Shown: positions 1 through 64,000 of the stretch, piece by piece
Numbering within the stretch: position 1 is the stretch's first letter
Layout: each line of letters opens with the position of its first letter
Source: Bacilli bacterium
GTDB taxonomy: Bacteria > Bacillota_I > Bacilli_A > RFN20 > CAG-288
Assembly: GCA_022652945.1 (NCBI GenBank)
Contig: JALCRV010000001.1
Location: forward strand, 1-64,000
Reading direction: 5' to 3'
DNA length: 64,000 bases
Position numbers and translations under genes: made by a program
Notes under the pieces: generated by a model
What the model saw: the letters and a program-made list of their open reading frames with translations, nothing else
Database searches by the model: none
Told to the model about the DNA's origin: nothing

Positions 1-162
1 AGGAACGAGTTCCCCAGGGCGATCCGAAGTCATGGCATTGAACTTAACGCAGAACTTGCCACCGATGCCGTACGGCCCAAGTTTTTGGCCTAATTTAGCT
101 GGGCTGGCCTCACCGCCCATGGAGACGATCTTCATCGTCCTCAAAATCTTTTTGCCTGCCAC
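1..162 (-). CDS. rplK: Ribosomal protein L11, N-terminal part (runs off the window)
   Basis: The 54 visible codons start at a GTG (position 162) preceded 7 nt upstream by AGGAGG, and run off the left edge in frame. The translation contains GEASPAKLGQKLGP, FCVKFNAMT and DRPGELVP. These line up with the L11 N-terminal domain (GKATPAPPVGPALGQ, FCKEFNART, G-x-x-x-P), which binds the GTPase-associated region of 23S rRNA and is the thiostrepton-binding domain. Two residues appear to be missing in the usual PPVG loop, so the second conserved proline is absent, as also occurs in mycoplasma L11. L1 (rplA) would be expected next, outside the window. The main uncertainty is this divergence; the strong RBS and start support a real gene. 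Confidence 0.75.
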   Translation of the reverse strand, partial: MAGKKILRTMKIVSMGGEASPAKLGQKLGPYGIGGKFCVKFNAMTSDRPGELVP

Positions 163-193
163 GTGATAACCTCCTATATATTAATTATCCGTG

Positions 194-228
194 CGTGGTT
201 GTATTGGGTCTAGAGAAACCCTCCCACG
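194..228 (-). promoter_or_regulatory. Two-tier hairpin in the rplK leader
   Basis: Arms CGTGG (194-198) and CCACG (224-228) pair around an inner GGGT/ACCC helix (206-209 with 218-221), leaving an internal loop. It lies between the predicted promoter and the L11 start. L11-L1 operons are often autoregulated by L1 binding such a leader; assigning that role here is inference from position and shape only. Confidence 0.4.
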
Positions 229-274
229 GCCATGGTATGCCCAAAAAAGGGCAAAATACCCCATAGCATTGTTA

Positions 275-304
275 ACTATAGCACTTTTCCTAAAGATAAA
301 TCAA
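275..304 (-). promoter_or_regulatory. Sigma-A promoter for rplK
   Basis: On the minus strand TTGATT (299-304) is followed after 18 nt by TATAGT (275-280), and the -10 is preceded by TGC (extended -10). It sits about 110 nt upstream of the L11 start. Confidence 0.6.
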
Positions 305-349
305 TAGTAACTTTAACAGACCTAGCCCCAGGGGTCAAGAGGCATTTGA

Positions 350-398
350 CATACTAAGTTCCGTTTTAATCTAAAGATAATTGTCATACTAAATTCCG
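350..398. repeat. Imperfect direct repeat, about 14 bp, 35-bp period
   Basis: CATACTAAGTTCCG (350-363) recurs as CATACTAAATTCCG (385-398), with one mismatch. The copies lie in the 358-bp gene-free gap between the L11 promoter and the toxin-antitoxin pair. They could be operator sites or the end of a lost mobile element; nothing else in the gap decides between these. Confidence 0.5.
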
Positions 399-467
399 CT
401 CTTAAGTGAAAATAATCTGTATTTATTAACTATCAGTTAATGAGAAAGATCTAAAAAGCTTAAAGGC

Positions 468-495
468 TTTGGAATATTGCTATTTTATATATAAT
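468..495 (+). promoter_or_regulatory. Probable promoter of the toxin-antitoxin pair
   Basis: TATAAT (490-495) lies 26 nt before the antitoxin ATG at 522, with a weak -35-like TTTGGA (468-473) 16 nt upstream. The surroundings are very AT-rich, so the -10 is better supported than the -35. Confidence 0.45.
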
Positions 496-521
496 ATTTT
501 TAGCTAATTAGGATGCACTAT

Positions 522-755
522 ATGGAAATAGTCTCAGCCACCGAATTTCAAAATAACTTCGGTAAATACTTGGAATCTGTCCGAAATGGCTCGGAAGTAA
601 TCATCACGAAAAGCGGAAAAGAAGTAGCTAGACTCGTTTCTAAAGAAGCCACAGCCCGCTTTCTTTCCGATAGCCTAGTCGGAATCTTGAAAGAAGAAAT
701 AAAAGATAAGGATGGCTTAAAAGAAAGACTGACAAAATATGACCGCCTTAATTGA
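522..755 (+). CDS. Phd/YefM-family antitoxin
   Basis: This small DNA-binding antitoxin would neutralise the PIN ribonuclease toxin encoded just downstream and repress its own operon. The protein starts MEIVSATEFQNNFGKYL and has EVIITKSGKEVARLV, the usual Phd/YefM N-terminal fold. The acidic and basic C-terminal tail (about residues 50-77) is where these proteins bind their toxin. An in-frame ATG at 513 would add three residues; 522 is preferred because it matches the family start and has AGG at suitable spacing. The gene overlaps the toxin start at 739 by 17 nt, typical translational coupling. The antitoxin itself looks intact although the toxin is broken. Confidence 0.85.
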   Translation: MEIVSATEFQNNFGKYLESVRNGSEVIITKSGKEVARLVSKEATARFLSDSLVGILKEEIKDKDGLKERLTKYDRLN

Positions 756-1150
756 TACAAACGTGCTTTTAGATGTCTTAGCTAACCGTCAGAATTTTTA
801 TCCTTACTCTAAAGCTATTTTTGATTTATGTGAATTAAAGAAAAATCAAAGGCTACATCTCTTCCCTTTCAATCGCTGATCTGGTTTATGTCATGCGAAA
901 AGAACTAAAGAAAGAAGATATAAATCATGTCTTGCTGACTTTGGAGTTGATTTTTCAAATGGCTGATCTAAATGTCAACGATATAAATAAGGCTCTAGAA
1001 ACAAACACACCAGATTTTGAAGACGGAATACAAATCGCGACAGCAAAAAGAATTAAAGCCGACTGTATCATCACCAGGAACAAAAAGGATTTGGAGAATA
1101 ATCCTTTTCCTCTTTTCACTCCGGAAGAAGCCGTTAAGCAATTTATTTAG
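739..1150 (+). pseudogene. PIN-domain toxin (VapC-like), frameshifted
   Basis: From the ATG at 739 the frame reads MTALIDTNVLLDVLANR, the first PIN acidic motif, and then stops early at about 880. A second frame continues the domain as GYISSLSIADLVYVMRKEL and ends with DFEDGIQIATA and CIITRNKKDL, the remaining acidic PIN motifs and C-terminal strand. Removing one A from the A5 run at 841-845 joins both parts into one continuous protein of about 136 residues. PIN toxins are Mg-dependent ribonucleases that cleave tRNA or mRNA. The break is either a genuine inactivating mutation, a phase-variable homopolymer or a sequencing error; the sequence alone cannot tell. The antitoxin gene upstream is intact. 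Confidence 0.8.
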
Positions 1151-1219
1151 TTATTCTATTTACCAAATTTGAATATTAACAATCAGGTCTGCTGAAAGAA
1201 CAAAAAATCAAATGAAAGA

Positions 1220-1247
1220 AAAGACATTTTTATTAGATGTCTTTTTT
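1220..1247 (+). terminator. Rho-independent terminator after the toxin
   Basis: AAAGACAT (1220-1227) pairs with ATGTCTTT (1237-1244) across a 9-nt loop and is followed by a T run. Confidence 0.7.
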
Positions 1248-1261
1248 AATATGCCGCCAAC

Positions 1262-1288
1262 AAAAAACTCCCGCCGGTCAGGCGGGAG
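1262..1288 (-). terminator. Rho-independent terminator of the OB-repeat lipoprotein gene
   Basis: A GC-rich stem CTCCCGCC/GGCGGGAG (1268-1275 with 1281-1288) abuts the stop codon at 1289-1291. On the minus strand six Ts follow it. Confidence 0.85.
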
Positions 1289-3685
1289 CTAAGCATCTAG
1301 AATCGGAATTAAGTAAAGCTCAACAACGATGCTGGCGATGTAGAAGGTGCCAGTATTGGTTGAATGATGACCGACATTGAAGAAGGTCATGCCTTGGGCC
1401 TGGGTGAAGTTAACGACATGGACCGCGGTGGTGCCATCAGCGGTGACGACATCGGTATCGACCGGAGTCGCGGTCGCAGCAGTAGCGCCGGAAATCGTTA
1501 GCATCTTTTTGCCATTAGCCATGAGCTTCCCTGTGGTTTCAGTGACAGTGATGCTCTTAATAGCAGTCGGAGTAGCGGAAGTGTTATAAATCGCGGAAAG
1601 GCCAGTTGTGGCATTAACACGATACTGCAATCCGTTACTATAGTTACCAACACCAGTCGCAGTGATAGCAACGCCGGAAATCGTCTGAGGATTTGAAACA
1701 GTATAAGCACCAGAAGGCTGGCTTAAGGTATCAACGGTAAGGTTGAGCGAAGTGACAGCCGCAGTGGCCGAAACAAATTTGACGACAACGTAGTTCGTGA
1801 CATTGACTTGGAAGGAATAAGTCCCATCCTCAGCCGCAGTCAACTTATCAGCGCTATCGAAGCCACGAGCGACGGTGACCGTATCAACTTTATAGCCGGT
1901 AGCCGGAGTCGCAGTGACTTTGACAGTCTCGCCGAAAGCCAAATTCGATTCCTTATCAAGCGCAACTGTGCCATTTTCAGCCTCAGCAGCGGAAGCGGAG
2001 AACTTATAAGTATAAGCTGCATCGGTGGTCAAGACATCGGCAACGATGACACCGGAAATTTCCGGAGTTCCGCTGAAATAAGTATAGACAGCTTCCATCG
2101 TGACATAATCACCGACAGTAGCACCAGCCGTAGCAAAGTCAGTGGGCTTGGTCCAGGCGCCGGTATAGTAGCCTAAACCAGTGTCGGTCTTGACTAAGTT
2201 AGCCGCAGTCTTAGTGCTGCCATAAATGGTGATTGCTGAACCGGAAACCGGATCGACTAGGAAGCCGTTACCATTGGTCGAATTAGTGATTTTAGCAAAG
2301 ATGCCCGAGACTTTGACAACCTTATTATCAGAGGCAGTCTTAGCTCTTAAATCAGCGATCGTCACCGTATCGATGACCGGAGTCTTCGCGACAACGGTCG
2401 GAATGACGACACCGGAGACTTCCAAAGTCCCGTTATAATCGCAACGGATAACCATCATCGTGACTTCATCGCCGATCTTCAGATCTTTGGTGCCAGCATT
2501 AGTTAAGAAGTCTTGCGGATTGGTGAAAACAGTCCTGCCTTTAGTGGCATCATAAGCCAACTTGGTGGCATCAGCAGTCGCGCCGTAGACATAGATAGGA
2601 TCTTTAGTGGCGCCTTCAGTCTGCAGATAGAAGTTGCCGTAAGCAGTCCCATCAGTCGCGGTAGCGTTCGACCAGCCAGTGATCTTGCCTTTAACAAGGT
2701 AAGTATAAAGTTTCTGAGGCAGAGTGGAAGCGGCGACAACATCGGTAGTAAGAGGAGCAGCAGCGGTGCCAGCGTTAGCGACGGAGACGCCGTTAACCGC
2801 TAAGACGATGCAAGAAATCTCTTTCTTGGTGCCATAGTCCGCTCTGATAGCGATGACATCGAGCTTATCTCCAACCTTCAGATCCTTAGTGGCCGCATTG
2901 GTCAAAGCATCTTGCGGATTGGTGAACTTATAGGTCATCGTCGAAAGATTGAAGGAAAGCGCCGAAGCCTGAGCAGAAGTTCCATAAACGGTGATCTGAG
3001 TAGTGTCATCGACTTTGGCCATGAAATTACCATAAGCAGAAATATCAGTCTTTCCGGAAAGCAAAGCGGCAAATTCAATCGTGGTCTTATAAGCATACTT
3101 GCCGGTGGTGTCATCAGCATTGTAGACATCCGCGATCGTAGCAGCCTTATAAGCCGGTTCGGTCAAAGAAGCCAAAGCGGTGATCTCGACGGAATCAGTA
3201 ATGCCTTTATAGGTAGCGGTAATCGTCGCAGTGCCTTCCTTCTGAATCGAAAGGTTGACGCCGATGGCAGCGATAACGGTCGGATCGGACGAAGTGACGA
3301 CCAATTCGCCGGAAGCGACTAAGGCAGCCGGATTGATGACCGGATCAGCCGCAAAGGTGATCTTACGATCAGCCTGGCCGACGTGCCATTCAGCTGTTAA
3401 AGCATCCTTGTTGGAGATGGAGAAAGTCTGAGTGATCGAAGAAGACTCAGAGCTGGATTCCGAAGAAGCTTCAGACGAAACTTCCGAAGAAGCAACCGCG
3501 GACGAAGAAGCAGCCGCGGACGAAGCGGTCGAAGAGACGACCTGCGAAGAAGCAGCCGCAGATGAAGCCGCAGACGAAGCCGCGGATGATGCTGCAGAGG
3601 AAGAATTAGTATTTCCACCGCAGGAAGCTAAGCCGATAGTAAGAGCGAATAGACCAGCAATTGTGAGAATCGATTTTCTTTTCAT
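1289..3685 (-). CDS. Surface lipoprotein with Big2-like, OB-fold repeat and InlB-repeat-like domains
   Basis: The 798-residue protein has a signal peptide ending in the lipobox LASC (Cys22), then a Ser/Ala linker to about residue 90. Next comes an Ig-like (Big2-type) region around residues 95-185. Three repeats follow, each with a YGNF-like or GFLV strand, an ITVYG/IYVYG strand and a GD-x-V/L-(x)4 strand ending in EISGVIV or similar; these look like OB-fold modules. A segment with NGTVALDKES and ATPATGYKVDTV resembles divergent InlB B-repeats. The C-terminal 150 residues look like a beta-sandwich (FFNVGHHS). No enzyme motif is visible. It lies 112 nt downstream of the nuclease/transporter operon on the same strand. 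OB folds often bind nucleic acid or sugars, so a surface ligand-binding role is inferred. SD GGGAGG precedes the ATG. Confidence 0.75.
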   Translation of the reverse strand: MKRKSILTIAGLFALTIGLASCGGNTNSSSAASSAASSAASSAAASSQVVSSTASSAAASSSAVASSEVSSEASSESSSESSSITQTFSISNKDALTAEWHVGQADRKITFAADPVINPAALVASGELVVTSSDPTVIAAIGVNLSIQKEGTATITATYKGITDSVEITALASLTEPAYKAATIADVYNADDTTGKYAYKTTIEFAALLSGKTDISAYGNFMAKVDDTTQITVYGTSAQASALSFNLSTMTYKFTNPQDALTNAATKDLKVGDKLDVIAIRADYGTKKEISCIVLAVNGVSVANAGTAAAPLTTDVVAASTLPQKLYTYLVKGKITGWSNATATDGTAYGNFYLQTEGATKDPIYVYGATADATKLAYDATKGRTVFTNPQDFLTNAGTKDLKIGDEVTMMVIRCDYNGTLEVSGVVIPTVVAKTPVIDTVTIADLRAKTASDNKVVKVSGIFAKITNSTNGNGFLVDPVSGSAITIYGSTKTAANLVKTDTGLGYYTGAWTKPTDFATAGATVGDYVTMEAVYTYFSGTPEISGVIVADVLTTDAAYTYKFSASAAEAENGTVALDKESNLAFGETVKVTATPATGYKVDTVTVARGFDSADKLTAAEDGTYSFQVNVTNYVVVKFVSATAAVTSLNLTVDTLSQPSGAYTVSNPQTISGVAITATGVGNYSNGLQYRVNATTGLSAIYNTSATPTAIKSITVTETTGKLMANGKKMLTISGATAATATPVDTDVVTADGTTAVHVVNFTQAQGMTFFNVGHHSTNTGTFYIASIVVELYLIPILDA

Positions 3686-3738
3686 GTTTCCTCCCTTTCC
3701 ACAATTTGTTGAAACATCTTTTTCCGAGTAGCAAGTTT

Positions 3739-3767
3739 ATTATACAACCCGGAACCAAATATATTAA
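3739..3767 (-). promoter_or_regulatory. Probable promoter of the OB-repeat lipoprotein gene
   Basis: A perfect TATAAT (minus strand, 3739-3744) lies about 55 nt upstream of the start codon, with only a weak TTAATA at the -35 position (3762-3767). A GCAGG/CCTGC hairpin (about 3768-3789) lies just upstream, after the stop of the preceding gene. Confidence 0.5.
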
Positions 3768-3797
3768 GCAGGTGGCGTAAGCATCCTGCATTAATAT

Positions 3798-4274
3798 CTA
3801 CTGAGAGAACGTCTGATTCTGGACATCTTTAAGGAGAATCTGGTAATCGTGTTTTTTAATAGCACCGATGGTCACCAGAGTCAGACCGAAGCCCAGAAGG
3901 ATAACAGCGGCGACTAACAAGACCCAGAAAACGAAGTATTCCGGGCAGGTACGAATCAGTTGATTCTGCTGCGCCGGCTTAAAAGAAAGACGGAAGAAGA
4001 TCCAGGCCAGAATCATCGAAATGACCCCGACGGAAGTAAGACCCATACCCTGAGCAAAGGAGTTATTTCCTCTTTGAATCTCAGCGTGGGCAGCGGCCGC
4101 TAAAGACTTGATATCCTGCTCATCGTGGCCTTCATGGATCAGATAGCCACAACGGGGGCAGACATATTCAACCTTGGTCGAAGCTGTTAAGACTTTAGAG
4201 TTCGCTTCTAAAGAAGAAGCCTTGGCTTCCAGCTTCCTTTCCTCGATTTTCTTTCCGCAGTGATAGCAATACAT
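3798..4274 (-). CDS. Zinc-ribbon protein with two membrane segments
   Basis: This 158-residue protein starts MYCYHCGKKI and has a second knuckle VCPRCGYLI near residues 38-46, together a four-Cys zinc ribbon. Two hydrophobic segments follow (about residues 76-96 and 113-138). The start lies 10 nt downstream of the nuclease stop on the same strand, so it is probably the last gene of the nuclease/transporter operon. Zinc-ribbon/membrane proteins of this type are common in Bacillota and mostly uncharacterised. A structural or regulatory role in the neighbouring surface system is possible but nothing in the sequence proves it. Confidence 0.7.
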   Translation of the reverse strand: MYCYHCGKKIEERKLEAKASSLEANSKVLTASTKVEYVCPRCGYLIHEGHDEQDIKSLAAAAHAEIQRGNNSFAQGMGLTSVGVISMILAWIFFRLSFKPAQQNQLIRTCPEYFVFWVLLVAAVILLGFGLTLVTIGAIKKHDYQILLKDVQNQTFSQ

Positions 4275-4284
4275 ATCCTTAACC

Positions 4285-5871
4285 TCAAGCGCTCACCGAG
4301 GAGGTGGCATTAGCACCATCAATCGGGCTGGTCTGCACTAAATCCGCGCTCTTAGAAGGGATGATCTGGAAAGAAATCTTTCCCGAGGTGGTCTTATGGT
4401 AAGAATAGACACCGGTTAAAGTGAAGGTTCTCTTGTTTCCATCGGCCCCGAGTTTGAAATCATCGATCTTTGAATAGTAATAGGATCCCTGATTAGGATC
4501 TGGAGCGTACATGAAAGTGATATAGACGGTATAAGGCAAAGAAGCGTTATTGAAATAAGGATAAAGCGTGATGGTCTTATCGGAAACATATCCGCCGCCG
4601 ACCGTGATTTCCCCAGTCAGATTCACCGCGCAATTCAAGGCGGCGTAATCGTTATTCAATAAAGCATCCGGGGCATAATCGAAGACATGAAGCTTAAAAT
4701 CTTCAATATTGTCTTCAGCCTTGATCAGGACCTTAGCATCATTCTCATCGCTGGAGACGATCGGGAAAGAAGCGGAAGTGATCTGGAAGCCGAACTGTTC
4801 GGAATCCACGGCTAAGCCACAGACTTGGATATAAGTATTCTTCTTAGTGTACTTAGAAGGAATAGCTGACATACCGGTAAAGATATTGATTCCGGCGTAT
4901 TCTCCCTCTTCAGTAGCCGCACCGTTCTCTTTAGTGAAATAAGACTGGAGATAAAGGACATTGTTAGCAAAACCAGCCACCGTGCCCTGAATACGGACTT
5001 TGAAGTTAGAGTACTTATTGGTGGCCGTCGGATCAGCAAACTGCTTCAGGATTTCCTTTTTGATATCCAGAAGCGAAGTATCGAAATAATCACCGTAGTT
5101 GAATAAAGGATCAGGCAACCCGGAGAAAAGATTCAATTTCAGATCCGTAGCTTGTTGTTGAGCAGCGTAGAAAGTGCTTTCGTATGCAGGCATATCGGAA
5201 ACGTTCTTAACCCAAGAGAAGCCATCCTGGACGATCCAGAGATTCAAAAGAACCAGTTGATCGAACGGGCAATCCTTCACAGTCAAATTAATCCAAACCA
5301 AGGAAACGTAACGAGTCCCGGTTGAATCGAAGGAAGGAGTCTGGTAGGTCGAGATAGGAGCGGAGACCACGATGGTCCCATCAGCATCCGCCTTTTCCAG
5401 CTTTTCTTTAGTAAAGTTTGAAGCGGCTTTCCCGTATTCCTGGACTTTTCCAGTCGATTCAGGAGTATCGATCCCGAAGAAACGGGATTTAATCGTCTCG
5501 GAGGAAGTCGTGGTGACTTTCGGAGTGAAATGGGCGGTATCACCATCGATCGGCGATTTCAAGCTGACCTGACCGACTCCATCTTTATAAAAATCATGGC
5601 CTTTATAATCAAGGCCCAGTTTAACGCTGCCATCATTGACATAATCGATATATGCCATAGACGAGATCTCGGAAGAAGCGGTCTCTGAACTGCCGAAAGA
5701 ATCGACTCCGGAGGAAGAAGCGGCGGCAGAAGACTCAGCAGAATCAGAAACATTGCTCACTGCAGACGAGTTATCTCCGACCGAGCTAATTATTTGGCCA
5801 CCGCACGCCGTTAAAGAGGCGACTGTAGCCAGCGCAATAATTCCGAGGAGGGCTTTTTTAATAGAGTTCAT
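4285..5871 (-). CDS. Staphylococcal-nuclease-like (thermonuclease) lipoprotein with OB-fold domain
   Basis: This predicted Ca2+-dependent, sugar-nonspecific nuclease is tethered outside the membrane. The signal peptide ends in lipobox LTAC (Cys23), followed by a Ser-rich linker to about residue 72. The SNase domain (about 85-260) keeps all key residues: IDGDTAHF (Asp111 equals SNase Asp21), IKSRFFGIDTPES (Arg130, Asp135, Glu138 equal Arg35, Asp40, Glu43) and GTRYVSLVW (Arg187 equals Arg87). A second beta-rich domain (about 290-375) resembles an OB fold, and the tail is another beta domain. The start has AAGGAG 7 nt upstream. It lies 11 nt after the substrate-binding-protein gene, so enzyme and importer are co-transcribed. 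Mycoplasma surface nucleases sit beside the same kind of ABC transporter. The likely job is to degrade environmental DNA/RNA for uptake. Confidence 0.9.
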   Translation of the reverse strand: MNSIKKALLGIIALATVASLTACGGQIISSVGDNSSAVSNVSDSAESSAAASSSGVDSFGSSETASSEISSMAYIDYVNDGSVKLGLDYKGHDFYKDGVGQVSLKSPIDGDTAHFTPKVTTTSSETIKSRFFGIDTPESTGKVQEYGKAASNFTKEKLEKADADGTIVVSAPISTYQTPSFDSTGTRYVSLVWINLTVKDCPFDQLVLLNLWIVQDGFSWVKNVSDMPAYESTFYAAQQQATDLKLNLFSGLPDPLFNYGDYFDTSLLDIKKEILKQFADPTATNKYSNFKVRIQGTVAGFANNVLYLQSYFTKENGAATEEGEYAGINIFTGMSAIPSKYTKKNTYIQVCGLAVDSEQFGFQITSASFPIVSSDENDAKVLIKAEDNIEDFKLHVFDYAPDALLNNDYAALNCAVNLTGEITVGGGYVSDKTITLYPYFNNASLPYTVYITFMYAPDPNQGSYYYSKIDDFKLGADGNKRTFTLTGVYSYHKTTSGKISFQIIPSKSADLVQTSPIDGANATSSVSA

Positions 5872-5882
5872 TTTTCTGCTCC

Positions 5883-7388
5883 TTACATGGATTTCTTCGT
5901 TTCGTTATAAGCATCTTCAAAGGCTTTATCAATCGTCTTATTGCCAAGTAGGACCTGGGTGACGATACCGCCGACTTCAGTTCGAGCAACCGCGGAGCCT
6001 TTAAAGGTCGGGCTGATCAGATAATGGCCAGCGACTTGGTCGCTGACGACTTTAGCGGTCTTGGCATAAGTCTCGCCTTCCTCTAAGTACTGCTGATAAA
6101 GATCGGTAGCATAAGCGGAAGTCCTCACTGGAGAATACCCTTCCGAACCGATAACGCACATCTGCGTATTGATTTCGGCGGAGGTGATATACTTCAAGAA
6201 TTTCCAAGCGTATTTAGCTCTCTTGGCGTTAGTCGCATCATCTTTGCCAGGGTTATTAAGAATCGTTAAAGTCGGTCCTTGGTTAACATAGACCGGATTT
6301 TCTGCGCTCATCGAGGGGACCTTGCAAACCCCGACTTCAAATGAGTCACCCGAAGGCAACTGATAGCCGGTACCACCAGAAGACCCGATTGAGAAGACCG
6401 ACTCGACATTCTTAAAGGAATCGGAGCCATAAGTGCCCTTCACGCCTTTAGTAGTCAGATAGCCGGCATCTTTAGCATCCTTATAAGACTGCACCAAAGC
6501 TTTCGCTTGGTCGTTAACAAAATCAACCGAGCCAGTTCCATCCGTATTCAAAGAAAGATAAGGGATGTTCTTCTGGTAAGACTGGGAAATATACATATTG
6601 GAATCCGAATCATAATAGATCGGAGTCTTCAGGGTCGAGGAAATCGCCGTCTGGTTATCTTTGATGGCTTTAGCGACCGCCAAGAGTTGATCCCAGGACA
6701 TATTCTTCAGATAAGTATCGATCTTCCCGCTGGTATTCAAAGTGGAATCATAATACTTCGGGATGGCGGAACCTAAAAGAGTCTTGTTATAGAACATGAC
6801 TTCTGTGGATTTCATGAAAGGCAAGGAATAAAGTCCTTTTTTCGCATAGTTGGTGCCTTCCTGATAGAAACCTTGGACGAAATCGCTCGCTTCCCCATCG
6901 CCGTACCAGCTTTCTTTGCCAAAGCCAATCTCCGGATCGGAAACGAATTTTTCCATATTGACGACAAACTGTTCATCTTTCAGTTCCCCAGCCAAATACT
7001 CCGCGACATGATCGGGGTAGGCGACCGCGATCGTCGGGACATTGCCGGCGGAGAAGCCGTTCTTGACGATTGAAAGAATATCGTTATAGCCGCCTTTATA
7101 AGCTAATTCAACATTGACATCGACCCCATCGTGTTCTTTCACGAGGGCTTTAAATGCAGTGATCTTTTTATTGAGGGTATCGACGATGCTCTGCCCGAAA
7201 GTATGCCAGAAAGTGATCGTCACCGAAGTGCCGCTATCATCTCCAGACGAAACAGATTCCGAGACATTGCTGCCCGTAGTCGAACTGCCAGCGACGTTTG
7301 AAGAATTGCCGCTTGCCTCACCGCAGGAAAAAAGCCCGCCTAAAACAATGAAGGATGAAAACAAAGTAAATAAACGCTTCTTATTCAT
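5883..7388 (-). CDS. ABC transporter substrate-binding lipoprotein (family 1), copy 2
   Basis: The 501-residue protein has a signal peptide with lipobox LFSC (Cys22), a short Ser/Gly linker, then VTITFWHTFGQSIVDTL and VPTIAVAYPDHVAEYL. These are hallmarks of extracellular solute-binding proteins family 1, used by MalEFGK- and Ugp-type importers. The C-terminal lobe has AWKFLKYITSAEINTQ and GGIVTQVLLGNKTIDKAFEDA. It lies 84 nt downstream of a paralogous binding protein and directly upstream of the nuclease gene. Family 1 usually binds oligosaccharides or glycerol-3-phosphate; the nuclease partner suggests a nucleotide-derived ligand, but this is inference. Two different binding proteins on one permease pair suggest two ligands. 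Confidence 0.9.
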   Translation of the reverse strand: MNKKRLFTLFSSFIVLGGLFSCGEASGNSSNVAGSSTTGSNVSESVSSGDDSGTSVTITFWHTFGQSIVDTLNKKITAFKALVKEHDGVDVNVELAYKGGYNDILSIVKNGFSAGNVPTIAVAYPDHVAEYLAGELKDEQFVVNMEKFVSDPEIGFGKESWYGDGEASDFVQGFYQEGTNYAKKGLYSLPFMKSTEVMFYNKTLLGSAIPKYYDSTLNTSGKIDTYLKNMSWDQLLAVAKAIKDNQTAISSTLKTPIYYDSDSNMYISQSYQKNIPYLSLNTDGTGSVDFVNDQAKALVQSYKDAKDAGYLTTKGVKGTYGSDSFKNVESVFSIGSSGGTGYQLPSGDSFEVGVCKVPSMSAENPVYVNQGPTLTILNNPGKDDATNAKRAKYAWKFLKYITSAEINTQMCVIGSEGYSPVRTSAYATDLYQQYLEEGETYAKTAKVVSDQVAGHYLISPTFKGSAVARTEVGGIVTQVLLGNKTIDKAFEDAYNETKKSM

Positions 7389-7472
7389 AAATTTCCTCTT
7401 TCTATATTGTTAAAGGCGGGCGACAAAACGAATTAGAGACTAAGACTCAATCGATAAGTAGTTAACGCTGAA

Positions 7473-9068
7473 CTACATCGCCAACTTGCAGGCATCGACA
7501 GCAGCCTGGAATTTGGTGTTGATATCAGCATCAGTCAAGGTCGAAAGATCATTAGTCAGAGCCCAAACCATCAAACCAGCAGCCTGAGTACGGCAAGTGG
7601 AAGAGCCTAAGAAAGCAGGCGAAGTATACATCTCGCCGGTGACCTTCTGGGTGAAGGTGTTAGCGGTCGCCATCAATTTTTCAAGGGTCTTCGGATCTTT
7701 GGTCGCCGGATCATTAGCTTCGATATAAGCCGGATCGGTGTAGTTAGAATTACGGATGCCCATGTAGCCGGAGTTAAGCGCCCAATCGAGGGTGTTGGCT
7801 TTGTTGGTCATATATTTGTAGAAGAGCCAAGAAGCTAACTTACGGTTGGCATCGCCGTGATCCAAAACGGTGAGAGACGGTCCCTGGTTAATGACGTACG
7901 GATCACGTCCAGCAGCGTGCGGAATACGGCCGACACCGACATCGAAGTCACCGGAGAACTGATGCTTAACACCACCGGTGGAGCCGACGGAGAAGAGCGT
8001 ATTCTGAGCGGTGAAGTAAGTGTTGGTGTAATTGTTCTTCGCGGAGCCTTTAGAAATCATGTAGCCATTCTTCTTAGCAGCGGAGAAAGTCTTCAAAAGC
8101 TGTTTCATGCCATCGTTATTGAAATCGACGGAGCCTTCACCAGTCGCAGTGTTGACGGAGGTATAGCCGTAGCCATACTGCTGAGCGAGAGTGATGAAGA
8201 GGTTATCATCGGAATCATAAGCGAAGACAGCGTGATAGTCAGCGTTGGTCTTCAGAATCTTATGAGCATCATCCAAAGTGGCATTGTAAGCGACGATGGC
8301 CGGGCAAAGTTTGCCGAAGAGCTCTTCCCAAGTGATGGAATTGAAATAAGACTGGGTCAGAGGTTTGCCATCGTTAATGGTCGGATCCTGAGCGGAAAGG
8401 TTCAAGCCGATAAGGACGGAAGCATTGTAGAACATGAGTTCGGTCGACTTGCAATAAGGAACCGAATAAGTGCCAGGGATAGTGTAGCCCTTGCCTTCAT
8501 CGACGAACGGCTTAATGTAATCGGCTTTGTCTTCCGCACTCCAGCCATAGTCCGCGTTATCGATATAAGTATCGAGGTTAACGGATTTGCCGTAGTTGAT
8601 ATATTCAGCGACGTGATCCGGATAGCACTGGACGATATCAGGATAGTTATTAGCCGCAAAGCCTTTTTCAACCGCATCCTTCAGTTCGTTATAGCCCATG
8701 CCAGTCTGAATGGTATTGGTGACTTTGACATTCGGCTCAGTCTTCATGAATTCATCGACGTAATTCTGAAGTTGCTTCTGGTTGTTCTGGCCAGTGATGG
8801 ACCACAGAGTGATTTCCGTAGGCTCTTTGATAAAAGGTCCCTGAGCGACAGCGGACGAAGAGACTGCAGAGGAAGCCTCAGAAGAAGAAGCCGCTTCGGA
8901 AGAAACCGCTTCGGAGGAAGCGACCTCAGAAGAAGCAGCAGCGGAAGAGGAAGCAGCTGCGGAAGACGAAGCAGCAGCCGCAGAAGACGAAGAAGTAACA
9001 ACAACAGTGGTACCGCAGCTAGCTAAAGTCGCGATAAGAGGAAGAAGTACAGAAAGCTTTCTTTTCAT
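7473..9068 (-). CDS. ABC transporter substrate-binding lipoprotein (family 1), copy 1
   Basis: Start chosen at the ATG at 9068, with AAAGGGG 8 nt upstream; an upstream in-frame TTG at 9086 would swallow that RBS. The signal peptide ends in LASC (Cys18), followed by a Ser/Ala linker to about residue 75. The binding domain begins EITLWSITGQNNQKQL and contains FAANNYPDIVQCYPDHVAEYI and WLFYKYMTNKANTLDW, matching solute-binding family 1. It shares the YPDHVAEY motif and overall architecture with the next gene, so the two are paralogues. It has its own promoter (9147-9174) downstream of the permease genes, which may allow extra expression of the binding proteins and the nuclease. Confidence 0.9.
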   Translation of the reverse strand: MKRKLSVLLPLIATLASCGTTVVVTSSSSAAAASSSAAASSSAAASSEVASSEAVSSEAASSSEASSAVSSSAVAQGPFIKEPTEITLWSITGQNNQKQLQNYVDEFMKTEPNVKVTNTIQTGMGYNELKDAVEKGFAANNYPDIVQCYPDHVAEYINYGKSVNLDTYIDNADYGWSAEDKADYIKPFVDEGKGYTIPGTYSVPYCKSTELMFYNASVLIGLNLSAQDPTINDGKPLTQSYFNSITWEELFGKLCPAIVAYNATLDDAHKILKTNADYHAVFAYDSDDNLFITLAQQYGYGYTSVNTATGEGSVDFNNDGMKQLLKTFSAAKKNGYMISKGSAKNNYTNTYFTAQNTLFSVGSTGGVKHQFSGDFDVGVGRIPHAAGRDPYVINQGPSLTVLDHGDANRKLASWLFYKYMTNKANTLDWALNSGYMGIRNSNYTDPAYIEANDPATKDPKTLEKLMATANTFTQKVTGEMYTSPAFLGSSTCRTQAAGLMVWALTNDLSTLTDADINTKFQAAVDACKLAM

Positions 9069-9104
9069 GAGTTTTACCCCTTTCAATGTGGTATGTATGT
9101 CTAA

Positions 9105-9119
9105 TTATCTTTAAGATAA
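9105..9119. promoter_or_regulatory. Palindrome between promoter and binding-protein start (candidate operator)
   Basis: TTATCTTTAAGATAA is a perfect 7-1-7 palindrome. It lies downstream of the predicted -10 and upstream of the RBS of the gene starting at 9068. A repressor site is plausible, but the regulator is unknown. Confidence 0.45.
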
Positions 9120-9146
9120 ATTAAACCGGATTTAACTGACACGTAT

Positions 9147-9174
9147 ATTATATCATCACATCTCAAATGTTGAA
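9147..9174 (-). promoter_or_regulatory. Promoter for the binding-protein/nuclease genes
   Basis: On the minus strand TTCAAC (9169-9174), 16 nt, TATAAT (9147-9152); the -10 is preceded by TGA (extended -10). Confidence 0.65.
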
Positions 9175-9201
9175 CCAGAGGATTTCTTCAAGATAAAAAT
9201 A

Positions 9202-10266
9202 TTAACCTTTGATACCTGCTCTGCCAACGCCGTGCATAATGTACTTTCTGAAAATGATGAATAAAAGGAAGAGCGGGACGGTGACTAAGACGGTACCAGC
9301 CATCTGGTAGCCGAATTCAGTACGACCTAATTCCGGATCCTGGAAAGCTGAACCTCTTAAGCCGTTAGAAATAAGCTTATAAGCATCATCCTGAGTGACC
9401 AGAGCCGGCCAGACATAGGAGTTCCAAGTACCCATGAACTTTAAGATGGCGATCGAGAGCAAGGTCGGAGCAGCTAAGGGGACCATGACCTTCCAGAGGA
9501 AGGACCAATCCGATTTGCCATCGACCTTGGCGGCCAGATAAAGCTCGTTAGGAATCTGTTTGAAGTTCTGTCTAAGCAAGTAGACGTAAAGGACCGAAAC
9601 CATAAACGGAACAATCATGGATAAGTAAGCATCCAACCTGGTCTGATTCTCGATCCAGCCGAAGGAGGCGACGGTGATGTAGTTAGAGATGACCATCATT
9701 TCGCCCGGGATCATCATCGTCATCAAGAAGACCCAGAATATCGCATCCCTGCCCTTAAACTCCAAGCGGGAGAAAGCGAAGGCGGCGAAGATCGAAGTGA
9801 TCAAAGTACCAGCGGTCGAGAAGAAAGCCACCACGACCGTGTTCATCAAGAACGTCCCGAACTTAAAGGTCTGGAAAACGTAGACGTAGTTAGTCCACAT
9901 CACGATATTCGGGAAGAAGGTCTGAGTTGAAGCGATGATTTCATCGTTCATCTTCAAAGAAGTGATCAGCATCCAGTAGAAGGGGAAGACGGTCACCAAG
10001 GCTAGGAAGACAATAACGACATAAAGGAGGGTCGTGGAAACAATCCTTCCCACCTTTTCCTGCCTTTGGATCGATTCGACGGTCTTACCGGCATCTTCAA
10101 TCGAAATCACGATCTTCTGATTAGGAAGTTTCTCGTGGGTAAAATCGATGTACTTCTTTTGTACATTGCTGACTTTCGGAGCGTTCCCTTTGTTTTCCTC
10201 TTTTACAGGGGTGGAGGGAGCGACAGCAGTCTTTTTGATGTCTTTATTTTTATTTTCTGTTGCCAT
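9202..10266 (-). CDS. ABC transporter permease, MalG/UgpE type
   Basis: The start is set at the ATG at 10266, preceded by AGAGGTG; the longer frame to 10320 overlaps the upstream gene and has no RBS. The first 95 residues or so are charged and cytoplasmic. Six membrane segments follow, starting at LLYVVIVFLALVTVFPFYWM. The inner-membrane permease signature is present as ELYLAAKVDGKSDWSFLWKVMVPLAAPTL (EAA loop, which docks to the ATPase). The C-terminus GRAGIKG is typical of MalG-like proteins (KG ending). The long charged N-terminal tail is unusual for the family. It follows the partner permease after 11 nt. Confidence 0.92.
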   Translation of the reverse strand: MATENKNKDIKKTAVAPSTPVKEENKGNAPKVSNVQKKYIDFTHEKLPNQKIVISIEDAGKTVESIQRQEKVGRIVSTTLLYVVIVFLALVTVFPFYWMLITSLKMNDEIIASTQTFFPNIVMWTNYVYVFQTFKFGTFLMNTVVVAFFSTAGTLITSIFAAFAFSRLEFKGRDAIFWVFLMTMMIPGEMMVISNYITVASFGWIENQTRLDAYLSMIVPFMVSVLYVYLLRQNFKQIPNELYLAAKVDGKSDWSFLWKVMVPLAAPTLLSIAILKFMGTWNSYVWPALVTQDDAYKLISNGLRGSAFQDPELGRTEFGYQMAGTVLVTVPLFLLFIIFRKYIMHGVGRAGIKG

Positions 10267-10277
10267 ATCTTTCACCT

Positions 10278-11357
10278 CTAATAATAAACTCTCTTCTTCG
10301 AAACGATCATCTGCAGCCAAGTGAAGACGAGAATGATGACAAACAGGAAGACAGCCGCAGCCGCCGCAAAGGAAGTGTGGTTGGAAAGATTATCGTAGAT
10401 GTAGTAAACGATAGTGTACATATTCTTCGAGCCTAACGCGGTGCCCGGGCCATTGAATAAGCCGACGATGGCGGTATATTCCTTAAAGGCGCCGATAAAG
10501 GAAGTGACGACGATATATAGGATCTGCGGAGACATCAGCGGAACGGTGATCTTCCATAAAGTCTTCTGTTTGGAAGCCGCATCGATCTGCGCAGCCTGAT
10601 AGTACTGTTTATCAATGCCCTGCAACCCCGAAAGGAAAATCAGGATCTTGAAAGGCAAGGAAGACCAAACGATATATAAGCAGAGCGGAACGAAAGCTCT
10701 CCACTGCTGGGCTCCATAAATCCACATGGTCGGAGGGTTGGTCGGGAAAATGTAGTTGATGATACCGTTATCGGCAAAGATGACCGAGAAAACCATACCG
10801 ACAGCGATCGTATTTGTGACATAAGGCAGGAAGAAGATGGTCTGCAAAGCCTTCTGGAACCACTTGATGGAATTCAAGGCTACCGAGATCAACAAGGCCA
10901 GCAAAGTCGAAACCGGAACCGTGATGAAAACGATAATGAAGGTGTTAGGGATCGCGTACTGGACAAAAGGAGTCTCCCAGGCACCGTTATAAGAAGTCAA
11001 AGTCAGGATCTGCCCGAAATTATCGAAAGTAAAGCCTTCGGAAGTGCCGTTCAGATAGGAATAGTTCTTCTGGAAGGCAATCGTGATTGTATTGATCAAA
11101 GGATAAACGAGGAAAATAACAACCAAAATCAAAGCCGGGGCCAGATAAAGCCAGCCCTTCCAGTTATTCTTCGAAGCGACATCATCGATACCGGTGACCC
11201 GATAAGGCTTGGCGTTCTTTTTCTTTGGGGACACTAGACGGATGATGGTATCATTCTTGGCATCGTAGCCAGGCTGATAATCCGGACGCGCAGCAAAAAA
11301 GTCATTAGCTGCGACGACTTTATTATCCTTGCCTTGGGTATTAAGAGTTTGTTCCAT
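10278..11357 (-). CDS. ABC transporter permease, MalF/UgpA type
   Basis: This 359-residue inner-membrane protein has six predicted helices starting at LYLAPALILVVIFLVYPLI, the characteristic first helix of MalF/UgpA-like sugar permeases. Its EAA loop reads QYYQAAQIDAASKQKTLWKI. A cytoplasmic N-terminal extension of about 70 residues precedes the first helix. The start ATG is preceded by AGAGGAAC. It lies 13 nt after the ATPase and 11 nt before the second permease, so it is one transcription unit. It forms the heterodimeric pore with that permease. Confidence 0.92.
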   Translation of the reverse strand: MEQTLNTQGKDNKVVAANDFFAARPDYQPGYDAKNDTIIRLVSPKKKNAKPYRVTGIDDVASKNNWKGWLYLAPALILVVIFLVYPLINTITIAFQKNYSYLNGTSEGFTFDNFGQILTLTSYNGAWETPFVQYAIPNTFIIVFITVPVSTLLALLISVALNSIKWFQKALQTIFFLPYVTNTIAVGMVFSVIFADNGIINYIFPTNPPTMWIYGAQQWRAFVPLCLYIVWSSLPFKILIFLSGLQGIDKQYYQAAQIDAASKQKTLWKITVPLMSPQILYIVVTSFIGAFKEYTAIVGLFNGPGTALGSKNMYTIVYYIYDNLSNHTSFAAAAAVFLFVIILVFTWLQMIVSKKRVYY

Positions 11358-11370
11358 CCTTCAGTTCCTC

Positions 11371-13305
11371 TTAAAATGCCTTCTTAGCAGGAAGCGGATT
11401 CTCATCGAGATAGATTCTCGCTTCGGTCTTGGTCGAGAAGATAAAGAACTTCTTCGGCTTCACCGCCAAAGTGATATTGCCCTTATAATCCAAATCATCA
11501 TTCTGGATGATGACTTTAAAGGTCGGTTTCAAGCAGTTCTCGTTCTTGGCGACGATATAAAGATCACGGCCTAAGACCTGGATCATATCCACATCAGCCT
11601 TAAAGCCCAAGCCTTCAGTTACCACATTCATTCCTTCCGGACGGATGGCGACATATAGATCTTGATCTTCAACCTTCGTCTTCGTCTGGAAAATGCAATC
11701 GTTGCCGATATAGATCTTTCCACCCTTGATCGAGCCTTTAAAGACATTGATCGGAGGGGTGCCTAAGAACTGAGCGACAAATAAGTTAGCCGGCGAATTA
11801 TAAACCGTCTGCGGCGAATCGATCTGTTGCTCTTCGCCGAGTTTCATCACGACGATCTCATCAGAAATAGACATCGCCTCTTCCTGATCGTGGGTGACGA
11901 AGACCGTGGTAATACCGGTATCGCGTTGAATTCTTCTGATCTCTTCTCTCGTCTGCAATCTCAGACGGGCATCGAGGTTAGAAAGCGGCTCATCGAGCAA
12001 GAGGACCTTAGGTTTTTTAACTAGGGCACGAGCGATCGCGACTCTCTGCTGTTGACCGCCGGAGAGTTGGGAAGGTTTTCTTTCCAGATACTCTTCGACC
12101 TGGACCAATCTCGCGGTCTCATGGACGATATCGTATCTTTCTTCTTTGGTAAGTTTGCGGTGGGCGATAGCTTGCTTAGTCTCCGACTGAATATTCGAAA
12201 GGCTGAAGGCCTTAGTCAGTTCCCCGACCGCTTTGGCGGTCCTCTCTTTAGAGGACTGAGTCATAATCAAAAACAGACGGGTGTGACCTTGATCGAAATA
12301 GATCTTCAAATCAGAGAAGCTGATCTTCAGGTTCTTAAGGATCGATCTGACTTTCTTAGTCAAAGCCTTCTCTCTGACATTGTTGACCGAGGTGAAAGAA
12401 GAAACGAAAGCCAGAGCTGACTTCAGCTCAGCGCTCATCTTCTGCAGATCGACCGCGTGGAAATCAAGGATGCGAGCCATGATATCGTGGCCGGTCTGGC
12501 TCTTCACGATCACGCAGGATTCGACCTTGCCGTATTTCTGGCCGATAGCTTTGATTTTCTTAATGTCGTTATCGATATCTTCCGCCTTGAAGTCATCGCC
12601 GAACTTACCCGAGAAGGTCATATCCATGATCTCATCAGGAGAGATGACATTAACATCAGCGCGGAAGATTGTATCGAAGCGAGCTTCGGAAGTTTGCTTT
12701 TCGGAAACATCGAGTTTTTCAGGCACGATGATTTTTTTAAAGTTCTCAACGAACAAATCTTTGACTTCGTGAGAAGTATTAAGGAGGACGACGGTCAAAT
12801 GAAGAACGCCATTCTGATTCTCGACATTAATCTGCGAAGCCGATTTCTTCAGGCCGACCTTTTTAACCAAGGAGCGGACTGATTTTACGATTCCTTCGAT
12901 GTTATCGCCTTTTTTCAAAGTGTAGACATACTTAAGGATAAAGTTATAGAAAGTGACCAGCGGGACCTCGACTTTGAGGTTGGTCAGAGGGAATTCGATA
13001 TTCTTGAAAATCGTCATATGCGGATAAAGCGCATAGTTTTGGAAGACTAAGCCGATGCCTCTTTTTTCCGGGGACAAGTTGGTGACTTCCTGATCGCCGA
13101 ACCACACCTCGCCGGAAGTGGGTTTTAAGAGGCCGGAGATCATATAAAGGGTGGTGGATTTACCGCAGCCTGACGGGCCTAAAAGTCCGACCAGCTTCCC
13201 ATCGGGGACGGTGAAATCGAGGTCTTTAACAGCGATCGTATCCTGCATGTGTCTCTTCCCGTCTCCCGGGAAGATCTTAGTCAGGTTCTTAATCTTAATT
13301 TCCAT
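11371..13305 (-). CDS. ABC transporter ATPase, MalK/UgpC type, with a large insertion in the helical subdomain
   Basis: The nucleotide-binding motifs are all present: Walker [10 protein letters not shown] (43-51), Q-loop Gln89 ([10 protein letters not shown]), signature LSGGQQQR (from 414), Walker B VLLLDEP (434-440), D-loop SNLDA and switch His472 (TTVFVTHD). A C-terminal regulatory OB/TOBE region follows (about 520-640). In ordinary MalK proteins about 55 residues separate Q-loop and signature; here there are about 325. Some 270 extra residues are therefore inserted in the helical domain, making 644 residues against the usual 370. A comparable oversized UgpC-type ATPase (586 residues, MPN134) occurs in Mycoplasma pneumoniae beside a surface nuclease. 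The inserted part has short hydrophobic and mixed alpha/beta stretches and matches no domain I recognise. Confidence 0.92.
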
Positions 13306-13311
13306 ACTCTA

Positions 13312-14820
13312 TTATTTCCCCGCTTTCTTTGTAATTATAACCGTACCATCATCAGCTTTGGTGTCATTGAGCTTCAAGCGATCGGAGATGACTTTCTCAT
13401 GATGCGCTTTAGCTAAAGTCACGAAGAACTTCACGTAGTAGCCGATAAAGATAATGGTCGCTACCGAGAAGAAGATGATATAAGCATCGATCGGGTTATA
13501 GACCACTAAGCTATTATGAAGCAAGACGGCTCTGCCGTAGATGAATAAGCCGGCCATTAAAGCGATGCCGATCCCGAAGAAAGCCGTGATGGCGTTCTTT
13601 CGGTATAGCTTATCGTTGACTCTAAGGTACTCATCGTTCTTATATTTATTCTTCTTATAGAAGTACAAGGCGATGCTGACCCCGAGGAAAGCGAAGAGAT
13701 AAATAACCGCCGCGATAATCAGAGTGGTATTGAAATCAGTTCTCTTATAGCTGCCGTTAGCCGGGGCGAAATCCACCGCTCCGAAGCGGTAGGACAAAGC
13801 GGAAGAGACCACATCCTTCTTGGTGGACGCGTAGACCATATCGATTTTCAAAATCCCTCCTCCTAAATAGAAGGAAGCGACCTTGTTAGCATCTACACCC
13901 TGAAGGAAGAAGCAAACCGTTCCTTGCTCCGGCTTCAGCGACAAGAAAGAAGTACCGGAAATCTGTTTAACAAACTTCGTCCCATCGATGTAGTTAACGA
14001 TATAGAAGGAATTAGATAAACCGTTAAAGCGGTAGCGGATGACTTCCTCACCCTTATTGATTGCTTCTTCATGATCGGCATAAGTCGGAAGCAGAGTCTT
14101 ATACATCTCAGCGGAATGGTTCTGATAGCTGCATTCGAGAGCTGTAAATCCTTGGAATGAAGAGACGCGATCCAATTGGCAGGAAAGGAAATCGGTCTGA
14201 ATCAAATTAGTCTTGGCCGCTTTAGCGATCGAAGGCTTTTGAAGGAAATACGGATTGGTATAGTCAGGGATATAATCGCCGACACCGGTCGGACGGATAG
14301 CTAGGAAGATATTGGTGAACTTCAAGGAAGTAATATCGACCGTTTCATCCTTGCCGATATAAAGGTCAGCGTTGGAGGAAAAAGTATCGCCGGAGATTTC
14401 AGCCCCGACGCCATCGTAAATATTGTTAATTGAAACCTTCGTGCTTACCGTTGAGCGCTCTTCAACGCTGCCGTCAGCTTTCGTGACATTATAGAAAAAG
14501 GTCAGAGGCTTATAATCCGCCCCTTCCCCGTAGTAGCCGAGCATGTATGAATTGTTGCCTTGGTCCATCACCGTATAGACGTAGGACTGGCAGACATCCG
14601 AGCGCGTAGCCTTATTGATAGCGAAAGAAATATCCGAGTCAGCAGCTTTCAGATCGCTGCCACCATAATCAGAAAAAGCCGCTAAAGGTCTTCTCACCTC
14701 TTTGATTTCAGGGGTTAAAGAGACATTCTTCGTGCTGGAGGCATAGCCAGCAGCCAAGGAAACGACTCCTAAGACCGCAAGAAATATCGTCTTCAAAACC
14801 GATAGTTTTCTGCTTTTCAT
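13312..14820 (-). CDS. Membrane protein with large extracytoplasmic domain, first gene of the transporter operon
   Basis: The 502-residue protein has an N-terminal hydrophobic segment (about 10-27), then about 340 extracytoplasmic residues of mixed beta character. Three closely spaced C-terminal membrane helices follow (roughly 370-392, 412-433, 445-468), then a charged tail. It ends 6 nt before the ATPase start, so it is tightly coupled to the ABC transporter. A promoter lies 63 nt upstream of it. I do not recognise the family. Position suggests an accessory, perhaps a scaffold or receptor for the nuclease/binding proteins. No catalytic motif is visible. Confidence 0.75.
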   Translation of the reverse strand: MKSRKLSVLKTIFLAVLGVVSLAAGYASSTKNVSLTPEIKEVRRPLAAFSDYGGSDLKAADSDISFAINKATRSDVCQSYVYTVMDQGNNSYMLGYYGEGADYKPLTFFYNVTKADGSVEERSTVSTKVSINNIYDGVGAEISGDTFSSNADLYIGKDETVDITSLKFTNIFLAIRPTGVGDYIPDYTNPYFLQKPSIAKAAKTNLIQTDFLSCQLDRVSSFQGFTALECSYQNHSAEMYKTLLPTYADHEEAINKGEEVIRYRFNGLSNSFYIVNYIDGTKFVKQISGTSFLSLKPEQGTVCFFLQGVDANKVASFYLGGGILKIDMVYASTKKDVVSSALSYRFGAVDFAPANGSYKRTDFNTTLIIAAVIYLFAFLGVSIALYFYKKNKYKNDEYLRVNDKLYRKNAITAFFGIGIALMAGLFIYGRAVLLHNSLVVYNPIDAYIIFFSVATIIFIGYYVKFFVTLAKAHHEKVISDRLKLNDTKADDGTVIITKKAGK

Positions 14821-14882
14821 TCTATTATGGGTTCTCCAAAATTCCTTTGAATAATCTAGTAGATATCTTTTGTAGTATTAAG

Positions 14883-14912
14883 ATTATAACAAACCACTTT
14901 TAAATATTACAA
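14883..14912 (-). promoter_or_regulatory. Promoter of the ABC transporter operon
   Basis: On the minus strand TTGTAA (14907-14912), 18 nt, TATAAT (14883-14888), with TGT before the -10 (extended -10). It lies in the 126-nt gap between the RDD genes and the 502-residue membrane protein. Confidence 0.7.
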
Positions 14913-14946
14913 GGTTTCTAATAATCTTTTACATTTAGAGCCTGTC

Positions 14947-15951
14947 TTATTTGTTTATTTGGTCCTCCATTTTGAAGTCCACAGGCTTTTTAACATCCGA
15001 GAAACCTTCTTCGATGATTTCTTCCGGTGAGAAGAAAATCTTATTAGATTCATCCGAGACCTCCTGGATATTCAACATGAAATCCGGGAAGTCCTGTTTT
15101 TTCTTAGAGAAGGCCATCAAGGTCAAAGAAATCAGCACGGGCGCACCGTAAGTAAATAAGGAAAGGAAGAAGACCGCGAAAATGAATAACGCCGCTTCCC
15201 CGGTAAATCTACCTAGCTTTAAAGAGTAACCATCCGGGCCAAGTCTGGCGATATGGAAGGCAAGTTTACCTAAAGTCTTCCTGCCACGTTTAAAAAACAA
15301 AGGCGGAATGTAATAAATCAGGATCGCTCCGAGGATGAAGGCAATCGGAACTTCGATAAAGAAGACCAAATCGGAAAAGTACTTAGTATCCCTCTGATAA
15401 AAGGGAGCGAATTCAATCAGCAGACTTTGGGCTTGGTTATCGATAAATGGAGCGTAAGCTTTCTCGGCGTACTCTTTCTCGCTGGCTGTACATAAAGGAT
15501 TCTCTTTAATATCTCCGTTGGTGTCTTTTACAAAATAACTGATATCCTTATAAGTCAAAGAAGTCGAAAGACGGTAATTATCAAAGACCTTCTTGGAATC
15601 GGAAGAAGCTTCCGGAGAAGTAAGGCTCATATAGGAAAGGAACGTGTCAATTGCGGACGTGTAGTAATTCTTCAAAGTTGAGCCAGCCAGATCTTTATTA
15701 TTTGAATAATAGGTGGTAACCAGAGTGATGATCCCATCCTTTTCAATAAAAAGACCGGAATCGAGTTTCGTCTTTTTCAGTCTTTGTTCAGTTGTTTGAT
15801 ACCCCGGAGTTGAATAAGCAATCTGCCTCACCCCGATAAAAAGCGCGATAAAGACCAAAGCAAAAAGCAAAAAATCCATCAGCTGAGCAAAGACTCGCCG
15901 ATGAAACCTGGCTCTTTGATATTCGACCTTAATGCTTCCCTCTTCTTCCAT
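14947..15951 (-). CDS. RDD-like membrane protein
   Basis: The 334-residue protein has the RDD pattern FHRRVFAQLMDFLLFALVF at its N-terminus and a later FKRGRKTLGKLAFHIARL, the conserved cytoplasmic loop of RDD proteins. Four membrane segments are predicted. About 150 extracytoplasmic residues separate the first and second helices, much longer than in standard RDD proteins (about 150 residues in total). Its start overlaps the stop of the upstream RDD-like gene (TGATG). RDD proteins include transport-associated and ion-antiport members, but most have no known role. Location upstream of the ABC operon suggests a link to the same surface system. Confidence 0.75.
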   Translation of the reverse strand: MEEEGSIKVEYQRARFHRRVFAQLMDFLLFALVFIALFIGVRQIAYSTPGYQTTEQRLKKTKLDSGLFIEKDGIITLVTTYYSNNKDLAGSTLKNYYTSAIDTFLSYMSLTSPEASSDSKKVFDNYRLSTSLTYKDISYFVKDTNGDIKENPLCTASEKEYAEKAYAPFIDNQAQSLLIEFAPFYQRDTKYFSDLVFFIEVPIAFILGAILIYYIPPLFFKRGRKTLGKLAFHIARLGPDGYSLKLGRFTGEAALFIFAVFFLSLFTYGAPVLISLTLMAFSKKKQDFPDFMLNIQEVSDESNKIFFSPEEIIEEGFSDVKKPVDFKMEDQINK

Positions 15952-17093
15952 CAGTCGATTTCCTTTCCTCTCGCCTTACAGATATCATCATAAGACTCTT
16001 CACCCAGCAAAGAAGTCTTACTTAAAAAATCAACCAATGTCTTATTGAAGGAACCAAAGAGCAGGAAGCCTAAAGAAATCAGACCCAACAATAAAGAAAG
16101 CAAACTTACGATAAAAAGATCCGCCAGTCCAAACAAAGATGTGAACTGAATATAACCCGCCGGTAAAAAGAGAAGATAAGATAAGCAGAAAAGCAAAGAG
16201 AAGACAAACTGAATCACGACCTCCCCAATTGACAGCGGAATCAGCCTTTCCGATTCCAACCTTTCAATCTTCATCACCATCATCGAAGGGGTTCTGCCTC
16301 TTTTAACAATTATCGGCCAAAGCAAGAAGTAAAGCAGATTCGAGATAAGGTAAGCAAGAGAGGCGGAAATCTCAATTGTCAGATTCAAGCTACGCTCTCC
16401 CGCTTTGATGTTTTGAGTTAGCGTCGGATAAGAGGACAAGGCGGCATCTTTAGCTGAACTGTCGCTATATGAGGAAGCGTTAATGGTCGCGATCATTTCC
16501 TGATAAAGAGCGGTAAAATAACCGCTGACAAAAGAGTCGTAATCTTTTTGGGCTGCTTCACCTAAAGAATCCTTTGGATCAGTCACCGGCTTAAATTCTT
16601 CGACCAGGGCCTTTTGCATCTTCGGCAGGCCATTTAGATCTTTCTCCTGATACGTGAAATACTTCCCTTCCGTGGCGCTAGTTAAGGGGTCGAGGCATTT
16701 CATCGCCTCAGTTAATGAATCCTTATCTTCTTTCATCCCGACATAATACGTATAAAAAACATTATCGCTGGTTAAGTTAGGATTGACCTGATAGGCGATA
16801 AACTTATCAGCTGAAGTAATAAGGTTAGCGGAAAAAGTTCCTTTTTCTTCCCCTTCATAAAAAAGCAATCCTTCAGCGTAAAGCAGATTCAGTTGTTGCT
16901 CCAGGCTATTCGCTTTATCCTTAGCTATCTTATCGTAATTGCTAGTTAGCTTCCCCAGAGGAAACACCGCAAAAGAGAAAATAAAAAGCCCCAAGATAAA
17001 AGACAAAAAATAATCCGCAAGGAACATAAGGATCCTTTTGATTTTCCCGATCGGGTAGACCTCTAAAACCGCTGGTTTTTGTTCTTCTGCCAT
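15951..17093 (-). CDS. RDD-like membrane protein, paralogue
   Basis: The 380-residue protein has an N-terminal helix after GKIKRILMFLADYFLSFILG, an extracytoplasmic stretch of about 190 residues, then VKRGRTPSMMVMKIERL, equivalent to the RDD signature loop, and further helices. Topology and length match the gene it overlaps, so the pair arose by duplication. Sequence between the helices is not conserved by eye. Function unknown; neighbours suggest a membrane role around the nuclease/ABC system. Confidence 0.7.
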   Translation of the reverse strand: MAEEQKPAVLEVYPIGKIKRILMFLADYFLSFILGLFIFSFAVFPLGKLTSNYDKIAKDKANSLEQQLNLLYAEGLLFYEGEEKGTFSANLITSADKFIAYQVNPNLTSDNVFYTYYVGMKEDKDSLTEAMKCLDPLTSATEGKYFTYQEKDLNGLPKMQKALVEEFKPVTDPKDSLGEAAQKDYDSFVSGYFTALYQEMIATINASSYSDSSAKDAALSSYPTLTQNIKAGERSLNLTIEISASLAYLISNLLYFLLWPIIVKRGRTPSMMVMKIERLESERLIPLSIGEVVIQFVFSLLFCLSYLLFLPAGYIQFTSLFGLADLFIVSLLSLLLGLISLGFLLFGSFNKTLVDFLSKTSLLGEESYDDICKARGKEID

Positions 17094-17144
17094 ATAAATG
17101 ATTTTAAACTAAAAAGCCGGAATTTACTTAAACTTTTATTCTTA

Positions 17145-17170
17145 AGAAAAATAGCGGGCAAATCCGCTAT
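17145..17170 (-). terminator. Terminator of the SIR2-domain gene
   Basis: ATAGCGG (17151-17157) pairs with CCGCTAT (17164-17170). On the minus strand TTTTTCTT follows. Confidence 0.75.
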
Positions 17171-17176
17171 CTTTCT

Positions 17177-18487
17177 TCAGATCTGTTTCAGCCAGTTACC
17201 GATATCTTCGTACTGATCGACCCAGATGGTAATCAAATCGAAAGTGAAGAAATAAGTCGTGATGTCTTTATAGACAGAATCTGAATAACCGGATTCTTTC
17301 TTCACGAAGATGAAATTGAACTTCATATAGTTACACGCCAGTTCCAAAAGTCTCTTCATATCCGGATCGTTTAAGGAAATACCGATAAAGAGACAGGTAT
17401 GGAATTTAAAGTCATGCAGCTGCTTAGAGATATTCCAGGAATATGGATTATTGTACATATAGTAATAATCTGATTCATTGAAAATCAAAGAATCAGTAAA
17501 CTTTTTCTGGTCGTACTTCCCGTAAGGCAGTAGACCGTGGACATGGTAAATATCGCAGACGGAATCTTTCGTCGCGAAAGAATTATCATCGTAAATCGTG
17601 CAGTAACGGATATCTCTCTTTTTCAAAAGATACTCTAGATTCGTGTCGTAGTTATAAGTAATGACCGAAGTCCCCGGATGGGATTGGATAAAGTCCACGC
17701 ATTTATATAATGTCGAATCGTGGTCGTTAAATGACTTCGCTTCCTTAAACTCATAAAGCTCGTGACAGAGGGATTTATAAGTGTCGAAGCCGGAAGTTTT
17801 CAGAATCATCGAGGAAGTGAACAGTTCCTTCCCGACATAATGCTTAACTTCCTCAGCAGATTTGGTATCCCCTGAGTAAAACTCCGTATTCAAAGCTGAT
17901 AAGAGTCCGTTCCAGTCCTTAGCTCCGTAATCCGCATTGATCCCAGCTCCCATAATCAAATCGGTATGGATCTGAGAAGTATAAAGCTTCAAAAGCCAGA
18001 GGATGAAGGAATTAGCGGAGGTATTCTTCCCGGCCGCTTCCTTATCATCGTTAAGATGATATAAAAGCTCATCGGTATAGGCTTCCTCCTCCCCTTCCTT
18101 ATAAGAGCAGTAATCGATCCTGATACCTTCGACAAACCCGAAAGCGTGGAAGTTAGTTTCATCGAAATAAACATTCAAAGAGGCTGCCGGAACATAAAAA
18201 TCGCTTTCTTTGATCGAATCGACTTTCACGATATTCACGTTGCCCATCAGATCCATCTGTTCCAGATTCACCCCGTAAAGGGAGTTATAGATATGGACTA
18301 CGTATTTATGGATATGTTCTTTTTTTGATTTAACGATAGCCTTGAAGTTGCAGGAAGCATCGAAATGGAAACCGAAAGAACGAAGCACGATCGAATTGAA
18401 ATCAACATCGTTCATATAGTAAAGGAAAAGCAAAATCAGCAGACATTTCTTCTGGAAGATATAATTCTCCCGCTGTTCTTTATCCAT
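17177..18487 (-). CDS. SIR2-domain protein (candidate NADase/defence effector)
   Basis: The C-terminal part has the SIR2-like Rossmann motifs: LIMGAGINADYGAKDW (GAGIN at 180-184), VITYNYDTNLE (Asn279), DIYHVHGLLPYG (His317) and FIGISLNDPDMKRL. These match the SIR2_2 family, whose Asn/His pair hydrolyses NAD+ in several anti-phage systems. Residues 1-165 are an N-terminal domain I do not recognise; it begins with a hydrophobic CLLILLFLYYM stretch. The gene stands alone with its own terminator and no recognisable partner such as Argonaute or a TIR protein. The usual length for single-gene SIR2 defence proteins is similar or longer. The defence role is an inference from the family; a protein-deacylase sirtuin is unlikely because no zinc-binding Cys cluster is seen. 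Confidence 0.8.
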   Translation of the reverse strand: MDKEQRENYIFQKKCLLILLFLYYMNDVDFNSIVLRSFGFHFDASCNFKAIVKSKKEHIHKYVVHIYNSLYGVNLEQMDLMGNVNIVKVDSIKESDFYVPAASLNVYFDETNFHAFGFVEGIRIDYCSYKEGEEEAYTDELLYHLNDDKEAAGKNTSANSFILWLLKLYTSQIHTDLIMGAGINADYGAKDWNGLLSALNTEFYSGDTKSAEEVKHYVGKELFTSSMILKTSGFDTYKSLCHELYEFKEAKSFNDHDSTLYKCVDFIQSHPGTSVITYNYDTNLEYLLKKRDIRYCTIYDDNSFATKDSVCDIYHVHGLLPYGKYDQKKFTDSLIFNESDYYYMYNNPYSWNISKQLHDFKFHTCLFIGISLNDPDMKRLLELACNYMKFNFIFVKKESGYSDSVYKDITTYFFTFDLITIWVDQYEDIGNWLKQI

Positions 18488-18600
18488 ATTATGCTCCTAG
18501 AATAAGGTCTAAAACTTCTTCGATTATTGTAGGGTAGATTACTAGAGATGTCAAAAAGAAAAGAGGCTTTGTTTCTTTCTTGCTCTTCCCCTAACTCTTA

Positions 18601-18629
18601 TTGACAAAAAAGTTCCCATAAACCATAAT
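18601..18629 (+). promoter_or_regulatory. Strong sigma-A promoter for tRNA-Ser(GCT)
   Basis: TTGACA (18601-18606), 17 nt, CATAAT (18624-18629), about 38 nt before the tRNA. Confidence 0.8.
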
Positions 18630-18667
18630 AAACAAGCACCTCAGCCTATCGCTGAGCGACCGCAATT

Positions 18668-18755
18668 GGAGCAATACCCAAGTGGTTAAGGGGCGTCCCT
18701 GCTAAGGACGTAGACAGGTAACTGTGCGAGAGTTCGACCCTCTCTTGCTCCGCCA
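18668..18755 (+). tRNA. tRNA-Ser, anticodon GCT
   Basis: Acceptor arm GGAGCAA (18668-18674) pairs with TTGCTCC (18745-18751); the anticodon arm reads GTCC-CTGCTAA-GGAC, giving anticodon GCT for AGC/AGU codons. The long variable arm is typical of tRNA-Ser. The T arm is GAGAG-TTCGACC-CTCTC. Discriminator G and CCA are encoded. Confidence 0.95.
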
Positions 18756-18766
18756 GCTAAAAAAAT

Positions 18767-18809
18767 AAGGAACCTCAGGGAAGAAGAAATTCCCCGCGGT
18801 TCCTTTTTT
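18767..18809 (+). terminator. Terminator after tRNA-Ser, probably bidirectional
   Basis: AAGGAACC (18767-18774) pairs with GGTTCCTT (18798-18805), with an inner TTCCCC-type helix and six Ts. A-rich sequence on the other side also gives T-rich minus-strand sequence, so it can serve the gene ending at 18832. Confidence 0.85.
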
Positions 18810-18831
18810 AAACCTTGTTTTCAGCTTCGGA

Positions 18832-19386
18832 TTAAGAACGCAGTATCTTTTCCGCTTCCTGACAGCCTTCGGCGATCTTATCGTCCAACTCTTCGATAGC
18901 TGGAGTATTAGCGCGGACAAGGTTAGTCCTTAAGATCAAATACATCGGATAATTCATCCCCACCATCAGAAAGCCGACGACCGCGATAATAATCCCAAAC
19001 ACGATTTTGACGTTGCTGCCGCCAGAATTTAAAGCTAAAGCCAAACCGACTCCTAAGATAGCCGAAGATAAAAGCCCGTACCAAATCGCGAGAATCATCG
19101 GCAAATCGTCTTTCTTGATCTGCAGTTTTCTTTTCTGGTAGACAAGTTTCTCGACTTCCCTTTGTTTTTCGTTCAGCTTCTCTTTGTTCTTGAGTTTTCT
19201 TAATCTTCTAAACAAAAGGACTCTGTTATTCGGATCGATCTTATCAGAAGAATAAAGCTCCCATCCGAAGCAAGCGAAATAATCGACATAGAAGTCCGCA
19301 TCTTTATTCGCAACTCTCTTTTCCTTTTTTTCATAAAGGATAAAATCCTTCTCGTTTTCTTCGTTATTGTTTTTCTTCTCTTCCAT
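18832..19386 (-). CDS. Small membrane protein, last gene of the peptide/XRE operon
   Basis: The 184-residue protein has a very charged, Lys/Glu/Asn-rich N-terminal half (about 1-97) with a coiled-coil-like stretch around residues 60-95. Two membrane helices follow (about 98-120 and 128-152), then a short helical tail. It lies 13 nt downstream of the 60-residue membrane protein and shares the operon with the XRE-membrane regulator. I do not recognise a family. No catalytic motif is visible. Confidence 0.65.
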   Translation of the reverse strand: MEEKKNNNEENEKDFILYEKKEKRVANKDADFYVDYFACFGWELYSSDKIDPNNRVLLFRRLRKLKNKEKLNEKQREVEKLVYQKRKLQIKKDDLPMILAIWYGLLSSAILGVGLALALNSGGSNVKIVFGIIIAVVGFLMVGMNYPMYLILRTNLVRANTPAIEELDDKIAEGCQEAEKILRS

Positions 19387-19399
19387 GCTCTATTACCTC

Positions 19400-19582
19400 C
19401 TAAAGCAAACTCTCAAAATGAAAACCAGCAAGGTTCTGATTTTTAAGCACCGCCATCCCAACCTGAAAGAAAGAATAATTCTCTCCTCCTTTTAAGCAGA
19501 AACCGACAATCAAGAAAACCAGCCCGATAAAAAGCACTCCGCAAGAAATATATAAAAGAATCTGTTTTGCTTGTTCGCTCAT
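19400..19582 (-). CDS. 60-residue single-helix membrane protein
   Basis: The protein consists of a short polar start (MSEQAKQI), a membrane helix LLYISCGVLFIGLVFLIVGF, and a polar 30-residue tail. Its start overlaps the end of the XRE-membrane gene by 4 nt, which argues for translational coupling and against a chance frame. The family is not recognised. Confidence 0.6.
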   Translation of the reverse strand: MSEQAKQILLYISCGVLFIGLVFLIVGFCLKGGENYSFFQVGMAVLKNQNLAGFHFESLL

Positions 19583-20214
19583 GAGACAAACCCCCAGAAA
19601 TCAAACGTTTTTATCTTATAGATCAGATTCCGTGATAAGAGATAAAACCTCGGAGCCCAGAAAAGCCCGAAACGAAATAAAGGATAAATCATCCCGATGC
19701 TCAGCAATAAACTAGCAAGCGATAAAAAGATCGCACCCGTCCCGTTAGCAATATTAGCGGAAATCTGCAGTATAGACCAGATAAAGCCAGCAAAACCTCC
19801 GATTGACCCAGCGAAAGAAAGAATCACTAAACCCGCTCCGATGACATAAAAGGAAATAAAGGCTAAAAAGCACATCAAGAAAAACCAAGGCATTAAGACG
19901 TAATCAAGAATCGACCGCCGCGGAACTAATCTTTTCTCTTCCGTCTTTTCTTTGATCTCTTCTTCCGCTTTTTTCTTCTTATCTTGCCTGGACTCTAAGA
20001 TCAATTCATCTTCCTCGATTTTCGGATCGAGGAGAGTTTCAATTGAAATATTGAATAATTTAGCTAATTCAGGAAGCTTAGAAATATCGGGGGAAGTAAT
20101 CGAGCATTCCCACTTCTGGACAGCTTGACGGGAGACGAAAAGCGCATCAGCCAGTTGCGACTGGGTGAGGTTTTTATTCTTCCTTAAAGTCTGTATTTTC
20201 GTTCCTAAGTCCAT
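19579..20214 (-). CDS. XRE-family HTH protein fused to a membrane domain
   Basis: Residues 1-62 are a classic XRE/Cro helix-turn-helix (MDLGTKIQTLRKNKNLTQ, ADALFVSRQAVQKWE, LFNISIETLLD). A charged linker (65-95) leads to a C-terminal region with three to four membrane segments (about 105-190). Such HTH-membrane proteins are common in Bacillota and may sense membrane state while binding DNA. SD AAGGAA precedes the ATG. It follows the 31-residue peptide gene by 65 nt on the same strand and overlaps the next small membrane gene by 4 nt. The context suggests it controls, or protects from, the peptide. Confidence 0.8.
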   Translation of the reverse strand: MDLGTKIQTLRKNKNLTQSQLADALFVSRQAVQKWECSITSPDISKLPELAKLFNISIETLLDPKIEEDELILESRQDKKKKAEEEIKEKTEEKRLVPRRSILDYVLMPWFFLMCFLAFISFYVIGAGLVILSFAGSIGGFAGFIWSILQISANIANGTGAIFLSLASLLLSIGMIYPLFRFGLFWAPRFYLLSRNLIYKIKTFDFWGFVS

Positions 20215-20279
20215 TGAATAGGTTCCTTGCTGACTTCATTATAAAGAGATAGATGAAAGACCGCAAAGGCATTTCAATA

Positions 20280-20375
20280 TTAGAAAGCAAAACTTCTCAG
20301 GCGATAAATGGAGAGTTTAGCGAAATACTCCATAAGATTAGCGAGCGCCTTTTTCATGTTGTTCAAGAATTTCAT
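20280..20375 (-). CDS. 31-residue cationic amphipathic peptide
   Basis: This small gene has a near-perfect RBS (AAGGAGG at 20384-20390, 8 nt before the ATG at 20375). The peptide starts MKFLNNMKKALANLMEYF, continues AKLSIYRLRS and ends FAF: five Lys/three Arg-type basic residues against one Glu, with hydrophobic residues spaced for an amphipathic helix. It has no signal-peptide cleavage site. It is followed after 65 nt by the XRE-membrane gene, on the same strand. A hairpin lies 4 nt upstream of the RBS. Candidate roles are a toxin or leaderless antimicrobial peptide, a membrane-active signal or a leader peptide. Function is unproven; the RBS strength and operon position are the evidence for its being real. 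Confidence 0.65.
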   Translation of the reverse strand: MKFLNNMKKALANLMEYFAKLSIYRLRSFAF

Positions 20376-20394
20376 AATCGAATCCTCCTTCGTG

Positions 20395-20413
20395 CCTAAA
20401 CCTTTCGTTTAGG
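20395..20413 (-). promoter_or_regulatory. Hairpin immediately upstream of the peptide RBS
   Basis: CCTAAAC (20395-20401) and GTTTAGG (20407-20413) form a perfect 7-bp stem with a 5-nt loop. It ends 4 nt from the AAGGAGG, so it could affect translation or mRNA stability. Confidence 0.55.
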
Positions 20414-20451
20414 TCAACTGAAGTATGCTTTAAATCCCCTTAGCAGAAAAC

Positions 20452-20510
20452 CAACCGGATGGAACAAGTGAGCACCTAACGGTTGCAAAGCCTTAGATAA
20501 AGGCTTTTTT
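20452..20510 (+). terminator. Orphan plus-strand terminator preceded by a second stem (possible antisense or small RNA end)
   Basis: AAAGCCTT (20487-20494) pairs with AAGGCTTT (20500-20507) and runs into TTTTTT. Just before it CAACCG (20452-20457) pairs with CGGTTG (20480-20485). The orientation is plus, yet no plus-strand gene lies upstream. The element may end an RNA transcribed antisense to the peptide mRNA leader. A CATAAT at 20373-20378 could be its -10, but its -35 is poor. Confidence 0.5.
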
Positions 20511-20708
20511 ACGCTTTAAAAAATCACTTAAAGACATAAAAAAGCTTTACATTCCCTCTTTCTTTTTCTTGAAAATCATCAATAAATACGACAAGGCAAG
20601 ACAATTGACAGACTCCCAGGTATTCAAAAAACACCAAGGAATAAGCTAAAATAAACAGTATGGAGAGTAATCTCCGCCACTTAAACGCGATATAGAAAGA
20701 AAGCAAAC

Positions 20709-21965
20709 ATGAAAATAGTCTTCGTCATCGATTGTTACGGCATACCTAAAAACGGAACCACTTCCTCGGCTAGGCGTTTCGCTGAAGAATTAAGAAAGCG
20801 CGGACACGAAGTTAAGATTCTCGGAGTCGATTCCTTGGAAGGCGAGAAAATCACCGACCCGGATTTTATTCCTGTGAAGCCTTTCGTTTTTCCTCTTTTC
20901 CAAAATCTGATTGTCAAAGAAGGCTTCTGCTTTGCTTGTCCGGAAGTCGAGAAACTTTATAAAGCTATCAAATGGGCGGATGTCGTCCATCTTTACCTAG
21001 CCTTCCCTTTAGAGATCAAAGCAAGAGTCATCGCTGAATATCTCGGTAAAACGGTCACTTCCGCTTTCCATATGCAGCCGGATTCAGCTACCTACGCCAT
21101 TCATATGGATAAATGGAAATTCCTTAACTGGTCAATTTACCGTGCCTTTTATGAGAAAATGTACCGTTATACTTCCCACGTCCACTGCCCTTCTCAGATG
21201 ATCGCCGATGTCTTGAAAAAAGAAAAATACAATAATTGTCATCCCTGGGTCATCTCTAACGGCGTCATCGATTATTTCCATCCGCTCAAAGTGGAAAAAC
21301 CTGCGGAATTGAAGGAAAAATACATCGTTCTGATGGTCGGACGTCTGGCTCGTGAAAAGAGGCAGGATATCATCATCAAAGCCATCAGCAAATCAAAATA
21401 CAATCAGAAAATCCAGTTGATTCTCTGCGGTGAAGGACCTAACCGTAAGGCGTTACAGAAATTAGCGGATAAGAAACTTGCTAATCCGGTGATCATGGGC
21501 TTTCAAGATCATCCGCATCTGCGCGATATCATCAACTATTCCGACTTATATGTCCACGCTTCCGATTCAGAAATCGAAGGTATGGCCTGCACCGAGGCTT
21601 TCTCCTGCGGTCTAGTCCCAGTCATCTCCGATTCCAAATTATCCGCTACGAATTCTTTCGCCCTCGATCCACATTGTCTTTTTAAGAGAAACGATGCTCA
21701 GGATCTTGCGGATAAGATCGACTACTTCATCGAACATCCGAAAGAAAAAGCCCTCCTTTCTGAACGATATGTCTATTATTCCAAAAATTTCGCTCTCCAT
21801 AAGGAAGTCGATCGTTTCGAAGAGTTCCTTAAAGACGCCATCAAAGAACATGAAGAAAAACAAGACGCCTACACTCTCCATCCGACCCCTAAGGAAAGAA
21901 GGAGAATCAAAAAAGCCGCGAAGCAAATCGCAGCTTTGCATCTGGAACAAGAAAAGGCAGCCTGA
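20709..21965 (+). CDS. Glycosyltransferase family 4, probably a glycolipid synthase
   Basis: The 418-residue protein shows the GT-B fold of family 4. The N-terminal Rossmann half starts MKIVFVIDCYGIPKNGTTSS. The C-terminal half has VLMVGRLAREKRQDIIIKA, LILCGEGPNR and the retaining GT4 motif SEIEGMACTEAFSCG (E-x7-E), which binds the nucleotide sugar. The closest family resemblance is to monoglucosyl-diacylglycerol synthases such as Acholeplasma alMGS, which build membrane glycolipids. The acceptor cannot be read from sequence. The basic, helical C-terminal tail (about 380-418) would fit membrane-surface attachment. The gene is single, with a terminator overlapping its stop. Confidence 0.8.
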   Translation: MKIVFVIDCYGIPKNGTTSSARRFAEELRKRGHEVKILGVDSLEGEKITDPDFIPVKPFVFPLFQNLIVKEGFCFACPEVEKLYKAIKWADVVHLYLAFPLEIKARVIAEYLGKTVTSAFHMQPDSATYAIHMDKWKFLNWSIYRAFYEKMYRYTSHVHCPSQMIADVLKKEKYNNCHPWVISNGVIDYFHPLKVEKPAELKEKYIVLMVGRLAREKRQDIIIKAISKSKYNQKIQLILCGEGPNRKALQKLADKKLANPVIMGFQDHPHLRDIINYSDLYVHASDSEIEGMACTEAFSCGLVPVISDSKLSATNSFALDPHCLFKRNDAQDLADKIDYFIEHPKEKALLSERYVYYSKNFALHKEVDRFEEFLKDAIKEHEEKQDAYTLHPTPKERRRIKKAAKQIAALHLEQEKAA

Positions 21966-21977
21966 GCTGCCTTTTTT
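21954..21977 (+). terminator. Terminator of the glycosyltransferase gene
   Basis: AAGGCAGC (21954-21961), loop CTGA, GCTGCCTT (21966-21973), then Ts. It includes the end of the coding sequence and may also stop katA transcripts arriving on the other strand. Confidence 0.85.
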
Positions 21978-21979
21978 GC

Positions 21980-23503
21980 TTACCAGACCTGAGTCGGATC
22001 GGATGTGATCTTATTCAGTTCGTTATTAGAAAGCTTCGCTAATTCTTGGACTTTTAAGAAATCCAACTTTAAGGCTTCAGCCATCTTCTTTCCGTATTCC
22101 TCATCAGCTTTTAAACAATGAACCGCATGGCGATACTTGATGTTAGAGCTGACTCCTTCCATATTGTTCTTAGTATTTTCAATGATGAGATCCCGATGCT
22201 TACGATCGAGGAGACGGTATAATTTACCGCCCTGTTCAAAGCAATTATCAGTCGGGTCATCTTTCGGGTCGTAGCGGTACATGGCACCTTGTAAATCTAA
22301 AGGAGGTTCCATGACATCGGGCTGAGCGGCCCAGACACCGGCGGAGTTTGGAGTATATGCCGGAGTTCCGCCATAGTTACCATCGACTCTCATAAAGCCA
22401 TCGCGATGATATTCATTGACTTCACAGTGGGCTTTATTGACCGGGATTTGGTTATAGTTAACACCCAGACGATAACGCTGGGCATCCCCGTAAGCGAATA
22501 ATCTGCCCTGGAGGAACTTATCAGGGGAGAAACCTATACCCGGAACCACGTGAGCGGGGGTGAAGGCGGCTTGTTCAACTTCAGCAAAGTAATTCTGCGG
22601 ATTGCGATTCAAGACCAGTTCACCGACTTCGATCAGCGGGAAGTCTTTATGGTACCAGACTTTCGTGATATCGAAAGGATTATAAGGCATCTTTTTCGCC
22701 TGCTCTTCTGTCATAATCTGCACGTACATCTTCCATTTCGGATAGTTGCCTTTTTCAATCGCATCATGAAGATCCCGACCGTGAGATTCCCTGTCTTTAG
22801 CAATCACTTGGGCGGCTTCTTGATCAGATAAACAAGCGATACCTTGCTCGCTCTTCAGATGGAACTTCACCCAAACGCGCTTATTCTCTTTATTGTAGAA
22901 AGAGAAAGTATGTTCTCCGAACATATCCATATGGCGGAAATCTTTCGGGATTCCGCGGTCGGACATCGTGATCGTAATCTGATGGAAGCATTCCGGCAGC
23001 AAGGTCCAAAAGTCCCAGTTATTCTGAGCGCTTCTTAATCCCGTTCCTGGATCGCGCTTTACCGCGCGATTCAAATCGGAGAAATTATGGACATCGCGGA
23101 TAAAGAAGACCGGGGTGTTGTTTCCAACCAGATCCCAGTTGCCTTCTTCGGTGTAGAACTTCAAGGCGCAGCCGCGGATATCTCTTTCCGCATCCGCCGC
23201 CCCTCTTTCGCCGGCCACCGTGGAAAAGCGGACGAAGACGTCCGTCTTCTTACCTTTTTCAAACACTTTAGCTCTCGTATATTTCGAAATATCTTTCGTG
23301 CAGATGAATTCGCCGTAAGCTCCCCAACCTTTGGCGTGCATTCTTCTTTCCGGGATGACTTCCCGGTTAAAATGCGCCATCTTCTCTAAAAGCCAGACAT
23401 CTTGGATAACAACCGGTCCTCTCGGTCCAGCGGTAATTGAATTTTCATTATCGGGGACGGGAGCACCGACTTCATTAGTAAGAGGATGTTTATTCTGTTC
23501 CAT
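21980..23503 (-). CDS. katA: Monofunctional haem catalase
   Basis: Catalase converts hydrogen peroxide into water and oxygen in the cytoplasm. The 507-residue length is that of small-subunit clade catalases. The active-site signature [20 protein letters not shown] holds the catalytic His56. The haem-ligand motif is [14 protein letters not shown], with the proximal Tyr. [11 protein letters not shown] supplies the distal Asn. It starts 40 nt after the Fur-family gene and so shares its promoter, which carries a Fur/Per-type box. Induction by peroxide or metal limitation is therefore expected. A catalase is notable beside the anaerobic reductase genes of this genome. Confidence 0.97.
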
Positions 23504-23543
23504 TTTTTGGTTTTCCTTTTTTAAAACAATATAGACTGATCAG

Positions 23544-23936
23544 CTATTTCTTCTTCTGGCAGTCTTCGCAGATGCCGTAAATGATAATATCCTGAAGAGA
23601 ACCGATCTGAAAACGCTTATCGGCTTGAAGGAACGAAGCGAATGATTTTTCCTCCCTTAAGTCAAAAATACGCCCGCACTTTTGGCAAACAAAATGAATG
23701 TGCGATTTATCGTCATCTCTCTTAAAATCGAAATGGACCATCCCATCAACCGAAGGGACCTTTACTGCTTTGCCCTCTTCGACTAAGGAATTCAAGATTC
23801 GATAGGCGGATGTGATGCCTAAAGAGATGCCTTCTTCTTTTGCAGCCAAAGCCACATCGTAAGCGGTCGGATGGGAAAAAGATGCTTCCAAGAAGCGGGA
23901 AACAAATTCCTTCTGCTTAGTGTGTCTTAAGGCCAT
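23544..23936 (-). CDS. Fur-family regulator, PerR-like
   Basis: The 130-residue protein has the winged-helix region (HPTAYDVALAAKEEG, TSAYRILNSLVEEGKAVKV) and the metal-binding part HIHFVCQKCGRIFD plus a C-terminal CEDCQKKK, the structural zinc CxxC pairs. The HIH and upstream acidic residues fit the regulatory metal site of Fur/PerR. Its neighbour katA points to a PerR-like peroxide sensor, in which metal-catalysed His oxidation lifts repression; sequence alone cannot separate this from Fur. The promoter carries a 15-bp box overlapping the -35, so autorepression is likely. SD AAGGAG precedes the ATG. Confidence 0.88.
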   Translation of the reverse strand: MALRHTKQKEFVSRFLEASFSHPTAYDVALAAKEEGISLGITSAYRILNSLVEEGKAVKVPSVDGMVHFDFKRDDDKSHIHFVCQKCGRIFDLREEKSFASFLQADKRFQIGSLQDIIIYGICEDCQKKK

Positions 23937-23972
23937 ATGTTCTCCTTCTCTCCTTTCTTTTACTTCTAACCT

Positions 23973-24002
23973 ATCTTATCAGTTAATGAAAATGATTGTC
24001 AA
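23973..24002 (-). promoter_or_regulatory. Promoter of the Fur-family gene and katA, with overlapping Fur/Per-type box
   Basis: On the minus strand TTGACA (23997-24002), 18 nt, TAAGAT (23973-23978). The 15-bp TGAAAATGATTGTCA (23987-24001) differs at two positions from the 7-1-7 consensus TGATAATNATTATCA and covers the -35 and spacer. Confidence 0.75.
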
Positions 24003-24016
24003 TAAGCGTGCTTGGC

Positions 24017-24045
24017 TTGTCTAACCTCTGTTAGAAACCTATAAT
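24017..24045 (+). promoter_or_regulatory. Divergent promoter of the 50-residue membrane protein
   Basis: TTGTCT (24017-24022), 17 nt, TATAAT (24040-24045). It lies 16 bp from the Fur/Per-type box, so divergent co-regulation is possible. Confidence 0.7.
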
Positions 24046-24065
24046 TGAGAAGAAGAGAAAAAATC

Positions 24066-24218
24066 ATGAGCTTATTTAACTGGACTCCCGGACAGAAACC
24101 CGGAGACAAAGGGCCGAATAAAAGCCCTGAAGAAGAAAAGAAGCAAAGAGTCATCGCCGTGTTGACCCTCACTTTTTTGACTCTTCTTATTTTCCTGCTT
24201 TTCTATTTCATAAAGTAG
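24066..24218 (+). CDS. 50-residue tail-anchored membrane protein
   Basis: The gene starts MSLFNWTPGQKPGDKG, has an acidic/basic middle (SPEEEKKQRV) and ends with one long hydrophobic helix (about residues 30-49) closing in FIK. It has a good promoter 20 nt upstream and an A/G-rich stretch (AAGAAGAG) as a weak RBS. It is transcribed divergently from the Fur-family/katA operon. It could be a small stress-response membrane protein; no family is recognised. Confidence 0.6.
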   Translation: MSLFNWTPGQKPGDKGPNKSPEEEKKQRVIAVLTLTFLTLLIFLLFYFIK

Positions 24219-24243
24219 AAATATATAAAAAAAGACTGAAAGA

Positions 24244-24277
24244 CGAAAAAAGGCTCGAACTCAACGCTCGGGCCTTT
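24244..24277 (-). terminator. Terminator of the str operon (after tuf)
   Basis: On the minus strand AAAGGCCCGA (24268-24277) pairs with TCGAGCCTTT (24248-24257), with one mismatch, and Ts follow. Confidence 0.8.
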
Positions 24278-24296
24278 AGTTTTACCAAACGGACTG

Positions 24297-25481
24297 TTAC
24301 TTGATGATCTTGGTGACAGTGCCGGCGCCGACAGTGTGGCCGCCTTCACGAATAGCGAACTTCGTGTTAGCTTCCATAGCGATCGGGTGAATAAGCTCGA
24401 TGGTGAGATCGAGGTTATCGCCAGGCATAACCATCTTGACCGACTCAGGGAGTTCGATGACACCGGTGACATCGGTAGTTCTGAAGTAGAACTGCGGACG
24501 ATAGTTATTGACGAAGCCAGTGTGACGGCCGCCTTCATCCTTATTCAGGATGTAGACTTTCGCTTCGAACTTAGTGTGCGGAGTAACGGAGCCCGGAGCA
24601 GCGAGGACCTGGCCACGTTCAATCTGATCACGCTCAACACCTCTTAAGAGGACGCCGATGTTATCACCAGCCTGAGCGAAATCAAGAGTCTTACGATACA
24701 TTTCCAAACCGGTGACAACCGCGGAAATAGTAGGCTTAATGCCGACGACTTCCAGGGTATCGCCCATATGGCAGACGCCTCTTTCGACTCTGCCGGTAGC
24801 GACGGTGCCACGGCCAGTGATGGTCATAACATCCTCAACGGCGAGTAAGAAAGGCTTATCGGTCGCACGGGCCGGCTCAGGGATATACTTATCGACAGCA
24901 TCCATCAAATCATCGATGGACTTAGTCCACTTCGGATCGCCTTCGAGGGCGCCTTTAGCAGAGCCACGGATGATGGGGATATCATCGCCAGGATAGCCGT
25001 TCTTGCTGAGAAGATCACGAATATCCATTTCATCGAGATCGAGAAGTTCAGGATCATCGACGACATCGCACTTATTCAGGAAGACGACGATGTAAGGAAC
25101 ACCGACCTGCCTAGCGAGAAGGACGTGCTCTCTGGTCTGCGGCATAACGCCATCCGGAGCAGAGACAACGAGGATCGCGCCATCCATCTGCGCGGCGCCA
25201 GTGATCATGTTCTTGATGTAATCAGCATGTCCCGGGCAGTCGACGTGTGAATAGTGTCTAGTCGCAGTCTGATACTCAACGTGGGCGGTATTGATCGTGA
25301 TGCCTCTGGCTTTTTCTTCCGGAGTCGCATCGATCTGATCGTATCTTAAAGCTGTAGCTTCGCCTTTTTTGGCGAGAACTGTAGTAATAGCGGCCGTCAA
25401 AGTGGTCTTGCCGTGGTCAACGTGACCGATGGTGCCGATATTGACGTTAGGTTTGCTTCTATCGAACTTCTGCTTTGCCAT
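24297..25481 (-). CDS. tuf: Elongation factor Tu
   Basis: EF-Tu delivers aminoacyl-tRNA to the ribosome. The 394-residue protein starts [26 protein letters not shown]; the G1 motif is GHVDHGKT, G3 DCPGHAD and G4 NKCD. The start ATG at 25481 follows GGAGGAA; the in-frame TTG 15 nt upstream is part of that RBS region and was not used. It is the last gene of the rpsL-rpsG-fusA-tuf operon. Confidence 0.99.
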
Positions 25482-25578
25482 GTGAAATTCCTCCAATAAA
25501 TTTCTAGTAAGAATATAGCATATCTACTCTAGTATTTCAACCGAATTTAAGCGCTAAGATCTATCAATCAGAGTCGGA

Positions 25579-27657
25579 TTATTCCGATCTCTTCTTGATG
25601 ATATCAGCGGCGACCGTCCGCGGAACTTCGGCGTAGTGATCAAAGGTCATCATATAAATGCCTCTGCCCTGCGTCATAGCTCTAAGGTCGGAAATGTAGC
25701 CGAACATGTTAGCGAGAGGCAGATACGCGGTAATAACCTGCGCATTGCCGTGGGATTCCATGCCTTCGGTCTGGCCACGGCGGGAAGAAATATCTCCCAA
25801 TACCGTGCCGAGATAATCGTTCGGCGTAGTGATCTCCGCTTTGACAATCGGCTCGAGGATGACCGGATCGCACTTGCTGGCAGCGCCCTTAAACGCCAAG
25901 GCCGCAGCCATCTTGTAAGCAGCTTCTGAGGAATCGACATCATGGTAGGACCCATCGTAGAGGGTGCACTTGATATCGATAGCCGGATAACCAGCCTGCA
26001 AGCCACGAGTCATCGCTTCTTTTAAGCCTTCATCGGTCGGCTTGATGTATTCACGAGGAATAGCGCCGCCGGTAATGGCATCCACGAACTCGTACCCTTT
26101 ACCAGGGTTCGGTTCGAATCTGACATCAACAACACCGTATTGGCCGTGACCACCGGATTGTTTGATGTAACGTCCTTCGCACTCGCCCATCTTCTTAATG
26201 GTTTCCCTATAAGCGACCTGAGGAGCGCCGACGTTGACTTTAACATTGAAATCTTCTCTTAATCTGGTGACGTTAACATCCAACTGGAGTTCACCGACAC
26301 CGGCGATAATCGACTGGCCGGTTTCCTGATTGGTGAAGAAGTGGAACGTCGGGTCTTCTTCGACGAGCTTCATCAGCGCAGCGGCCATCTTATCCTGATC
26401 GGCTTTCGAGGCAGGCTCGATAGCTTCGGAGATAACCGGATCGGAGAACTGAATAGACTCGAGTTGGACCTGACGGGACTCATCGCAGAGGGTGTCGCCG
26501 GTTGCAGTGTTCTTCAAGCCGACAACCGCACCGATTTCACCAGCGTAGAGGGCATCGACATCCTGACGGTTCTTCGCGTGCATCAAGACCAAACGAGATA
26601 ATCTTTCGGTCTGATGTTTGTTGGTGTTGATAACGTAGGTGCCGGTTCTCATGACGCCCGAATAAATACGGACGAAGGTCAGACGGCCGACAAACGGATC
26701 GGCGGTGATCTTGAAGGCTAGAGCGGTTAACGGCTCATCGTTAGTAGAATTGCAGATGACCTCATTTCCGTTGGCATCGTGGCCGACAGCCGCCGGGACA
26801 TCCAGAGGAGACGGAAGATAGCTCACGACCGCATCCAAGAGGAGACGGACGCCTTTATCCTTGAAAGCCGAGCCGCAGAGGACCGGGAAGATTTCGCCGG
26901 TGATCGTAGCTTTTCTCAAGACTTTCTTCACATCTTCAGGTTTCGGCTCTTCACCTTGAAGGACCTGCATCATCAGGTCATCATCGAAGTTAGAGACCTT
27001 TTCGAGCATTTCCTGATGGAAATGCTTGGCTTTTTCCATATACTCAGCCGGAATCGGAACCTCGACAGGAGGATCGGTCAGAACGGCGGAAGTATACATA
27101 TAAGCCTTCATCTCAATCAGATCGATAATCCCGTGGAATTCCTGGGATAAGCCGATCGGATAAGAGATAACGACGTATTCCGCGCCGAGTTTCTGTTTAA
27201 TGGAACGGGCGGACATCTCGAAGTCAGCACCGATCGCATCGAGTTTATTGACAAAGACGATACGAGGGATCTTGTACTTGGATGCCTGTCTCCAGACAGT
27301 TTCGGTCTGCGGCTCAACGCCGTTTTTGCCATCGAGAACGGTGACGGCGCCATCGAGAACACGGAGGGATCTTTCAACCTCAGCGGTGAAGTCGACGTGT
27401 CCCGGGGTATCGATTACGTTAATCTTAATCCCCTTCCAGAAGCAGGTAGTAGCGGCGGACTGAATAGTGATGCCGCGGTCTTGTTCCTGTTTCATGAAGT
27501 CCATGGTGGTTGTGCCATCATCGACGTTGCCGATCTTGTAGTTCTCACCGGTGAAATAAAGGATTCTTTCAGTGGTGGTCGTCTTACCGGCATCGATGTG
27601 GGCCATGATGCCGATATTTCTTACTTTCTCAAGAGGATAGTCATTCTTATCAGCCAT
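25579..27657 (-). CDS. fusA: Elongation factor G
   Basis: EF-G is the translocation GTPase. The 692-residue protein begins with RNIGIMAHIDAGKTTTTERIL (G1) and has DTPGHVDFTAEVERSLRVLDG (G3) and NKLDAIGADF (G4), followed by the domain IV GQYGVVDVRFEP region. Full length for the family. SD AAAGGGG precedes the ATG; the upstream rpsG ends 15 nt before it. Confidence 0.99.
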   Translation of the reverse strand: MADKNDYPLEKVRNIGIMAHIDAGKTTTTERILYFTGENYKIGNVDDGTTTMDFMKQEQDRGITIQSAATTCFWKGIKINVIDTPGHVDFTAEVERSLRVLDGAVTVLDGKNGVEPQTETVWRQASKYKIPRIVFVNKLDAIGADFEMSARSIKQKLGAEYVVISYPIGLSQEFHGIIDLIEMKAYMYTSAVLTDPPVEVPIPAEYMEKAKHFHQEMLEKVSNFDDDLMMQVLQGEEPKPEDVKKVLRKATITGEIFPVLCGSAFKDKGVRLLLDAVVSYLPSPLDVPAAVGHDANGNEVICNSTNDEPLTALAFKITADPFVGRLTFVRIYSGVMRTGTYVINTNKHQTERLSRLVLMHAKNRQDVDALYAGEIGAVVGLKNTATGDTLCDESRQVQLESIQFSDPVISEAIEPASKADQDKMAAALMKLVEEDPTFHFFTNQETGQSIIAGVGELQLDVNVTRLREDFNVKVNVGAPQVAYRETIKKMGECEGRYIKQSGGHGQYGVVDVRFEPNPGKGYEFVDAITGGAIPREYIKPTDEGLKEAMTRGLQAGYPAIDIKCTLYDGSYHDVDSSEAAYKMAAALAFKGAASKCDPVILEPIVKAEITTPNDYLGTVLGDISSRRGQTEGMESHGNAQVITAYLPLANMFGYISDLRAMTQGRGIYMMTFDHYAEVPRTVAADIIKKRSE

Positions 27658-27672
27658 TTGATTGTCCCCTTT

Positions 27673-28149
27673 CTAGAATCTGTAATGGGCGTAAGCTTTG
27701 TTGGCCTCTGCCATCTTGTGGACATCTTCTCTCTTCTTGACCGCACCGCCGGTGCCATTAGCGGCATCGAGGATTTCTCCGGCCAATTTGCCTTCCATCG
27801 TCTTTTCAGACTTTCTCAGTCTAGCGTAGGAGACCAGCCATCTTAAACCCAAGGTGACCTTTCTCTCCGCGGAGACTTCGACCGGGACCTGATAGTTAGA
27901 AGCCCCGACACGTCTGGCCTTCAATTCGATTTCAGGCATAATGTTGCCTAAAGCGACTTCGAAGACATCCATCGCCGGTTTCCCGGTTTTCTTTTCAATC
28001 TGTTTAAAAGCTCCATAGAGAATGCCTTGAGCGATCCCCTTCTTGCCGTCGTACATGATCTTATCGATCAATCTGGTGACAAGCTTGGAATTGTAGATCG
28101 GATCAGGCAGGACATCGCGTTTTTCAACGCTTCCGTTTTTACGTGGCAT
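27673..28149 (-). CDS. rpsG: Ribosomal protein S7
   Basis: This 158-residue small-subunit head protein initiates assembly of the 16S 3' domain. Typical segments are [35 protein letters not shown] and [16 protein letters not shown]. In many bacteria S7 also represses its own operon. It lies 25 nt after rpsL. Confidence 0.99.
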
Positions 28150-28174
28150 AAATAAATCCTTTTAATCCTTTCTA

Positions 28175-28600
28175 TTACTTCTTGGCAAACTCGCCGTTCT
28201 TCTTAGTTCCATACTGGGAACGGCCCTGTTTGCGATTCTCGACTCCGAAGCATTCCAGACCACCACGGATAATGTGGTATCTGACGCCAGGGAGATCCTT
28301 GACACGGCCGCCTCTGATCAGGACGACTTTGTGTTCCTGAAGGTTATGGCCTTCTCCGCCGATGTAGGCGGTGACTTCGTATCCGTTAGTTAAGCGGACA
28401 CGAGCGTACTTTCTTAAAGCCGAGTTCGGCTTTTTCGGAGTCATAGTTCCGACACGGGTGCAGACACCTCTCTTCTGAGGAGCGTATTGGATGTGCTCTT
28501 TCTTATTGAGAGAGTCATATCTCTTCCCTAAAGCCGGAGCTTTAGACTTCTCGACAGAATTGGTTCTGCCGCTGCGTACTAATTGGTTGATAGTAGGCAT
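28175..28600 (-). CDS. rpsL: Ribosomal protein S12
   Basis: S12 is the decoding-centre protein. The start is set at the ATG at 28600 because the protein then begins [12 protein letters not shown] as in all S12s. An in-frame ATG at 28624 would add MKGELETS but lacks an RBS, whereas AAAGGGG lies upstream of the chosen start, at a rather long 14-nt spacing. The loop [15 protein letters not shown] keeps the Lys residues whose mutation gives streptomycin resistance, so the protein is of the sensitive type. Confidence 0.97.
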
Positions 28601-28644
28601 AGATGTTTCTAATTCCCCTTTCATGGAATTCTATTTACACGTTA

Positions 28645-28681
28645 CCGGGCGTATCATAGCCCTTTCATATAAATAGCCCGG
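28645..28681 (-). promoter_or_regulatory. Hairpin in the rpsL leader
   Basis: CCGGGC (28645-28650) and GCCCGG (28676-28681) form a GC-rich base with a 25-nt loop between promoter and rpsL. It may be an autoregulatory or transcript-stabilising structure. Confidence 0.45.
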
Positions 28682-28703
28682 ACGTTTAATCCGTGCAAGT
28701 GAA

Positions 28704-28733
28704 AGTATAAACTTTTTCGGGTTTGAAAGTCAA
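28704..28733 (-). promoter_or_regulatory. Promoter of the str operon
   Basis: On the minus strand TTGACT (28728-28733), 18 nt, TATACT (28704-28709), about 100 nt before rpsL. Confidence 0.8.
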
Positions 28734-28754
28734 CACCCAAAAATTCTTAGCTAC

Positions 28755-28786
28755 GAAAAAGCCGGCTTAAGAAAGGTAAGCCGGCT
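28755..28786 (-). terminator. Terminator of the tannase-like lipoprotein gene
   Basis: Perfect inverted repeat AGCCGGCTTA/TAAGCCGGCT (28760-28769 with 28777-28786). On the minus strand TTTTT follows. Confidence 0.9.
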
Positions 28787-28803
28787 AAAGAAGAGAGTGA
28801 ATT

Positions 28804-30537
28804 TTACTTAGTGCAATCTTCAACCCAGGAGATGAAATTAGAAGTGGAATTCCCGCTTCTTTCCGCTTCGGTATGAGCCTTGCCCCAGACCGTAGCGAAA
28901 TCGACGGAGGAGACAGAAGCGTTATTCTTCAAGGCTAAGGAAAGATTAGCTTCCGTCGTTAAAGCCGTATCGGTCTGATTAATACCAGTTCTGATACGCC
29001 AGAACGAAGCGACCTTTGAAGTGTTATAGCCCTGATAGTAATCATCAAGATAGTACATAGGATTGTACATCTCACTGCGGTAAGTAACATCCTTCCCAAC
29101 CGAATCGGTCGCCTGGAAGTCAGCGGTGAAAGCGGAAGTATAATCCGTATATCCGCTTAAAGAGGCATACTTAGTCTTATTATCTTCTAAGAGTTTCTTT
29201 TCTACCGCATCGAAATGGCCAGCTGCGGAAGTGGCTTCCGTTGAACGGAAGACGGTATTCTCTGTCGCATTCCCGCTCGGGCTATCAAAGGCCCCGACGG
29301 ACTTAGAAGCTTGTTTATCGGCTTTGATAAACCCGCTTAAATCGGTGATCGAAGCGGTATTAGAAGCCGAATCAAAGCTAGCCCAGCTCCCTAAAGAAGA
29401 GACGTAGCTGGCTTTAGAAGAAGTATCCGTCCCGTAAGTATCGCTCAGGTAGTTATTTAAAGACTCACTGACTACCGAGACGATGTAATCGTAATAAGTG
29501 CCGGAAAGATAGAACCCGGAAGAGCTTTGAGTTAAAGACAAAGTCTCACCGTTATTCTTTAAGCCGATACCGTTGATAAAGTCGGCATAAGCGGAAGCCA
29601 TATCGTCGCTTAAGGCCTTAGTAAAAGTCCCGTTGGTTCTGCTTGAAGAAGTGAAGAACTGACCCATATTCCATTCGTAGGCTTCGTCCCCTTCATCCAA
29701 GGAAGTAATCGGGCACCAGCACATCGAGCCGGCCACCGCATCGGAAAGATCATTTCCGTTCTGATCCTTTAAAGGAGCTCCGATCGCTTCAAGGTAAGGA
29801 GTATATAAAGGAGAATCACCGCTAGCCCCCATCAAAGAAGACTGCGCTCCGCCACCCGACATCCCGAAAGTAAAGATCTTCGAGGTGGAGCCAGGTAACT
29901 TGCTAGCGTTATATCGATAGTCTCTGACCGCGGCTTTTAAGTCTGTTACGCCCCAGGGGGCTTGACCGGAAGTGACGTTTTTCCCTCTCATCCCGGCTTG
30001 GACATAAATAAATCCAGCCGCCAGATAGGAACTGATGCTGCTATAAGAATAAGAAGAAGGTTCTGCTTGCGAGGCGTAGCCCGGAGTATTGACCGGGAAA
30101 ACAATCGGAGCGGAGGAAGCCGTATAAGAGGCGACGCTTCCCTGGGCATTTACTTGGCAGGTATAAGTCCCATCGCTATTTTTCGTTCCGGTAAAATAAG
30201 CGCCCGGGACAAAAATTCCCATGGTTTCTAAAGAAGAATCAACCGGAGCGGAGCAGTAGCTGAGCCCGATCTGGTAATAAACGTTATTGGTGGCATCGTA
30301 GGACCATTTTGCTTCATTTATGTCAATTGAGCCAGAGGCGACAATGGAGGCGGCGCTTCCACCCATTCCTCCTCCTCTGCCCCCGCCTCCGCTATTAGTC
30401 GTCGCGCCCGTCGAGGTCAGTTCAGAGGTGGTCGAAGCACTGCTGGTACTGGTTAAAGAAGCCGTAGTTTGGCCACAGGAAACTAAAGATAAAGGAAGAG
30501 TCAGACATAAGCATATAAAGAGCATTCTTTTTTTCAT
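28804..30537 (-). CDS. Tannase-like (subtype B) alpha/beta-hydrolase lipoprotein
   Basis: The 577-residue protein has a signal peptide with lipobox LVSC (Cys21), a Ser/Thr linker and a Gly-rich stretch (49-60). The hydrolase nucleophile elbow is FTFGMSGGGAQSSLMG (Ser227). A further conserved block is FWRIRTGINQTDTALTTEANLSLAL, and the C-terminus has WGKAHTEAERSGNS with a probable catalytic His555. These blocks match subtype-B tannases of lactobacilli, which hydrolyse gallate esters of plant polyphenols; a related ester substrate is possible. Tethered outside the cell, it would act on dietary or plant material. It lies 46 nt after a tiny lipoprotein gene, in the same direction. Confidence 0.8.
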   Translation of the reverse strand: MKKRMLFICLCLTLPLSLVSCGQTTASLTSTSSASTTSELTSTGATTNSGGGGRGGGMGGSAASIVASGSIDINEAKWSYDATNNVYYQIGLSYCSAPVDSSLETMGIFVPGAYFTGTKNSDGTYTCQVNAQGSVASYTASSAPIVFPVNTPGYASQAEPSSYSYSSISSYLAAGFIYVQAGMRGKNVTSGQAPWGVTDLKAAVRDYRYNASKLPGSTSKIFTFGMSGGGAQSSLMGASGDSPLYTPYLEAIGAPLKDQNGNDLSDAVAGSMCWCPITSLDEGDEAYEWNMGQFFTSSSRTNGTFTKALSDDMASAYADFINGIGLKNNGETLSLTQSSSGFYLSGTYYDYIVSVVSESLNNYLSDTYGTDTSSKASYVSSLGSWASFDSASNTASITDLSGFIKADKQASKSVGAFDSPSGNATENTVFRSTEATSAAGHFDAVEKKLLEDNKTKYASLSGYTDYTSAFTADFQATDSVGKDVTYRSEMYNPMYYLDDYYQGYNTSKVASFWRIRTGINQTDTALTTEANLSLALKNNASVSSVDFATVWGKAHTEAERSGNSTSNFISWVEDCTK

Positions 30538-30583
30538 AATAAGCCTCCTTAAGGCTACCTTATAGATTTAAGCTTGATAAGAA

Positions 30584-30811
30584 TCAGTCGACATTAGTCA
30601 GAACGTATTTGCCGTTTGACGGGGTGTTGATTGTAATCTGGCCAACTTTGCCTTTAGCGGTCGAGGAAGCCCCGGTGGAAGTAGGAGCGGAAGTATCAGT
30701 AGAAGGGGTTTGTGAGCTGGTCGTGCTTTTTACGCTAGAACTATCTCCGCAGGAAGCCAAAAGCAAAGGCATCGCTAGGAGCAGAAGAGACATCGCTATT
30801 CTTTTTTTCAT
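30584..30811 (-). CDS. 75-residue lipoprotein
   Basis: The gene encodes a signal peptide with lipobox LASC (Cys21), a Ser/Thr/Pro linker and only about 20 further residues (GQITINTPSNGKYVLTNVD). SD TGGAGG lies upstream of the ATG. It precedes the tannase-like gene in the same direction and shares its signal-peptide start (MKKR). It may be a truncated former lipoprotein or a genuine mini-lipoprotein; the folded part of any ancestor is missing. Confidence 0.65.
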   Translation of the reverse strand: MKKRIAMSLLLLAMPLLLASCGDSSSVKSTTSSQTPSTDTSAPTSTGASSTAKGKVGQITINTPSNGKYVLTNVD

Positions 30812-30978
30812 AAAGATTATCCTCCAAGAAGTATCTTCGTGTAATATACATTTAACTAGTAAAGATTATTGGCAAGCAATTCATTTTTTCTTTAAGAAAT
30901 GACTAAAGCGGAATAAATTTTCACTTCTTTTATAGAAAAACGTTCGACTTAATTGTCTTAATTATTGCAGGAGGAAAA

Positions 30979-31485
30979 ATGCTTGTTTCCAAGAAAACTG
31001 CTCAGCTCTTCATCTCCGGAGATGAAAAAGCTATCCAAGAGGTTTATCTCTCCTACCGAAAACTCTTATTCTTTATTCTCGGCTCGATCCTCGGCTCTAA
31101 AGATGAAGCGGAGGATCTTTTCCAAGAGACTTTCTATCAGGTCTTAAAGAATAAAGATAAGATAGCTGATCCTCAAGGCCTTCATTACTACCTCTTACAG
31201 ACCGCGAGGAATCTCGCTTTGAATTACGTTAAGAAAAGAGAGAGAACCGTCTATTTTGAAGATATGTTTTCTTATGAATCCCAGGATAAGAAAGAAAATG
31301 CCTTCTTACAGGATCTTCTTCCTTACCTTACCGATCAGGAAGCCTTCATCGTGACTTCCCGCCTAGTCTACGGCTTTACTTTAAAAGAGATCAGTCAGTT
31401 TATTTCTCTGCCCTTATCGTCCACGGAGGCGATATATAAGAAAGCCTTAAAGAAAATCAAATCTAAGTATTTAAAAGGAGAATGA
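30979..31485 (+). CDS. RNA polymerase sigma factor, ECF-like
   Basis: The 168-residue protein has region 2 (VYLSYRKLLFFILGSILGSKDEAEDLFQETFYQVL; the DEAEDLFQETF core is diagnostic) and region 4 (LPYLTDQEAFIVTSRLVYGFTLKEISQFISLP, then an HTH recognition helix). Region 3 is absent, as in ECF sigma factors. The RBS AGGAGG is 5-6 nt before the ATG. The membrane-anchored serpin-like gene begins 4 nt after the stop, so the two are translationally coupled like a sigma/anti-sigma pair. The lipoprotein/tannase operon is divergent, 167 nt away, and is a likely target. Confidence 0.92.
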   Translation: MLVSKKTAQLFISGDEKAIQEVYLSYRKLLFFILGSILGSKDEAEDLFQETFYQVLKNKDKIADPQGLHYYLLQTARNLALNYVKKRERTVYFEDMFSYESQDKKENAFLQDLLPYLTDQEAFIVTSRLVYGFTLKEISQFISLPLSSTEAIYKKALKKIKSKYLKGE

Positions 31486-31489
31486 TTCT

Positions 31490-32974
31490 ATGAATTACAA
31501 AAAAAGATTCGCCGCTGATGTTGAAAAGAAATTGGATGCTCAAGCTCCTCACCTTGATGAATTCGAGAAGAAAGAAGAAACAGAAACAGAAAAGCCCAGC
31601 CATAAAAAGCTGTTCTGGTCTTTAACCGGCTCTTTAGTCGGAGCGGCCTTGGTCTTAGGTACCTTATTAGGTATCTTCCAACCGTGGAATAAAAAGACCG
31701 GCGAGAATTTAGGAAATCTTTTGACATCCCCTTCAGAAAGAGATATCCAGAAACTGAGTTACTCCGACGATATCAACGTCGTCTCCTTGAAGACGATAAA
31801 TATCTATAAGTCTTTTGTTTCCTCTTTCGGCCCAGAGGTCTTTCAGGAAGAGGATACTAGTTCTAAGAGCTTCTCCGTCTTGGATGCCTTTGTCAATGTA
31901 TGTATGTTGGCTTATACATCTTCTGCGGAAATCAGAGACGTTATTCTTTCCTGGCTTGGCAATCCTTCGATTGAAGAAGTGAATACGGCGGTTAAAGAAC
32001 TGATCAATGCCTTAGGGACTCCTTATCTTCCCTCTAACGAAATCCTCACCGCTCCGGAAGGAGGTTTCTCTTTAAATTCTATCTGGTTAGATGAACAGTT
32101 AAATCTTAAGGAGAACAGCAAGGAATACTTAACTGTCTTGGAGGACTATTATTATGCGGCGGTTTATCATTCTAAGCCTTCAGCGGAAAAGTTAAACCAA
32201 TGGATGAAAGATCACGTGCCTTCTTCCTATCCTAAAATTCCGCAGATTGTATTCCCCGATAAGGCCAAAGCGGATATCAACGCTTCTGTCCTTTCGTCAT
32301 ATTTCTTCTTCCGTTCCTTTGAAAAAGCCACGGCTGATATTTATTTAAGCGAGTATCAAAGCGGTAATCATTATCTGGATTATTCTTTAGCGGATGGCCA
32401 AATCAAAAAAGCTGATTATACCCTTCAACACCTAAAAGGAACCCGAAAGAAAATCATCGGCTCAGCTTTTGAAGGAGTAAAAGCTGAAATGGGAATGGCT
32501 TACTTCCTTCCGAAGGAAGGCAAGTTGCCTAACCAAATCATGGCTGACGTAATAAATGAAAACTACTCCTTCAGTTCTGAAGAATATACTGCCAGCCTTA
32601 CCGCCCCTTACTTCTTAATCGATAACAAATTGGATTTAACCCCCGTCTTAAGAAAGAAAGGCTTGACGATGGAAGATGGCTTTTTAGCTAACTTAGTCGG
32701 CTTCGGGGAGCAACTGGCGGAAATGAAGCAATTCTCCTTGCTCCAATATGATTACTCAGGTCTTTATTCCGCCTCCATCACCATAGCTAATGAGGAGACA
32801 ACTTCAGTTCCGCAAAATGAAAAGTACGATTTGGTCCTTAACCGTCCTTATGCCCTTTCTGTTTCGCTTAATGTCAAAACTGAAGAGAAGGTCGGAAACG
32901 TCCATAAGAATGTTTCCCTTCCGGTCATCTTCGGAGAAGTCTTCGATCCGGGATACGAGATATATAAAGGATAA
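31490..32974 (+). CDS. Membrane-anchored serpin-like protein, probable anti-sigma factor
   Basis: Residues 1-40 are charged and cytoplasmic, 41-65 form one membrane helix, and about 90-494 are extracytoplasmic and serpin-like. Serpin blocks seen: KSFSVLDAFVNVCMLAYTSS (helix B start; SPxSI in serpins), NSIWLDEQL, LNQWMKDH (iNxWv), MAYFLPKEG, ASLTAPYFLIDNKLDLTPVL (strands of sheet B) and LNRPYALSV with LPVIFGEVFDP at the C-terminus. Length fits TM plus a serpin of about 400. The hinge before the reactive loop (around SASITIA) lacks the usual Glu-Gly-Thr-Glu run, so inhibitory activity is uncertain. It directly follows a sigma-factor gene (4 nt). By the sigma/anti-sigma rule, the short cytoplasmic tail would hold the sigma factor while the serpin senses an external protease. 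Confidence 0.75.
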   Translation: MNYKKRFAADVEKKLDAQAPHLDEFEKKEETETEKPSHKKLFWSLTGSLVGAALVLGTLLGIFQPWNKKTGENLGNLLTSPSERDIQKLSYSDDINVVSLKTINIYKSFVSSFGPEVFQEEDTSSKSFSVLDAFVNVCMLAYTSSAEIRDVILSWLGNPSIEEVNTAVKELINALGTPYLPSNEILTAPEGGFSLNSIWLDEQLNLKENSKEYLTVLEDYYYAAVYHSKPSAEKLNQWMKDHVPSSYPKIPQIVFPDKAKADINASVLSSYFFFRSFEKATADIYLSEYQSGNHYLDYSLADGQIKKADYTLQHLKGTRKKIIGSAFEGVKAEMGMAYFLPKEGKLPNQIMADVINENYSFSSEEYTASLTAPYFLIDNKLDLTPVLRKKGLTMEDGFLANLVGFGEQLAEMKQFSLLQYDYSGLYSASITIANEETTSVPQNEKYDLVLNRPYALSVSLNVKTEEKVGNVHKNVSLPVIFGEVFDPGYEIYKG

Positions 32975-32984
32975 ATATGAAAAG

Positions 32985-33023
32985 AAAAAAGTCTTCCAAG
33001 GTCCAAGCCAAGGAAGACTTTTT
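32985..33023 (+). terminator. Terminator of the sigma/serpin operon
   Basis: AAAGTCTTCC (32988-32997) pairs with GGAAGACTTT (33012-33021), followed by Ts. A-rich sequence in front makes it plausible for the converging araC-type gene as well. Confidence 0.85.
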
Positions 33024-33044
33024 CAGTTGCAGAAGAAATAAAGT

Positions 33045-34028
33045 CTAATAAAGAGTCATGCTTCCCGGATGGAGATCGATATAAGGAAGCTCTTCTTCCT
33101 GGGAGGCGTTCTTAGCTAGATCAGCTGACTTTCTCCGATACTCCGTCGGAGACATCTTCATGATCTTCTTAAAGGAGATGGCGAAGTAGTTCGGATCGGG
33201 GATTCCGACTTTATTAGCGATATCGGTGATAGGTTTATCAGTATAAGAAAGGTAATAGCAGGCGTTGGAGATACGGTGTCTTAAAAGGTACTGAATCGGA
33301 GACTGATTGACGTATTTCTTGAATAGTTTGCAGAGCTCGGATTTGGAGAGTAGAGAGTTGCGAGAGATATCATCGAGGGTGATTTCATTCATGTAATTCT
33401 CATGGATGAAGTTGATTGCGTTCTTGACCAAGAGGACCTTGGAAGAGAAGGTATTGCCGATGACATCGGATTTCGGGATGTTTCTATAAAGGATATACCA
33501 GGCATCCAGAAGCATGATCTTGATACCCAGTTCAAAGCCATCTTTCTTGGTGGCGTTAAAACGAATGGCGTTAGTAAAGGCATCGATGCACTTCTTGCCC
33601 CAGTTATCAGGCTGCTTAGTATCCTTTATATAATAATAGGCATGGTCGCCATTGATGATAGGCAAGACATAAAGCCTTTCGATATCGGAAGTATGATATC
33701 CATAGATCATCACCGGATTAAAGACGATAGTCTGGACAACCGAATCCGGATAGTTATCGTGAAGGACGCAGTGAAGAATGTTGGAATTGATAAAAATCGC
33801 ATCGCCTTCATGGACCACGACCGTCTCATCGTTACAGGAGATTGCGATATCGCCTTTGATGGCTAAAGTGACCTCGACTTCATTATGCCAATGGGCATAA
33901 TAGGAACGGCTGCCAAGATATTTATAACCATCACCGTAAAAAGCCACAGGAAATTCAGGCTTTCCGTGATTGATCAGTTCATGCATGGTCTCATCGATCA
34001 GATGAGCACCGGTTATCGGGTTATTCAT
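33045..34028 (-). CDS. AraC-family transcriptional regulator with cupin sensor domain
   Basis: The N-terminal half (about 1-150) is a cupin: AHWHNEVEVTLAIKGDIAIS with HEGDAIFINSNILHCVL. The C-terminal 110 residues hold the two HTH motifs of AraC proteins (ITLDDISRNSLLSKSELCKLFKKYV and DIANKVGIPDPNYFAISFKKIMKMSPTEYRR). Such regulators usually control sugar use. No target operon adjoins it. A palindrome in its promoter suggests autoregulation. Confidence 0.93.
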   Translation of the reverse strand: MNNPITGAHLIDETMHELINHGKPEFPVAFYGDGYKYLGSRSYYAHWHNEVEVTLAIKGDIAISCNDETVVVHEGDAIFINSNILHCVLHDNYPDSVVQTIVFNPVMIYGYHTSDIERLYVLPIINGDHAYYYIKDTKQPDNWGKKCIDAFTNAIRFNATKKDGFELGIKIMLLDAWYILYRNIPKSDVIGNTFSSKVLLVKNAINFIHENYMNEITLDDISRNSLLSKSELCKLFKKYVNQSPIQYLLRHRISNACYYLSYTDKPITDIANKVGIPDPNYFAISFKKIMKMSPTEYRRKSADLAKNASQEEELPYIDLHPGSMTLY

Positions 34029-34050
34029 TCTCTACACACCTCTTGGTATT

Positions 34051-34079
34051 ATTATAATATGCTTTTAAGCATAATTTAA
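34051..34079 (-). promoter_or_regulatory. Promoter of the AraC-type gene with internal palindrome
   Basis: On the minus strand TTAAAT (34074-34079), 17 nt, TATAAT (34051-34056). The palindrome ATGCTTTTAAGCAT (34059-34072) fills the spacer and is a candidate operator. Confidence 0.6.
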
Positions 34080-34596
34080 AGAGGAGAAGGCTATCTTTTT
34101 ATTAACTAATTAGTTAACGTTCATTTTTTAAATATCGGTATTATTTTCTTATCCAAGTTGATGACCTTCAACGGTGGAAAATCAGCTGATTTCAAGACTT
34201 CGTTTTGGCATTCCTTAGTAAGAAAGGCATTTTTTAAGCTTTTAAATAAAAAGTTATCCACAAATTAACTACAAGTTATCCACCGACGGTGTGAAACCCC
34301 ATGAAAAGCATTCACACAAATTTTCATTAAAATTTTTTGCTGTCCTTTCCCTCCCTCTTCAAAAAAGAGCAACTCAAAATTCAAAGAATATATTAATATA
34401 ACAACTACCTCGGTTGGCAAGGTTGTAATTAGTAAAAAAACTAGTAAAAAACGAAGTGGAAATAAGATACGCCGGAACTATCAAATCACACCCTTAACAT
34501 CAAGACTGACGGCAATTAAGTTATACTAATTTACTACTAACAGAAAAGGCCCATTTTTAGGGCTTTATGGAAACATTTTCAAGTGAGTTTTTTTGA
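34080..34596. other. AT-rich gene-free stretch upstream of nrdG
   Basis: About 520 bp without any convincing coding sequence or RNA gene. It holds the two DnaA boxes listed separately and many T/A runs. No riboswitch fold was recognised. Confidence 0.6.
34254..34284 (+). promoter_or_regulatory. Pair of DnaA boxes upstream of nrdG-nrdD
   Basis: TTATCCACA (34254-34262) is the exact DnaA-box consensus; TTATCCACC (34276-34284) differs at the last base. They have the same orientation with a 22-bp period. DnaA regulation of ribonucleotide-reductase genes is known in other bacteria. An origin of replication is not suggested: there is no dnaA or dnaN gene and only two boxes. Confidence 0.65.
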
Positions 34597-34629
34597 TTGA
34601 CAACCAAAAACCTAATCACTATTCTAGTG
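34597..34629 (+). promoter_or_regulatory. nrdG-nrdD promoter with NrdR-like palindrome over the -10
   Basis: TTGACA (34597-34602), 17 nt, TATTCT (34620-34625). The palindrome CACTATTCTAGTG (34617-34629) has the CACTA/TAGTG arms of an NrdR box, but its centre is one base short of the usual consensus. Confidence 0.6.
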
Positions 34630-34673
34630 TTACGCTCGCCGGTTAAACCAGAGGCGTATGAAAGGCGATTAAG

Positions 34674-35369
34674 ATGAGAATCTCGGGGCTCCAAAAAGTT
34701 ACTTTATTGGATTATCCGGGTCTCGTGGCCTGCACCGTCTTCACTCCCGGCTGCAACTTCCGCTGCCCTTTCTGTCACAATTCGGGCTTGGTGACAGATG
34801 TAGCCCATGCGGATAATATCCCTATCGATGACTTCTTCGCCCTGCTCAATAAGAGAAAAGGCCTCCTCGATGGTGTCTGTATCACCGGTGGTGAGCCGCT
34901 CCTGCAAGAAGGGTTAGAAGATTTTATCGCCCGGATAAAAGACTTAGGTTTCAAAGTCAAGCTCGATTCGAATGGCTATTCTCCAGCTAAGTTAAAGAAG
35001 CTCATCGATGATAATCTGTTGGATTTTGTCGCGATGGACATCAAAAACTCGCTTGAGAAGTATCCGTTGACCACGGGGTTAGCCACTTTCGATCCTCAGC
35101 CTATCGAGGAATCGATTGCCCTCTTAAAAGAAGGAAGGGTAGGCTACGAATTCCGCACTACCGCTGTGAAGGAATTCCACGAAGCTGAAGATTTCAGAAA
35201 GATGGCTAAGATGATTGAAGGCACCAAAGCCTATTTCATCCAAAACTTCAAAGACAGCGGTGCAGTGATTGCCCAAGGCTTACATGGGTTTGACAGAGAG
35301 ACCCTTTTAGGCTTCAGACAGATCATGCTAGAAGCTCACATCCCCTGCGAGCTCCGCGGTGTCGATTAG
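34674..35369 (+). CDS. nrdG: Anaerobic ribonucleotide reductase activating protein (radical SAM)
   Basis: This radical SAM enzyme generates the glycyl radical on NrdD. The 4Fe-4S motif is CNFRCPFC (C-x3-C-x2-C) near residue 27, and ITGGEPLLQ binds SAM. The 231-residue length and the start MRISGLQKVTLLDYPG match the NrdG2-type activases. It is followed after 82 nt by its substrate, nrdD. Confidence 0.93.
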   Translation: MRISGLQKVTLLDYPGLVACTVFTPGCNFRCPFCHNSGLVTDVAHADNIPIDDFFALLNKRKGLLDGVCITGGEPLLQEGLEDFIARIKDLGFKVKLDSNGYSPAKLKKLIDDNLLDFVAMDIKNSLEKYPLTTGLATFDPQPIEESIALLKEGRVGYEFRTTAVKEFHEAEDFRKMAKMIEGTKAYFIQNFKDSGAVIAQGLHGFDRETLLGFRQIMLEAHIPCELRGVD

Positions 35370-35451
35370 ATTGTTCTCTGCTTTATAAGGTAAAAAGCCT
35401 TAAGATAGCGCCCAAAGAAAAAGTTGCGCATACAGAAAGGAAGATACGAAT

Positions 35452-37893
35452 ATGTATAAGGTTAAGAAAAGAGATGGCTCAGTCGTAGATTTCGATATCG
35501 AAAGAATCTGCAACGCCATGACCAGAGCTTTTGACTCGGTCGGGCGGCAGTATAATCCGTCCCAGATCAGACTGCTCGCTTTGGAGGTCACTTCCGAATT
35601 CGAGTCCAAGATCAAGGATAACGTAATCGGGGTCGAGGACATTCAGGATGCGGTTGAAACCGTGCTCTCCAAGACCGGTTTTGCCGATGTCGCTAAACAT
35701 TACATCCTCTACCGCAAGAGCCACGAAAATATCAGAGAGATGAAGAAAACCATGCTGGATTATAAACAGCTGGTCGATGGCTACGTCAAGAATCTGGACT
35801 GGAGAGTCAAGGAAAACTCCACGGTCACTTATTCTATCGGTGGTTTAATTCTCTCTAACTCCGGGGCTATCACCGCTAACTATTGGCTTTCAGAAATCTA
35901 CGATGATGAAATCGCCGCTGCTCACCGCAACGCCGATATCCATCTCCACGATCTTTCTATGCTCTCTGGCTACTGCGCCGGCTGGTCTTTAAGACAGCTG
36001 ATTCAGGAAGGCTTAGGTGGCATCCCTGGAAAGATCACTTCCGCTCCGGCCAAGCACCTTTCCGTCCTCTGCAACCAGATGGTCAATTTCTTAGGCATCA
36101 TGCAGAACGAATGGGCGGGAGCGCAGGCGTTCTCCTCGTTTGATACTTATCTGGCTCCGTTTGTCAAAGCTGATAATCTCTCCTATCCGGAAGTGAAGAA
36201 GTGCATCGAGTCCTTCGTCTTCGGGGTCAATATCCCGTCAAGATGGGGCACTCAGGCACCGTTCTCTAATATCACTCTCGATTGGACTTGCCCGCCGGAT
36301 CTTGCCGATCAGTATTGCATCGTCGGTGGCAAGCTGCAGAACTTCAAATATAAGGACTGCAAAAAAGAGATGGATATGGTTAACAAAGCCTTCATTGAGA
36401 CAATGATCGAAGGCGATGCGAACGGCCGTGGGTTCCAATACCCGATTCCTACTTATTCCATCACCCGTGAATTCGATTGGTCCGAGACCGAGAATAATAA
36501 GTTGCTCTTCGAGATGACCTCGAAATACGGCACTCCTTATTTCTCCAACTATGTCAATTCCGATATGAAGCCTTCCGATGTCCGTTCGATGTGCTGCCGT
36601 CTGAGACTCGACTTAAGAGAACTCAGAAAGAAGTCCGGCGGTTTCTTCGGCTCGGGCGAATCGACCGGCTCGATCGGTGTTGTCACGATCAACATGCCAC
36701 GTATCGCTTATCTCTCGGCTGATAAGAATGAATTCTTCCAGAGACTCGATCACATCATGGATCTCTCCGCTCGTTCTTTGAAGATCAAGAGAACCGTTAT
36801 CACCAAGTTGCTCGATGCGGGACTTTATCCTTATACCCATCACTACCTCGGCACCTTCAACAACCACTTTTCCACGATCGGTCTGGTCGGTATGAATGAA
36901 GCCTGCTTAAATGCTAAATGGCTGAAGGAAGATCTCACTCATAAGGAAGCCCAGGATTTCACTGAAGAAGTCCTTAAGCACATGAGAGATCGTCTGGTCA
37001 TTTATCAGGAACAGTACGGGGATCTTTATAACCTCGAAGCTACTCCGGCTGAATCGACTGCTTATCGTCTTGCTAAGCACGATAAGGAAAGATATCCGGA
37101 TATCATCACCGCTGGCGGCAAAGATGGTGCGGCTCCTTACTACACCAACTCTTCCAACCTTCCGGTCGGCTACTCCGATGATGTCTTTTCCGCTCTGGAC
37201 ATCCAGGATAAGCTCCAGGTCATCTACACTTCCGGCACGGTCTTCCATACCTTCTTAGGTGAGAAGCTCCCGACTTGGAAATCCGCAGCTGACTTAGTAA
37301 AGAAGATTTCCGATAACTACCACATTCCGTACTTCACCCTCTCTCCGACTTACTCGGTCTGCCAGGAACACGGGTACATCGCTGGTGAAAAATACGTCTG
37401 CCCGATCTGCGGCAAGACCACCGAGGTCTACTCTCGTATCACCGGTTACTATCGTCCGGTCCAGAACTGGAACGCTGGTAAGTCTCAGGAATTCAAGGAA
37501 AGAAAGACCTATAACGTCTCCACTTCCGAATTCAAAGAGCACGTCTTCGATGATATGTCCCACATGGAAATCGATGAGTCGGAATACTCCAAGTCCGGCG
37601 CTACCTGCCAGAACGTCAAAGCCGGCGAACAGACTTATGAATATCTCCTGTTCACCACTCCGACCTGCCAGAACTGCAAGCTCATCGAAAAACTCCTTGC
37701 TGAAAACGGCATCAAGTACACGCTTATCAACGCTCCTGAACATCAGGATCTCGTTGAGAAGTATCAGGTTTCCAAGGCTCCTAGCCTTGTAATTCTCGCC
37801 GCGGATAAGAAGTCCAACCAGGTGATCTCGGATGTCACCCAGATCATCGGCTTCCTTAAATCCGCTGCCCAGCCGGCTGCTAAAGCGGCTTAG
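35452..37893 (+). CDS. nrdD: Anaerobic (class III) ribonucleoside-triphosphate reductase with fused redoxin domain
   Basis: It makes dNTPs without oxygen. Residues 1-95 or so are an ATP-cone (MYKVKKRDGSVVDFDIERI), the allosteric domain. Active-site cysteines lie in SMCCRLRLDLREL. The zinc site has CQEHGY (Cys637) and CPICG (Cys650, Cys653). The glycyl-radical loop is SRITGYYRPVQNWNAGKS (Gly665). After a linker, residues from about 728 form a glutaredoxin-like domain with FTTPTCQNCKLIEK (Cys739/Cys742) and VSKAPSLVIL (cis-Pro). Typical NrdD is about 700 residues. The fused dithiol domain suggests that electrons come from a redoxin rather than formate. SD AAAGGAAG precedes the ATG. Confidence 0.95.
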   Translation: MYKVKKRDGSVVDFDIERICNAMTRAFDSVGRQYNPSQIRLLALEVTSEFESKIKDNVIGVEDIQDAVETVLSKTGFADVAKHYILYRKSHENIREMKKTMLDYKQLVDGYVKNLDWRVKENSTVTYSIGGLILSNSGAITANYWLSEIYDDEIAAAHRNADIHLHDLSMLSGYCAGWSLRQLIQEGLGGIPGKITSAPAKHLSVLCNQMVNFLGIMQNEWAGAQAFSSFDTYLAPFVKADNLSYPEVKKCIESFVFGVNIPSRWGTQAPFSNITLDWTCPPDLADQYCIVGGKLQNFKYKDCKKEMDMVNKAFIETMIEGDANGRGFQYPIPTYSITREFDWSETENNKLLFEMTSKYGTPYFSNYVNSDMKPSDVRSMCCRLRLDLRELRKKSGGFFGSGESTGSIGVVTINMPRIAYLSADKNEFFQRLDHIMDLSARSLKIKRTVITKLLDAGLYPYTHHYLGTFNNHFSTIGLVGMNEACLNAKWLKEDLTHKEAQDFTEEVLKHMRDRLVIYQEQYGDLYNLEATPAESTAYRLAKHDKERYPDIITAGGKDGAAPYYTNSSNLPVGYSDDVFSALDIQDKLQVIYTSGTVFHTFLGEKLPTWKSAADLVKKISDNYHIPYFTLSPTYSVCQEHGYIAGEKYVCPICGKTTEVYSRITGYYRPVQNWNAGKSQEFKERKTYNVSTSEFKEHVFDDMSHMEIDESEYSKSGATCQNVKAGEQTYEYLLFTTPTCQNCKLIEKLLAENGIKYTLINAPEHQDLVEKYQVSKAPSLVILAADKKSNQVISDVTQIIGFLKSAAQPAAKAA

Positions 37894-37903
37894 TTGAATC
37901 GCT

Positions 37904-37935
37904 AAAAGGACTCGCCTCACTGCGAGTCCTTTTTT
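37904..37935 (+). terminator. Terminator of nrdG-nrdD
   Basis: AAAAGGACTCGC (37904-37915) pairs with GCGAGTCCTTTT (37922-37933), then Ts. Confidence 0.92.
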
Positions 37936-37982
37936 CGTGGGTTTTCCATCAAGAAAAAAATTAGATTGAACAAACTCATAAG

Positions 37983-38010
37983 AAAAGGGCTCGGTTTCCC
38001 GAGCCCTTTT
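37983..38010 (-). terminator. Terminator of the first FMN-binding-like lipoprotein gene
   Basis: AAAAGGGCTCGG (37983-37994) and CCGAGCCCTTTT (37999-38010) form a 12-bp stem facing the converging gene. Confidence 0.8.
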
Positions 38011-38030
38011 CCAACGTTTAGAATTGAAGA

Positions 38031-39737
38031 TTAAAGATTGGCATAGGAGTAAGCGGTCAGAGCGAAGCCCATATACTGATTGAATTCAGAAAGGGTTGCG
38101 CCGGTATCGACTCCATCGACATACCAGTTCTTCGGATTGGTGTTGGTATCAGCCTTAGCACCAACGAGCAGAGCGGTGAGTTCTTTGCCGACAAGGAAGT
38201 TCTCCATCGCAGCGATGTTCTTCTTCCAGTTGAAGGCTAAGGTCGTGCCATGATAGCCGTAAGCGTTATTGGCATCGGCTTTGAACGGATCGCCCGGATA
38301 GGCGATGCTGACCGGAGTGGTGAAGGCGCTGCCTTCAGCATCCTTCAAAATGGAGATGTCGTTATTTCTCATAGCGAGATAGTACCATTCAGCATTGGCT
38401 TCCTCAGCCTGGACATAAGTGACCAGATCGGAGATACCATCAGCGGAATAGATGCCTTTTTCGCCGCTAAGAGCAGCTGCTCTAGTCGCAACAGCGCCGG
38501 TGAAGACTTTGCCAGCGATCTTGAGGTACTTGGCATAGTAAGTAGTGAAAGCAGCTGCAGTATCAGTAGCCGCAGTATCGATTGAATAATAAGCAGCTTC
38601 AGCCGGAGCAGCGGTCTTGCTCAGAACAGAGATGTAGGTGCAGAAGAAGGTCTCGTTGAAAGCAACATAAGAAATCTTGCCATCAGCGGCGACATTCATC
38701 TCAGTACGGCCGACAAGGATGGCTTTGCCATGGATGAACGGAGCGTAGTGAGCGACGATGCCCTCAGTGCCGTTAAAGGCATTGACAGCCAGAGCGACAT
38801 ATTTATCGAAAGCGTTGATAGTCGAGCCAGTAGCCACACCACCTAAGGACCAAACCTTAGAAGTGGCATCTCTGGTGATAGCAGGAGCTTCAAACAGAGC
38901 TTTCCCGATCAAAGCTTCCTTGACCTTAGCAACATTGCCCTTCCAGCCCAGAGGATACTTGGAACCTTGGACCCAGTAAGTGGAATTGACATCAGCCTTG
39001 AATAAAGCTCCATCGTTCTGGACAGCGCCAAGAACGACAGCCGTCTCGAAAGCATCACCAGCAGCATTCTTGACGATGGAGATGTTGTGATTTTCAACAG
39101 CGGTGTAATACCACTGAGCGTTAGCAGCGGAAGAATTGACATAGTCGAAGAGATCAGCGATGCCATCAGCGGTGTACTTGACGACTTCGCCATTGTATTT
39201 AGCATCGTAGGCAGCGCCGGTGAAGACTTTGCCATCGATCTTCAAATACTTAGCATATTTTTTAGTAGAGGTAGACCCATCATAGCCGGTGACCTGGACC
39301 GAAATAGTTTCAGAGGTCTGGCCGTTAAGCTGAGCATCATCCTTGATGTAAGCCATCTCGGAAGCAAAGAAAGTCTCGTTGATATCCATCGCGGTGACTT
39401 TGCTATCCTTGACGGTGACTTCAACTCTGGCAACTAAGTCAGAGTTAACGATGCCATAAGCAACACGGATGCCATCCTTGACGGACGGAGCAGCTTCAGA
39501 AGACGAAGCAGCAGAAGAAGCAGCTTCAGAAGACGAAGCAGCCGCGGACGAAGAGGCAGCCGAAGAAGAAGCAGCAGCCGAAGACGAAGCGACAGCGGAA
39601 GACGAAGCGACAGCGGACGAAGAGGCCGCGGCCGAAGACGAAGCTTTCTCAGACGAAGAGTTCGTGATGGTGCCGCAGGCACTGATCATGCCTAAGCTAA
39701 GCAAGACAGCAGTAGTTAAAACAAAACTTTTTTTCAT
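38031..39737 (-). CDS. Lipoprotein with two FMN_bind-like repeats (A)
   Basis: The start is the ATG at 39737 after AAGGAG; the frame extends to a TTG at 39755 but that contains the RBS. Lipobox ISAC (Cys21), then a Ser/Ala linker to residue 84. Two repeats of about 225 residues follow (about 88-325 and 330-568). Each ends in a motif like GVATGSTINAF (Thr303-Thr306) or GVDTGATLSEF (Thr545-Thr548) followed by a hydrophobic helix. TGAT/SGAT motifs of this kind are where ApbE attaches FMN in FMN_bind proteins such as NqrC and Listeria PplA (two domains). A surface flavoprotein electron carrier is therefore inferred. An ApbE gene is not in this window. Repeats also share Y-x-K-x-K-Y-L-K and a DI.L.DY..-type strand. 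Confidence 0.6.
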   Translation of the reverse strand: MKKSFVLTTAVLLSLGMISACGTITNSSSEKASSSAAASSSAVASSSAVASSSAAASSSAASSSAAASSSEAASSAASSSEAAPSVKDGIRVAYGIVNSDLVARVEVTVKDSKVTAMDINETFFASEMAYIKDDAQLNGQTSETISVQVTGYDGSTSTKKYAKYLKIDGKVFTGAAYDAKYNGEVVKYTADGIADLFDYVNSSAANAQWYYTAVENHNISIVKNAAGDAFETAVVLGAVQNDGALFKADVNSTYWVQGSKYPLGWKGNVAKVKEALIGKALFEAPAITRDATSKVWSLGGVATGSTINAFDKYVALAVNAFNGTEGIVAHYAPFIHGKAILVGRTEMNVAADGKISYVAFNETFFCTYISVLSKTAAPAEAAYYSIDTAATDTAAAFTTYYAKYLKIAGKVFTGAVATRAAALSGEKGIYSADGISDLVTYVQAEEANAEWYYLAMRNNDISILKDAEGSAFTTPVSIAYPGDPFKADANNAYGYHGTTLAFNWKKNIAAMENFLVGKELTALLVGAKADTNTNPKNWYVDGVDTGATLSEFNQYMGFALTAYSYANL

Positions 39738-39947
39738 CTCTTTGCTCCTTTGCAAAAATATTTAGCAGGTTCTTATATCCTGCACGTTAAAATATACTTG
39801 AAGAAGTCAATAAAATCAATGTAATTTAATGCTTTTGTTAGATGAAAATACAATTTTACATCATCATTACCGTCTTACCGATTAAGATGGAAAACGCCAG
39901 TTTTTTTAATAGTCTCTTACCTAAGGCATTAATAAAAACAAATGCAT

Positions 39948-39976
39948 AAAAAAGGCCCGCACCGAAGCACGGGCCT
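39948..39976 (-). terminator. Terminator of the second FMN-binding-like lipoprotein gene
   Basis: AGGCCCG (39953-39959) pairs with CGGGCCT (39970-39976); on the minus strand TTTTTT follows. Confidence 0.85.
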
Positions 39977-39998
39977 AGTAGATCTTAAAGGCTAGAGT

Positions 39999-41675
39999 CT
40001 AGAGAGCGACGTTGCCGTAAGCGAAGACAGCGAGGTTGAGGAAGGTCGAGAACGATTCGATCGTCGCACCAGTTCCGACTCCGTCGAGAGTGTAGCCACC
40101 TAAATCACCCGAGGAGACAGAAGAAGCAGGATCACCGACCTTCGGACGATGAGTGAGGGAAAGTCCAACCAAAGCATCAGCAATCTTGGAAGTCTGCTTA
40201 GCCCAGATGTTGACACCGCCGACGTTCCAATGTTTATTGGCTAAATCAGCTTTGAAGTTAGTTCCTTCATTGTGAAGCGCAACATTAGCAGAAGTGCCAT
40301 CAGCATTAGCGATGATGACATCGTTATTTCTCAGAGCGTTATAGTACCAACCAGCGCCGGAGAGAGTGTTGCAATAAGTGAATAAATCAGTGATCTTCGC
40401 TTCGGTGGAGGCATACTGCATCATCTCACCGTGGAAAGCGGTAGTGCGCGGAGTGCCAGTGAAGAGAATGCCACCGATCTTCAGATACTGAGCGTGATAC
40501 TCAGTGGTCGGAGTGACACTGCCATCCCAGCCGGTCTTATCATAAGTGTAATTGACGGTCGGGGCGGTAGTAGTAGCAGATAAGAGGGAGACAGAAGTGA
40601 CGAAGTTAGATTCATCGAAGATGGCGGAAGTAATCTTGCCGTCAGCATCGACGACGACTTCGGACATATCGACATCGTTAGTATTGGCAATCTGATAGTT
40701 GACGCCGACGCCGGAATCACCAGCGAAAGCAGCGAAAGCCAGATTGTAGTATTCCTCAGCAGCGGTGATAGTAGCACCGGTGTTGACTTCTCCGATCAAG
40801 AATTCCTTGCTGTCATTTCTGGAAGCGGCGGGTTTATCAGTCAAATCCATGCCGATCAAAGCTTTTTCAATATCGGCGATATTCTCTTTATAGCCGATCT
40901 TGTATTTGGTATTCTTCGGCCAATAAGTGGAATTGATATCAGCCTTGAATAAGGAACCAGCGCCCTGGACTGAGCCGAGGACAACCGGAGTATCAAAAGC
41001 GGCACCTGTGGCATCCTTGACAATCGAGATATTGCCAGTCTTAGCCTGGTTATAATACCACTGCATGCTTTCCTGAGAAGCGGAGACATACTCGAAGAAA
41101 TCGGTGATATTCATCTCAGCGTTCGAATAGACGACAATTTCACCATACTTAGCAGCATCGCGGACAGCGCCGGTTAAGACGATGTTCCCGACTTTAACAA
41201 ACTTAGCGAACTTAACATCAACCGCCTTGCCACTCCAATCAGTCTTGGAAGCGGTGATGGTCTCGACAGTCTGGCCGCCGAGCTGGGCATCATCGACAAT
41301 CTGAGCGATGGAATTATCGCCGCTGCCGAGCAAGAAGGTTTCATTGATCTTCACATCGGTGATGATGGAGCTAACAGTCGAAACCTCAACTCTGGCGACG
41401 AGGTTAGTGTTGACGATGCCGTAAGCAGCACGAGTGCCGTTAATCGCATTGACAACAGAAACTGAAGAGACGGATTCAGAAGAAGCTTCCGAAGAGACAG
41501 CTTCCGAAGAAGCAACCTCAGAAGAAGCAGCAGCGGAGGAAGAAGCGGCGGCAGAAGACGAAGAGGCAGCCGCAGCGGACGAAGAGGCCGCAACAGAAGT
41601 AGCGGGGGTTCCGCAAGCAGCCAATAAACCTAAAGCCAATAAAGACGTAACAGACAGGACTAAACTTTTCTTCAT
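39999..41675 (-). CDS. Lipoprotein with two FMN_bind-like repeats (B)
   Basis: The start is the ATG at 41675; AAAGGAG lies upstream. Lipobox LAAC (Cys21) and a Ser/Ala linker to residue 74. Two repeats of about 220 residues end in GEVNTGATITAA (Thr299-Thr302) and GVGTGATIESF (Thr535-Thr538). The protein shares RAAYGIVNTNLVARVEV, KINETF and AQLGGQTVETI with the downstream paralogue, so the pair is a tandem duplication on the same strand, with its own terminator. TGAT motifs fit FMN attachment; the electron-transfer role is an inference. Confidence 0.6.
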   Translation of the reverse strand: MKKSLVLSVTSLLALGLLAACGTPATSVAASSSAAAASSSSAAASSSAAASSEVASSEAVSSEASSESVSSVSVVNAINGTRAAYGIVNTNLVARVEVSTVSSIITDVKINETFLLGSGDNSIAQIVDDAQLGGQTVETITASKTDWSGKAVDVKFAKFVKVGNIVLTGAVRDAAKYGEIVVYSNAEMNITDFFEYVSASQESMQWYYNQAKTGNISIVKDATGAAFDTPVVLGSVQGAGSLFKADINSTYWPKNTKYKIGYKENIADIEKALIGMDLTDKPAASRNDSKEFLIGEVNTGATITAAEEYYNLAFAAFAGDSGVGVNYQIANTNDVDMSEVVVDADGKITSAIFDESNFVTSVSLLSATTTAPTVNYTYDKTGWDGSVTPTTEYHAQYLKIGGILFTGTPRTTAFHGEMMQYASTEAKITDLFTYCNTLSGAGWYYNALRNNDVIIANADGTSANVALHNEGTNFKADLANKHWNVGGVNIWAKQTSKIADALVGLSLTHRPKVGDPASSVSSGDLGGYTLDGVGTGATIESFSTFLNLAVFAYGNVAL

Positions 41676-41816
41676 ATTGATTAGGACTCCTTTTCCTAGA
41701 ATAGCGGGCTTTCCAAAAAATGCCAACTATATAGTATGAATTATATAGTTATGATGATAAAAAGTAAAGAAAGCCGAACTGGCGCAATTATGCAAAAGCC
41801 AAAAAACAGTTTATTT

Positions 41817-42491
41817 CTAGCCTTCTAAATAACCGTTTCTTTTTTTCTCAGCCTTTTGAGCTTCTCTTTGATTCAAAGAAAAAGAGCATCCGCAGTAGTC
41901 TTGACGGTATAGCCCGCACTCTTTAGCAAGCATGATTCCCTTTAATTGCCCATCCCTTTTGCGGAAGTCGGAAGGAAGATAAACAGTCCCGGGGTATTTA
42001 AGACTTAATTCCAAGCAAATTCTATTTAATAAATCAGATGGTTTCTTAGAGGAGACGGTCATCACGGTCGCAAAATACTGAAAATGATTCTTGAAGGCAT
42101 AAGAATAGGCTAAATCCAGCCTGAGAGTGTGACAGATCGTGCATCTTTGGCCACCCTCTTTATCTTCCTCGTGTCCTTTAGTCTTCTCGATAAACAAATC
42201 GTAATTAAAAGGCAAGGCCACGACCTTCACTTCTTCTTTCTTTCCCTGATTAAAAGAAGCTAAAAAGCGTTTAATCTCCCCGAGCCTTTTCTCATACTCG
42301 GCTTCCGGGTAAATATTCGGGTTGAAGTAACCGATGGTAATATCGAAATAATCATTAAGCCAAGTCAAAGGATAAGTGAGACAAGGCCCACAGCAGGCAT
42401 GGAGAAAAAGGGTTGGTCTTTTACCATCCTTTTTCAAGCCTTCCAAGACTTGACGACAATCTTCATCCCAGTTTTCTTTCTGATTAGTCAT
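41817..42491 (-). CDS. queH: Epoxyqueuosine reductase QueH
   Basis: QueH carries out the last step of queuosine synthesis in tRNA. The start is the ATG at 42491, overlapping the queA end by 8 nt; an upstream extension would run inside queA. The signature cysteines are present: FLHACCGPCLTYPL, RCTICHTLRLDLAYSYA and YRQDYCGCSFS, the metal and Fe-S ligands. The 224-residue length fits QueH rather than the longer QueG. It completes the tgt-queA-queH operon. Confidence 0.93.
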   Translation of the reverse strand: MTNQKENWDEDCRQVLEGLKKDGKRPTLFLHACCGPCLTYPLTWLNDYFDITIGYFNPNIYPEAEYEKRLGEIKRFLASFNQGKKEEVKVVALPFNYDLFIEKTKGHEEDKEGGQRCTICHTLRLDLAYSYAFKNHFQYFATVMTVSSKKPSDLLNRICLELSLKYPGTVYLPSDFRKRDGQLKGIMLAKECGLYRQDYCGCSFSLNQREAQKAEKKRNGYLEG

Positions 42492-43599
42492 GGATGAACA
42501 TCGCATCGCCGAACGAGAAGAAACGGTAATCGTTCTGAATCGCATGCTGATAAGCCTTTAATACATTCTCGCGGGAAGAAAAAGCGGAGACCAACATAAT
42601 AAGAGTAGATTTCGGCAGGTGGAAATTAGTGATTAAAGCATCGACCGCTTCATATTTAAAGCCAGGATAAATGAATAAAGCCGTATCTTCATGGCAGGCC
42701 TTAAAAGTCCCGTATTCGTGGTAGACGGTTTCCAAGGTTCTTACCGAAGTCGTGCCCACCGCGATTATCCGGCGACCTTCCTCTTTCGCCAAGTTCAGTC
42801 TCTCGGCGGCGTATTCATTCATTTCGAAGTATTCGGAATGCATCTTATGATTAAGGATATTATCGGTCTTCACCGGACGGAAAGTACCTAAGCCAACATG
42901 CAAAGTCACATCGATGACTTCCACTCCCATCGCTTTAATCTTCTCAAAAAGCTCGCTGGTGAAATGGAAACCAGCGGTCGGAGCAGCTGAGGAGCCTTCG
43001 ACCTGAGCGTAGACGGTCTGATAACGATCATTCTGCCCTTCTTGTTTATGGATATAAGGAGGTAAGGGCATCTTGCCTAAAGCATCCAGTACCTCATAAA
43101 AAATCCCGCGGTAAGTCATCTTAAAGACTCTTAAGCCTTCGTCGAGGACTTCTAAACAAGTAGCGACCAGCTCTTTGTTAGGGCCGAACACTACCTCCGT
43201 CCCGACCTTGACCGCTTTCGCATTTCCGACCAGAGCGGTCCAGACATCTTTTTCTTTCTTGTCTTGGCTTAAAAGCAAAAGTTCGATCCTGGCCCCGGTG
43301 CTTTCTTTAATTCCTAATAACCGAGCCGGGATGACTTTCGTATTATTCCTGACGATCACATCACCTTGATGCAAATAATCGGTAATCTGAAAGAAATGCT
43401 TATCTTCCAAAGCCCCGGTTGTTCTGTTCATCACCAAAAGCTTGGATTCATCCCTTTTATCAGCCGGGGTCTGGGCGATCAATTCTTCCGGCAGATGATA
43501 GTCATATTCATTTAAATCGTAGATGTTATATCCGAAATCCTCGATTGCTTTTTGGATTTTCTCATTCATCTCCGCTTCACTTAAGACATTTTCTTCCAT
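42484..43599 (-). CDS. queA: S-adenosylmethionine:tRNA ribosyltransferase-isomerase
   Basis: QueA adds the epoxycyclopentane ring to preQ1-tRNA using SAM. Motifs: YDYHLPEELIAQTPADKRDESKLLVMNR, IVRNNTKVIPARL and GLGTFRPVKTDNI. At 371 residues it has about 27 extra N-terminal residues compared with common QueA; GAGG upstream supports the longer start. Only 3 nt separate it from tgt. Confidence 0.96.
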   Translation of the reverse strand: MEENVLSEAEMNEKIQKAIEDFGYNIYDLNEYDYHLPEELIAQTPADKRDESKLLVMNRTTGALEDKHFFQITDYLHQGDVIVRNNTKVIPARLLGIKESTGARIELLLLSQDKKEKDVWTALVGNAKAVKVGTEVVFGPNKELVATCLEVLDEGLRVFKMTYRGIFYEVLDALGKMPLPPYIHKQEGQNDRYQTVYAQVEGSSAAPTAGFHFTSELFEKIKAMGVEVIDVTLHVGLGTFRPVKTDNILNHKMHSEYFEMNEYAAERLNLAKEEGRRIIAVGTTSVRTLETVYHEYGTFKACHEDTALFIYPGFKYEAVDALITNFHLPKSTLIMLVSAFSSRENVLKAYQHAIQNDYRFFSFGDAMFIHD

Positions 43600-43602
43600 A
43601 TT

Positions 43603-44883
<1,281 letters not shown>

Positions 44884-44899
44884 TTAGGAGGCCATATTT

Positions 44900-45982
44900 A
44901 TGGGAGAATACTCGCAATATATTTCTGACCAGCGCCGAGAGGTAGCTACCCCCGCTTCTTTAGTAAACGAAGGGAAAGCCTCTTTTGGTACTTTCGATAA
45001 AGAGTTTGAGAATCTAAATCTCTTAGATGCCAAAAAGCCCACGCATTTAGCCACCTGCTTTAACAAAATAAAACTTACCCGCTGGGAAGCCTTGGAAGTC
45101 CATCTGGATGAAGGCGAGTTGGTAGTCGGCTTATGCAATATGGGTGTGATGGCTACTTTAGCAACCCTCTTTTTCGATATAAGAAATTCGAAGCTTTACT
45201 CCTGGTCCAATACAATCCCGGTCAAGAAAGCCATCATCGCTCAGAATCTTCTTAACGGACACACCACTCACACCGATCACAAGAACGCGATGATTAAATA
45301 TATCAACGACTTCCAAGAAGGAAAGGCAGAAGTCAACGGAGCCATTAAGAATAAAAAGACAGGAGAAATTTCTTTTGATTTCTTCTTAGTCCGCGCTTCT
45401 AAGCCCTCGATTGTCTCCATTCCTTTCGGGCCTAACCGTCCGCTGTACACCCAAAAAGACTTATTTAAAGCGGAAGGGAGCCTGACTCTAAATGGCGAGA
45501 CCTTTAAATGCAACGAAAATACCTACGCAGTGATCGATGATCACCGCGGTTACTATCCGCGCCATGCTCACTATGACTGGTTGACGACGATGGGCAAGGA
45601 TAAAGACGGCAACCCGCTCGGATTCAACCTGACCAGAAACCAATCTATCGATCAGGAAAAATATAATGAAAACCTCATCTGGTTAAAAAATGCCTCTTCT
45701 CTGCTCCCGCCTGTCGTCTTTAAAAAGTCCGCTCCGACCAAGACCTTCATCTCGGCAAAGGAAACCCCGATCATCTGGACGGTTAAAGATGATCACGGCA
45801 TGGTCAACGTTAACTTCCGCTTAACGGGAGTCAATAAAATGATCGTCCATGCGGGGATTATCCGCATCGATTACTTCGTGACTTTCGGTGTCTTAGATGG
45901 TTATCTGCTCCAGGAGGATGGAAAGAAAATCGTCCTCGATGGAATCCAAGGCATCGGAGAAGATAAGACTCTTCTTTTCTAA
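44900..45982 (+). CDS. DUF2804-family protein
   Basis: The 360-residue protein shows the DUF2804 blocks: HLATCFNKIKLTRWEALEVH, IDDHRGYYPRHAHYDWLTTMG, GFNLTRNQSIDQEKYNENLIW and LPPVVFKK. It is predicted cytoplasmic with mostly beta structure and no membrane helix. No function is established for the family. SD AGGAGG precedes the ATG. It stands alone between its own start and a terminator. Confidence 0.85.
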   Translation: MGEYSQYISDQRREVATPASLVNEGKASFGTFDKEFENLNLLDAKKPTHLATCFNKIKLTRWEALEVHLDEGELVVGLCNMGVMATLATLFFDIRNSKLYSWSNTIPVKKAIIAQNLLNGHTTHTDHKNAMIKYINDFQEGKAEVNGAIKNKKTGEISFDFFLVRASKPSIVSIPFGPNRPLYTQKDLFKAEGSLTLNGETFKCNENTYAVIDDHRGYYPRHAHYDWLTTMGKDKDGNPLGFNLTRNQSIDQEKYNENLIWLKNASSLLPPVVFKKSAPTKTFISAKETPIIWTVKDDHGMVNVNFRLTGVNKMIVHAGIIRIDYFVTFGVLDGYLLQEDGKKIVLDGIQGIGEDKTLLF

Positions 45983-45991
45983 AGCAAAATT

Positions 45992-46024
45992 AAAGACCGG
46001 GTACACATCATCGCCCGGTCTTTT
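45992..46024 (+). terminator. Terminator of the DUF2804 gene
   Basis: AAAGACCGGG (45992-46001) pairs with CCCGGTCTTT (46014-46023). It can also serve the converging gene. Confidence 0.88.
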
Positions 46025-46028
46025 CATT

Positions 46029-46940
46029 TCAGAAGTCTTTTTTTACTTCAATTCCGTATTTCGCCAAGATTTCATCCTGCTCTTTAAAGTATTTCCTGAA
46101 GTGACGGAAATAATCTTTAGTCTGGGGATTGATGTAATGATCATCAACCGAAGGATCTTTCAACAGTTTTACGAAATTATAAGGCTTATTGACTCTCCAA
46201 GCATGCATGAACCCGAAGAAGATAGCGTCTTTGGGGCAGTTCATCGTGCATCTCATGCACATTGAGCAGTGATTATTGATTTTAATCACACCCTTTTTAT
46301 TCTTATACATAGCATGCTGAGGGCATTTTGAGATACATAAGCCACAGTTGATGCATCTTTTCTTGCGAGAATGGCATAAGGGATGATTAACCTTAGGAGC
46401 AATCCATTCGATACGGAAGAAGAAAGAAGTGATCCTCCTTGAAAAAGGAAACTTTACTTGGTCTTTCTCACCGAGAGCTAATCTTTTAGTTACGACGTCA
46501 CTTAAAGCATAAAGATATTCATACATCTGCTTAACCACCCCATCGGGATAGCGGAACATGATGTTATAAGGCATCAACAGATGCTTTTCCATGATGAGGT
46601 GATAGCCTTTCTTCTTCAGCGCTTTATCGATAAGGTAAGAAGAAGAGCGATTCCACATATAGGGTTCCCCGGAAGTCTTAAAGATAAAGTAATCCTTGCT
46701 TTCCTTTAAAGCGGGCAGCTTTTTTAGAAAGCGCAGGAAAACCTCCGGTACATTAAAAGCGTGAATCGGATAACCGATACCGATCAGATCATAAGCGGAA
46801 GGATCAGGAATCTCTTTTAAAGGCTCCTGGTAAATGAACAGGTCCGTCTGGATTCCCTTCTCTTCGAAGTGACGCTTTAGAAAAGATGCGGCTAGAGAAG
46901 TATTTCCAGTGCCTGAATAGCAGAAAATCAAACAGCGCAT
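46029..46940 (-). CDS. Flavodoxin-ferredoxin fusion (EFR1-type)
   Basis: The N-terminal half is flavodoxin-like (MRCLIFCYSGTGNTSLAASFL, FMN phosphate loop; DLIGIGYPIHAFNVP). The C-terminal part has two 4Fe-4S motifs, CINCGLCISKCPQHAM and CSMCMRCTMNCPKDAI. Such fusions are electron carriers of anaerobes in the cytoplasm. It is 5 nt from the epimerase-like gene upstream, so the two share a transcript; a joint redox role is plausible. Confidence 0.92.
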   Translation of the reverse strand: MRCLIFCYSGTGNTSLAASFLKRHFEEKGIQTDLFIYQEPLKEIPDPSAYDLIGIGYPIHAFNVPEVFLRFLKKLPALKESKDYFIFKTSGEPYMWNRSSSYLIDKALKKKGYHLIMEKHLLMPYNIMFRYPDGVVKQMYEYLYALSDVVTKRLALGEKDQVKFPFSRRITSFFFRIEWIAPKVNHPLCHSRKKRCINCGLCISKCPQHAMYKNKKGVIKINNHCSMCMRCTMNCPKDAIFFGFMHAWRVNKPYNFVKLLKDPSVDDHYINPQTKDYFRHFRKYFKEQDEILAKYGIEVKKDF

Positions 46941-46945
46941 AAGCT

Positions 46946-47950
46946 TTATTTAAATGACTTATTCGGATAGCTGGCTTCCATCGTCTTAGCGATGGCTTCT
47001 TCTAGCCCTCCGCGTCCGACATGCAGTTCCGTATCGATCTTATCCATGACATCTTCAGGGACAACAATATCATGAGACATGATATCTTTCATCATTCTTC
47101 CTAAATCCAAGCCGGGCTGATTGCCTTTCTTTTCTTCCTTATGTTGAACGGCTTTAGCCCCTAAGCCACAGATCCAGCCAGCCGGGTTAATAATCTTTCT
47201 AGTATGCCCGGTAGCTGAGATCATCATTTGATCGATCATCCAGTTGAAGGATTTATTCTGATCGCCGATCGGATAGCGCTCACCATCCTTACCATAAAGC
47301 AAAGCACCGATAGCGGCTTCCCCGATATGTTGAACGGCAATCATCGTCGTAGAGCCTTTAGGGAAATAGACCGTCTTCTTCCCGTAGACATATCTATCAA
47401 GGTAGACATCCTTCCAAAGCGGGGTTCTTTTAGGCATCGAGCCGAAAATATAAGGAAGCTCAAGGACGACAACTTCCATATTTTTCTTCTGTTCGTTTAA
47501 TTTAGCGGCTTGCTCAACTCTCGCTCTGACGTAAGGATTATGCTTAACCAGTTCCAGTTGCGGATAGATCCGATCGAAAAAAGCAAAATATGAGTTAAAG
47601 ACCACACCTTTTTTAATTCCGGCCTTTTCGGCAGCGCGGAAGCACTTGGCGCAATGCTCAACCAATCTCTCGTGGAAGAATTCATAAGACGGAGCGGGAG
47701 GTGTGACACGATCATCGGGCCCGACAGAATAAACTAGATAGTCATATCCTTTCATCATCTCAGCTAATTTATCCTCTTCAACGGTGAAAAGATCAGTATA
47801 TTGGACTTTGATTTCTTTCGGATACCAGCCTTCAAGATCGATATCATCCAAGGAAATCGAGCCGACTTCCATGCCTTCACGTAAAGCTTCTAAAGCGGTG
47901 TAGTAACCTAAAAAGCCTGTCCCGCCTAGTATCATTACCTTCTTTGCCAT
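46946..47950 (-). CDS. NAD(P)-dependent epimerase/dehydratase-like protein
   Basis: The Rossmann dinucleotide motif is VMILGGTGFLGYYTALEAL. The 334-residue length and segments YSVGPDDRVTPPAPSYEFFHE and VVLELPYIFGSMPKR fit extended or atypical short-chain dehydrogenases. The usual Tyr-x3-Lys is not clear: the candidate reads NPYVRARVEQA. An atypical, possibly sensor-like member is therefore possible. Substrate unknown. It is translated with the flavodoxin-ferredoxin gene. Confidence 0.8.
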   Translation of the reverse strand: MAKKVMILGGTGFLGYYTALEALREGMEVGSISLDDIDLEGWYPKEIKVQYTDLFTVEEDKLAEMMKGYDYLVYSVGPDDRVTPPAPSYEFFHERLVEHCAKCFRAAEKAGIKKGVVFNSYFAFFDRIYPQLELVKHNPYVRARVEQAAKLNEQKKNMEVVVLELPYIFGSMPKRTPLWKDVYLDRYVYGKKTVYFPKGSTTMIAVQHIGEAAIGALLYGKDGERYPIGDQNKSFNWMIDQMMISATGHTRKIINPAGWICGLGAKAVQHKEEKKGNQPGLDLGRMMKDIMSHDIVVPEDVMDKIDTELHVGRGGLEEAIAKTMEASYPNKSFK

Positions 47951-48214
47951 AAGTTTTCCCCCATATTTCTTCTATTTTAGAATATTTGAAAAAAATCGGA
48001 AAGTTTTTCGCATGCCTTTTTTTAGGACACCTCTTGTCCGTTGTCAGCAGTCTCGATGATGTCAAAACCCTTAATCCTAATGAGCGCTTTTAAATAACAA
48101 GGCCAAAATTATGATTTTCTAAATTTCATTAAAGTTTATTTTTAACCCAAAATGGTCTTATTTAGTACTCAAAAAGGTTTTACAAATGTGATTAAATAAT
48201 ACCAAAATGGAAAT

Positions 48215-48541
48215 ATGGATATCACAGAAAAGATTAAAGTGTTGATGACGGAACGTGGTTGGTCAGTTTACCAGCTTTCTAAAGAATCTACCTTGACGGC
48301 TTCGACTTTGACGAATATGTTCAAGCGGCATTCGCAGCCGAGCATTAAAACCGTCAAGTCAGTTGCTGAGGCTTTCGGCATTTCCGTCTCGGAATTGCTC
48401 GGTGAAGGCCCGGTCGATGAAAACGGCAAAGTCCTCTCACCGATTGAAAGCCAGATTATCAGCGATTATCGGAAGCTGGATCCAGAAGCGAAGAGCCTTT
48501 TTTTCTCGCTGTTAGATCTTTATACCTCAAAGAAACATTAG
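48215..48541 (+). CDS. XRE-family HTH regulator
   Basis: The 108-residue protein has an N-terminal HTH (MDITEKIKVLMTERGWSVYQ, STLTASTLTNMFKRHSQPSI, SVAEAFGISVSELLGEG) and a short helical tail. There is no convincing Shine-Dalgarno, so translation may be inefficient or nearly leaderless. It lies next to the decayed island and may be a leftover regulator of a mobile element, or a host gene. Its terminator is at 48645-48671. Confidence 0.85.
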   Translation: MDITEKIKVLMTERGWSVYQLSKESTLTASTLTNMFKRHSQPSIKTVKSVAEAFGISVSELLGEGPVDENGKVLSPIESQIISDYRKLDPEAKSLFFSLLDLYTSKKH

Positions 48542-48644
48542 ATATTAGCAGCGACGACCCGCTAAAGAAAGGAAAATAAAGCTGCGTTATCTAAGTCTCC
48601 TAGCCAACCATTCACCGTTAAAAAACACGAAAGAAGACGTTCTT

Positions 48645-48671
48645 AAAGAGATGGCTCCGGCCATCTCTTTT
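48645..48671 (+). terminator. Terminator after the XRE gene
   Basis: AAAGAGATGG (48645-48654) pairs with CCATCTCTTT (48661-48670). Confidence 0.8.
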
Positions 48672-48796
48672 CTTATTAAAAAGAAGTGCTATCACCTTTA
48701 AAATATGCGTCTATTTAGCAAGTCTTATCAAAATGTTTTCCACGCCTCACAAAGAAAACTATTAGATTGGCTTGGGTCATACCTGAGCTTTCAAAG

Positions 48797-48830
48797 CAAG
48801 AACTAACTGTGAGGATCCAATTAGTTCTTG
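48797..48830. repeat. Inverted repeat at the island edge
   Basis: CAAGAACTAA (48797-48806) and TTAGTTCTTG (48821-48830) are perfect 10-bp arms with a 14-bp loop. No T run follows, so it is not a typical terminator. It sits 10 bp before the tRNA-like fragment. Confidence 0.6.
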
Positions 48831-48839
48831 TTAACTACG

Positions 48840-48872
48840 TGGCGGAGCAGTAGGTCACTTATCCGAACTCTT
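48840..48872 (-). repeat. Partial copy of the tRNA-Ser(TGA) 3' end (candidate attachment-site remnant)
   Basis: TGGCGGAGCAG (48840-48850) is identical to 49702-49712, the encoded CCA and acceptor end of tRNA-Ser(TGA). CGAACTCTT (48864-48872) also recurs in its T arm (49721-49729), here displaced by 5 bp. The rest of a tRNA is missing. Such a fragment about 860 bp from the intact tRNA is what integration into a tRNA 3' end leaves behind. Confidence 0.55.
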
Positions 48873-49157
48873 TCGACTTTTCTCTTCAAATCGTCGTGAT
48901 TTGGCGCCATGCTGGTTTCCCGCTGCCCGAACTTTTCGGAAGCGGAGTTGGCGCAGTTTGTGCCACTTCCTTATCCCGCTCCCGCCTTGGGACGCTTTCG
49001 TCCTCTTCTGAGGGTGCTCCCTCGGGTCGAGAGGATCCCAGAGCGGTCTCCGAAATTTGGACGATTCCCGGCACGGCCTTCTCCGGCCCATTGGCGACAA
49101 AAAACGAAAACGCCATTATTTCTCGTCTATTTTGGAAACGAGAATATGGTCTTTGTC
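48851..49157. other. GC-richer sequence of unknown origin
   Basis: Open frames exist in several directions but show Pro/Arg-rich composition, no RBS and no recognisable motif. The base composition is clearly higher in GC than the flanks. It is best read as degraded foreign DNA. A TTCTCGT/ACGAGAA stem lies around 49122-49146. Confidence 0.5.
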
Positions 49158-49457
49158 TCAGTTGAATTTCGAATTTTTCGCCCTTTGAGAGGCAAACCGT
49201 TTGCGGTATTGGTTCAAGGACATTTCATTCGCACCTCCGGCCAAATCGAGATCCTCAAGTTGGACCGCGTCGTGCTCCCCGCCGTAGCGGTCGTGATAAT
49301 AGGACACGCTCCCACCCAGCGGAGAGGAATAGGCCCGGAGATCGCGGAGACATAGGGATTCGAAAAGAAAACCAAGCGTCTTGAAATCCTTGCTGAAATA
49401 CTCAGGGGGACAGCCCGAGGGCGGCCACTGCGATGGAACTTGGTCCCTTTGTTGCAA
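49158..49457 (-). pseudogene. Remnant of a DUF4143-type AAA+ ATPase
   Basis: The frame from 49457 contains LGFLFESLCLRDLRAYSS and then GGSVSYYHDRYGGEHDAV. This is the DUF4143 C-terminal region (TFGFLFESLVIRDLRVYA and YHYRD-x-x-G-x-E-x-DAV in intact proteins). Just before it, another frame reads SIAVAALGLSP, the preceding DUF4143 segment; the shift falls in a C run (around 49408). After DAV, the expected LEDGRFG-x-CE-like continuation appears in a third frame and then stops. The ATPase N-terminal half is absent. It is therefore a multiply frameshifted fragment of a family common in anaerobic bacteria and archaea. Confidence 0.75.
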
Positions 49458-49483
49458 AAAAACTATCGAAATCCAATATAATG

Positions 49484-49518
49484 TGAAATGATTTGCGCTA
49501 TTTTTCTGAAATGATTTG
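49484..49518. repeat. Direct repeat TGAAATGATTTG
   Basis: Two exact 12-bp copies (49484-49495 and 49507-49518), 23 bp apart, just outside the DUF4143 remnant. Origin unknown. Confidence 0.6.
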
Positions 49519-49597
49519 TGATAAAAAATTGCCTTATTTCGTAATACTTAGGCTTTTTCTCCGCCAATGACCGCTTTTAGATCTCTTGCCAACGAAA

Positions 49598-49615
49598 AAC
49601 CGCCCGAAGGCGGTT
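49598..49615 (-). terminator. Terminator downstream of the tRNA genes
   Basis: AACCGCC, loop CGAA, GGCGGTT (49598-49615); TTTTTCG follows on the minus strand. Confidence 0.8.
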
Positions 49616-49701
49616 CCTATTTCCATTTCACGTCTGATAGAGGCTTGAAACGGACAACGAACCCTGTGCGTGTTGCCCACAAAGTTCGGATAACTATCGA
49701 C

Positions 49702-49793
49702 TGGCGGAGCAGAAGAGATTCGAACTCTTGCTAGGGTGAACCCTACTGCCGGTTTTCAAGACCGGTCCCTTAAACCAGCTTGGGTACTGCTCC
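49702..49793 (-). tRNA. tRNA-Ser, anticodon TGA
   Basis: On the minus strand GGAGCAG (49787-49793) pairs with CTGCTCC; the anticodon loop CTTGAAA gives TGA (UCN codons). It has the long variable arm of tRNA-Ser and an encoded CCA (49702-49704). Confidence 0.93.
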
Positions 49794-49845
49794 AAATTGT
49801 TCTAAGAAAAAAGGAGATTTCTCTCCTATCTTATACCAATGAAGA

Positions 49846-49921
49846 TGGTGGGCGCTATAGGGATCGAACCTATGACCTTCTGTACGTCAAACAGATGCTC
49901 TCCCAGCTGAGCTAAACGCCC
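49846..49921 (-). tRNA. tRNA-Val, anticodon GAC
   Basis: On the minus strand GGGCGTT (49915-49921) pairs with AGCGCCC; the anticodon arm CTGT-TTGACGT-ACAG gives GAC. The T arm contains GGTTCGATCC. CCA is encoded (49846-49848). It is probably co-transcribed with tRNA-Ser. Confidence 0.95.
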
Positions 49922-50001
49922 ATCCGCGATTTATGATAAATGATTGATAAATCAAAGTCAATCGGATTTTAACTAGTTAAAGAGCGTAAGAAAGACTGAT
50001 T

Positions 50002-51414
50002 TCAGGAGGCAACAGCTTCTTTCTTGCTGATTCTGATGAGCTTTTTCATCTGAATAAACTCGTTTAACAGAAAGAATAAGCCCAAGATGGAAGAAAGGAC
50101 ATCGGAAATTAAAGCGGCATATAGCATCCCTTCGATTCCGCTTTGCTGAGCCAAAATAATCAAACAAGGGACAAAGAAGACGACATCTCTTGAAATTGAA
50201 AGAATCATCGATTGAACCGGTTTACCTAAAGACTGCAAAATAATCGAACCGGCTTTCTGAAAACAAGTTAAGGCGATGCCTGAAAGATAAATCCTAAAGC
50301 AAAGAACAGCGTAAGCATTATAAGTTTCGCCCTGGTCTTTACCGAATAAATCAATAATGACCTGAGGGCAGGCTTCAAATATTACCGTTGCGACTAACCC
50401 GACCCCCAAGTTCAAACCAAGAATCCAAAAGATTGTTTCTTTTACTCTTTGATAGTTCTTCGCTCCGTAATTAAAACCGATTATCGGCTGTCCGCCTACG
50501 GCGATACCGACTCCGATGGCGATGACGATTCCGAAGACCTTCATCACGATTCCAATAACCGCCAGAGGAATATCGACTCCATAAATAGAATTCGTTCCAT
50601 AAATATTGATTAATTTATTGGCAACTGAGATAACGATGACAATTGAGATCTGAATGATAAAGGAAGAAATGCCTTGGCGGAGGATGCCTACTATAGACCT
50701 CCAGGAAACACGGAATGAAGACTTATGGAAAGCGAAAGTCTTAGGATGGATAAAATAAAGCAACGTCATGATCAAGGAGGCGTACTGTCCGATTATCGTG
50801 GTGATTCCCGCTCCAAATGTCCCTAGGTTCATATAAAGGATCGCAATAGGATCTAAAATCAGATTTATAACAGCTCCTAAGCAAGTAGCAAACATCGAAT
50901 AGCGGGGAGATCCATCCGCCCTGATTAATCCAGCCAATGCCGAAGTAATGATGTAAGCCGGCATTCCAATCAGAATTACGTCGAAGTAATCTTTAGCGTA
51001 TTGATAGCAATTAGCGCTGGCTCCAAAAAACCACAGCAGCGGTTCTTCAGCAAAGAAGCCTAAAAGCGTCACAAAAAGCGCGAAGACTAAGATAAGAAGA
51101 ATCCCGTTTCCGATACATCTTTCCTTTTCTTTTTCATCCCCTTTTCCTTGATATAAAGAGAATAAAGATGAAATCCCGTCTCCCGCCATCAAAGCCAAGG
51201 CTAAAGCGAAGACAGTAAAAGGATAAACCACATTAGTAGCGCTGTTTCCTAAATATCCTACACCCTGGCCGATAAAGATCTGGTCGACAATGTTATAAAG
51301 AGCGGCCACCAGCATCGACAAAACAGACGGAACTGAAAACTTTCTTAACAGAACAGTAATTCTCTCTTTTCCTAAATAATTTCCATTTTTAATTTCGACT
51401 TCTTTACTTTCCAT
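50002..51414 (-). CDS. MATE-family efflux transporter
   Basis: This inner-membrane multidrug/toxin exporter is driven by Na+ or H+. The protein of about 470 residues has twelve hydrophobic segments and MATE motifs such as VAALYNIVDQIFIGQGVGYLG and GAGITTIIGQYASLI, with GVGIAVGGQPIIGFNYGAKN in the second half. The start is uncertain: an ATG at 51414 has its nearest SD 17 nt away, while an in-frame TTG at 51420 lies 11 nt after AAGGAG. Upstream is the tRNA pair's promoter side; no operon partner. Confidence 0.92.
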   Translation of the reverse strand: MESKEVEIKNGNYLGKERITVLLRKFSVPSVLSMLVAALYNIVDQIFIGQGVGYLGNSATNVVYPFTVFALALALMAGDGISSLFSLYQGKGDEKEKERCIGNGILLILVFALFVTLLGFFAEEPLLWFFGASANCYQYAKDYFDVILIGMPAYIITSALAGLIRADGSPRYSMFATCLGAVINLILDPIAILYMNLGTFGAGITTIIGQYASLIMTLLYFIHPKTFAFHKSSFRVSWRSIVGILRQGISSFIIQISIVIVISVANKLINIYGTNSIYGVDIPLAVIGIVMKVFGIVIAIGVGIAVGGQPIIGFNYGAKNYQRVKETIFWILGLNLGVGLVATVIFEACPQVIIDLFGKDQGETYNAYAVLCFRIYLSGIALTCFQKAGSIILQSLGKPVQSMILSISRDVVFFVPCLIILAQQSGIEGMLYAALISDVLSSILGLFFLLNEFIQMKKLIRISKKEAVAS

Positions 51415-51482
51415 AGACAATTAATCTTCTTCTCCTTTGTAGCATTCAAGGGTCTTTTTTCTTATGAGAAACATAGAAAAAA

Positions 51483-51509
51483 AGCGTAAGCCTTGCCTGG
51501 ACTTACGCT
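51483..51509 (-). terminator. Minus-strand hairpin terminator upstream of the MATE gene
   Basis: AGCGTAAG (51483-51490) pairs with CTTACGCT (51502-51509), and TTTTTTT follows on the minus strand. No minus-strand gene ends just before it. Confidence 0.65.
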
Positions 51510-51637
51510 AGATTAGCTGCGCGGTTGCTATTAATTATTATGGCTAAACAGAAAAGAAAAGCAATAAAGAAAACGGTTTCATTTTTCCTAAAAAGCCTAG
51601 ATTGATGGATATTCCTGGAGGCCTATGAAAAGTGCTA

Positions 51638-51666
51638 TATATCAGTCTGATTTCAAATGCTATAAT
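51638..51666 (+). promoter_or_regulatory. Promoter of the phosphofructokinase-like gene
   Basis: TATAAT (51661-51666) with TGC in front (extended -10). The -35 region (TATATC, 51638-51643) is weak. Confidence 0.55.
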
Positions 51667-51726
51667 TAAAAAGTAAGGAATAATTAAGTTAAAAACTAGC
51701 TCGGTTATCTGCTGGAGGATCATTTA

Positions 51727-52620
51727 ATGATTTATACTTTGACATTATCGCCATCCTTGGACTATCGCTTTCAATGCGGAGAGATTAAAGTCGGAGAAAT
51801 CATGCATCCACATAACGCGGAATTCGCTCCGGGAGGCAAAGGCATCAACGTTTCCCGCTGCCTCACTAAATTAGGTGTCCCGAATATCGCTTTAGGCTTT
51901 CTAGGAGGCTGGGCGGGACAGAGAGTCGAAGAGATGCTTAACTCTCTAGGTGTCCGTTCGGATTTCATCAAAATCGACGGCGAAACTAGAATCAATGTCA
52001 AAGTAACCTCGGATAATGAGGAAACAGCCTTTAATCTAGATGGCCCGGTCATCTCGGAATCCTCGATCAACGAACTTTACTCCAAACTCGATAAGATGAG
52101 CTTCGGGGATATTCTAATTATCTCCGGCTCGACGGGTCGGATTCATCTTTCCATCTACGATGAGATTATCACCCGTTATTCCGCTAAGGTCCTCTGCGTC
52201 CTCGACGCTCATGGCACCGCCTTAAAAGAAGGCCTTAAAGGCAAGCCTTTCTTGATCAAGCCCAATATCCATGAACTATCGGAATTGATCGGGCGTGATA
52301 TCGCTATCGATGAAGTCCCGGAAGTCGGTAAGAAACTAATCGCGGATTATGGAATCACCTACGCCTTGGTCTCTTATGGCAAGGATGGGGCTTGCTTGAT
52401 CTCCCCGACTGGTGTCGTGAAGAAAAAGTTTGCTCGTTTCGACCGCAAAGTCGTTTCCACCGTGGGAGCGGGAGACTGCATGTTAGCTTCCTTTATGTAC
52501 TCCTTATCCGAAGGCAAGAATATCGAAGACTGCTTGGAGGATGCTGTTATCTGCGGAGCTGCTAACTGCTATACTGGACACGTTCCTTCCAAAGAAGATA
52601 TCGCTGAATTAAAACGTTAA
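51727..52620 (+). CDS. 1-phosphofructokinase-like sugar kinase (PfkB family)
   Basis: The 297-residue cytoplasmic kinase starts MIYTLTLSPSLDYRF, has GGKGINVSRCLTKLG for sugar binding and ends with the PfkB signature STVGAGDCMLASFMYSL, whose Asp is the catalytic base. Layout and length match FruK/LacC (fructose 1-phosphate or tagatose 6-phosphate kinases). No PTS gene adjoins it, so the substrate cannot be fixed. A long structured 3' region with a terminator follows. Confidence 0.88.
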   Translation: MIYTLTLSPSLDYRFQCGEIKVGEIMHPHNAEFAPGGKGINVSRCLTKLGVPNIALGFLGGWAGQRVEEMLNSLGVRSDFIKIDGETRINVKVTSDNEETAFNLDGPVISESSINELYSKLDKMSFGDILIISGSTGRIHLSIYDEIITRYSAKVLCVLDAHGTALKEGLKGKPFLIKPNIHELSELIGRDIAIDEVPEVGKKLIADYGITYALVSYGKDGACLISPTGVVKKKFARFDRKVVSTVGAGDCMLASFMYSLSEGKNIEDCLEDAVICGAANCYTGHVPSKEDIAELKR

Positions 52621-52629
52621 AATTAACTT

Positions 52630-52716
52630 AAAAGCGGACAACAATGATGATTTATGCCCCTTCTGGTTTGGTCCAGAGGTCGAGGTACACATCACATCAA
52701 ATAAGCCCGCTTTTTT
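52630..52716 (+). terminator. Structured 3' region ending in a terminator
   Basis: The outer arms AAAAGCGG (52630-52637) and CCGCTTTT (52707-52714) enclose 69 nt with an inner TCTGG/CCAGA hairpin (about 52662-52677). The final Ts make it a terminator. The unusually long enclosed segment could be a stable 3' RNA. Confidence 0.6.
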
Positions 52717-52723
52717 AATGCAA

Positions 52724-52745
52724 AAAGCTGCCCACAGGCAGCTTT
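52724..52745 (-). terminator. Terminator of the M50-like gene
   Basis: AAAGCTGCC, loop CACA, GGCAGCTTT (52724-52745), with a minus-strand TTTTT tract. Confidence 0.88.
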
Positions 52746-52757
52746 AGGAAGTTAGAT

Positions 52758-54062
52758 TTAATATTCATCCTGATCGGAAGGAGAAGTATCTTCCTTTTTC
52801 TTTTCCTTAGCTTCTTTAGCTTTCTTAGCTAAGTCGGCTTCGGAGATATTCTCGACTTTCCAATCCGGATGAGCGGTGCGGATACGGCTTAAGGAGGCGT
52901 TAACTAAGCTGATGTCTTTCAAGACTCTCTTAGTCTCACCTAAATTCCCGACCGCTGTCTTGAAATCATCGATCGAAGCGTTAAGTTCATCAAGGGAGTT
53001 ATCTAATAAACCAGAGATAAGGACTTCGTTGCGATAGGCAGAAATCGAAGGATGATAGTCGGAAGAGGATTTGATCTTTTTATCTAAAGAGATGATAAGC
53101 TTTTCGCCTTCCGCGGTACGCCCGTGGGAAAGAAGCAAATACAACTCTTCAGAGAGACCTTCGCAGCGAATAGTATCGTTAAGGTAAACATCGTTTTCCT
53201 GAATCAACTCAACCGTATGCAGGGCTTCCTGATACGCCCCGTCATAAACCTGGGAATGCAATAGACTCAACAGCGTCAGAGGTTTAGTGCGGGAATTATC
53301 GTAAGAATCGTATTTGATCGGGTCGGTGAACAGACCATTGATATCTCTTCTGGCCGCAATCAGATATTCGTTATAAGCTTTTCTTTCTTCATCTTTAGAA
53401 GTAAGGATCAAAAGGTACATATCGTTAGGGACATCGAGTTTGCATGGGAACATCTCGTAGAAAACCACCAAAGCTCCAAAGGCAGCTCCAAAGCGGAGGC
53501 AGAAAGCAAAATTCCCGGAAATGCCGCTGAGGAAGGATAAACCGATTTCAATGGCGGCACCGATAATATAAACCAGAAGTCCACCGAGGAACATTTTCTT
53601 CGGCTTAGCCTCGACATTATCATTTTTCGGAGCGTAGTTAATATGGAATTCAAGAATATCAGCTCCGTGGAAGGAGAACTTTGCTTCTCCGTTATTAATA
53701 ATGAACTGAAGACCGAGGAACTCAATCCTGGAAATCTCGTAACCAGCGCTTAAAGCGAAGATAATCTTCCCTAAATTATAGAAAAAGAGACCAGCGAGCA
53801 AGGAAAGGAAGATGGCCAGCAAGACGTAGCCGGTGCCGATCGTCACTTCCTTCTGTAAAGCATACCCGATGCCAAAAGCGCCTAATCCGATTACTATCAT
53901 CATCGGCCAAGACATATTGACATCGAGATAATGTCTAGGCGATTTAGTGAAACGAGCTCTGGTTTCCTTAGAACGTTTATCCAGCAGTTTATCTACATCG
54001 ATGGGTTTAGGTTCTTCGGAAGCGGCTTTATACGCCGGTTTTTCTTCATTGTTTTCGTCCAT
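52758..54062 (-). CDS. M50-like membrane pseudoprotease with C-terminal helical repeat domain
   Basis: Charged N-terminal 50 residues are followed by four membrane segments (about 51-69, 76-98, 158-178, 186-204). Around residue 94 the sequence FYNLGKIIFALSAGYEISRIE has the setting of the M50 HExxH motif (FHELGHLIFALLAGY type), but His-Glu-His are replaced by Tyr95, Asn96 and Lys99. The second M50 motif is recognisable as FPCKLDVPNDMYLLI (205-219; NDG becomes NDM). The remaining 200 residues are helical and cytoplasmic, resembling TPR-like repeats, with a Lys/Glu tail. It is predicted to be catalytically dead. Binding of membrane substrates or partner proteins is a possible role. Confidence 0.7.
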   Translation of the reverse strand: MDENNEEKPAYKAASEEPKPIDVDKLLDKRSKETRARFTKSPRHYLDVNMSWPMMIVIGLGAFGIGYALQKEVTIGTGYVLLAIFLSLLAGLFFYNLGKIIFALSAGYEISRIEFLGLQFIINNGEAKFSFHGADILEFHINYAPKNDNVEAKPKKMFLGGLLVYIIGAAIEIGLSFLSGISGNFAFCLRFGAAFGALVVFYEMFPCKLDVPNDMYLLILTSKDEERKAYNEYLIAARRDINGLFTDPIKYDSYDNSRTKPLTLLSLLHSQVYDGAYQEALHTVELIQENDVYLNDTIRCEGLSEELYLLLSHGRTAEGEKLIISLDKKIKSSSDYHPSISAYRNEVLISGLLDNSLDELNASIDDFKTAVGNLGETKRVLKDISLVNASLSRIRTAHPDWKVENISEADLAKKAKEAKEKKKEDTSPSDQDEY

Positions 54063-54107
54063 TTTTTTAATGCCTTTCTAAATATAAGGAAAGTATACTA
54101 CAAAAAA

Positions 54108-55190
54108 TTATACCTTTAATTTTGCAATATAAGTAGCCTTTTCATCTTCCTTGATTCCGACCTCGGTCATATCGTGAGGAAGCGGCAAGGAATCGAGATA
54201 TTGCCTAAAGCAAGAAATCGCTCCGTCAGCGCTATCTCCTTCCTCTTGGAAGACGAATTCACCGAACTTGTAGATTTTATTATGCAGTTCGACTTTATTG
54301 ACTCTTAAGAACTCCGGCAGGAGGAAGCGCAGACCTAAGCCGTGAGCTAAGGAAGGATTCTTTCCCGACATCTGATGCTCAACTGCATGGCAGGGGAAAC
54401 GCATCTTCTTTCCAAAGCTAGTCCAGCCGTTATGAGAAACGGTGGAGGCAATCATCATCGAACGTCTCGCGGCGTAATCCGAAGGATTTTTAAGTAAAAC
54501 AGGGGTGATTTCTACGATATCCTTGATTACCGAAAGAGCAAGTAAATCGCACATCTCGTAATCCGAAGAGGGGGAGAAATATCTCTCGAAAGAATGAGAG
54601 ATGATATCGACTAAACCGCAGGAAGTCTGGAATAAAGAGACTGAAGCGGTAAGCGAAGGATCTTCAATCGAAAATGTCGGACGGTTATGGATATCGTTAA
54701 AGCCACCTTTGAAGCCTGTGGCATATTCTGACATCACGCAGGAGTCTGACATTTCTGAACCAGCCGCGGAGATGGTTAAGATTACTCCTAAAGGCAAAGA
54801 CTTACTGGGTTTAGCAAGCTTTTTATTGAAATCCAAAGGATCCCTAGGATAGAAATAACTAGAGGCTAAGGATTTAGCGGTATCGATCACTGAACCCCCG
54901 CCGACCGCCAGAATCATATCCGGATTAAAAGTTTTCACCTCGGGAAGAATCGCACGGACAAACTCAATCTCCGGGTTAGGCTTGACCCCGCCCTTTTCGA
55001 TAAACTCGATCTGATTGTCTTTCAACGACTTTAGGAGGATAGGATAATTGCCTGATTCTTTTAAGGATTTTCCTCCGTAGATTAAGACGACGCGTTTATA
55101 GCCTTCTTTTTTTATAATCTCACCAGCTTTGGCCATCGCGTCGGATACGAAGTAAATACCCGTCGGGCATTTATAATAAAGATCTTCCAT
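54108..55190 (-). CDS. Iron-containing alcohol dehydrogenase
   Basis: Group III alcohol dehydrogenase, NAD(P)-dependent. GGGSVIDTAKSLA binds the nucleotide; metal ligands are in GLVDIISHSFERY (Asp, His), CHAVEHQMSG (His) and AHGLGLRF (His). At 360 residues it is some 25 shorter than usual, mainly at the C-terminus. SD AGGAGG precedes the ATG. A second family member is encoded at 56648-57817 on the other strand. Confidence 0.92.
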   Translation of the reverse strand: MEDLYYKCPTGIYFVSDAMAKAGEIIKKEGYKRVVLIYGGKSLKESGNYPILLKSLKDNQIEFIEKGGVKPNPEIEFVRAILPEVKTFNPDMILAVGGGSVIDTAKSLASSYFYPRDPLDFNKKLAKPSKSLPLGVILTISAAGSEMSDSCVMSEYATGFKGGFNDIHNRPTFSIEDPSLTASVSLFQTSCGLVDIISHSFERYFSPSSDYEMCDLLALSVIKDIVEITPVLLKNPSDYAARRSMMIASTVSHNGWTSFGKKMRFPCHAVEHQMSGKNPSLAHGLGLRFLLPEFLRVNKVELHNKIYKFGEFVFQEEGDSADGAISCFRQYLDSLPLPHDMTEVGIKEDEKATYIAKLKV

Positions 55191-55329
55191 TTGGCTTTTC
55201 CTCCTAGAATAAATTTATGGTAGCACTTTTTAACGCTTTTTCTCACCTTTAATGCATTTAAGAAAGGAAGATGGGATATTGCTTTCTAGTTATCGAATGC
55301 ACAAAAATGTAAATAGTTAAGAAAAATCG

Positions 55330-55358
55330 TTATCAACCCTTAGAAAATATGCAATAAT
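55330..55358 (+). promoter_or_regulatory. Promoter of the aminopeptidase-alcohol dehydrogenase-plsX run
   Basis: TTATCA (55330-55335), 17 nt, AATAAT (55353-55358), with TGC before the -10. Confidence 0.55.
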
Positions 55359-55396
55359 GAACGGGAAGACCGCATTACAAAACGGTGGAGGTTTTT

Positions 55397-56635
55397 ATGA
55401 AAAAAGCGAAGATGATGAAAAAATACGCGAAGTTAATCGCGGAGATTGGAATCGGAGCCAACCCCAAGCAGGATGTAATTATCCGCGCTCCGGCTGAAGC
55501 TTATCAATTCGTCCGTTATTTGGCTCTTGAATTATATAATTCCAAAGCCCGGAGCGTTACCGCTGATTTCTCAGATGGTCCTTTAACCAAAGAGACTCTG
55601 ATGCATGTGGCTCCTTCTAGGCTTGATATCATCCCTGATTGGGAAATTGCTAAAGAGAAGGAAAGAGTTGATAAAAACTTCGCCAGGATTACCTTAGTCG
55701 GCGAAGATCCCGCTTTGTTTCGCTCTGTCAGCGGCGATCGTCTTATCAGAAGAAACAAGGCTCTCACCGAAGCCTTCTCTCCTTTGAAAAAAGCTTATAA
55801 CGAAAATCAACTCGCTTGGTGCATCGCTGCAGTGCCGACCAAGGCTTGGGCTAAGAAAGTATTCCCAAAGCTTTCTCCGACTCAAGCGATGATCAAACTC
55901 TGGGCTTCGATTTATCAGGCCTGCTATGTCGAAGAGGATAACGATCCTTCCCAAGCCTGGAAAAAGCATATCGAAACCTTAGCGAATCACGCTTCTTATT
56001 TGAATTCTTTGAACTTGAAAGCCTTGCATTACACTAATAAATTAGGAACGGATCTGACAGTCGGCTTAGCTAAAGGACATCAGTGGTGCTCCGCCCAAGC
56101 CCTTCAGACCAGACTTGGCACTTACTTCGTCCCTAATATCCCGACCGAGGAAATCTTCACAATGCCTGATCGCAGAAATATCTATGGTAAGGTAGTCGCT
56201 TCCCGTCCGCTTTCCGCCCAAGGGGTCATCATCGATGGCTTCTGGATGGAATTCCAGAATGGCAAAGTTGTCGATTTCGCCGCTAAAACAGGCTTGGAAA
56301 AACTATCAGAGATCATCCATTACGATGAGAATTCATCTTCTTTAGGTGAAGCGGCACTAGTTCCGTTCGATTCTCCGATTTCTAAACAGAACATCATCTA
56401 TCAGGAAACGCTTTTCGATGAAAATGCCTCCTGCCATCTAGCTCTCGGTTTCTCCTTCAAAGAGAACTTAAAAGGCTCTGAAAAGATGAGCGACGAAGAA
56501 GTCTTTGAAAAGGGTGGCAACCAGTCGAAAGTACACGTCGACTTCATGATTGGAACCGAAGATCTGAAGATCGATGGCATTAAAGAAGATGGAAGCATCG
56601 TTCCCATCTTTGTCAAAGGCAATTTTGTTTTCTAA
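55397..56635 (+). CDS. M29-family metalloaminopeptidase
   Basis: The start is the ATG at 55397 with GGTGGAGG 6 nt upstream; the GTG at 55385 lies in the RBS. The 412-residue length is typical. Segments RAPAEAYQFVRYLALELYN, TMPDRRNIYGKVVASRPLS, LGEAALVPFDSPIS and NQSKVHVDFMIGTEDLKIDG hold the conserved Glu, His and Asp metal ligands. It would trim N-terminal residues from peptides in the cytoplasm. The iron alcohol dehydrogenase follows after 12 nt. Confidence 0.92.
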   Translation: MKKAKMMKKYAKLIAEIGIGANPKQDVIIRAPAEAYQFVRYLALELYNSKARSVTADFSDGPLTKETLMHVAPSRLDIIPDWEIAKEKERVDKNFARITLVGEDPALFRSVSGDRLIRRNKALTEAFSPLKKAYNENQLAWCIAAVPTKAWAKKVFPKLSPTQAMIKLWASIYQACYVEEDNDPSQAWKKHIETLANHASYLNSLNLKALHYTNKLGTDLTVGLAKGHQWCSAQALQTRLGTYFVPNIPTEEIFTMPDRRNIYGKVVASRPLSAQGVIIDGFWMEFQNGKVVDFAAKTGLEKLSEIIHYDENSSSLGEAALVPFDSPISKQNIIYQETLFDENASCHLALGFSFKENLKGSEKMSDEEVFEKGGNQSKVHVDFMIGTEDLKIDGIKEDGSIVPIFVKGNFVF

Positions 56636-56647
56636 AGAGGCTTAACA

Positions 56648-57817
56648 ATGGATGATTTTACATATCAGAATGGAGTAAAAATCCGTTTTGGGCAAGGAAT
56701 CGTCAGGGATCTTGGCCACGAGGTCGGTTCTTATTCCGACCGGGCCTTGATTGTTTTCGGTGGCAAATCATCCAGACTGAACGGCTCATATGACGATGTG
56801 ATTTCTTCTCTTACGGAGCATCATATTTTCCATTGGGAATTAGAAGGGGTTAAGCCTAACCCGGTTATCTCAAAAGTCAGGGAAGGAATCGAGATTTGCC
56901 GGAAAAACTCGATTGGAGCAATCATTGCCATCGGTGGTGGTTCCGCCATCGATACGGCTAAAATCATCGCTGCTGGAGTTAACTATGGAAAAGATCCTTG
57001 GGATTTTTTTGCCAAGAAAGATAGCATCGATTCTGCTCTGCCGCTATTTACTGTGTTGACTATTGCAGCAGCCGGTTCCGAATTCAATAAGTGGGCAGTT
57101 ATCACCAACGATGCTACCGGCGAGAAAAAGGATTGCGGATCTGACTTCCTGCTTCCAAAAGTCACTTTTGAGGATCCTAAATACTCATTTTCAGTCGGAC
57201 CTAAACAAACTGCTGCCGGAACAGCAGATATCACTTCTCACATCATGGAGAACTATTTCGGTGATAAAAAAGGCAGTTACGTTCAGGATAGATTAGCGGA
57301 AGCCCTTCTGAAAACTTGTATCCATTACGGCCCAATCGCTTTCAAAAAGCCGAACGATTATGAAGCGAGAGCTAACTTAATGTTCGTCTCTTCTTTACCA
57401 GAATCCGGTCTACTAAACAGCGGGCATTCTTATGACTTTGTCGTTCATCCTCTAGAACATCCTTTATCAGGGATGTACGATATTACACACGGTGTGGGCT
57501 TAGCAATCCTTACTCCGGTTTATTATGAATACGTTCTAAATAAAAAGACCCTGCAGAAGTTCGTCCAATTCGCTACCGGAGTCTTTAATATCTCTTTGGA
57601 AGGCAAGAGTGAAATGGAAGTAGCTAAAGCCGGAATCCAAGCCCTTAGAGATTTTTATAAATCCATGGGGCTTCCTTCGACTTTAAGGGAAATCGGAGTT
57701 AAGAACGATAAGTTTGCCTTGCTGGCCGACCAGGCTTTAGATGGAAAAAGCACATTAGGGGCTTTTTGTCCGCTTTCTAAAACGGATATTATAAATATAT
57801 ATAAATCAGCTTATTAA
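56648..57817 (+). CDS. Iron-containing alcohol dehydrogenase (butanol-dehydrogenase-like)
   Basis: The 389-residue protein has GGGSAIDTAKIIA for NAD(P), and ligands in AGTADITSHIMENY (Asp, His), HPLEHPLSG (His) and DITHGVGLAIL (His). Start YQNGVKIRFGQGIV is typical of BDH/YugJ enzymes, which use NADPH and reduce aldehydes. It lies between the aminopeptidase and plsX on one strand with short gaps, so it may be transcribed with the housekeeping run. Confidence 0.94.
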   Translation: MDDFTYQNGVKIRFGQGIVRDLGHEVGSYSDRALIVFGGKSSRLNGSYDDVISSLTEHHIFHWELEGVKPNPVISKVREGIEICRKNSIGAIIAIGGGSAIDTAKIIAAGVNYGKDPWDFFAKKDSIDSALPLFTVLTIAAAGSEFNKWAVITNDATGEKKDCGSDFLLPKVTFEDPKYSFSVGPKQTAAGTADITSHIMENYFGDKKGSYVQDRLAEALLKTCIHYGPIAFKKPNDYEARANLMFVSSLPESGLLNSGHSYDFVVHPLEHPLSGMYDITHGVGLAILTPVYYEYVLNKKTLQKFVQFATGVFNISLEGKSEMEVAKAGIQALRDFYKSMGLPSTLREIGVKNDKFALLADQALDGKSTLGAFCPLSKTDIINIYKSAY

Positions 57818-57830
57818 GGAGGAAGACATT

Positions 57831-58832
57831 ATGGTCACTATCGCCGTCGATATGATGGGCTCGGATTTGGGCCCGGAAGAACTGGCTAACGGAGTAGTCA
57901 ATTATCTTCACATTAATCCAGAAGTAGAATTCATTTGCTTTGGCGATGAATCAAGGCTGATTTACCTTAAAGGATTAGATAGAGTCAAAATCGTCAATAC
58001 TACCCAAGTCGTCCCGATGGAAACTGATGTCTTGGGCTTCTTAAGACTGAAAGACTCTTCGATGTACAAAGCCATCCAAGCCGTTAAATCGGGTGAGGCA
58101 CAAGGCATCGTGACCGCTGGCTCCACCGGCGGATTCCTGACCGGTTCCACTCTATTGTTAAAGAATATTCCTGGCGTCCAAAGAGCCGGATTCTGTTCTC
58201 CGTTCCCTACGATTGTTAAGAATAAACCGGTCCTGATCCTTGATATAGGGGCTTCTAACCAGAATACCGCTCAAGAATTAGTCGGTTTCGCCAAGCTGGG
58301 CTCTATCTATTCAAAGCTGTTTTTCGATGTTAAGAATCCTAAAGTCCAGTTACTCTGCAACGGAGTAGAGGAAGGGAAAGGCCTTGAAGAAACAAAAGGT
58401 GCCTATAAGATTCTTAAGGAAATGCATTCGGATGAATTCGATTTCGAAGGAAACATCGAACCCCGCGATGTCCTTAACGGCGACTGCGATGTTGTCGTGA
58501 CCACCGGATATCCTGGCAATGTCTTCTTAAAGTCCACCGAAGGGGCAGCTCAGATGATGGGTGCTCTAATGAAGAAAGCCTTTAAAAAGAACCTCTGGAC
58601 CAAGATTGGTTATTTATTCGCCAAGAAGGGCTTCGATGAGCTGAAAGAAACCATGGATTACAAGAAAACCGGCGGAGCAATTCTCCTCGGTATTAACGGC
58701 GTTGCTGTTAAGACCCACGGAAATTCCAATGCCTATTTCTTCTATTATTCCTTAGATTTAGTCTTCCGCATGGTGAAGAGCGGAATTGTTCAGAAGATCG
58801 AAGAGTCTTTTAAAGACGAAGGAAAGAAGTAA
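57831..58832 (+). CDS. plsX: Phosphate acyltransferase PlsX
   Basis: PlsX converts acyl-ACP to acyl-phosphate for phospholipid synthesis, at the membrane surface. Diagnostic segments: MVTIAVDMMGSDLGPEE, GIVTAGSTGGFLTGSTLLL, PVLILDIGASNQNT and DVVVTTGYPGNV. SD GGAGGAAG precedes the ATG. It lies directly before rnc, as in many Bacillota; the fab genes that often lie between are absent. The usual Gly-Asn-rich motif reads GASNQNT here. Confidence 0.96.
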   Translation: MVTIAVDMMGSDLGPEELANGVVNYLHINPEVEFICFGDESRLIYLKGLDRVKIVNTTQVVPMETDVLGFLRLKDSSMYKAIQAVKSGEAQGIVTAGSTGGFLTGSTLLLKNIPGVQRAGFCSPFPTIVKNKPVLILDIGASNQNTAQELVGFAKLGSIYSKLFFDVKNPKVQLLCNGVEEGKGLEETKGAYKILKEMHSDEFDFEGNIEPRDVLNGDCDVVVTTGYPGNVFLKSTEGAAQMMGALMKKAFKKNLWTKIGYLFAKKGFDELKETMDYKKTGGAILLGINGVAVKTHGNSNAYFFYYSLDLVFRMVKSGIVQKIEESFKDEGKK

Positions 58833-58836
58833 TAAA

Positions 58837-59532
58837 ATGCCAGCCAAGGATTTTCACGATTTACTTAAATCATTAAATATCAATTATAAAGACGACTCAT
58901 TGTATGAGGCCGCTTTTACTCATGCCTCTTACTACAATGAAAATCGTGATACCTGCAAAGCCGATTACGATCGTTTGGAGTTTATCGGTGATGCCGTCCT
59001 TGATCTAATCGTTGCGGATTTGGTCTACCGTCGTTTCCCTGAGATGAATTCTGGCGATCTTTCTAAATGCCGTGCTTCTTTAGTAAGAGGGGCAACACTT
59101 TCTTCCTTTTCAAACAGAATCGGCTTAGCTAATTACATCAGAGTCTCGAAAGGGGAAGAAAAATCCGGCCCGATTAAAGCTAACATCATGGAAGATTGCT
59201 TTGAAGCTTTTATCGGGGCTTATTATCTTGATAATCATGAGGACTTCAAGTTAACTTGGAAACTCGTTAATTCTTTCTTCGCTGATCCGATTGAGCATTA
59301 CGAAGTATATGAAGTCTTCGATTATAAATCTAAGCTGCAGGAGATGCTGCAGGCTGACGTCAAAGGTGACATCATTTATCAAACCGTCAAAGAAACCGGT
59401 TCTCCTAATGACAAATGTTTTGAAGTTGAAGTATCCTGTAACGGTATCGTTCTCGGTAACGGACAAGGAACTTCAAAGAAAAGAGCTGAACAAGAAGCGG
59501 CTAAGAATGCAATTGAAAAGAGGGTTGTCTAA
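58837..59532 (+). CDS. rnc: Ribonuclease III
   Basis: Cleaves double-stranded RNA, including rRNA precursors and antisense duplexes. The start is the ATG at 58837, 4 nt after plsX; earlier in-frame codons lie within plsX. The catalytic signature is YDRLEFIGDAVLDLIVADLV, the second acidic site EDCFEAFIGAYYLD, and a double-stranded-RNA-binding domain follows (about 155-231). The ftsY start codon abuts its stop (TAAATG). Confidence 0.97.
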   Translation: MPAKDFHDLLKSLNINYKDDSLYEAAFTHASYYNENRDTCKADYDRLEFIGDAVLDLIVADLVYRRFPEMNSGDLSKCRASLVRGATLSSFSNRIGLANYIRVSKGEEKSGPIKANIMEDCFEAFIGAYYLDNHEDFKLTWKLVNSFFADPIEHYEVYEVFDYKSKLQEMLQADVKGDIIYQTVKETGSPNDKCFEVEVSCNGIVLGNGQGTSKKRAEQEAAKNAIEKRVV

Positions 59533-60666
59533 ATGGGATTAATCGATTACCTGAAGAAAAAGTTTGGAAAGAATAAATCTGAAAATGAAGTCAAAGAAGA
59601 ACAGACAACCACGAATGATAGTCAAAAGGTTGCTTCTTTAGAAAACTCCAATGTAAAACCGGAAAATAATAATAGCACTGCAGTTGTCTCCAATGTCGAA
59701 AAGCCTGTAGAGTCAGCTGATGGAAAGCAGAAAGAAAACCAAGAGTCATATGTCAGAGGAATGCAAAAAGCCCACCATGGGTTTATGTATCGCCTGAAAT
59801 CTTTGGCATCCATTTTCCACAAAGTCAATGACGAGTACTTTGATGATCTTGAGGAGATTTTAATCGAAGCTGATGTCGGAGCAGACCTGACATTCAAAAT
59901 CATCGACGAGGCTAAAAAAGAAGCGAAGATTGAAAAGATCGATGCTCCTGAAGAAATCAACAAATTAGTTATCGAAAAAATGTTCGAAGGTTATCAAAGC
60001 GCCGGTAATAAGGTGGATGCGGATTTAGCTTTCGTCAAAGAAGGCCCGACCGTATTGCTGATCGTCGGAGTTAACGGGGGTGGCAAGACCACAACGATTG
60101 CCAAGCTTTCTAAGCGATATAAAGATGCAGGGAAAAAGATTCTTCTTGTTGCTGCTGATACTTTCCGCGCTGGAGCTGTTGAGCAACTTGGGGTCTGGGC
60201 TCAAAGAATCGGAGTTGATATTTTAACCGGACCGGAAGGTTCCGATCCCTCTTCCCTTTGCTATGACGGGTTAACTAAAGCGGTGAAAGAAAAGTACGAC
60301 TTAGTTATCGTCGATACTGCAGGACGTCTGCAAAATAAAGTCAACTTGATGAATGAATTGGCAAAGATGAGAAGGGTCATGACGAAGGTTATCCCTTCCG
60401 CTCCGCACGAATCCTTTTTGATTATCGATGCCAATACTGGGCAGAACGGAATCGAACAAGCCCAGGTGTTTAAAGAAGCCACTCCTTTAACCGGAATTGT
60501 TATCACGAAGATGGATGGGACCTCCAAAGGCGGGATTATTTTAGCTATCCGCGATAAGCTTGGAATTCCAGTTCGTTTTATCGGCCTAGGTGAAGGGATG
60601 GATGACTTAAAGGAATTCGATCTTGATGATTACCTTTACGGGCTTCTGGTCGGGGAGGGAGACTGA
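59533..60666 (+). CDS. ftsY: Signal recognition particle receptor FtsY
   Basis: The 377-residue GTPase has a charged, Asn/Glu-rich N-terminal A domain (about 1-75) that associates with the membrane. NG domain motifs: G1 GVNGGGKTTT (the usual GVNGVGKTTT with Gly for Val), DTFRAGAVEQL, DTAGRL and TKMDGTSKGG. It pairs with Ffh for co-translational insertion of membrane proteins. The next start overlaps its stop (TGATG). Confidence 0.97.
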   Translation: MGLIDYLKKKFGKNKSENEVKEEQTTTNDSQKVASLENSNVKPENNNSTAVVSNVEKPVESADGKQKENQESYVRGMQKAHHGFMYRLKSLASIFHKVNDEYFDDLEEILIEADVGADLTFKIIDEAKKEAKIEKIDAPEEINKLVIEKMFEGYQSAGNKVDADLAFVKEGPTVLLIVGVNGGGKTTTIAKLSKRYKDAGKKILLVAADTFRAGAVEQLGVWAQRIGVDILTGPEGSDPSSLCYDGLTKAVKEKYDLVIVDTAGRLQNKVNLMNELAKMRRVMTKVIPSAPHESFLIIDANTGQNGIEQAQVFKEATPLTGIVITKMDGTSKGGIILAIRDKLGIPVRFIGLGEGMDDLKEFDLDDYLYGLLVGEGD

Positions 60667-60935
60667 TGCCTTTCAAGAATCAGCTTTGGGCCTTGGTCGT
60701 CTCAATGGTGGCTTATTCAGTCATCTGGTATTTAGTCGTCCTCTTTACAGGCTATACTTATTTAGCCTACCTGATCGCTGATATCTCCGGAGCCTTCCTT
60801 TATTCTTTTATCTATATACCTAACCAAGAGAAGCTTCACTTCTACTCTTCGAACATGTTCAATTATCTTTTCTCTACTTCTCTGATTTATTTCTTTGGTT
60901 TAAGTATCTTCTTTAAATTAATAGGACTGATATAA
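60666..60935 (+). CDS. Small membrane protein between ftsY and ylxM
   Basis: The 89-residue protein has three predicted membrane helices (about 7-28, 30-52, 64-86) and almost no charge. Its start overlaps the ftsY stop, and the ylxM start comes 1 nt after its stop, so it is part of the SRP operon. I do not recognise the family. Confidence 0.75.
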   Translation: MPFKNQLWALVVSMVAYSVIWYLVVLFTGYTYLAYLIADISGAFLYSFIYIPNQEKLHFYSSNMFNYLFSTSLIYFFGLSIFFKLIGLI

Positions 60936-60936
60936 A

Positions 60937-61272
60937 ATGGATGACTTTAAGAAAAGAGAAAGACTTAATAAACTGCTTTCTATCTACGGCAATGCACTAA
61001 GTCAGATTCAAAGGGAAAACCTCACCGCTTATTATTCTGATGATTTATCCTTAGCTGAAATCGCATCTAATCGTTCCGTCTCCCGTAACGCTGTCCATCT
61101 CTCGATCAAGAAAGGTGAAAAAGACCTTGAGAAAATGGAAAGCGAACTGCATATCTTAGAAAAGTCTGAATCTCTTCTTAGCAAAATCGAAGACCTAGCT
61201 GAAGAAAAGGACGACAAAGCCTTTAAAGAAAAAATAGAAACTATCAAGGAGGAATTGACTCATGGCATTTGA
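60937..61272 (+). CDS. ylxM: YlxM-type HTH protein
   Basis: The 111-residue protein has a sigma-region-4-like HTH (LSIYGNALSQIQRENLTAYY, DLSLAEIASNRSVSRNAVHLSIKKGEKDL), followed by a charged tail. YlxM is encoded next to ffh throughout Bacillota and stimulates SRP function in some species. It overlaps ffh by 11 nt. Confidence 0.9.
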   Translation: MDDFKKRERLNKLLSIYGNALSQIQRENLTAYYSDDLSLAEIASNRSVSRNAVHLSIKKGEKDLEKMESELHILEKSESLLSKIEDLAEEKDDKAFKEKIETIKEELTHGI

Positions 61273-62611
61273 ATCATTAGGGGAAAAGCTGCAAGGGATT
61301 TTTAAGAAGCTCTCCGGCCAATCAAAACTATCCGAATCCAACATGGACGACATGCTTCGCGAGGTACGTCTGGCCTTGTTGGAAGCTGATGTCAGCTATA
61401 AAGTCGTCAGGGATTTTGTTGATGATATTAAAGAAAAAGCCATCGGACAGAAAGTACTTCAGCAATTATCTCCTTCTCAGATGGTCGTTAAGATCGTCTA
61501 CGAAGAATTGGTTGAATTGCTCGGCTCCACCGATTCCGAGTTACATATGGAATCTGGACGCCCGACCGCCATTATGCTCGTTGGTCTTCAAGGTACAGGT
61601 AAAACAACCTCAGCCGCTAAACTGGCTTATCTTTTTAAGAATAAACAGAACAAGAAATGCCTGATGGTCGCTTGCGATATTTACCGTCCAGCTGCTATTG
61701 ATCAATTGGAGACCCTCGGTAAGGAAATCGGAGTTGAGGTTTATTCCGACCGCAGTGGTACTCTCCCTCCCGATATCGCTTCTCAAGCTTATAAAAAAGC
61801 CTTAAAAGAACATTACGATATTGTCATTTTCGATACGGCTGGCCGTCTGCAAATTAACGATGAATTGATGGATGAATTGAAGAACATCCAGACTCAAGTC
61901 CCGCTCTCAGAAACCCTCCTGCTCGCCGATGCGATGTCAGGTCAGGATGCCATCAATGTCGCCAATGCCTTTAACGCCAAAATCAAACTGACCGGCGTCA
62001 TCATGTCTAAGTTGGATTCCGATGCCAGAGGTGGTTCGGCTCTTTCAATCAGAAAGATGACCGGAGTTCCTATTAAGTTTGCGGGCACCGGTGAAAAAGT
62101 CGCCGACTTAGAGATCTTCCATCCTGATCGAATGGCGAATCGTATTCTTGGAATGGGCGATGTTGTCTCGCTTGTCGAGAACGTCGAAGAGAATATCGAT
62201 AAAGAAAAAGCTGTTAAAACCACCCGCAAAATCATGTCCGGCAACTTCGGCCTGGATGATATGCTGGCGATGATTCATCAAATTAAGAAGATGGGCCCTT
62301 TAGGTAAATTATTGAAAATGCTTCCGGGGATGCCGAAAGTCTCCGATGAGCAATTAGCTAAAGGTGAGGATAACGAAAAGATGATGGAAACCATCATCTT
62401 CTCTATGACTTCCGAAGAAAGAAAGCATCCGGAAATCATCAAAAATTCCCGCAAAGTCAGAATCGCTGAAGGCTCAGGAACTACCGCTTACGATGTTAAC
62501 CGAGTCTTAAAAGCCTTCGATCAGATGAAGCTTTCAGTTAAACAGATGTCTCCTTATATGAAAAAAGCCGCCGAACAATCGATGGCTGAAGAGGCGAAAA
62601 AGAAGAATTAG
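61262..62611 (+). CDS. ffh: Signal recognition particle protein Ffh
   Basis: The 449-residue GTPase binds signal sequences and 4.5S RNA. NG motifs: VGLQGTGKTTSAAKLA, DIYRPAAIDQL, DTAGRL and SKLDSDARGG. The methionine-rich M domain (about 300-449) has KMGPLGKLLKMLPGM and the SGTTAYDVNRVLKAF signature-like segment. SD AAGGAGG lies within ylxM. Its last 4 nt overlap the trmD stop on the opposite strand. Confidence 0.98.
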   Translation: MAFESLGEKLQGIFKKLSGQSKLSESNMDDMLREVRLALLEADVSYKVVRDFVDDIKEKAIGQKVLQQLSPSQMVVKIVYEELVELLGSTDSELHMESGRPTAIMLVGLQGTGKTTSAAKLAYLFKNKQNKKCLMVACDIYRPAAIDQLETLGKEIGVEVYSDRSGTLPPDIASQAYKKALKEHYDIVIFDTAGRLQINDELMDELKNIQTQVPLSETLLLADAMSGQDAINVANAFNAKIKLTGVIMSKLDSDARGGSALSIRKMTGVPIKFAGTGEKVADLEIFHPDRMANRILGMGDVVSLVENVEENIDKEKAVKTTRKIMSGNFGLDDMLAMIHQIKKMGPLGKLLKMLPGMPKVSDEQLAKGEDNEKMMETIIFSMTSEERKHPEIIKNSRKVRIAEGSGTTAYDVNRVLKAFDQMKLSVKQMSPYMKKAAEQSMAEEAKKKN

Positions 62612-63408
62612 TTCTCTTCCTTCTTAATCTCCGCTTGGATGAAACGCTCGCCTTTCTCTAAGGCGAGTTTTTCAGTCTTGGAGATCTCTCCCGTCTCCAG
62701 CTCATGAATACGCTTAAGATCTTTTTTGGATAACTTCAGTTTTTGATATAAATCAGGGCGGTATTCCTTAGTCAGCTTTAAAGCTTCCCGCCGATGGAAA
62801 ATTTCGATGGCTTCATGATTGCCGGAGAAAAGAATATCAGGTATTTTTTCGCCTTCATAAGAATAAGGCAAAGTATATTGCGGGTATTCTAAAGTCCCAT
62901 CGTTAAAACTTTCCTCCTGAGTCGACTCATCCGCAATGGCGCCTTTAAGCAAGCGAACGACCGAATCAGAAATCGCCATCGCTCCGATTTCTCCACCGGT
63001 GGTTATGTAATCACCGATAGAAATCATCTCATCAACCCGAGAGTTAAAGCGCGAATCAATTCCTTCATAATGACCGCAGATTAGAATTAGATCTTCTTTT
63101 AAAGACAGTTCTTTCGCCTTTTCCTGATTGTAGGTTTTACCTAAGGGAGAAAGCAAAACCACGTGGGATTCAGCAGTCCTATTGGCCTTTAAGCAGTCGC
63201 ATAAAGGTTGCATTCTCATAATAAGACCAGCACCGCCACCAGCCGGACGATCATCCACACGGTGATGCTTAAAGTCGGCGGTATAATCCCTGATATTCAC
63301 AATCTTAAAGCTTACCGCTCCCTTAGCGATCGCTCTAGCGATAATAGAGTTATTCAAAAAGGAAGTGAAGAAATCAGGGAACAAAGTCAGAATCGTGATG
63401 TTAAGCAT
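62608..63408 (-). CDS. trmD: tRNA (guanine37-N1)-methyltransferase TrmD
   Basis: The protein starts MLNITILTLFPDFFTSFL and has the SPOUT-knot motifs RPAGGGAGLIM, HYEGIDSRF and ISIGDYITTGGEIGAMAISD, which bind SAM. It methylates G37 and prevents frameshifting. At 266 residues it carries a C-terminal extension of about 25 residues, rich in Glu and Lys. It overlaps rimM by 8 nt and meets ffh tail to tail. Confidence 0.97.
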   Translation of the reverse strand: MLNITILTLFPDFFTSFLNNSIIARAIAKGAVSFKIVNIRDYTADFKHHRVDDRPAGGGAGLIMRMQPLCDCLKANRTAESHVVLLSPLGKTYNQEKAKELSLKEDLILICGHYEGIDSRFNSRVDEMISIGDYITTGGEIGAMAISDSVVRLLKGAIADESTQEESFNDGTLEYPQYTLPYSYEGEKIPDILFSGNHEAIEIFHRREALKLTKEYRPDLYQKLKLSKKDLKRIHELETGEISKTEKLALEKGERFIQAEIKKEEN

Positions 63409-63901
63409 TTTCCAGTATTTCCTGTCCTTGAGGAGTCAGATGCAGCTCTTTTTTCTCGTTTTCCGCATAAGCGATAAGAACATCTACGACATAAGGAAGA
63501 AGTTTATCTCCGACTTCAAGGTACAATTTGCCGCCCATATTCGTGAAACCGGTGACTTCACCTAACTTTGTTCCTTCCGGTCCGATGACCTGATAGGAAA
63601 CAAAATCAGAAAGATAGACTTTGCCTTGAAGTTCTTTTTTGGCGACATAGATATCTTTCTTTAAAAGGACCTGGGCTTTATCGATAGAATCAAAACCTTC
63701 GAGAATTAAAAGACCCAACCCTTTAGGTATCGTATAAAAAGAAGCGATCTTTGTCTTGATCTGTCCTTCTCCTAATCCGACAAAAACCTCCTGGCCTTTA
63801 AAGAAAAAATCCTCAATAGAATTAGCGATTATGAAGACTTTTACTTCCCCTTTTAAGCCGTGGGTAGACATAATGTGAGCGACTTTGGTTAATTCGGCCA
63901 T
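63401..63901 (-). CDS. rimM: 16S rRNA maturation factor RimM
   Basis: The 166-residue protein starts MAELTKVAHIMSTHGLKGEVKVF, typical of RimM, with the second domain ELQGKVYLSDFVSYQVIGPEG and the PRC-barrel GKLYLEV near the end. It assists 30S subunit maturation with S19. The rimM-trmD pair is co-transcribed; GGAAGG precedes the ATG. Confidence 0.96.
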   Translation of the reverse strand: MAELTKVAHIMSTHGLKGEVKVFIIANSIEDFFFKGQEVFVGLGEGQIKTKIASFYTIPKGLGLLILEGFDSIDKAQVLLKKDIYVAKKELQGKVYLSDFVSYQVIGPEGTKLGEVTGFTNMGGKLYLEVGDKLLPYVVDVLIAYAENEKKELHLTPQGQEILENA

Positions 63902-63962
63902 ATTTAATATTCCTTCCTTTAAGATAGTCTATTTTAGATAGAGCATTTTTGCAAAATACAGA

Positions 63963-63997
63963 AAAGGCGCTCCAACGTTCAGGTGAGGGGCGCCTTT
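63963..63997 (-). terminator. Terminator-like hairpin upstream of rimM
   Basis: AAAGGCGC (63963-63970) pairs with GCGCCTTT (63990-63997). It probably ends a minus-strand gene that lies beyond the window, such as rpsP. Confidence 0.6.
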
Positions 63998-64000
63998 AGT

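What the first reader, a model, noticed from the sequence alone, without database searches (positions are those of the whole stretch)
30979..32974. Sigma factor paired with a membrane-anchored serpin-like anti-sigma factor
An ECF-like sigma gene is followed after 4 nt by a protein with a 40-residue cytoplasmic tail, one helix and a serpin-like external domain. Sigma/anti-sigma pairs have this topology, but the sensor is usually another fold. A serpin traps proteases by cleavage of its reactive loop and a large conformational change, which could be transmitted to the membrane. This would be a protease-sensing signal system.
Basis: partly seen in the sequence, partly recalled or inferred. Interest (0 to 1): 0.85.

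Follow-up and report, generated by a model that had tools for sequence, protein, structure and literature searches.

The report
Sigma factor with serpin-sensor anti-sigma
A gut-type bacterium pairs a gene-switch protein with a membrane partner whose outer part has the fold of a serpin, the protein family that traps proteases, and the same pairing recurs in many related bacteria, which suggests a way of sensing proteases outside the cell that I could not find described.

Summary
Window 30979-31485 is an ECF sigma gene; 4 nt later 31490-32974 encodes a protein with a 40-residue cytoplasmic tail, one membrane helix and a serpin ectodomain. Pfam misses the serpin in this protein, but a profile led by it finds only serpins in the PDB, and its AlphaFold model aligns to serpins at Z 33 (338 residues, 2.7 A). 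It is not a one-off: in the same order I found 87 distinct sigma-linked serpins against 62 unlinked ones. All 91 sigma-linked proteins in the wider set have tail plus membrane helix; unlinked ones are almost all lipoproteins. On the serpin tree the linkage changes at least 10 times, so the pairing probably arose repeatedly. The sigma genes carry an ECF-type promoter (autoregulation). Paralogous pairs keep the tail with a non-serpin ectodomain, which marks the tail as the anti-sigma module. I found no paper on serpin-type anti-sigma factors. The signal is not shown. Loop cleavage or insertion is plausible: P15 Gly and small P12/P10/P8 residues are kept, and the loop is modelled inserted. But the window's clade has a non-canonical hinge and shutter, so it may sense without inhibiting.

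The parts
30933..30941 (+). candidate ECF -35 element (TAGAAAAAC), at the family's fixed offset from the -10
   Evidence: aligned 41-mers of sigma-gene upstream regions; weak match in this copy
30953..30961 (+). candidate ECF -10 element (TTGTCTTAA)
   Evidence: two-block ECF promoter in 38 of 65 non-redundant sigma upstream regions, 2.8 expected
30969..30974 (+). ribosome-binding site AGGAGG
   Evidence: read from sequence
30979..31485 (+). ECF sigma factor, 168 aa (regions 2 and 4)
   Evidence: Pfam and NCBIfam
31490..32974 (+). membrane-anchored serpin-ectodomain anti-sigma factor (predicted), 494 aa
31490..31609 (+). cytoplasmic tail, residues 1-40, predicted anti-sigma domain
   Evidence: present in 91/91 sigma-linked proteins; tail module reused with a non-serpin ectodomain in genus g48
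31610..31678 (+). transmembrane helix, residues 41-63
   Evidence: hydropathy; helix 50-62 in the model, at low confidence
31679..31771 (+). juxtamembrane segment, residues 64-94, with conserved L78 and P81; only tengpin entries align to residues 73-94 of the model
31772..32956 (+). serpin domain, residues 95-489
32759..32782 (+). reactive-loop hinge P15-P8 (GLYSASIT), modelled as strand s4A (loop inserted)
32988..33021 (+). inverted repeat AAAGTCTTCC...GGAAGACTTT followed by T: likely terminator closing a two-gene unit

Best explanation
An autoregulated ECF sigma factor held inactive by a single-pass anti-sigma factor whose extracellular sensor is a serpin. Proposed working: the N-terminal ~40 residues bind the sigma factor. 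The serpin is displayed outside in a metastable state. An extracellular protease cleaves, or some ligand destabilises, its reactive loop; the hinge inserts into beta-sheet A. That change is passed through the short juxtamembrane segment and exposes the protein to regulated intramembrane proteolysis (a site-1 protease, then the M50 protease in this genome), which frees the sigma factor to transcribe its own operon and target genes. Shown here: sigma gene, topology, serpin fold, recurrence, ECF-type promoter. Inferred: tail-sigma binding, the stressed-to-relaxed switch as trigger, RIP as output. Unknown: the protease or ligand. My confidence is about 0.9 in a serpin-ectodomain anti-sigma factor, and the figure below in the full protease-triggered mechanism.
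For: Serpin fold. 87 distinct sigma-linked against 62 unlinked serpins in the order, plus a second order of the class (L156-L159). 91/91 linked proteins have tail + TM; unlinked nearly all lipoproteins. Linkage changes 14 times on the tree, at least 10 forced by strongly supported branches, shuffles 56. Tail module reused with other ectodomains beside paralogous sigma genes. Sigma distances track tail distances (r 0.85) more than serpin distances (r 0.73). ECF-type promoter before the sigma genes. P15 Gly kept throughout and P12, P10, P8 mostly small in all clades; linked clades C, D, E1 keep an inhibitory-type hinge. Loop modelled inserted, best matches cleaved or latent serpins. M50 protease in the genome.
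Against: Clade A, to which the window belongs, lacks the consensus inhibitory hinge (P14 Leu/Phe, P13 Tyr) and has Asp for the shutter Ser and Gln for His, so protease trapping may be lost. AlphaFold may favour inserted loops because many solved serpins are cleaved or latent. No protease or ligand is known. No direct evidence that the tail binds sigma; no known anti-sigma domain was detected. No further regulon member was found in the window's own genome.
Confidence: 0.5

Rival explanations
1. The serpin ectodomain is a ligand or conformational sensor that no longer meets proteases: a small molecule, glycan or protein binds and shifts the loop-inserted/expelled balance, as in hormone-binding serpins; cleavage plays no part.
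For: Clade A hinge and shutter depart from the inhibitory consensus; the top structural match is corticosteroid-binding globulin, although rows that close in Z are tied and this is no evidence of a ligand.
Against: A reactive loop of full length is kept in all clades, with small inward-facing residues; sister sigma-linked clades keep an inhibitory-type hinge.
Confidence: 0.22
2. The serpin is a tethered inhibitor of the site-1 protease: it protects the anti-sigma factor, and sigma is released when abundant protease uses up the serpin. It senses protease load by titration, not by its own movement.
For: Inhibitory-type hinges in linked clades C, D, E1; in genus g48 lipoprotein serpins carry the same promoter type, as expected of a circuit that replenishes inhibitors.
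Against: The window's clade has a non-canonical hinge. A covalent serpin-protease complex is irreversible, so this and the main reading overlap.
Confidence: 0.15
3. The serpin is a passive or housekeeping surface domain carried along with an anti-sigma factor, or a surface serpin merely co-transcribed with a sigma gene.
For: There are no functional data; nothing here measures signalling.
Against: Repeated association on the tree, perfect link of tail + TM with the sigma gene, conserved hinge positions within clades.
Confidence: 0.08

Closest known systems
SigV/RsiV of Bacillus subtilis (lysozyme-receptor anti-sigma factor; PMC4183432, PMC5014341)
   Same: ECF sigma paired with a single-pass anti-sigma factor whose ectodomain is itself the sensor of an extracellular protein; output by regulated intramembrane proteolysis
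   Different: RsiV has another ectodomain, binds lysozyme and is cut by signal peptidase; here the ectodomain is a serpin and the signal is unknown
RsgI anti-sigma factors of Clostridium thermocellum (PMC12203970)
   Same: short N-terminal sigma-binding domain, one TM helix and exchangeable ectodomains; one copy (RsgI9) ends in a protease-like domain
   Different: partner is SigI, an autocleaving domain starts the signal, ectodomains bind polysaccharide; no serpin
Bacterial inhibitory serpins: tengpin, miropin, siropins (PMC5127057, PMC8233489)
   Same: serpin fold; tengpin entries are the only ones among the listed rows that align to the juxtamembrane segment of the model
   Different: stand-alone inhibitors with no sigma partner reported; canonical hinge, which the window's protein lacks

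Membership tests
Serpin superfamily | serpin fold | tested here: met
   residues 95-489, Z 32.5-33.1 over 337-338 residues; the rows listed are serpin structures, apart from one entry titled only as a virus capsid
Serpin superfamily | sequence homology to serpins | tested here: met
   profile led by the window protein hits only serpins in the PDB, E 1.2e-7; relatives above the PF00079 cut-off; the window protein alone stays below Pfam detection
Inhibitory serpin | hinge motif P17-P9 ExGTEAAAA (as given in PMC8233489) | tested here: not met
   window has SGLYSASIT; P15 Gly and small P12/P10/P8 kept, P14/P13 not
Inhibitory serpin | covalent trapping of a protease | not testable with these tools
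   needs biochemistry
ECF sigma factor | sigma regions 2 and 4 and little else | tested here: met
ECF sigma factor | autoregulated ECF-type promoter | tested here: met
   met for the family: 38/65 upstream regions, 2.8 expected; this copy has a clear -10 and a weak -35
Class I anti-sigma domain | N-terminal four-helix sigma-binding domain (PMC7406223) | tested here: inconclusive
   no Pfam or NCBIfam match; only 40 residues and one predicted helix, low confidence
Transmembrane anti-sigma factor (by working, not by family) | tail binds and inhibits the neighbouring sigma factor | not testable with these tools
   indirect support only:
RsiV family | RsiV-type ectodomain | tested here: not met
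   no such Pfam match; the ectodomain is a serpin

The most novel reading that the evidence does not exclude
A new class of transmembrane protease sensor: cleavage of a tethered serpin's reactive loop drives the stressed-to-relaxed change, the change is transmitted to the membrane segment, and an ECF sigma factor is released. The pairing evolved several times in gut Bacilli and in some lineages also controls secreted lipoprotein serpins, making a feedback circuit that measures and counters extracellular proteolysis.
Probability: 0.4. Interest if true: 0.92.

Novelty: new variant of a known kind. Interest (0 to 1): 0.78.

Why it matters
Sigma/anti-sigma pairs are a main route by which bacteria read their surroundings, and serpins are the best-known proteins that use a large, irreversible conformational change. 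A serpin as the sensor of such a pair would be the first bacterial signalling system I know of built on that change. It would give a reason for many unexplained serpins of gut bacteria, and a simple genetic read-out of serpin conformational change.

Tried and rejected
Single-protein scan of genome contigs found no relative; the first five-sequence alignment was too divergent for that scan; a tighter one gave 14 named loci, mostly gut Bacilli or Erysipelotrichaceae MAGs, many from ruminants. Promoter search in the window's own genome: the first pattern had the wrong spacing and missed even the known site; the corrected one found the known site plus two others, neither with an open reading frame close downstream on that strand, so no regulon was found there. 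Lipoprotein serpins in general do not carry the two-block promoter (3/74 against 2.6 expected); only genus g48 does. Considered and rejected: chance neighbours (recurrence), non-serpin fold (all structural matches are serpins). No known anti-sigma domain was found in the tails. Literature searches for serpin together with anti-sigma or ECF terms gave no paper on the subject in the open-access library. The original tengpin paper is not held.

Full report
WHAT IS THERE. The window holds two genes that form one unit. Sequence 30979-31485 encodes a 168-aa sigma factor with regions 2 and 4 that scores above the cut-off of the ECF superfamily model. After 4 nt, 31490-32974 encodes a 494-aa protein: a charged 40-residue tail, one hydrophobic segment (41-63) and a large ectodomain. 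A ribosome-binding site precedes the first gene, and an inverted repeat with a T-run follows the second (read).

SERPIN OR NOT. Four tests agree that it is a serpin. (1) phmmer against PDB sequences gives alpha-1-antitrypsin first, weakly (E 0.0027). (2) Relatives in the same order (21-31% identical in the alignment) include two that pass the PF00079 cut-off. (3) A profile of 15 relatives led by the window protein finds only two sequences among 177,635 distinct PDB sequences at E up to 10, both serpins, the better one colinear over the whole domain at E 1.2e-7. (4) Two AlphaFold2 models, full length (pLDDT 67.5) and domain only (pLDDT 75.1, pTM 0.82), align to serpins over residues ~95-489 with Z 32.5 and 33.1, 2.7 A.

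NOT A ONE-OFF. With the family profile 90 of 279 genomes of the order have a relative, and 116 of 279 carry a PF00079 match above cut-off. I fetched about 150 such loci and looked at the gene upstream. Of distinct proteins in the order, 87 follow a sigma gene directly, often with a 4-nt overlap, and 62 do not. A family in another order of the same class has the arrangement too (L156-L159). These loci are a sample chosen by serpin similarity, not a census. Named relatives are MAGs labelled Bacilli, Bacillales or Erysipelotrichaceae, many from ruminant gut.

THE TAIL GOES WITH THE SIGMA GENE. All 91 sigma-linked proteins have a tail of at least 18 residues before the membrane helix. Unlinked serpins are nearly all lipoproteins; one apparent exception (L025) starts 202 nt from a contig edge, so its upstream gene is cut off, and two tailed ones without a sigma gene (L169, L171) come from a separate family. 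On the serpin tree (FastTree, so a rough tree) the label changes 14 times, at least 10 of them forced by strongly supported branches, against 56 in shuffles. Gains cannot be told from losses, but several origins are likely. In genus g48 paralogous sigma genes are followed by proteins with the same tail (KKxxKR...NPY...) and a different, non-serpin ectodomain. So the tail and helix behave as a module and the ectodomain as the exchangeable part. Sigma distances correlate with tail distances (r 0.85) more than with serpin distances (r 0.73); shared ancestry contributes to both. The window's own genome has four other ECF genes followed by a membrane protein of similar layout with a non-serpin ectodomain.

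PROMOTER. Upstream of the sigma genes there is an ECF-type promoter: a -35 such as CGACAAAA, GAACGTTTT or GAGCGTTTT at a fixed distance from a -10 NGTCTTA. It occurs in 38 of 65 non-redundant regions with 2.8 expected; before lipoprotein serpins in general it is at chance level (3/74, 2.6 expected). The -35 alternatives were read off the same sequences, so the expected number is a guide, not a strict test. The window's copy has a clear -10 (30953-30961) and a weak -35. In genus g48 a version of this motif has 45 exact sites in 14 genomes against 4 for the reversed control (counts summed from its table). Genes directly downstream include sigma genes, lipoprotein serpins and other lipoproteins. 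Which sigma factor reads them, the serpin-linked one or its non-serpin paralogue, is unresolved. In the window's own genome no second gene under the window's promoter was found.

LOOP AND HINGE. Position names (P15 and so on, shutter residues) are transferred from standard serpin numbering by alignment. P15 Gly is present in practically all sequences, and P12, P10, P8, the residues expected to face inward when the loop enters sheet A, are small in almost all. Sigma-linked clades C, D and E1 keep an inhibitory-type hinge (GIEGGA, GIEAAA, GFEAAA). The window's clade A reads G[FL]YS[CA]S[VI]T, with Asp for the second shutter serine (21/21) and Gln for the s5A His (21/21); clades B and E2 have other conserved versions. 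In the domain model residues 413-421 (s5A) turn tightly into a strand at 424-432 (P15-P7), the loop-inserted arrangement, and the best matches are mostly cleaved or latent serpins. This shows compatibility with insertion; AlphaFold's preference for one state is weak evidence. Only tengpin entries align to residues 73-94, the segment between membrane and serpin core. [quoted passage not shown] 2007), so this segment is an attractive, untested link between the serpin's state and the membrane; its model confidence is low.

MECHANISM. I commit to a serpin-ectodomain anti-sigma factor (about 0.9) that most likely senses extracellular proteolysis through its reactive loop and releases sigma by regulated intramembrane proteolysis (about 0.5). 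The genome has an M50 site-2 protease candidate, as did all 14 control genomes, so this is permissive only. RsiV, where the anti-sigma factor itself is the receptor for lysozyme (PMC4183432), is the closest known logic. Rivals are a ligand-sensing serpin, and a titrated inhibitor of the site-1 protease.

NOVELTY. I found no open-access paper that joins serpins and anti-sigma factors; a broad phylogenetic study of serpins mentions membrane-anchored prokaryotic serpins but not sigma factors. Subscription literature and supplements of ECF classifications were not searched, so a brief mention may exist. I rate it a new variant of a known kind: known signalling logic, a new sensor fold.

Noticed in passing
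L167-L171 (five genomes of family f17, same class): Membrane-anchored serpins of 524-580 aa with an insertion in the middle of the serpin domain and charged cytoplasmic tails, but no sigma gene upstream; perhaps another kind of serpin sensor or anchor.
   Followed up: partly
L190, L193, L196, L202, L215 (genus g48): Sigma/anti-sigma pairs with the same tail module as the serpin type but an ectodomain of unknown fold; two were scanned and had no Pfam match.
   Followed up: partly
L189-L218 (genus g48): ECF-type promoter motif ARCRNNTTTN13GTCTTA before a small set of lipoprotein genes, including lipoprotein serpins and unknown 190-500 aa lipoproteins: a candidate surface regulon.
   Followed up: partly
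window 28804-30537 (-): Lipoprotein with an alpha/beta-hydrolase (BD-FAE-like) domain, divergent from the sigma gene across about 440 nt.
   Followed up: no
L081, L106, L127: Serpins of the sigma-linked clade E2 that have no sigma neighbour and a short or missing cytoplasmic tail (L081 looks like a lipoprotein).
   Followed up: partly
L122, L083, L085, L097: Tandem arrays of two or three lipoprotein serpins.
   Followed up: no
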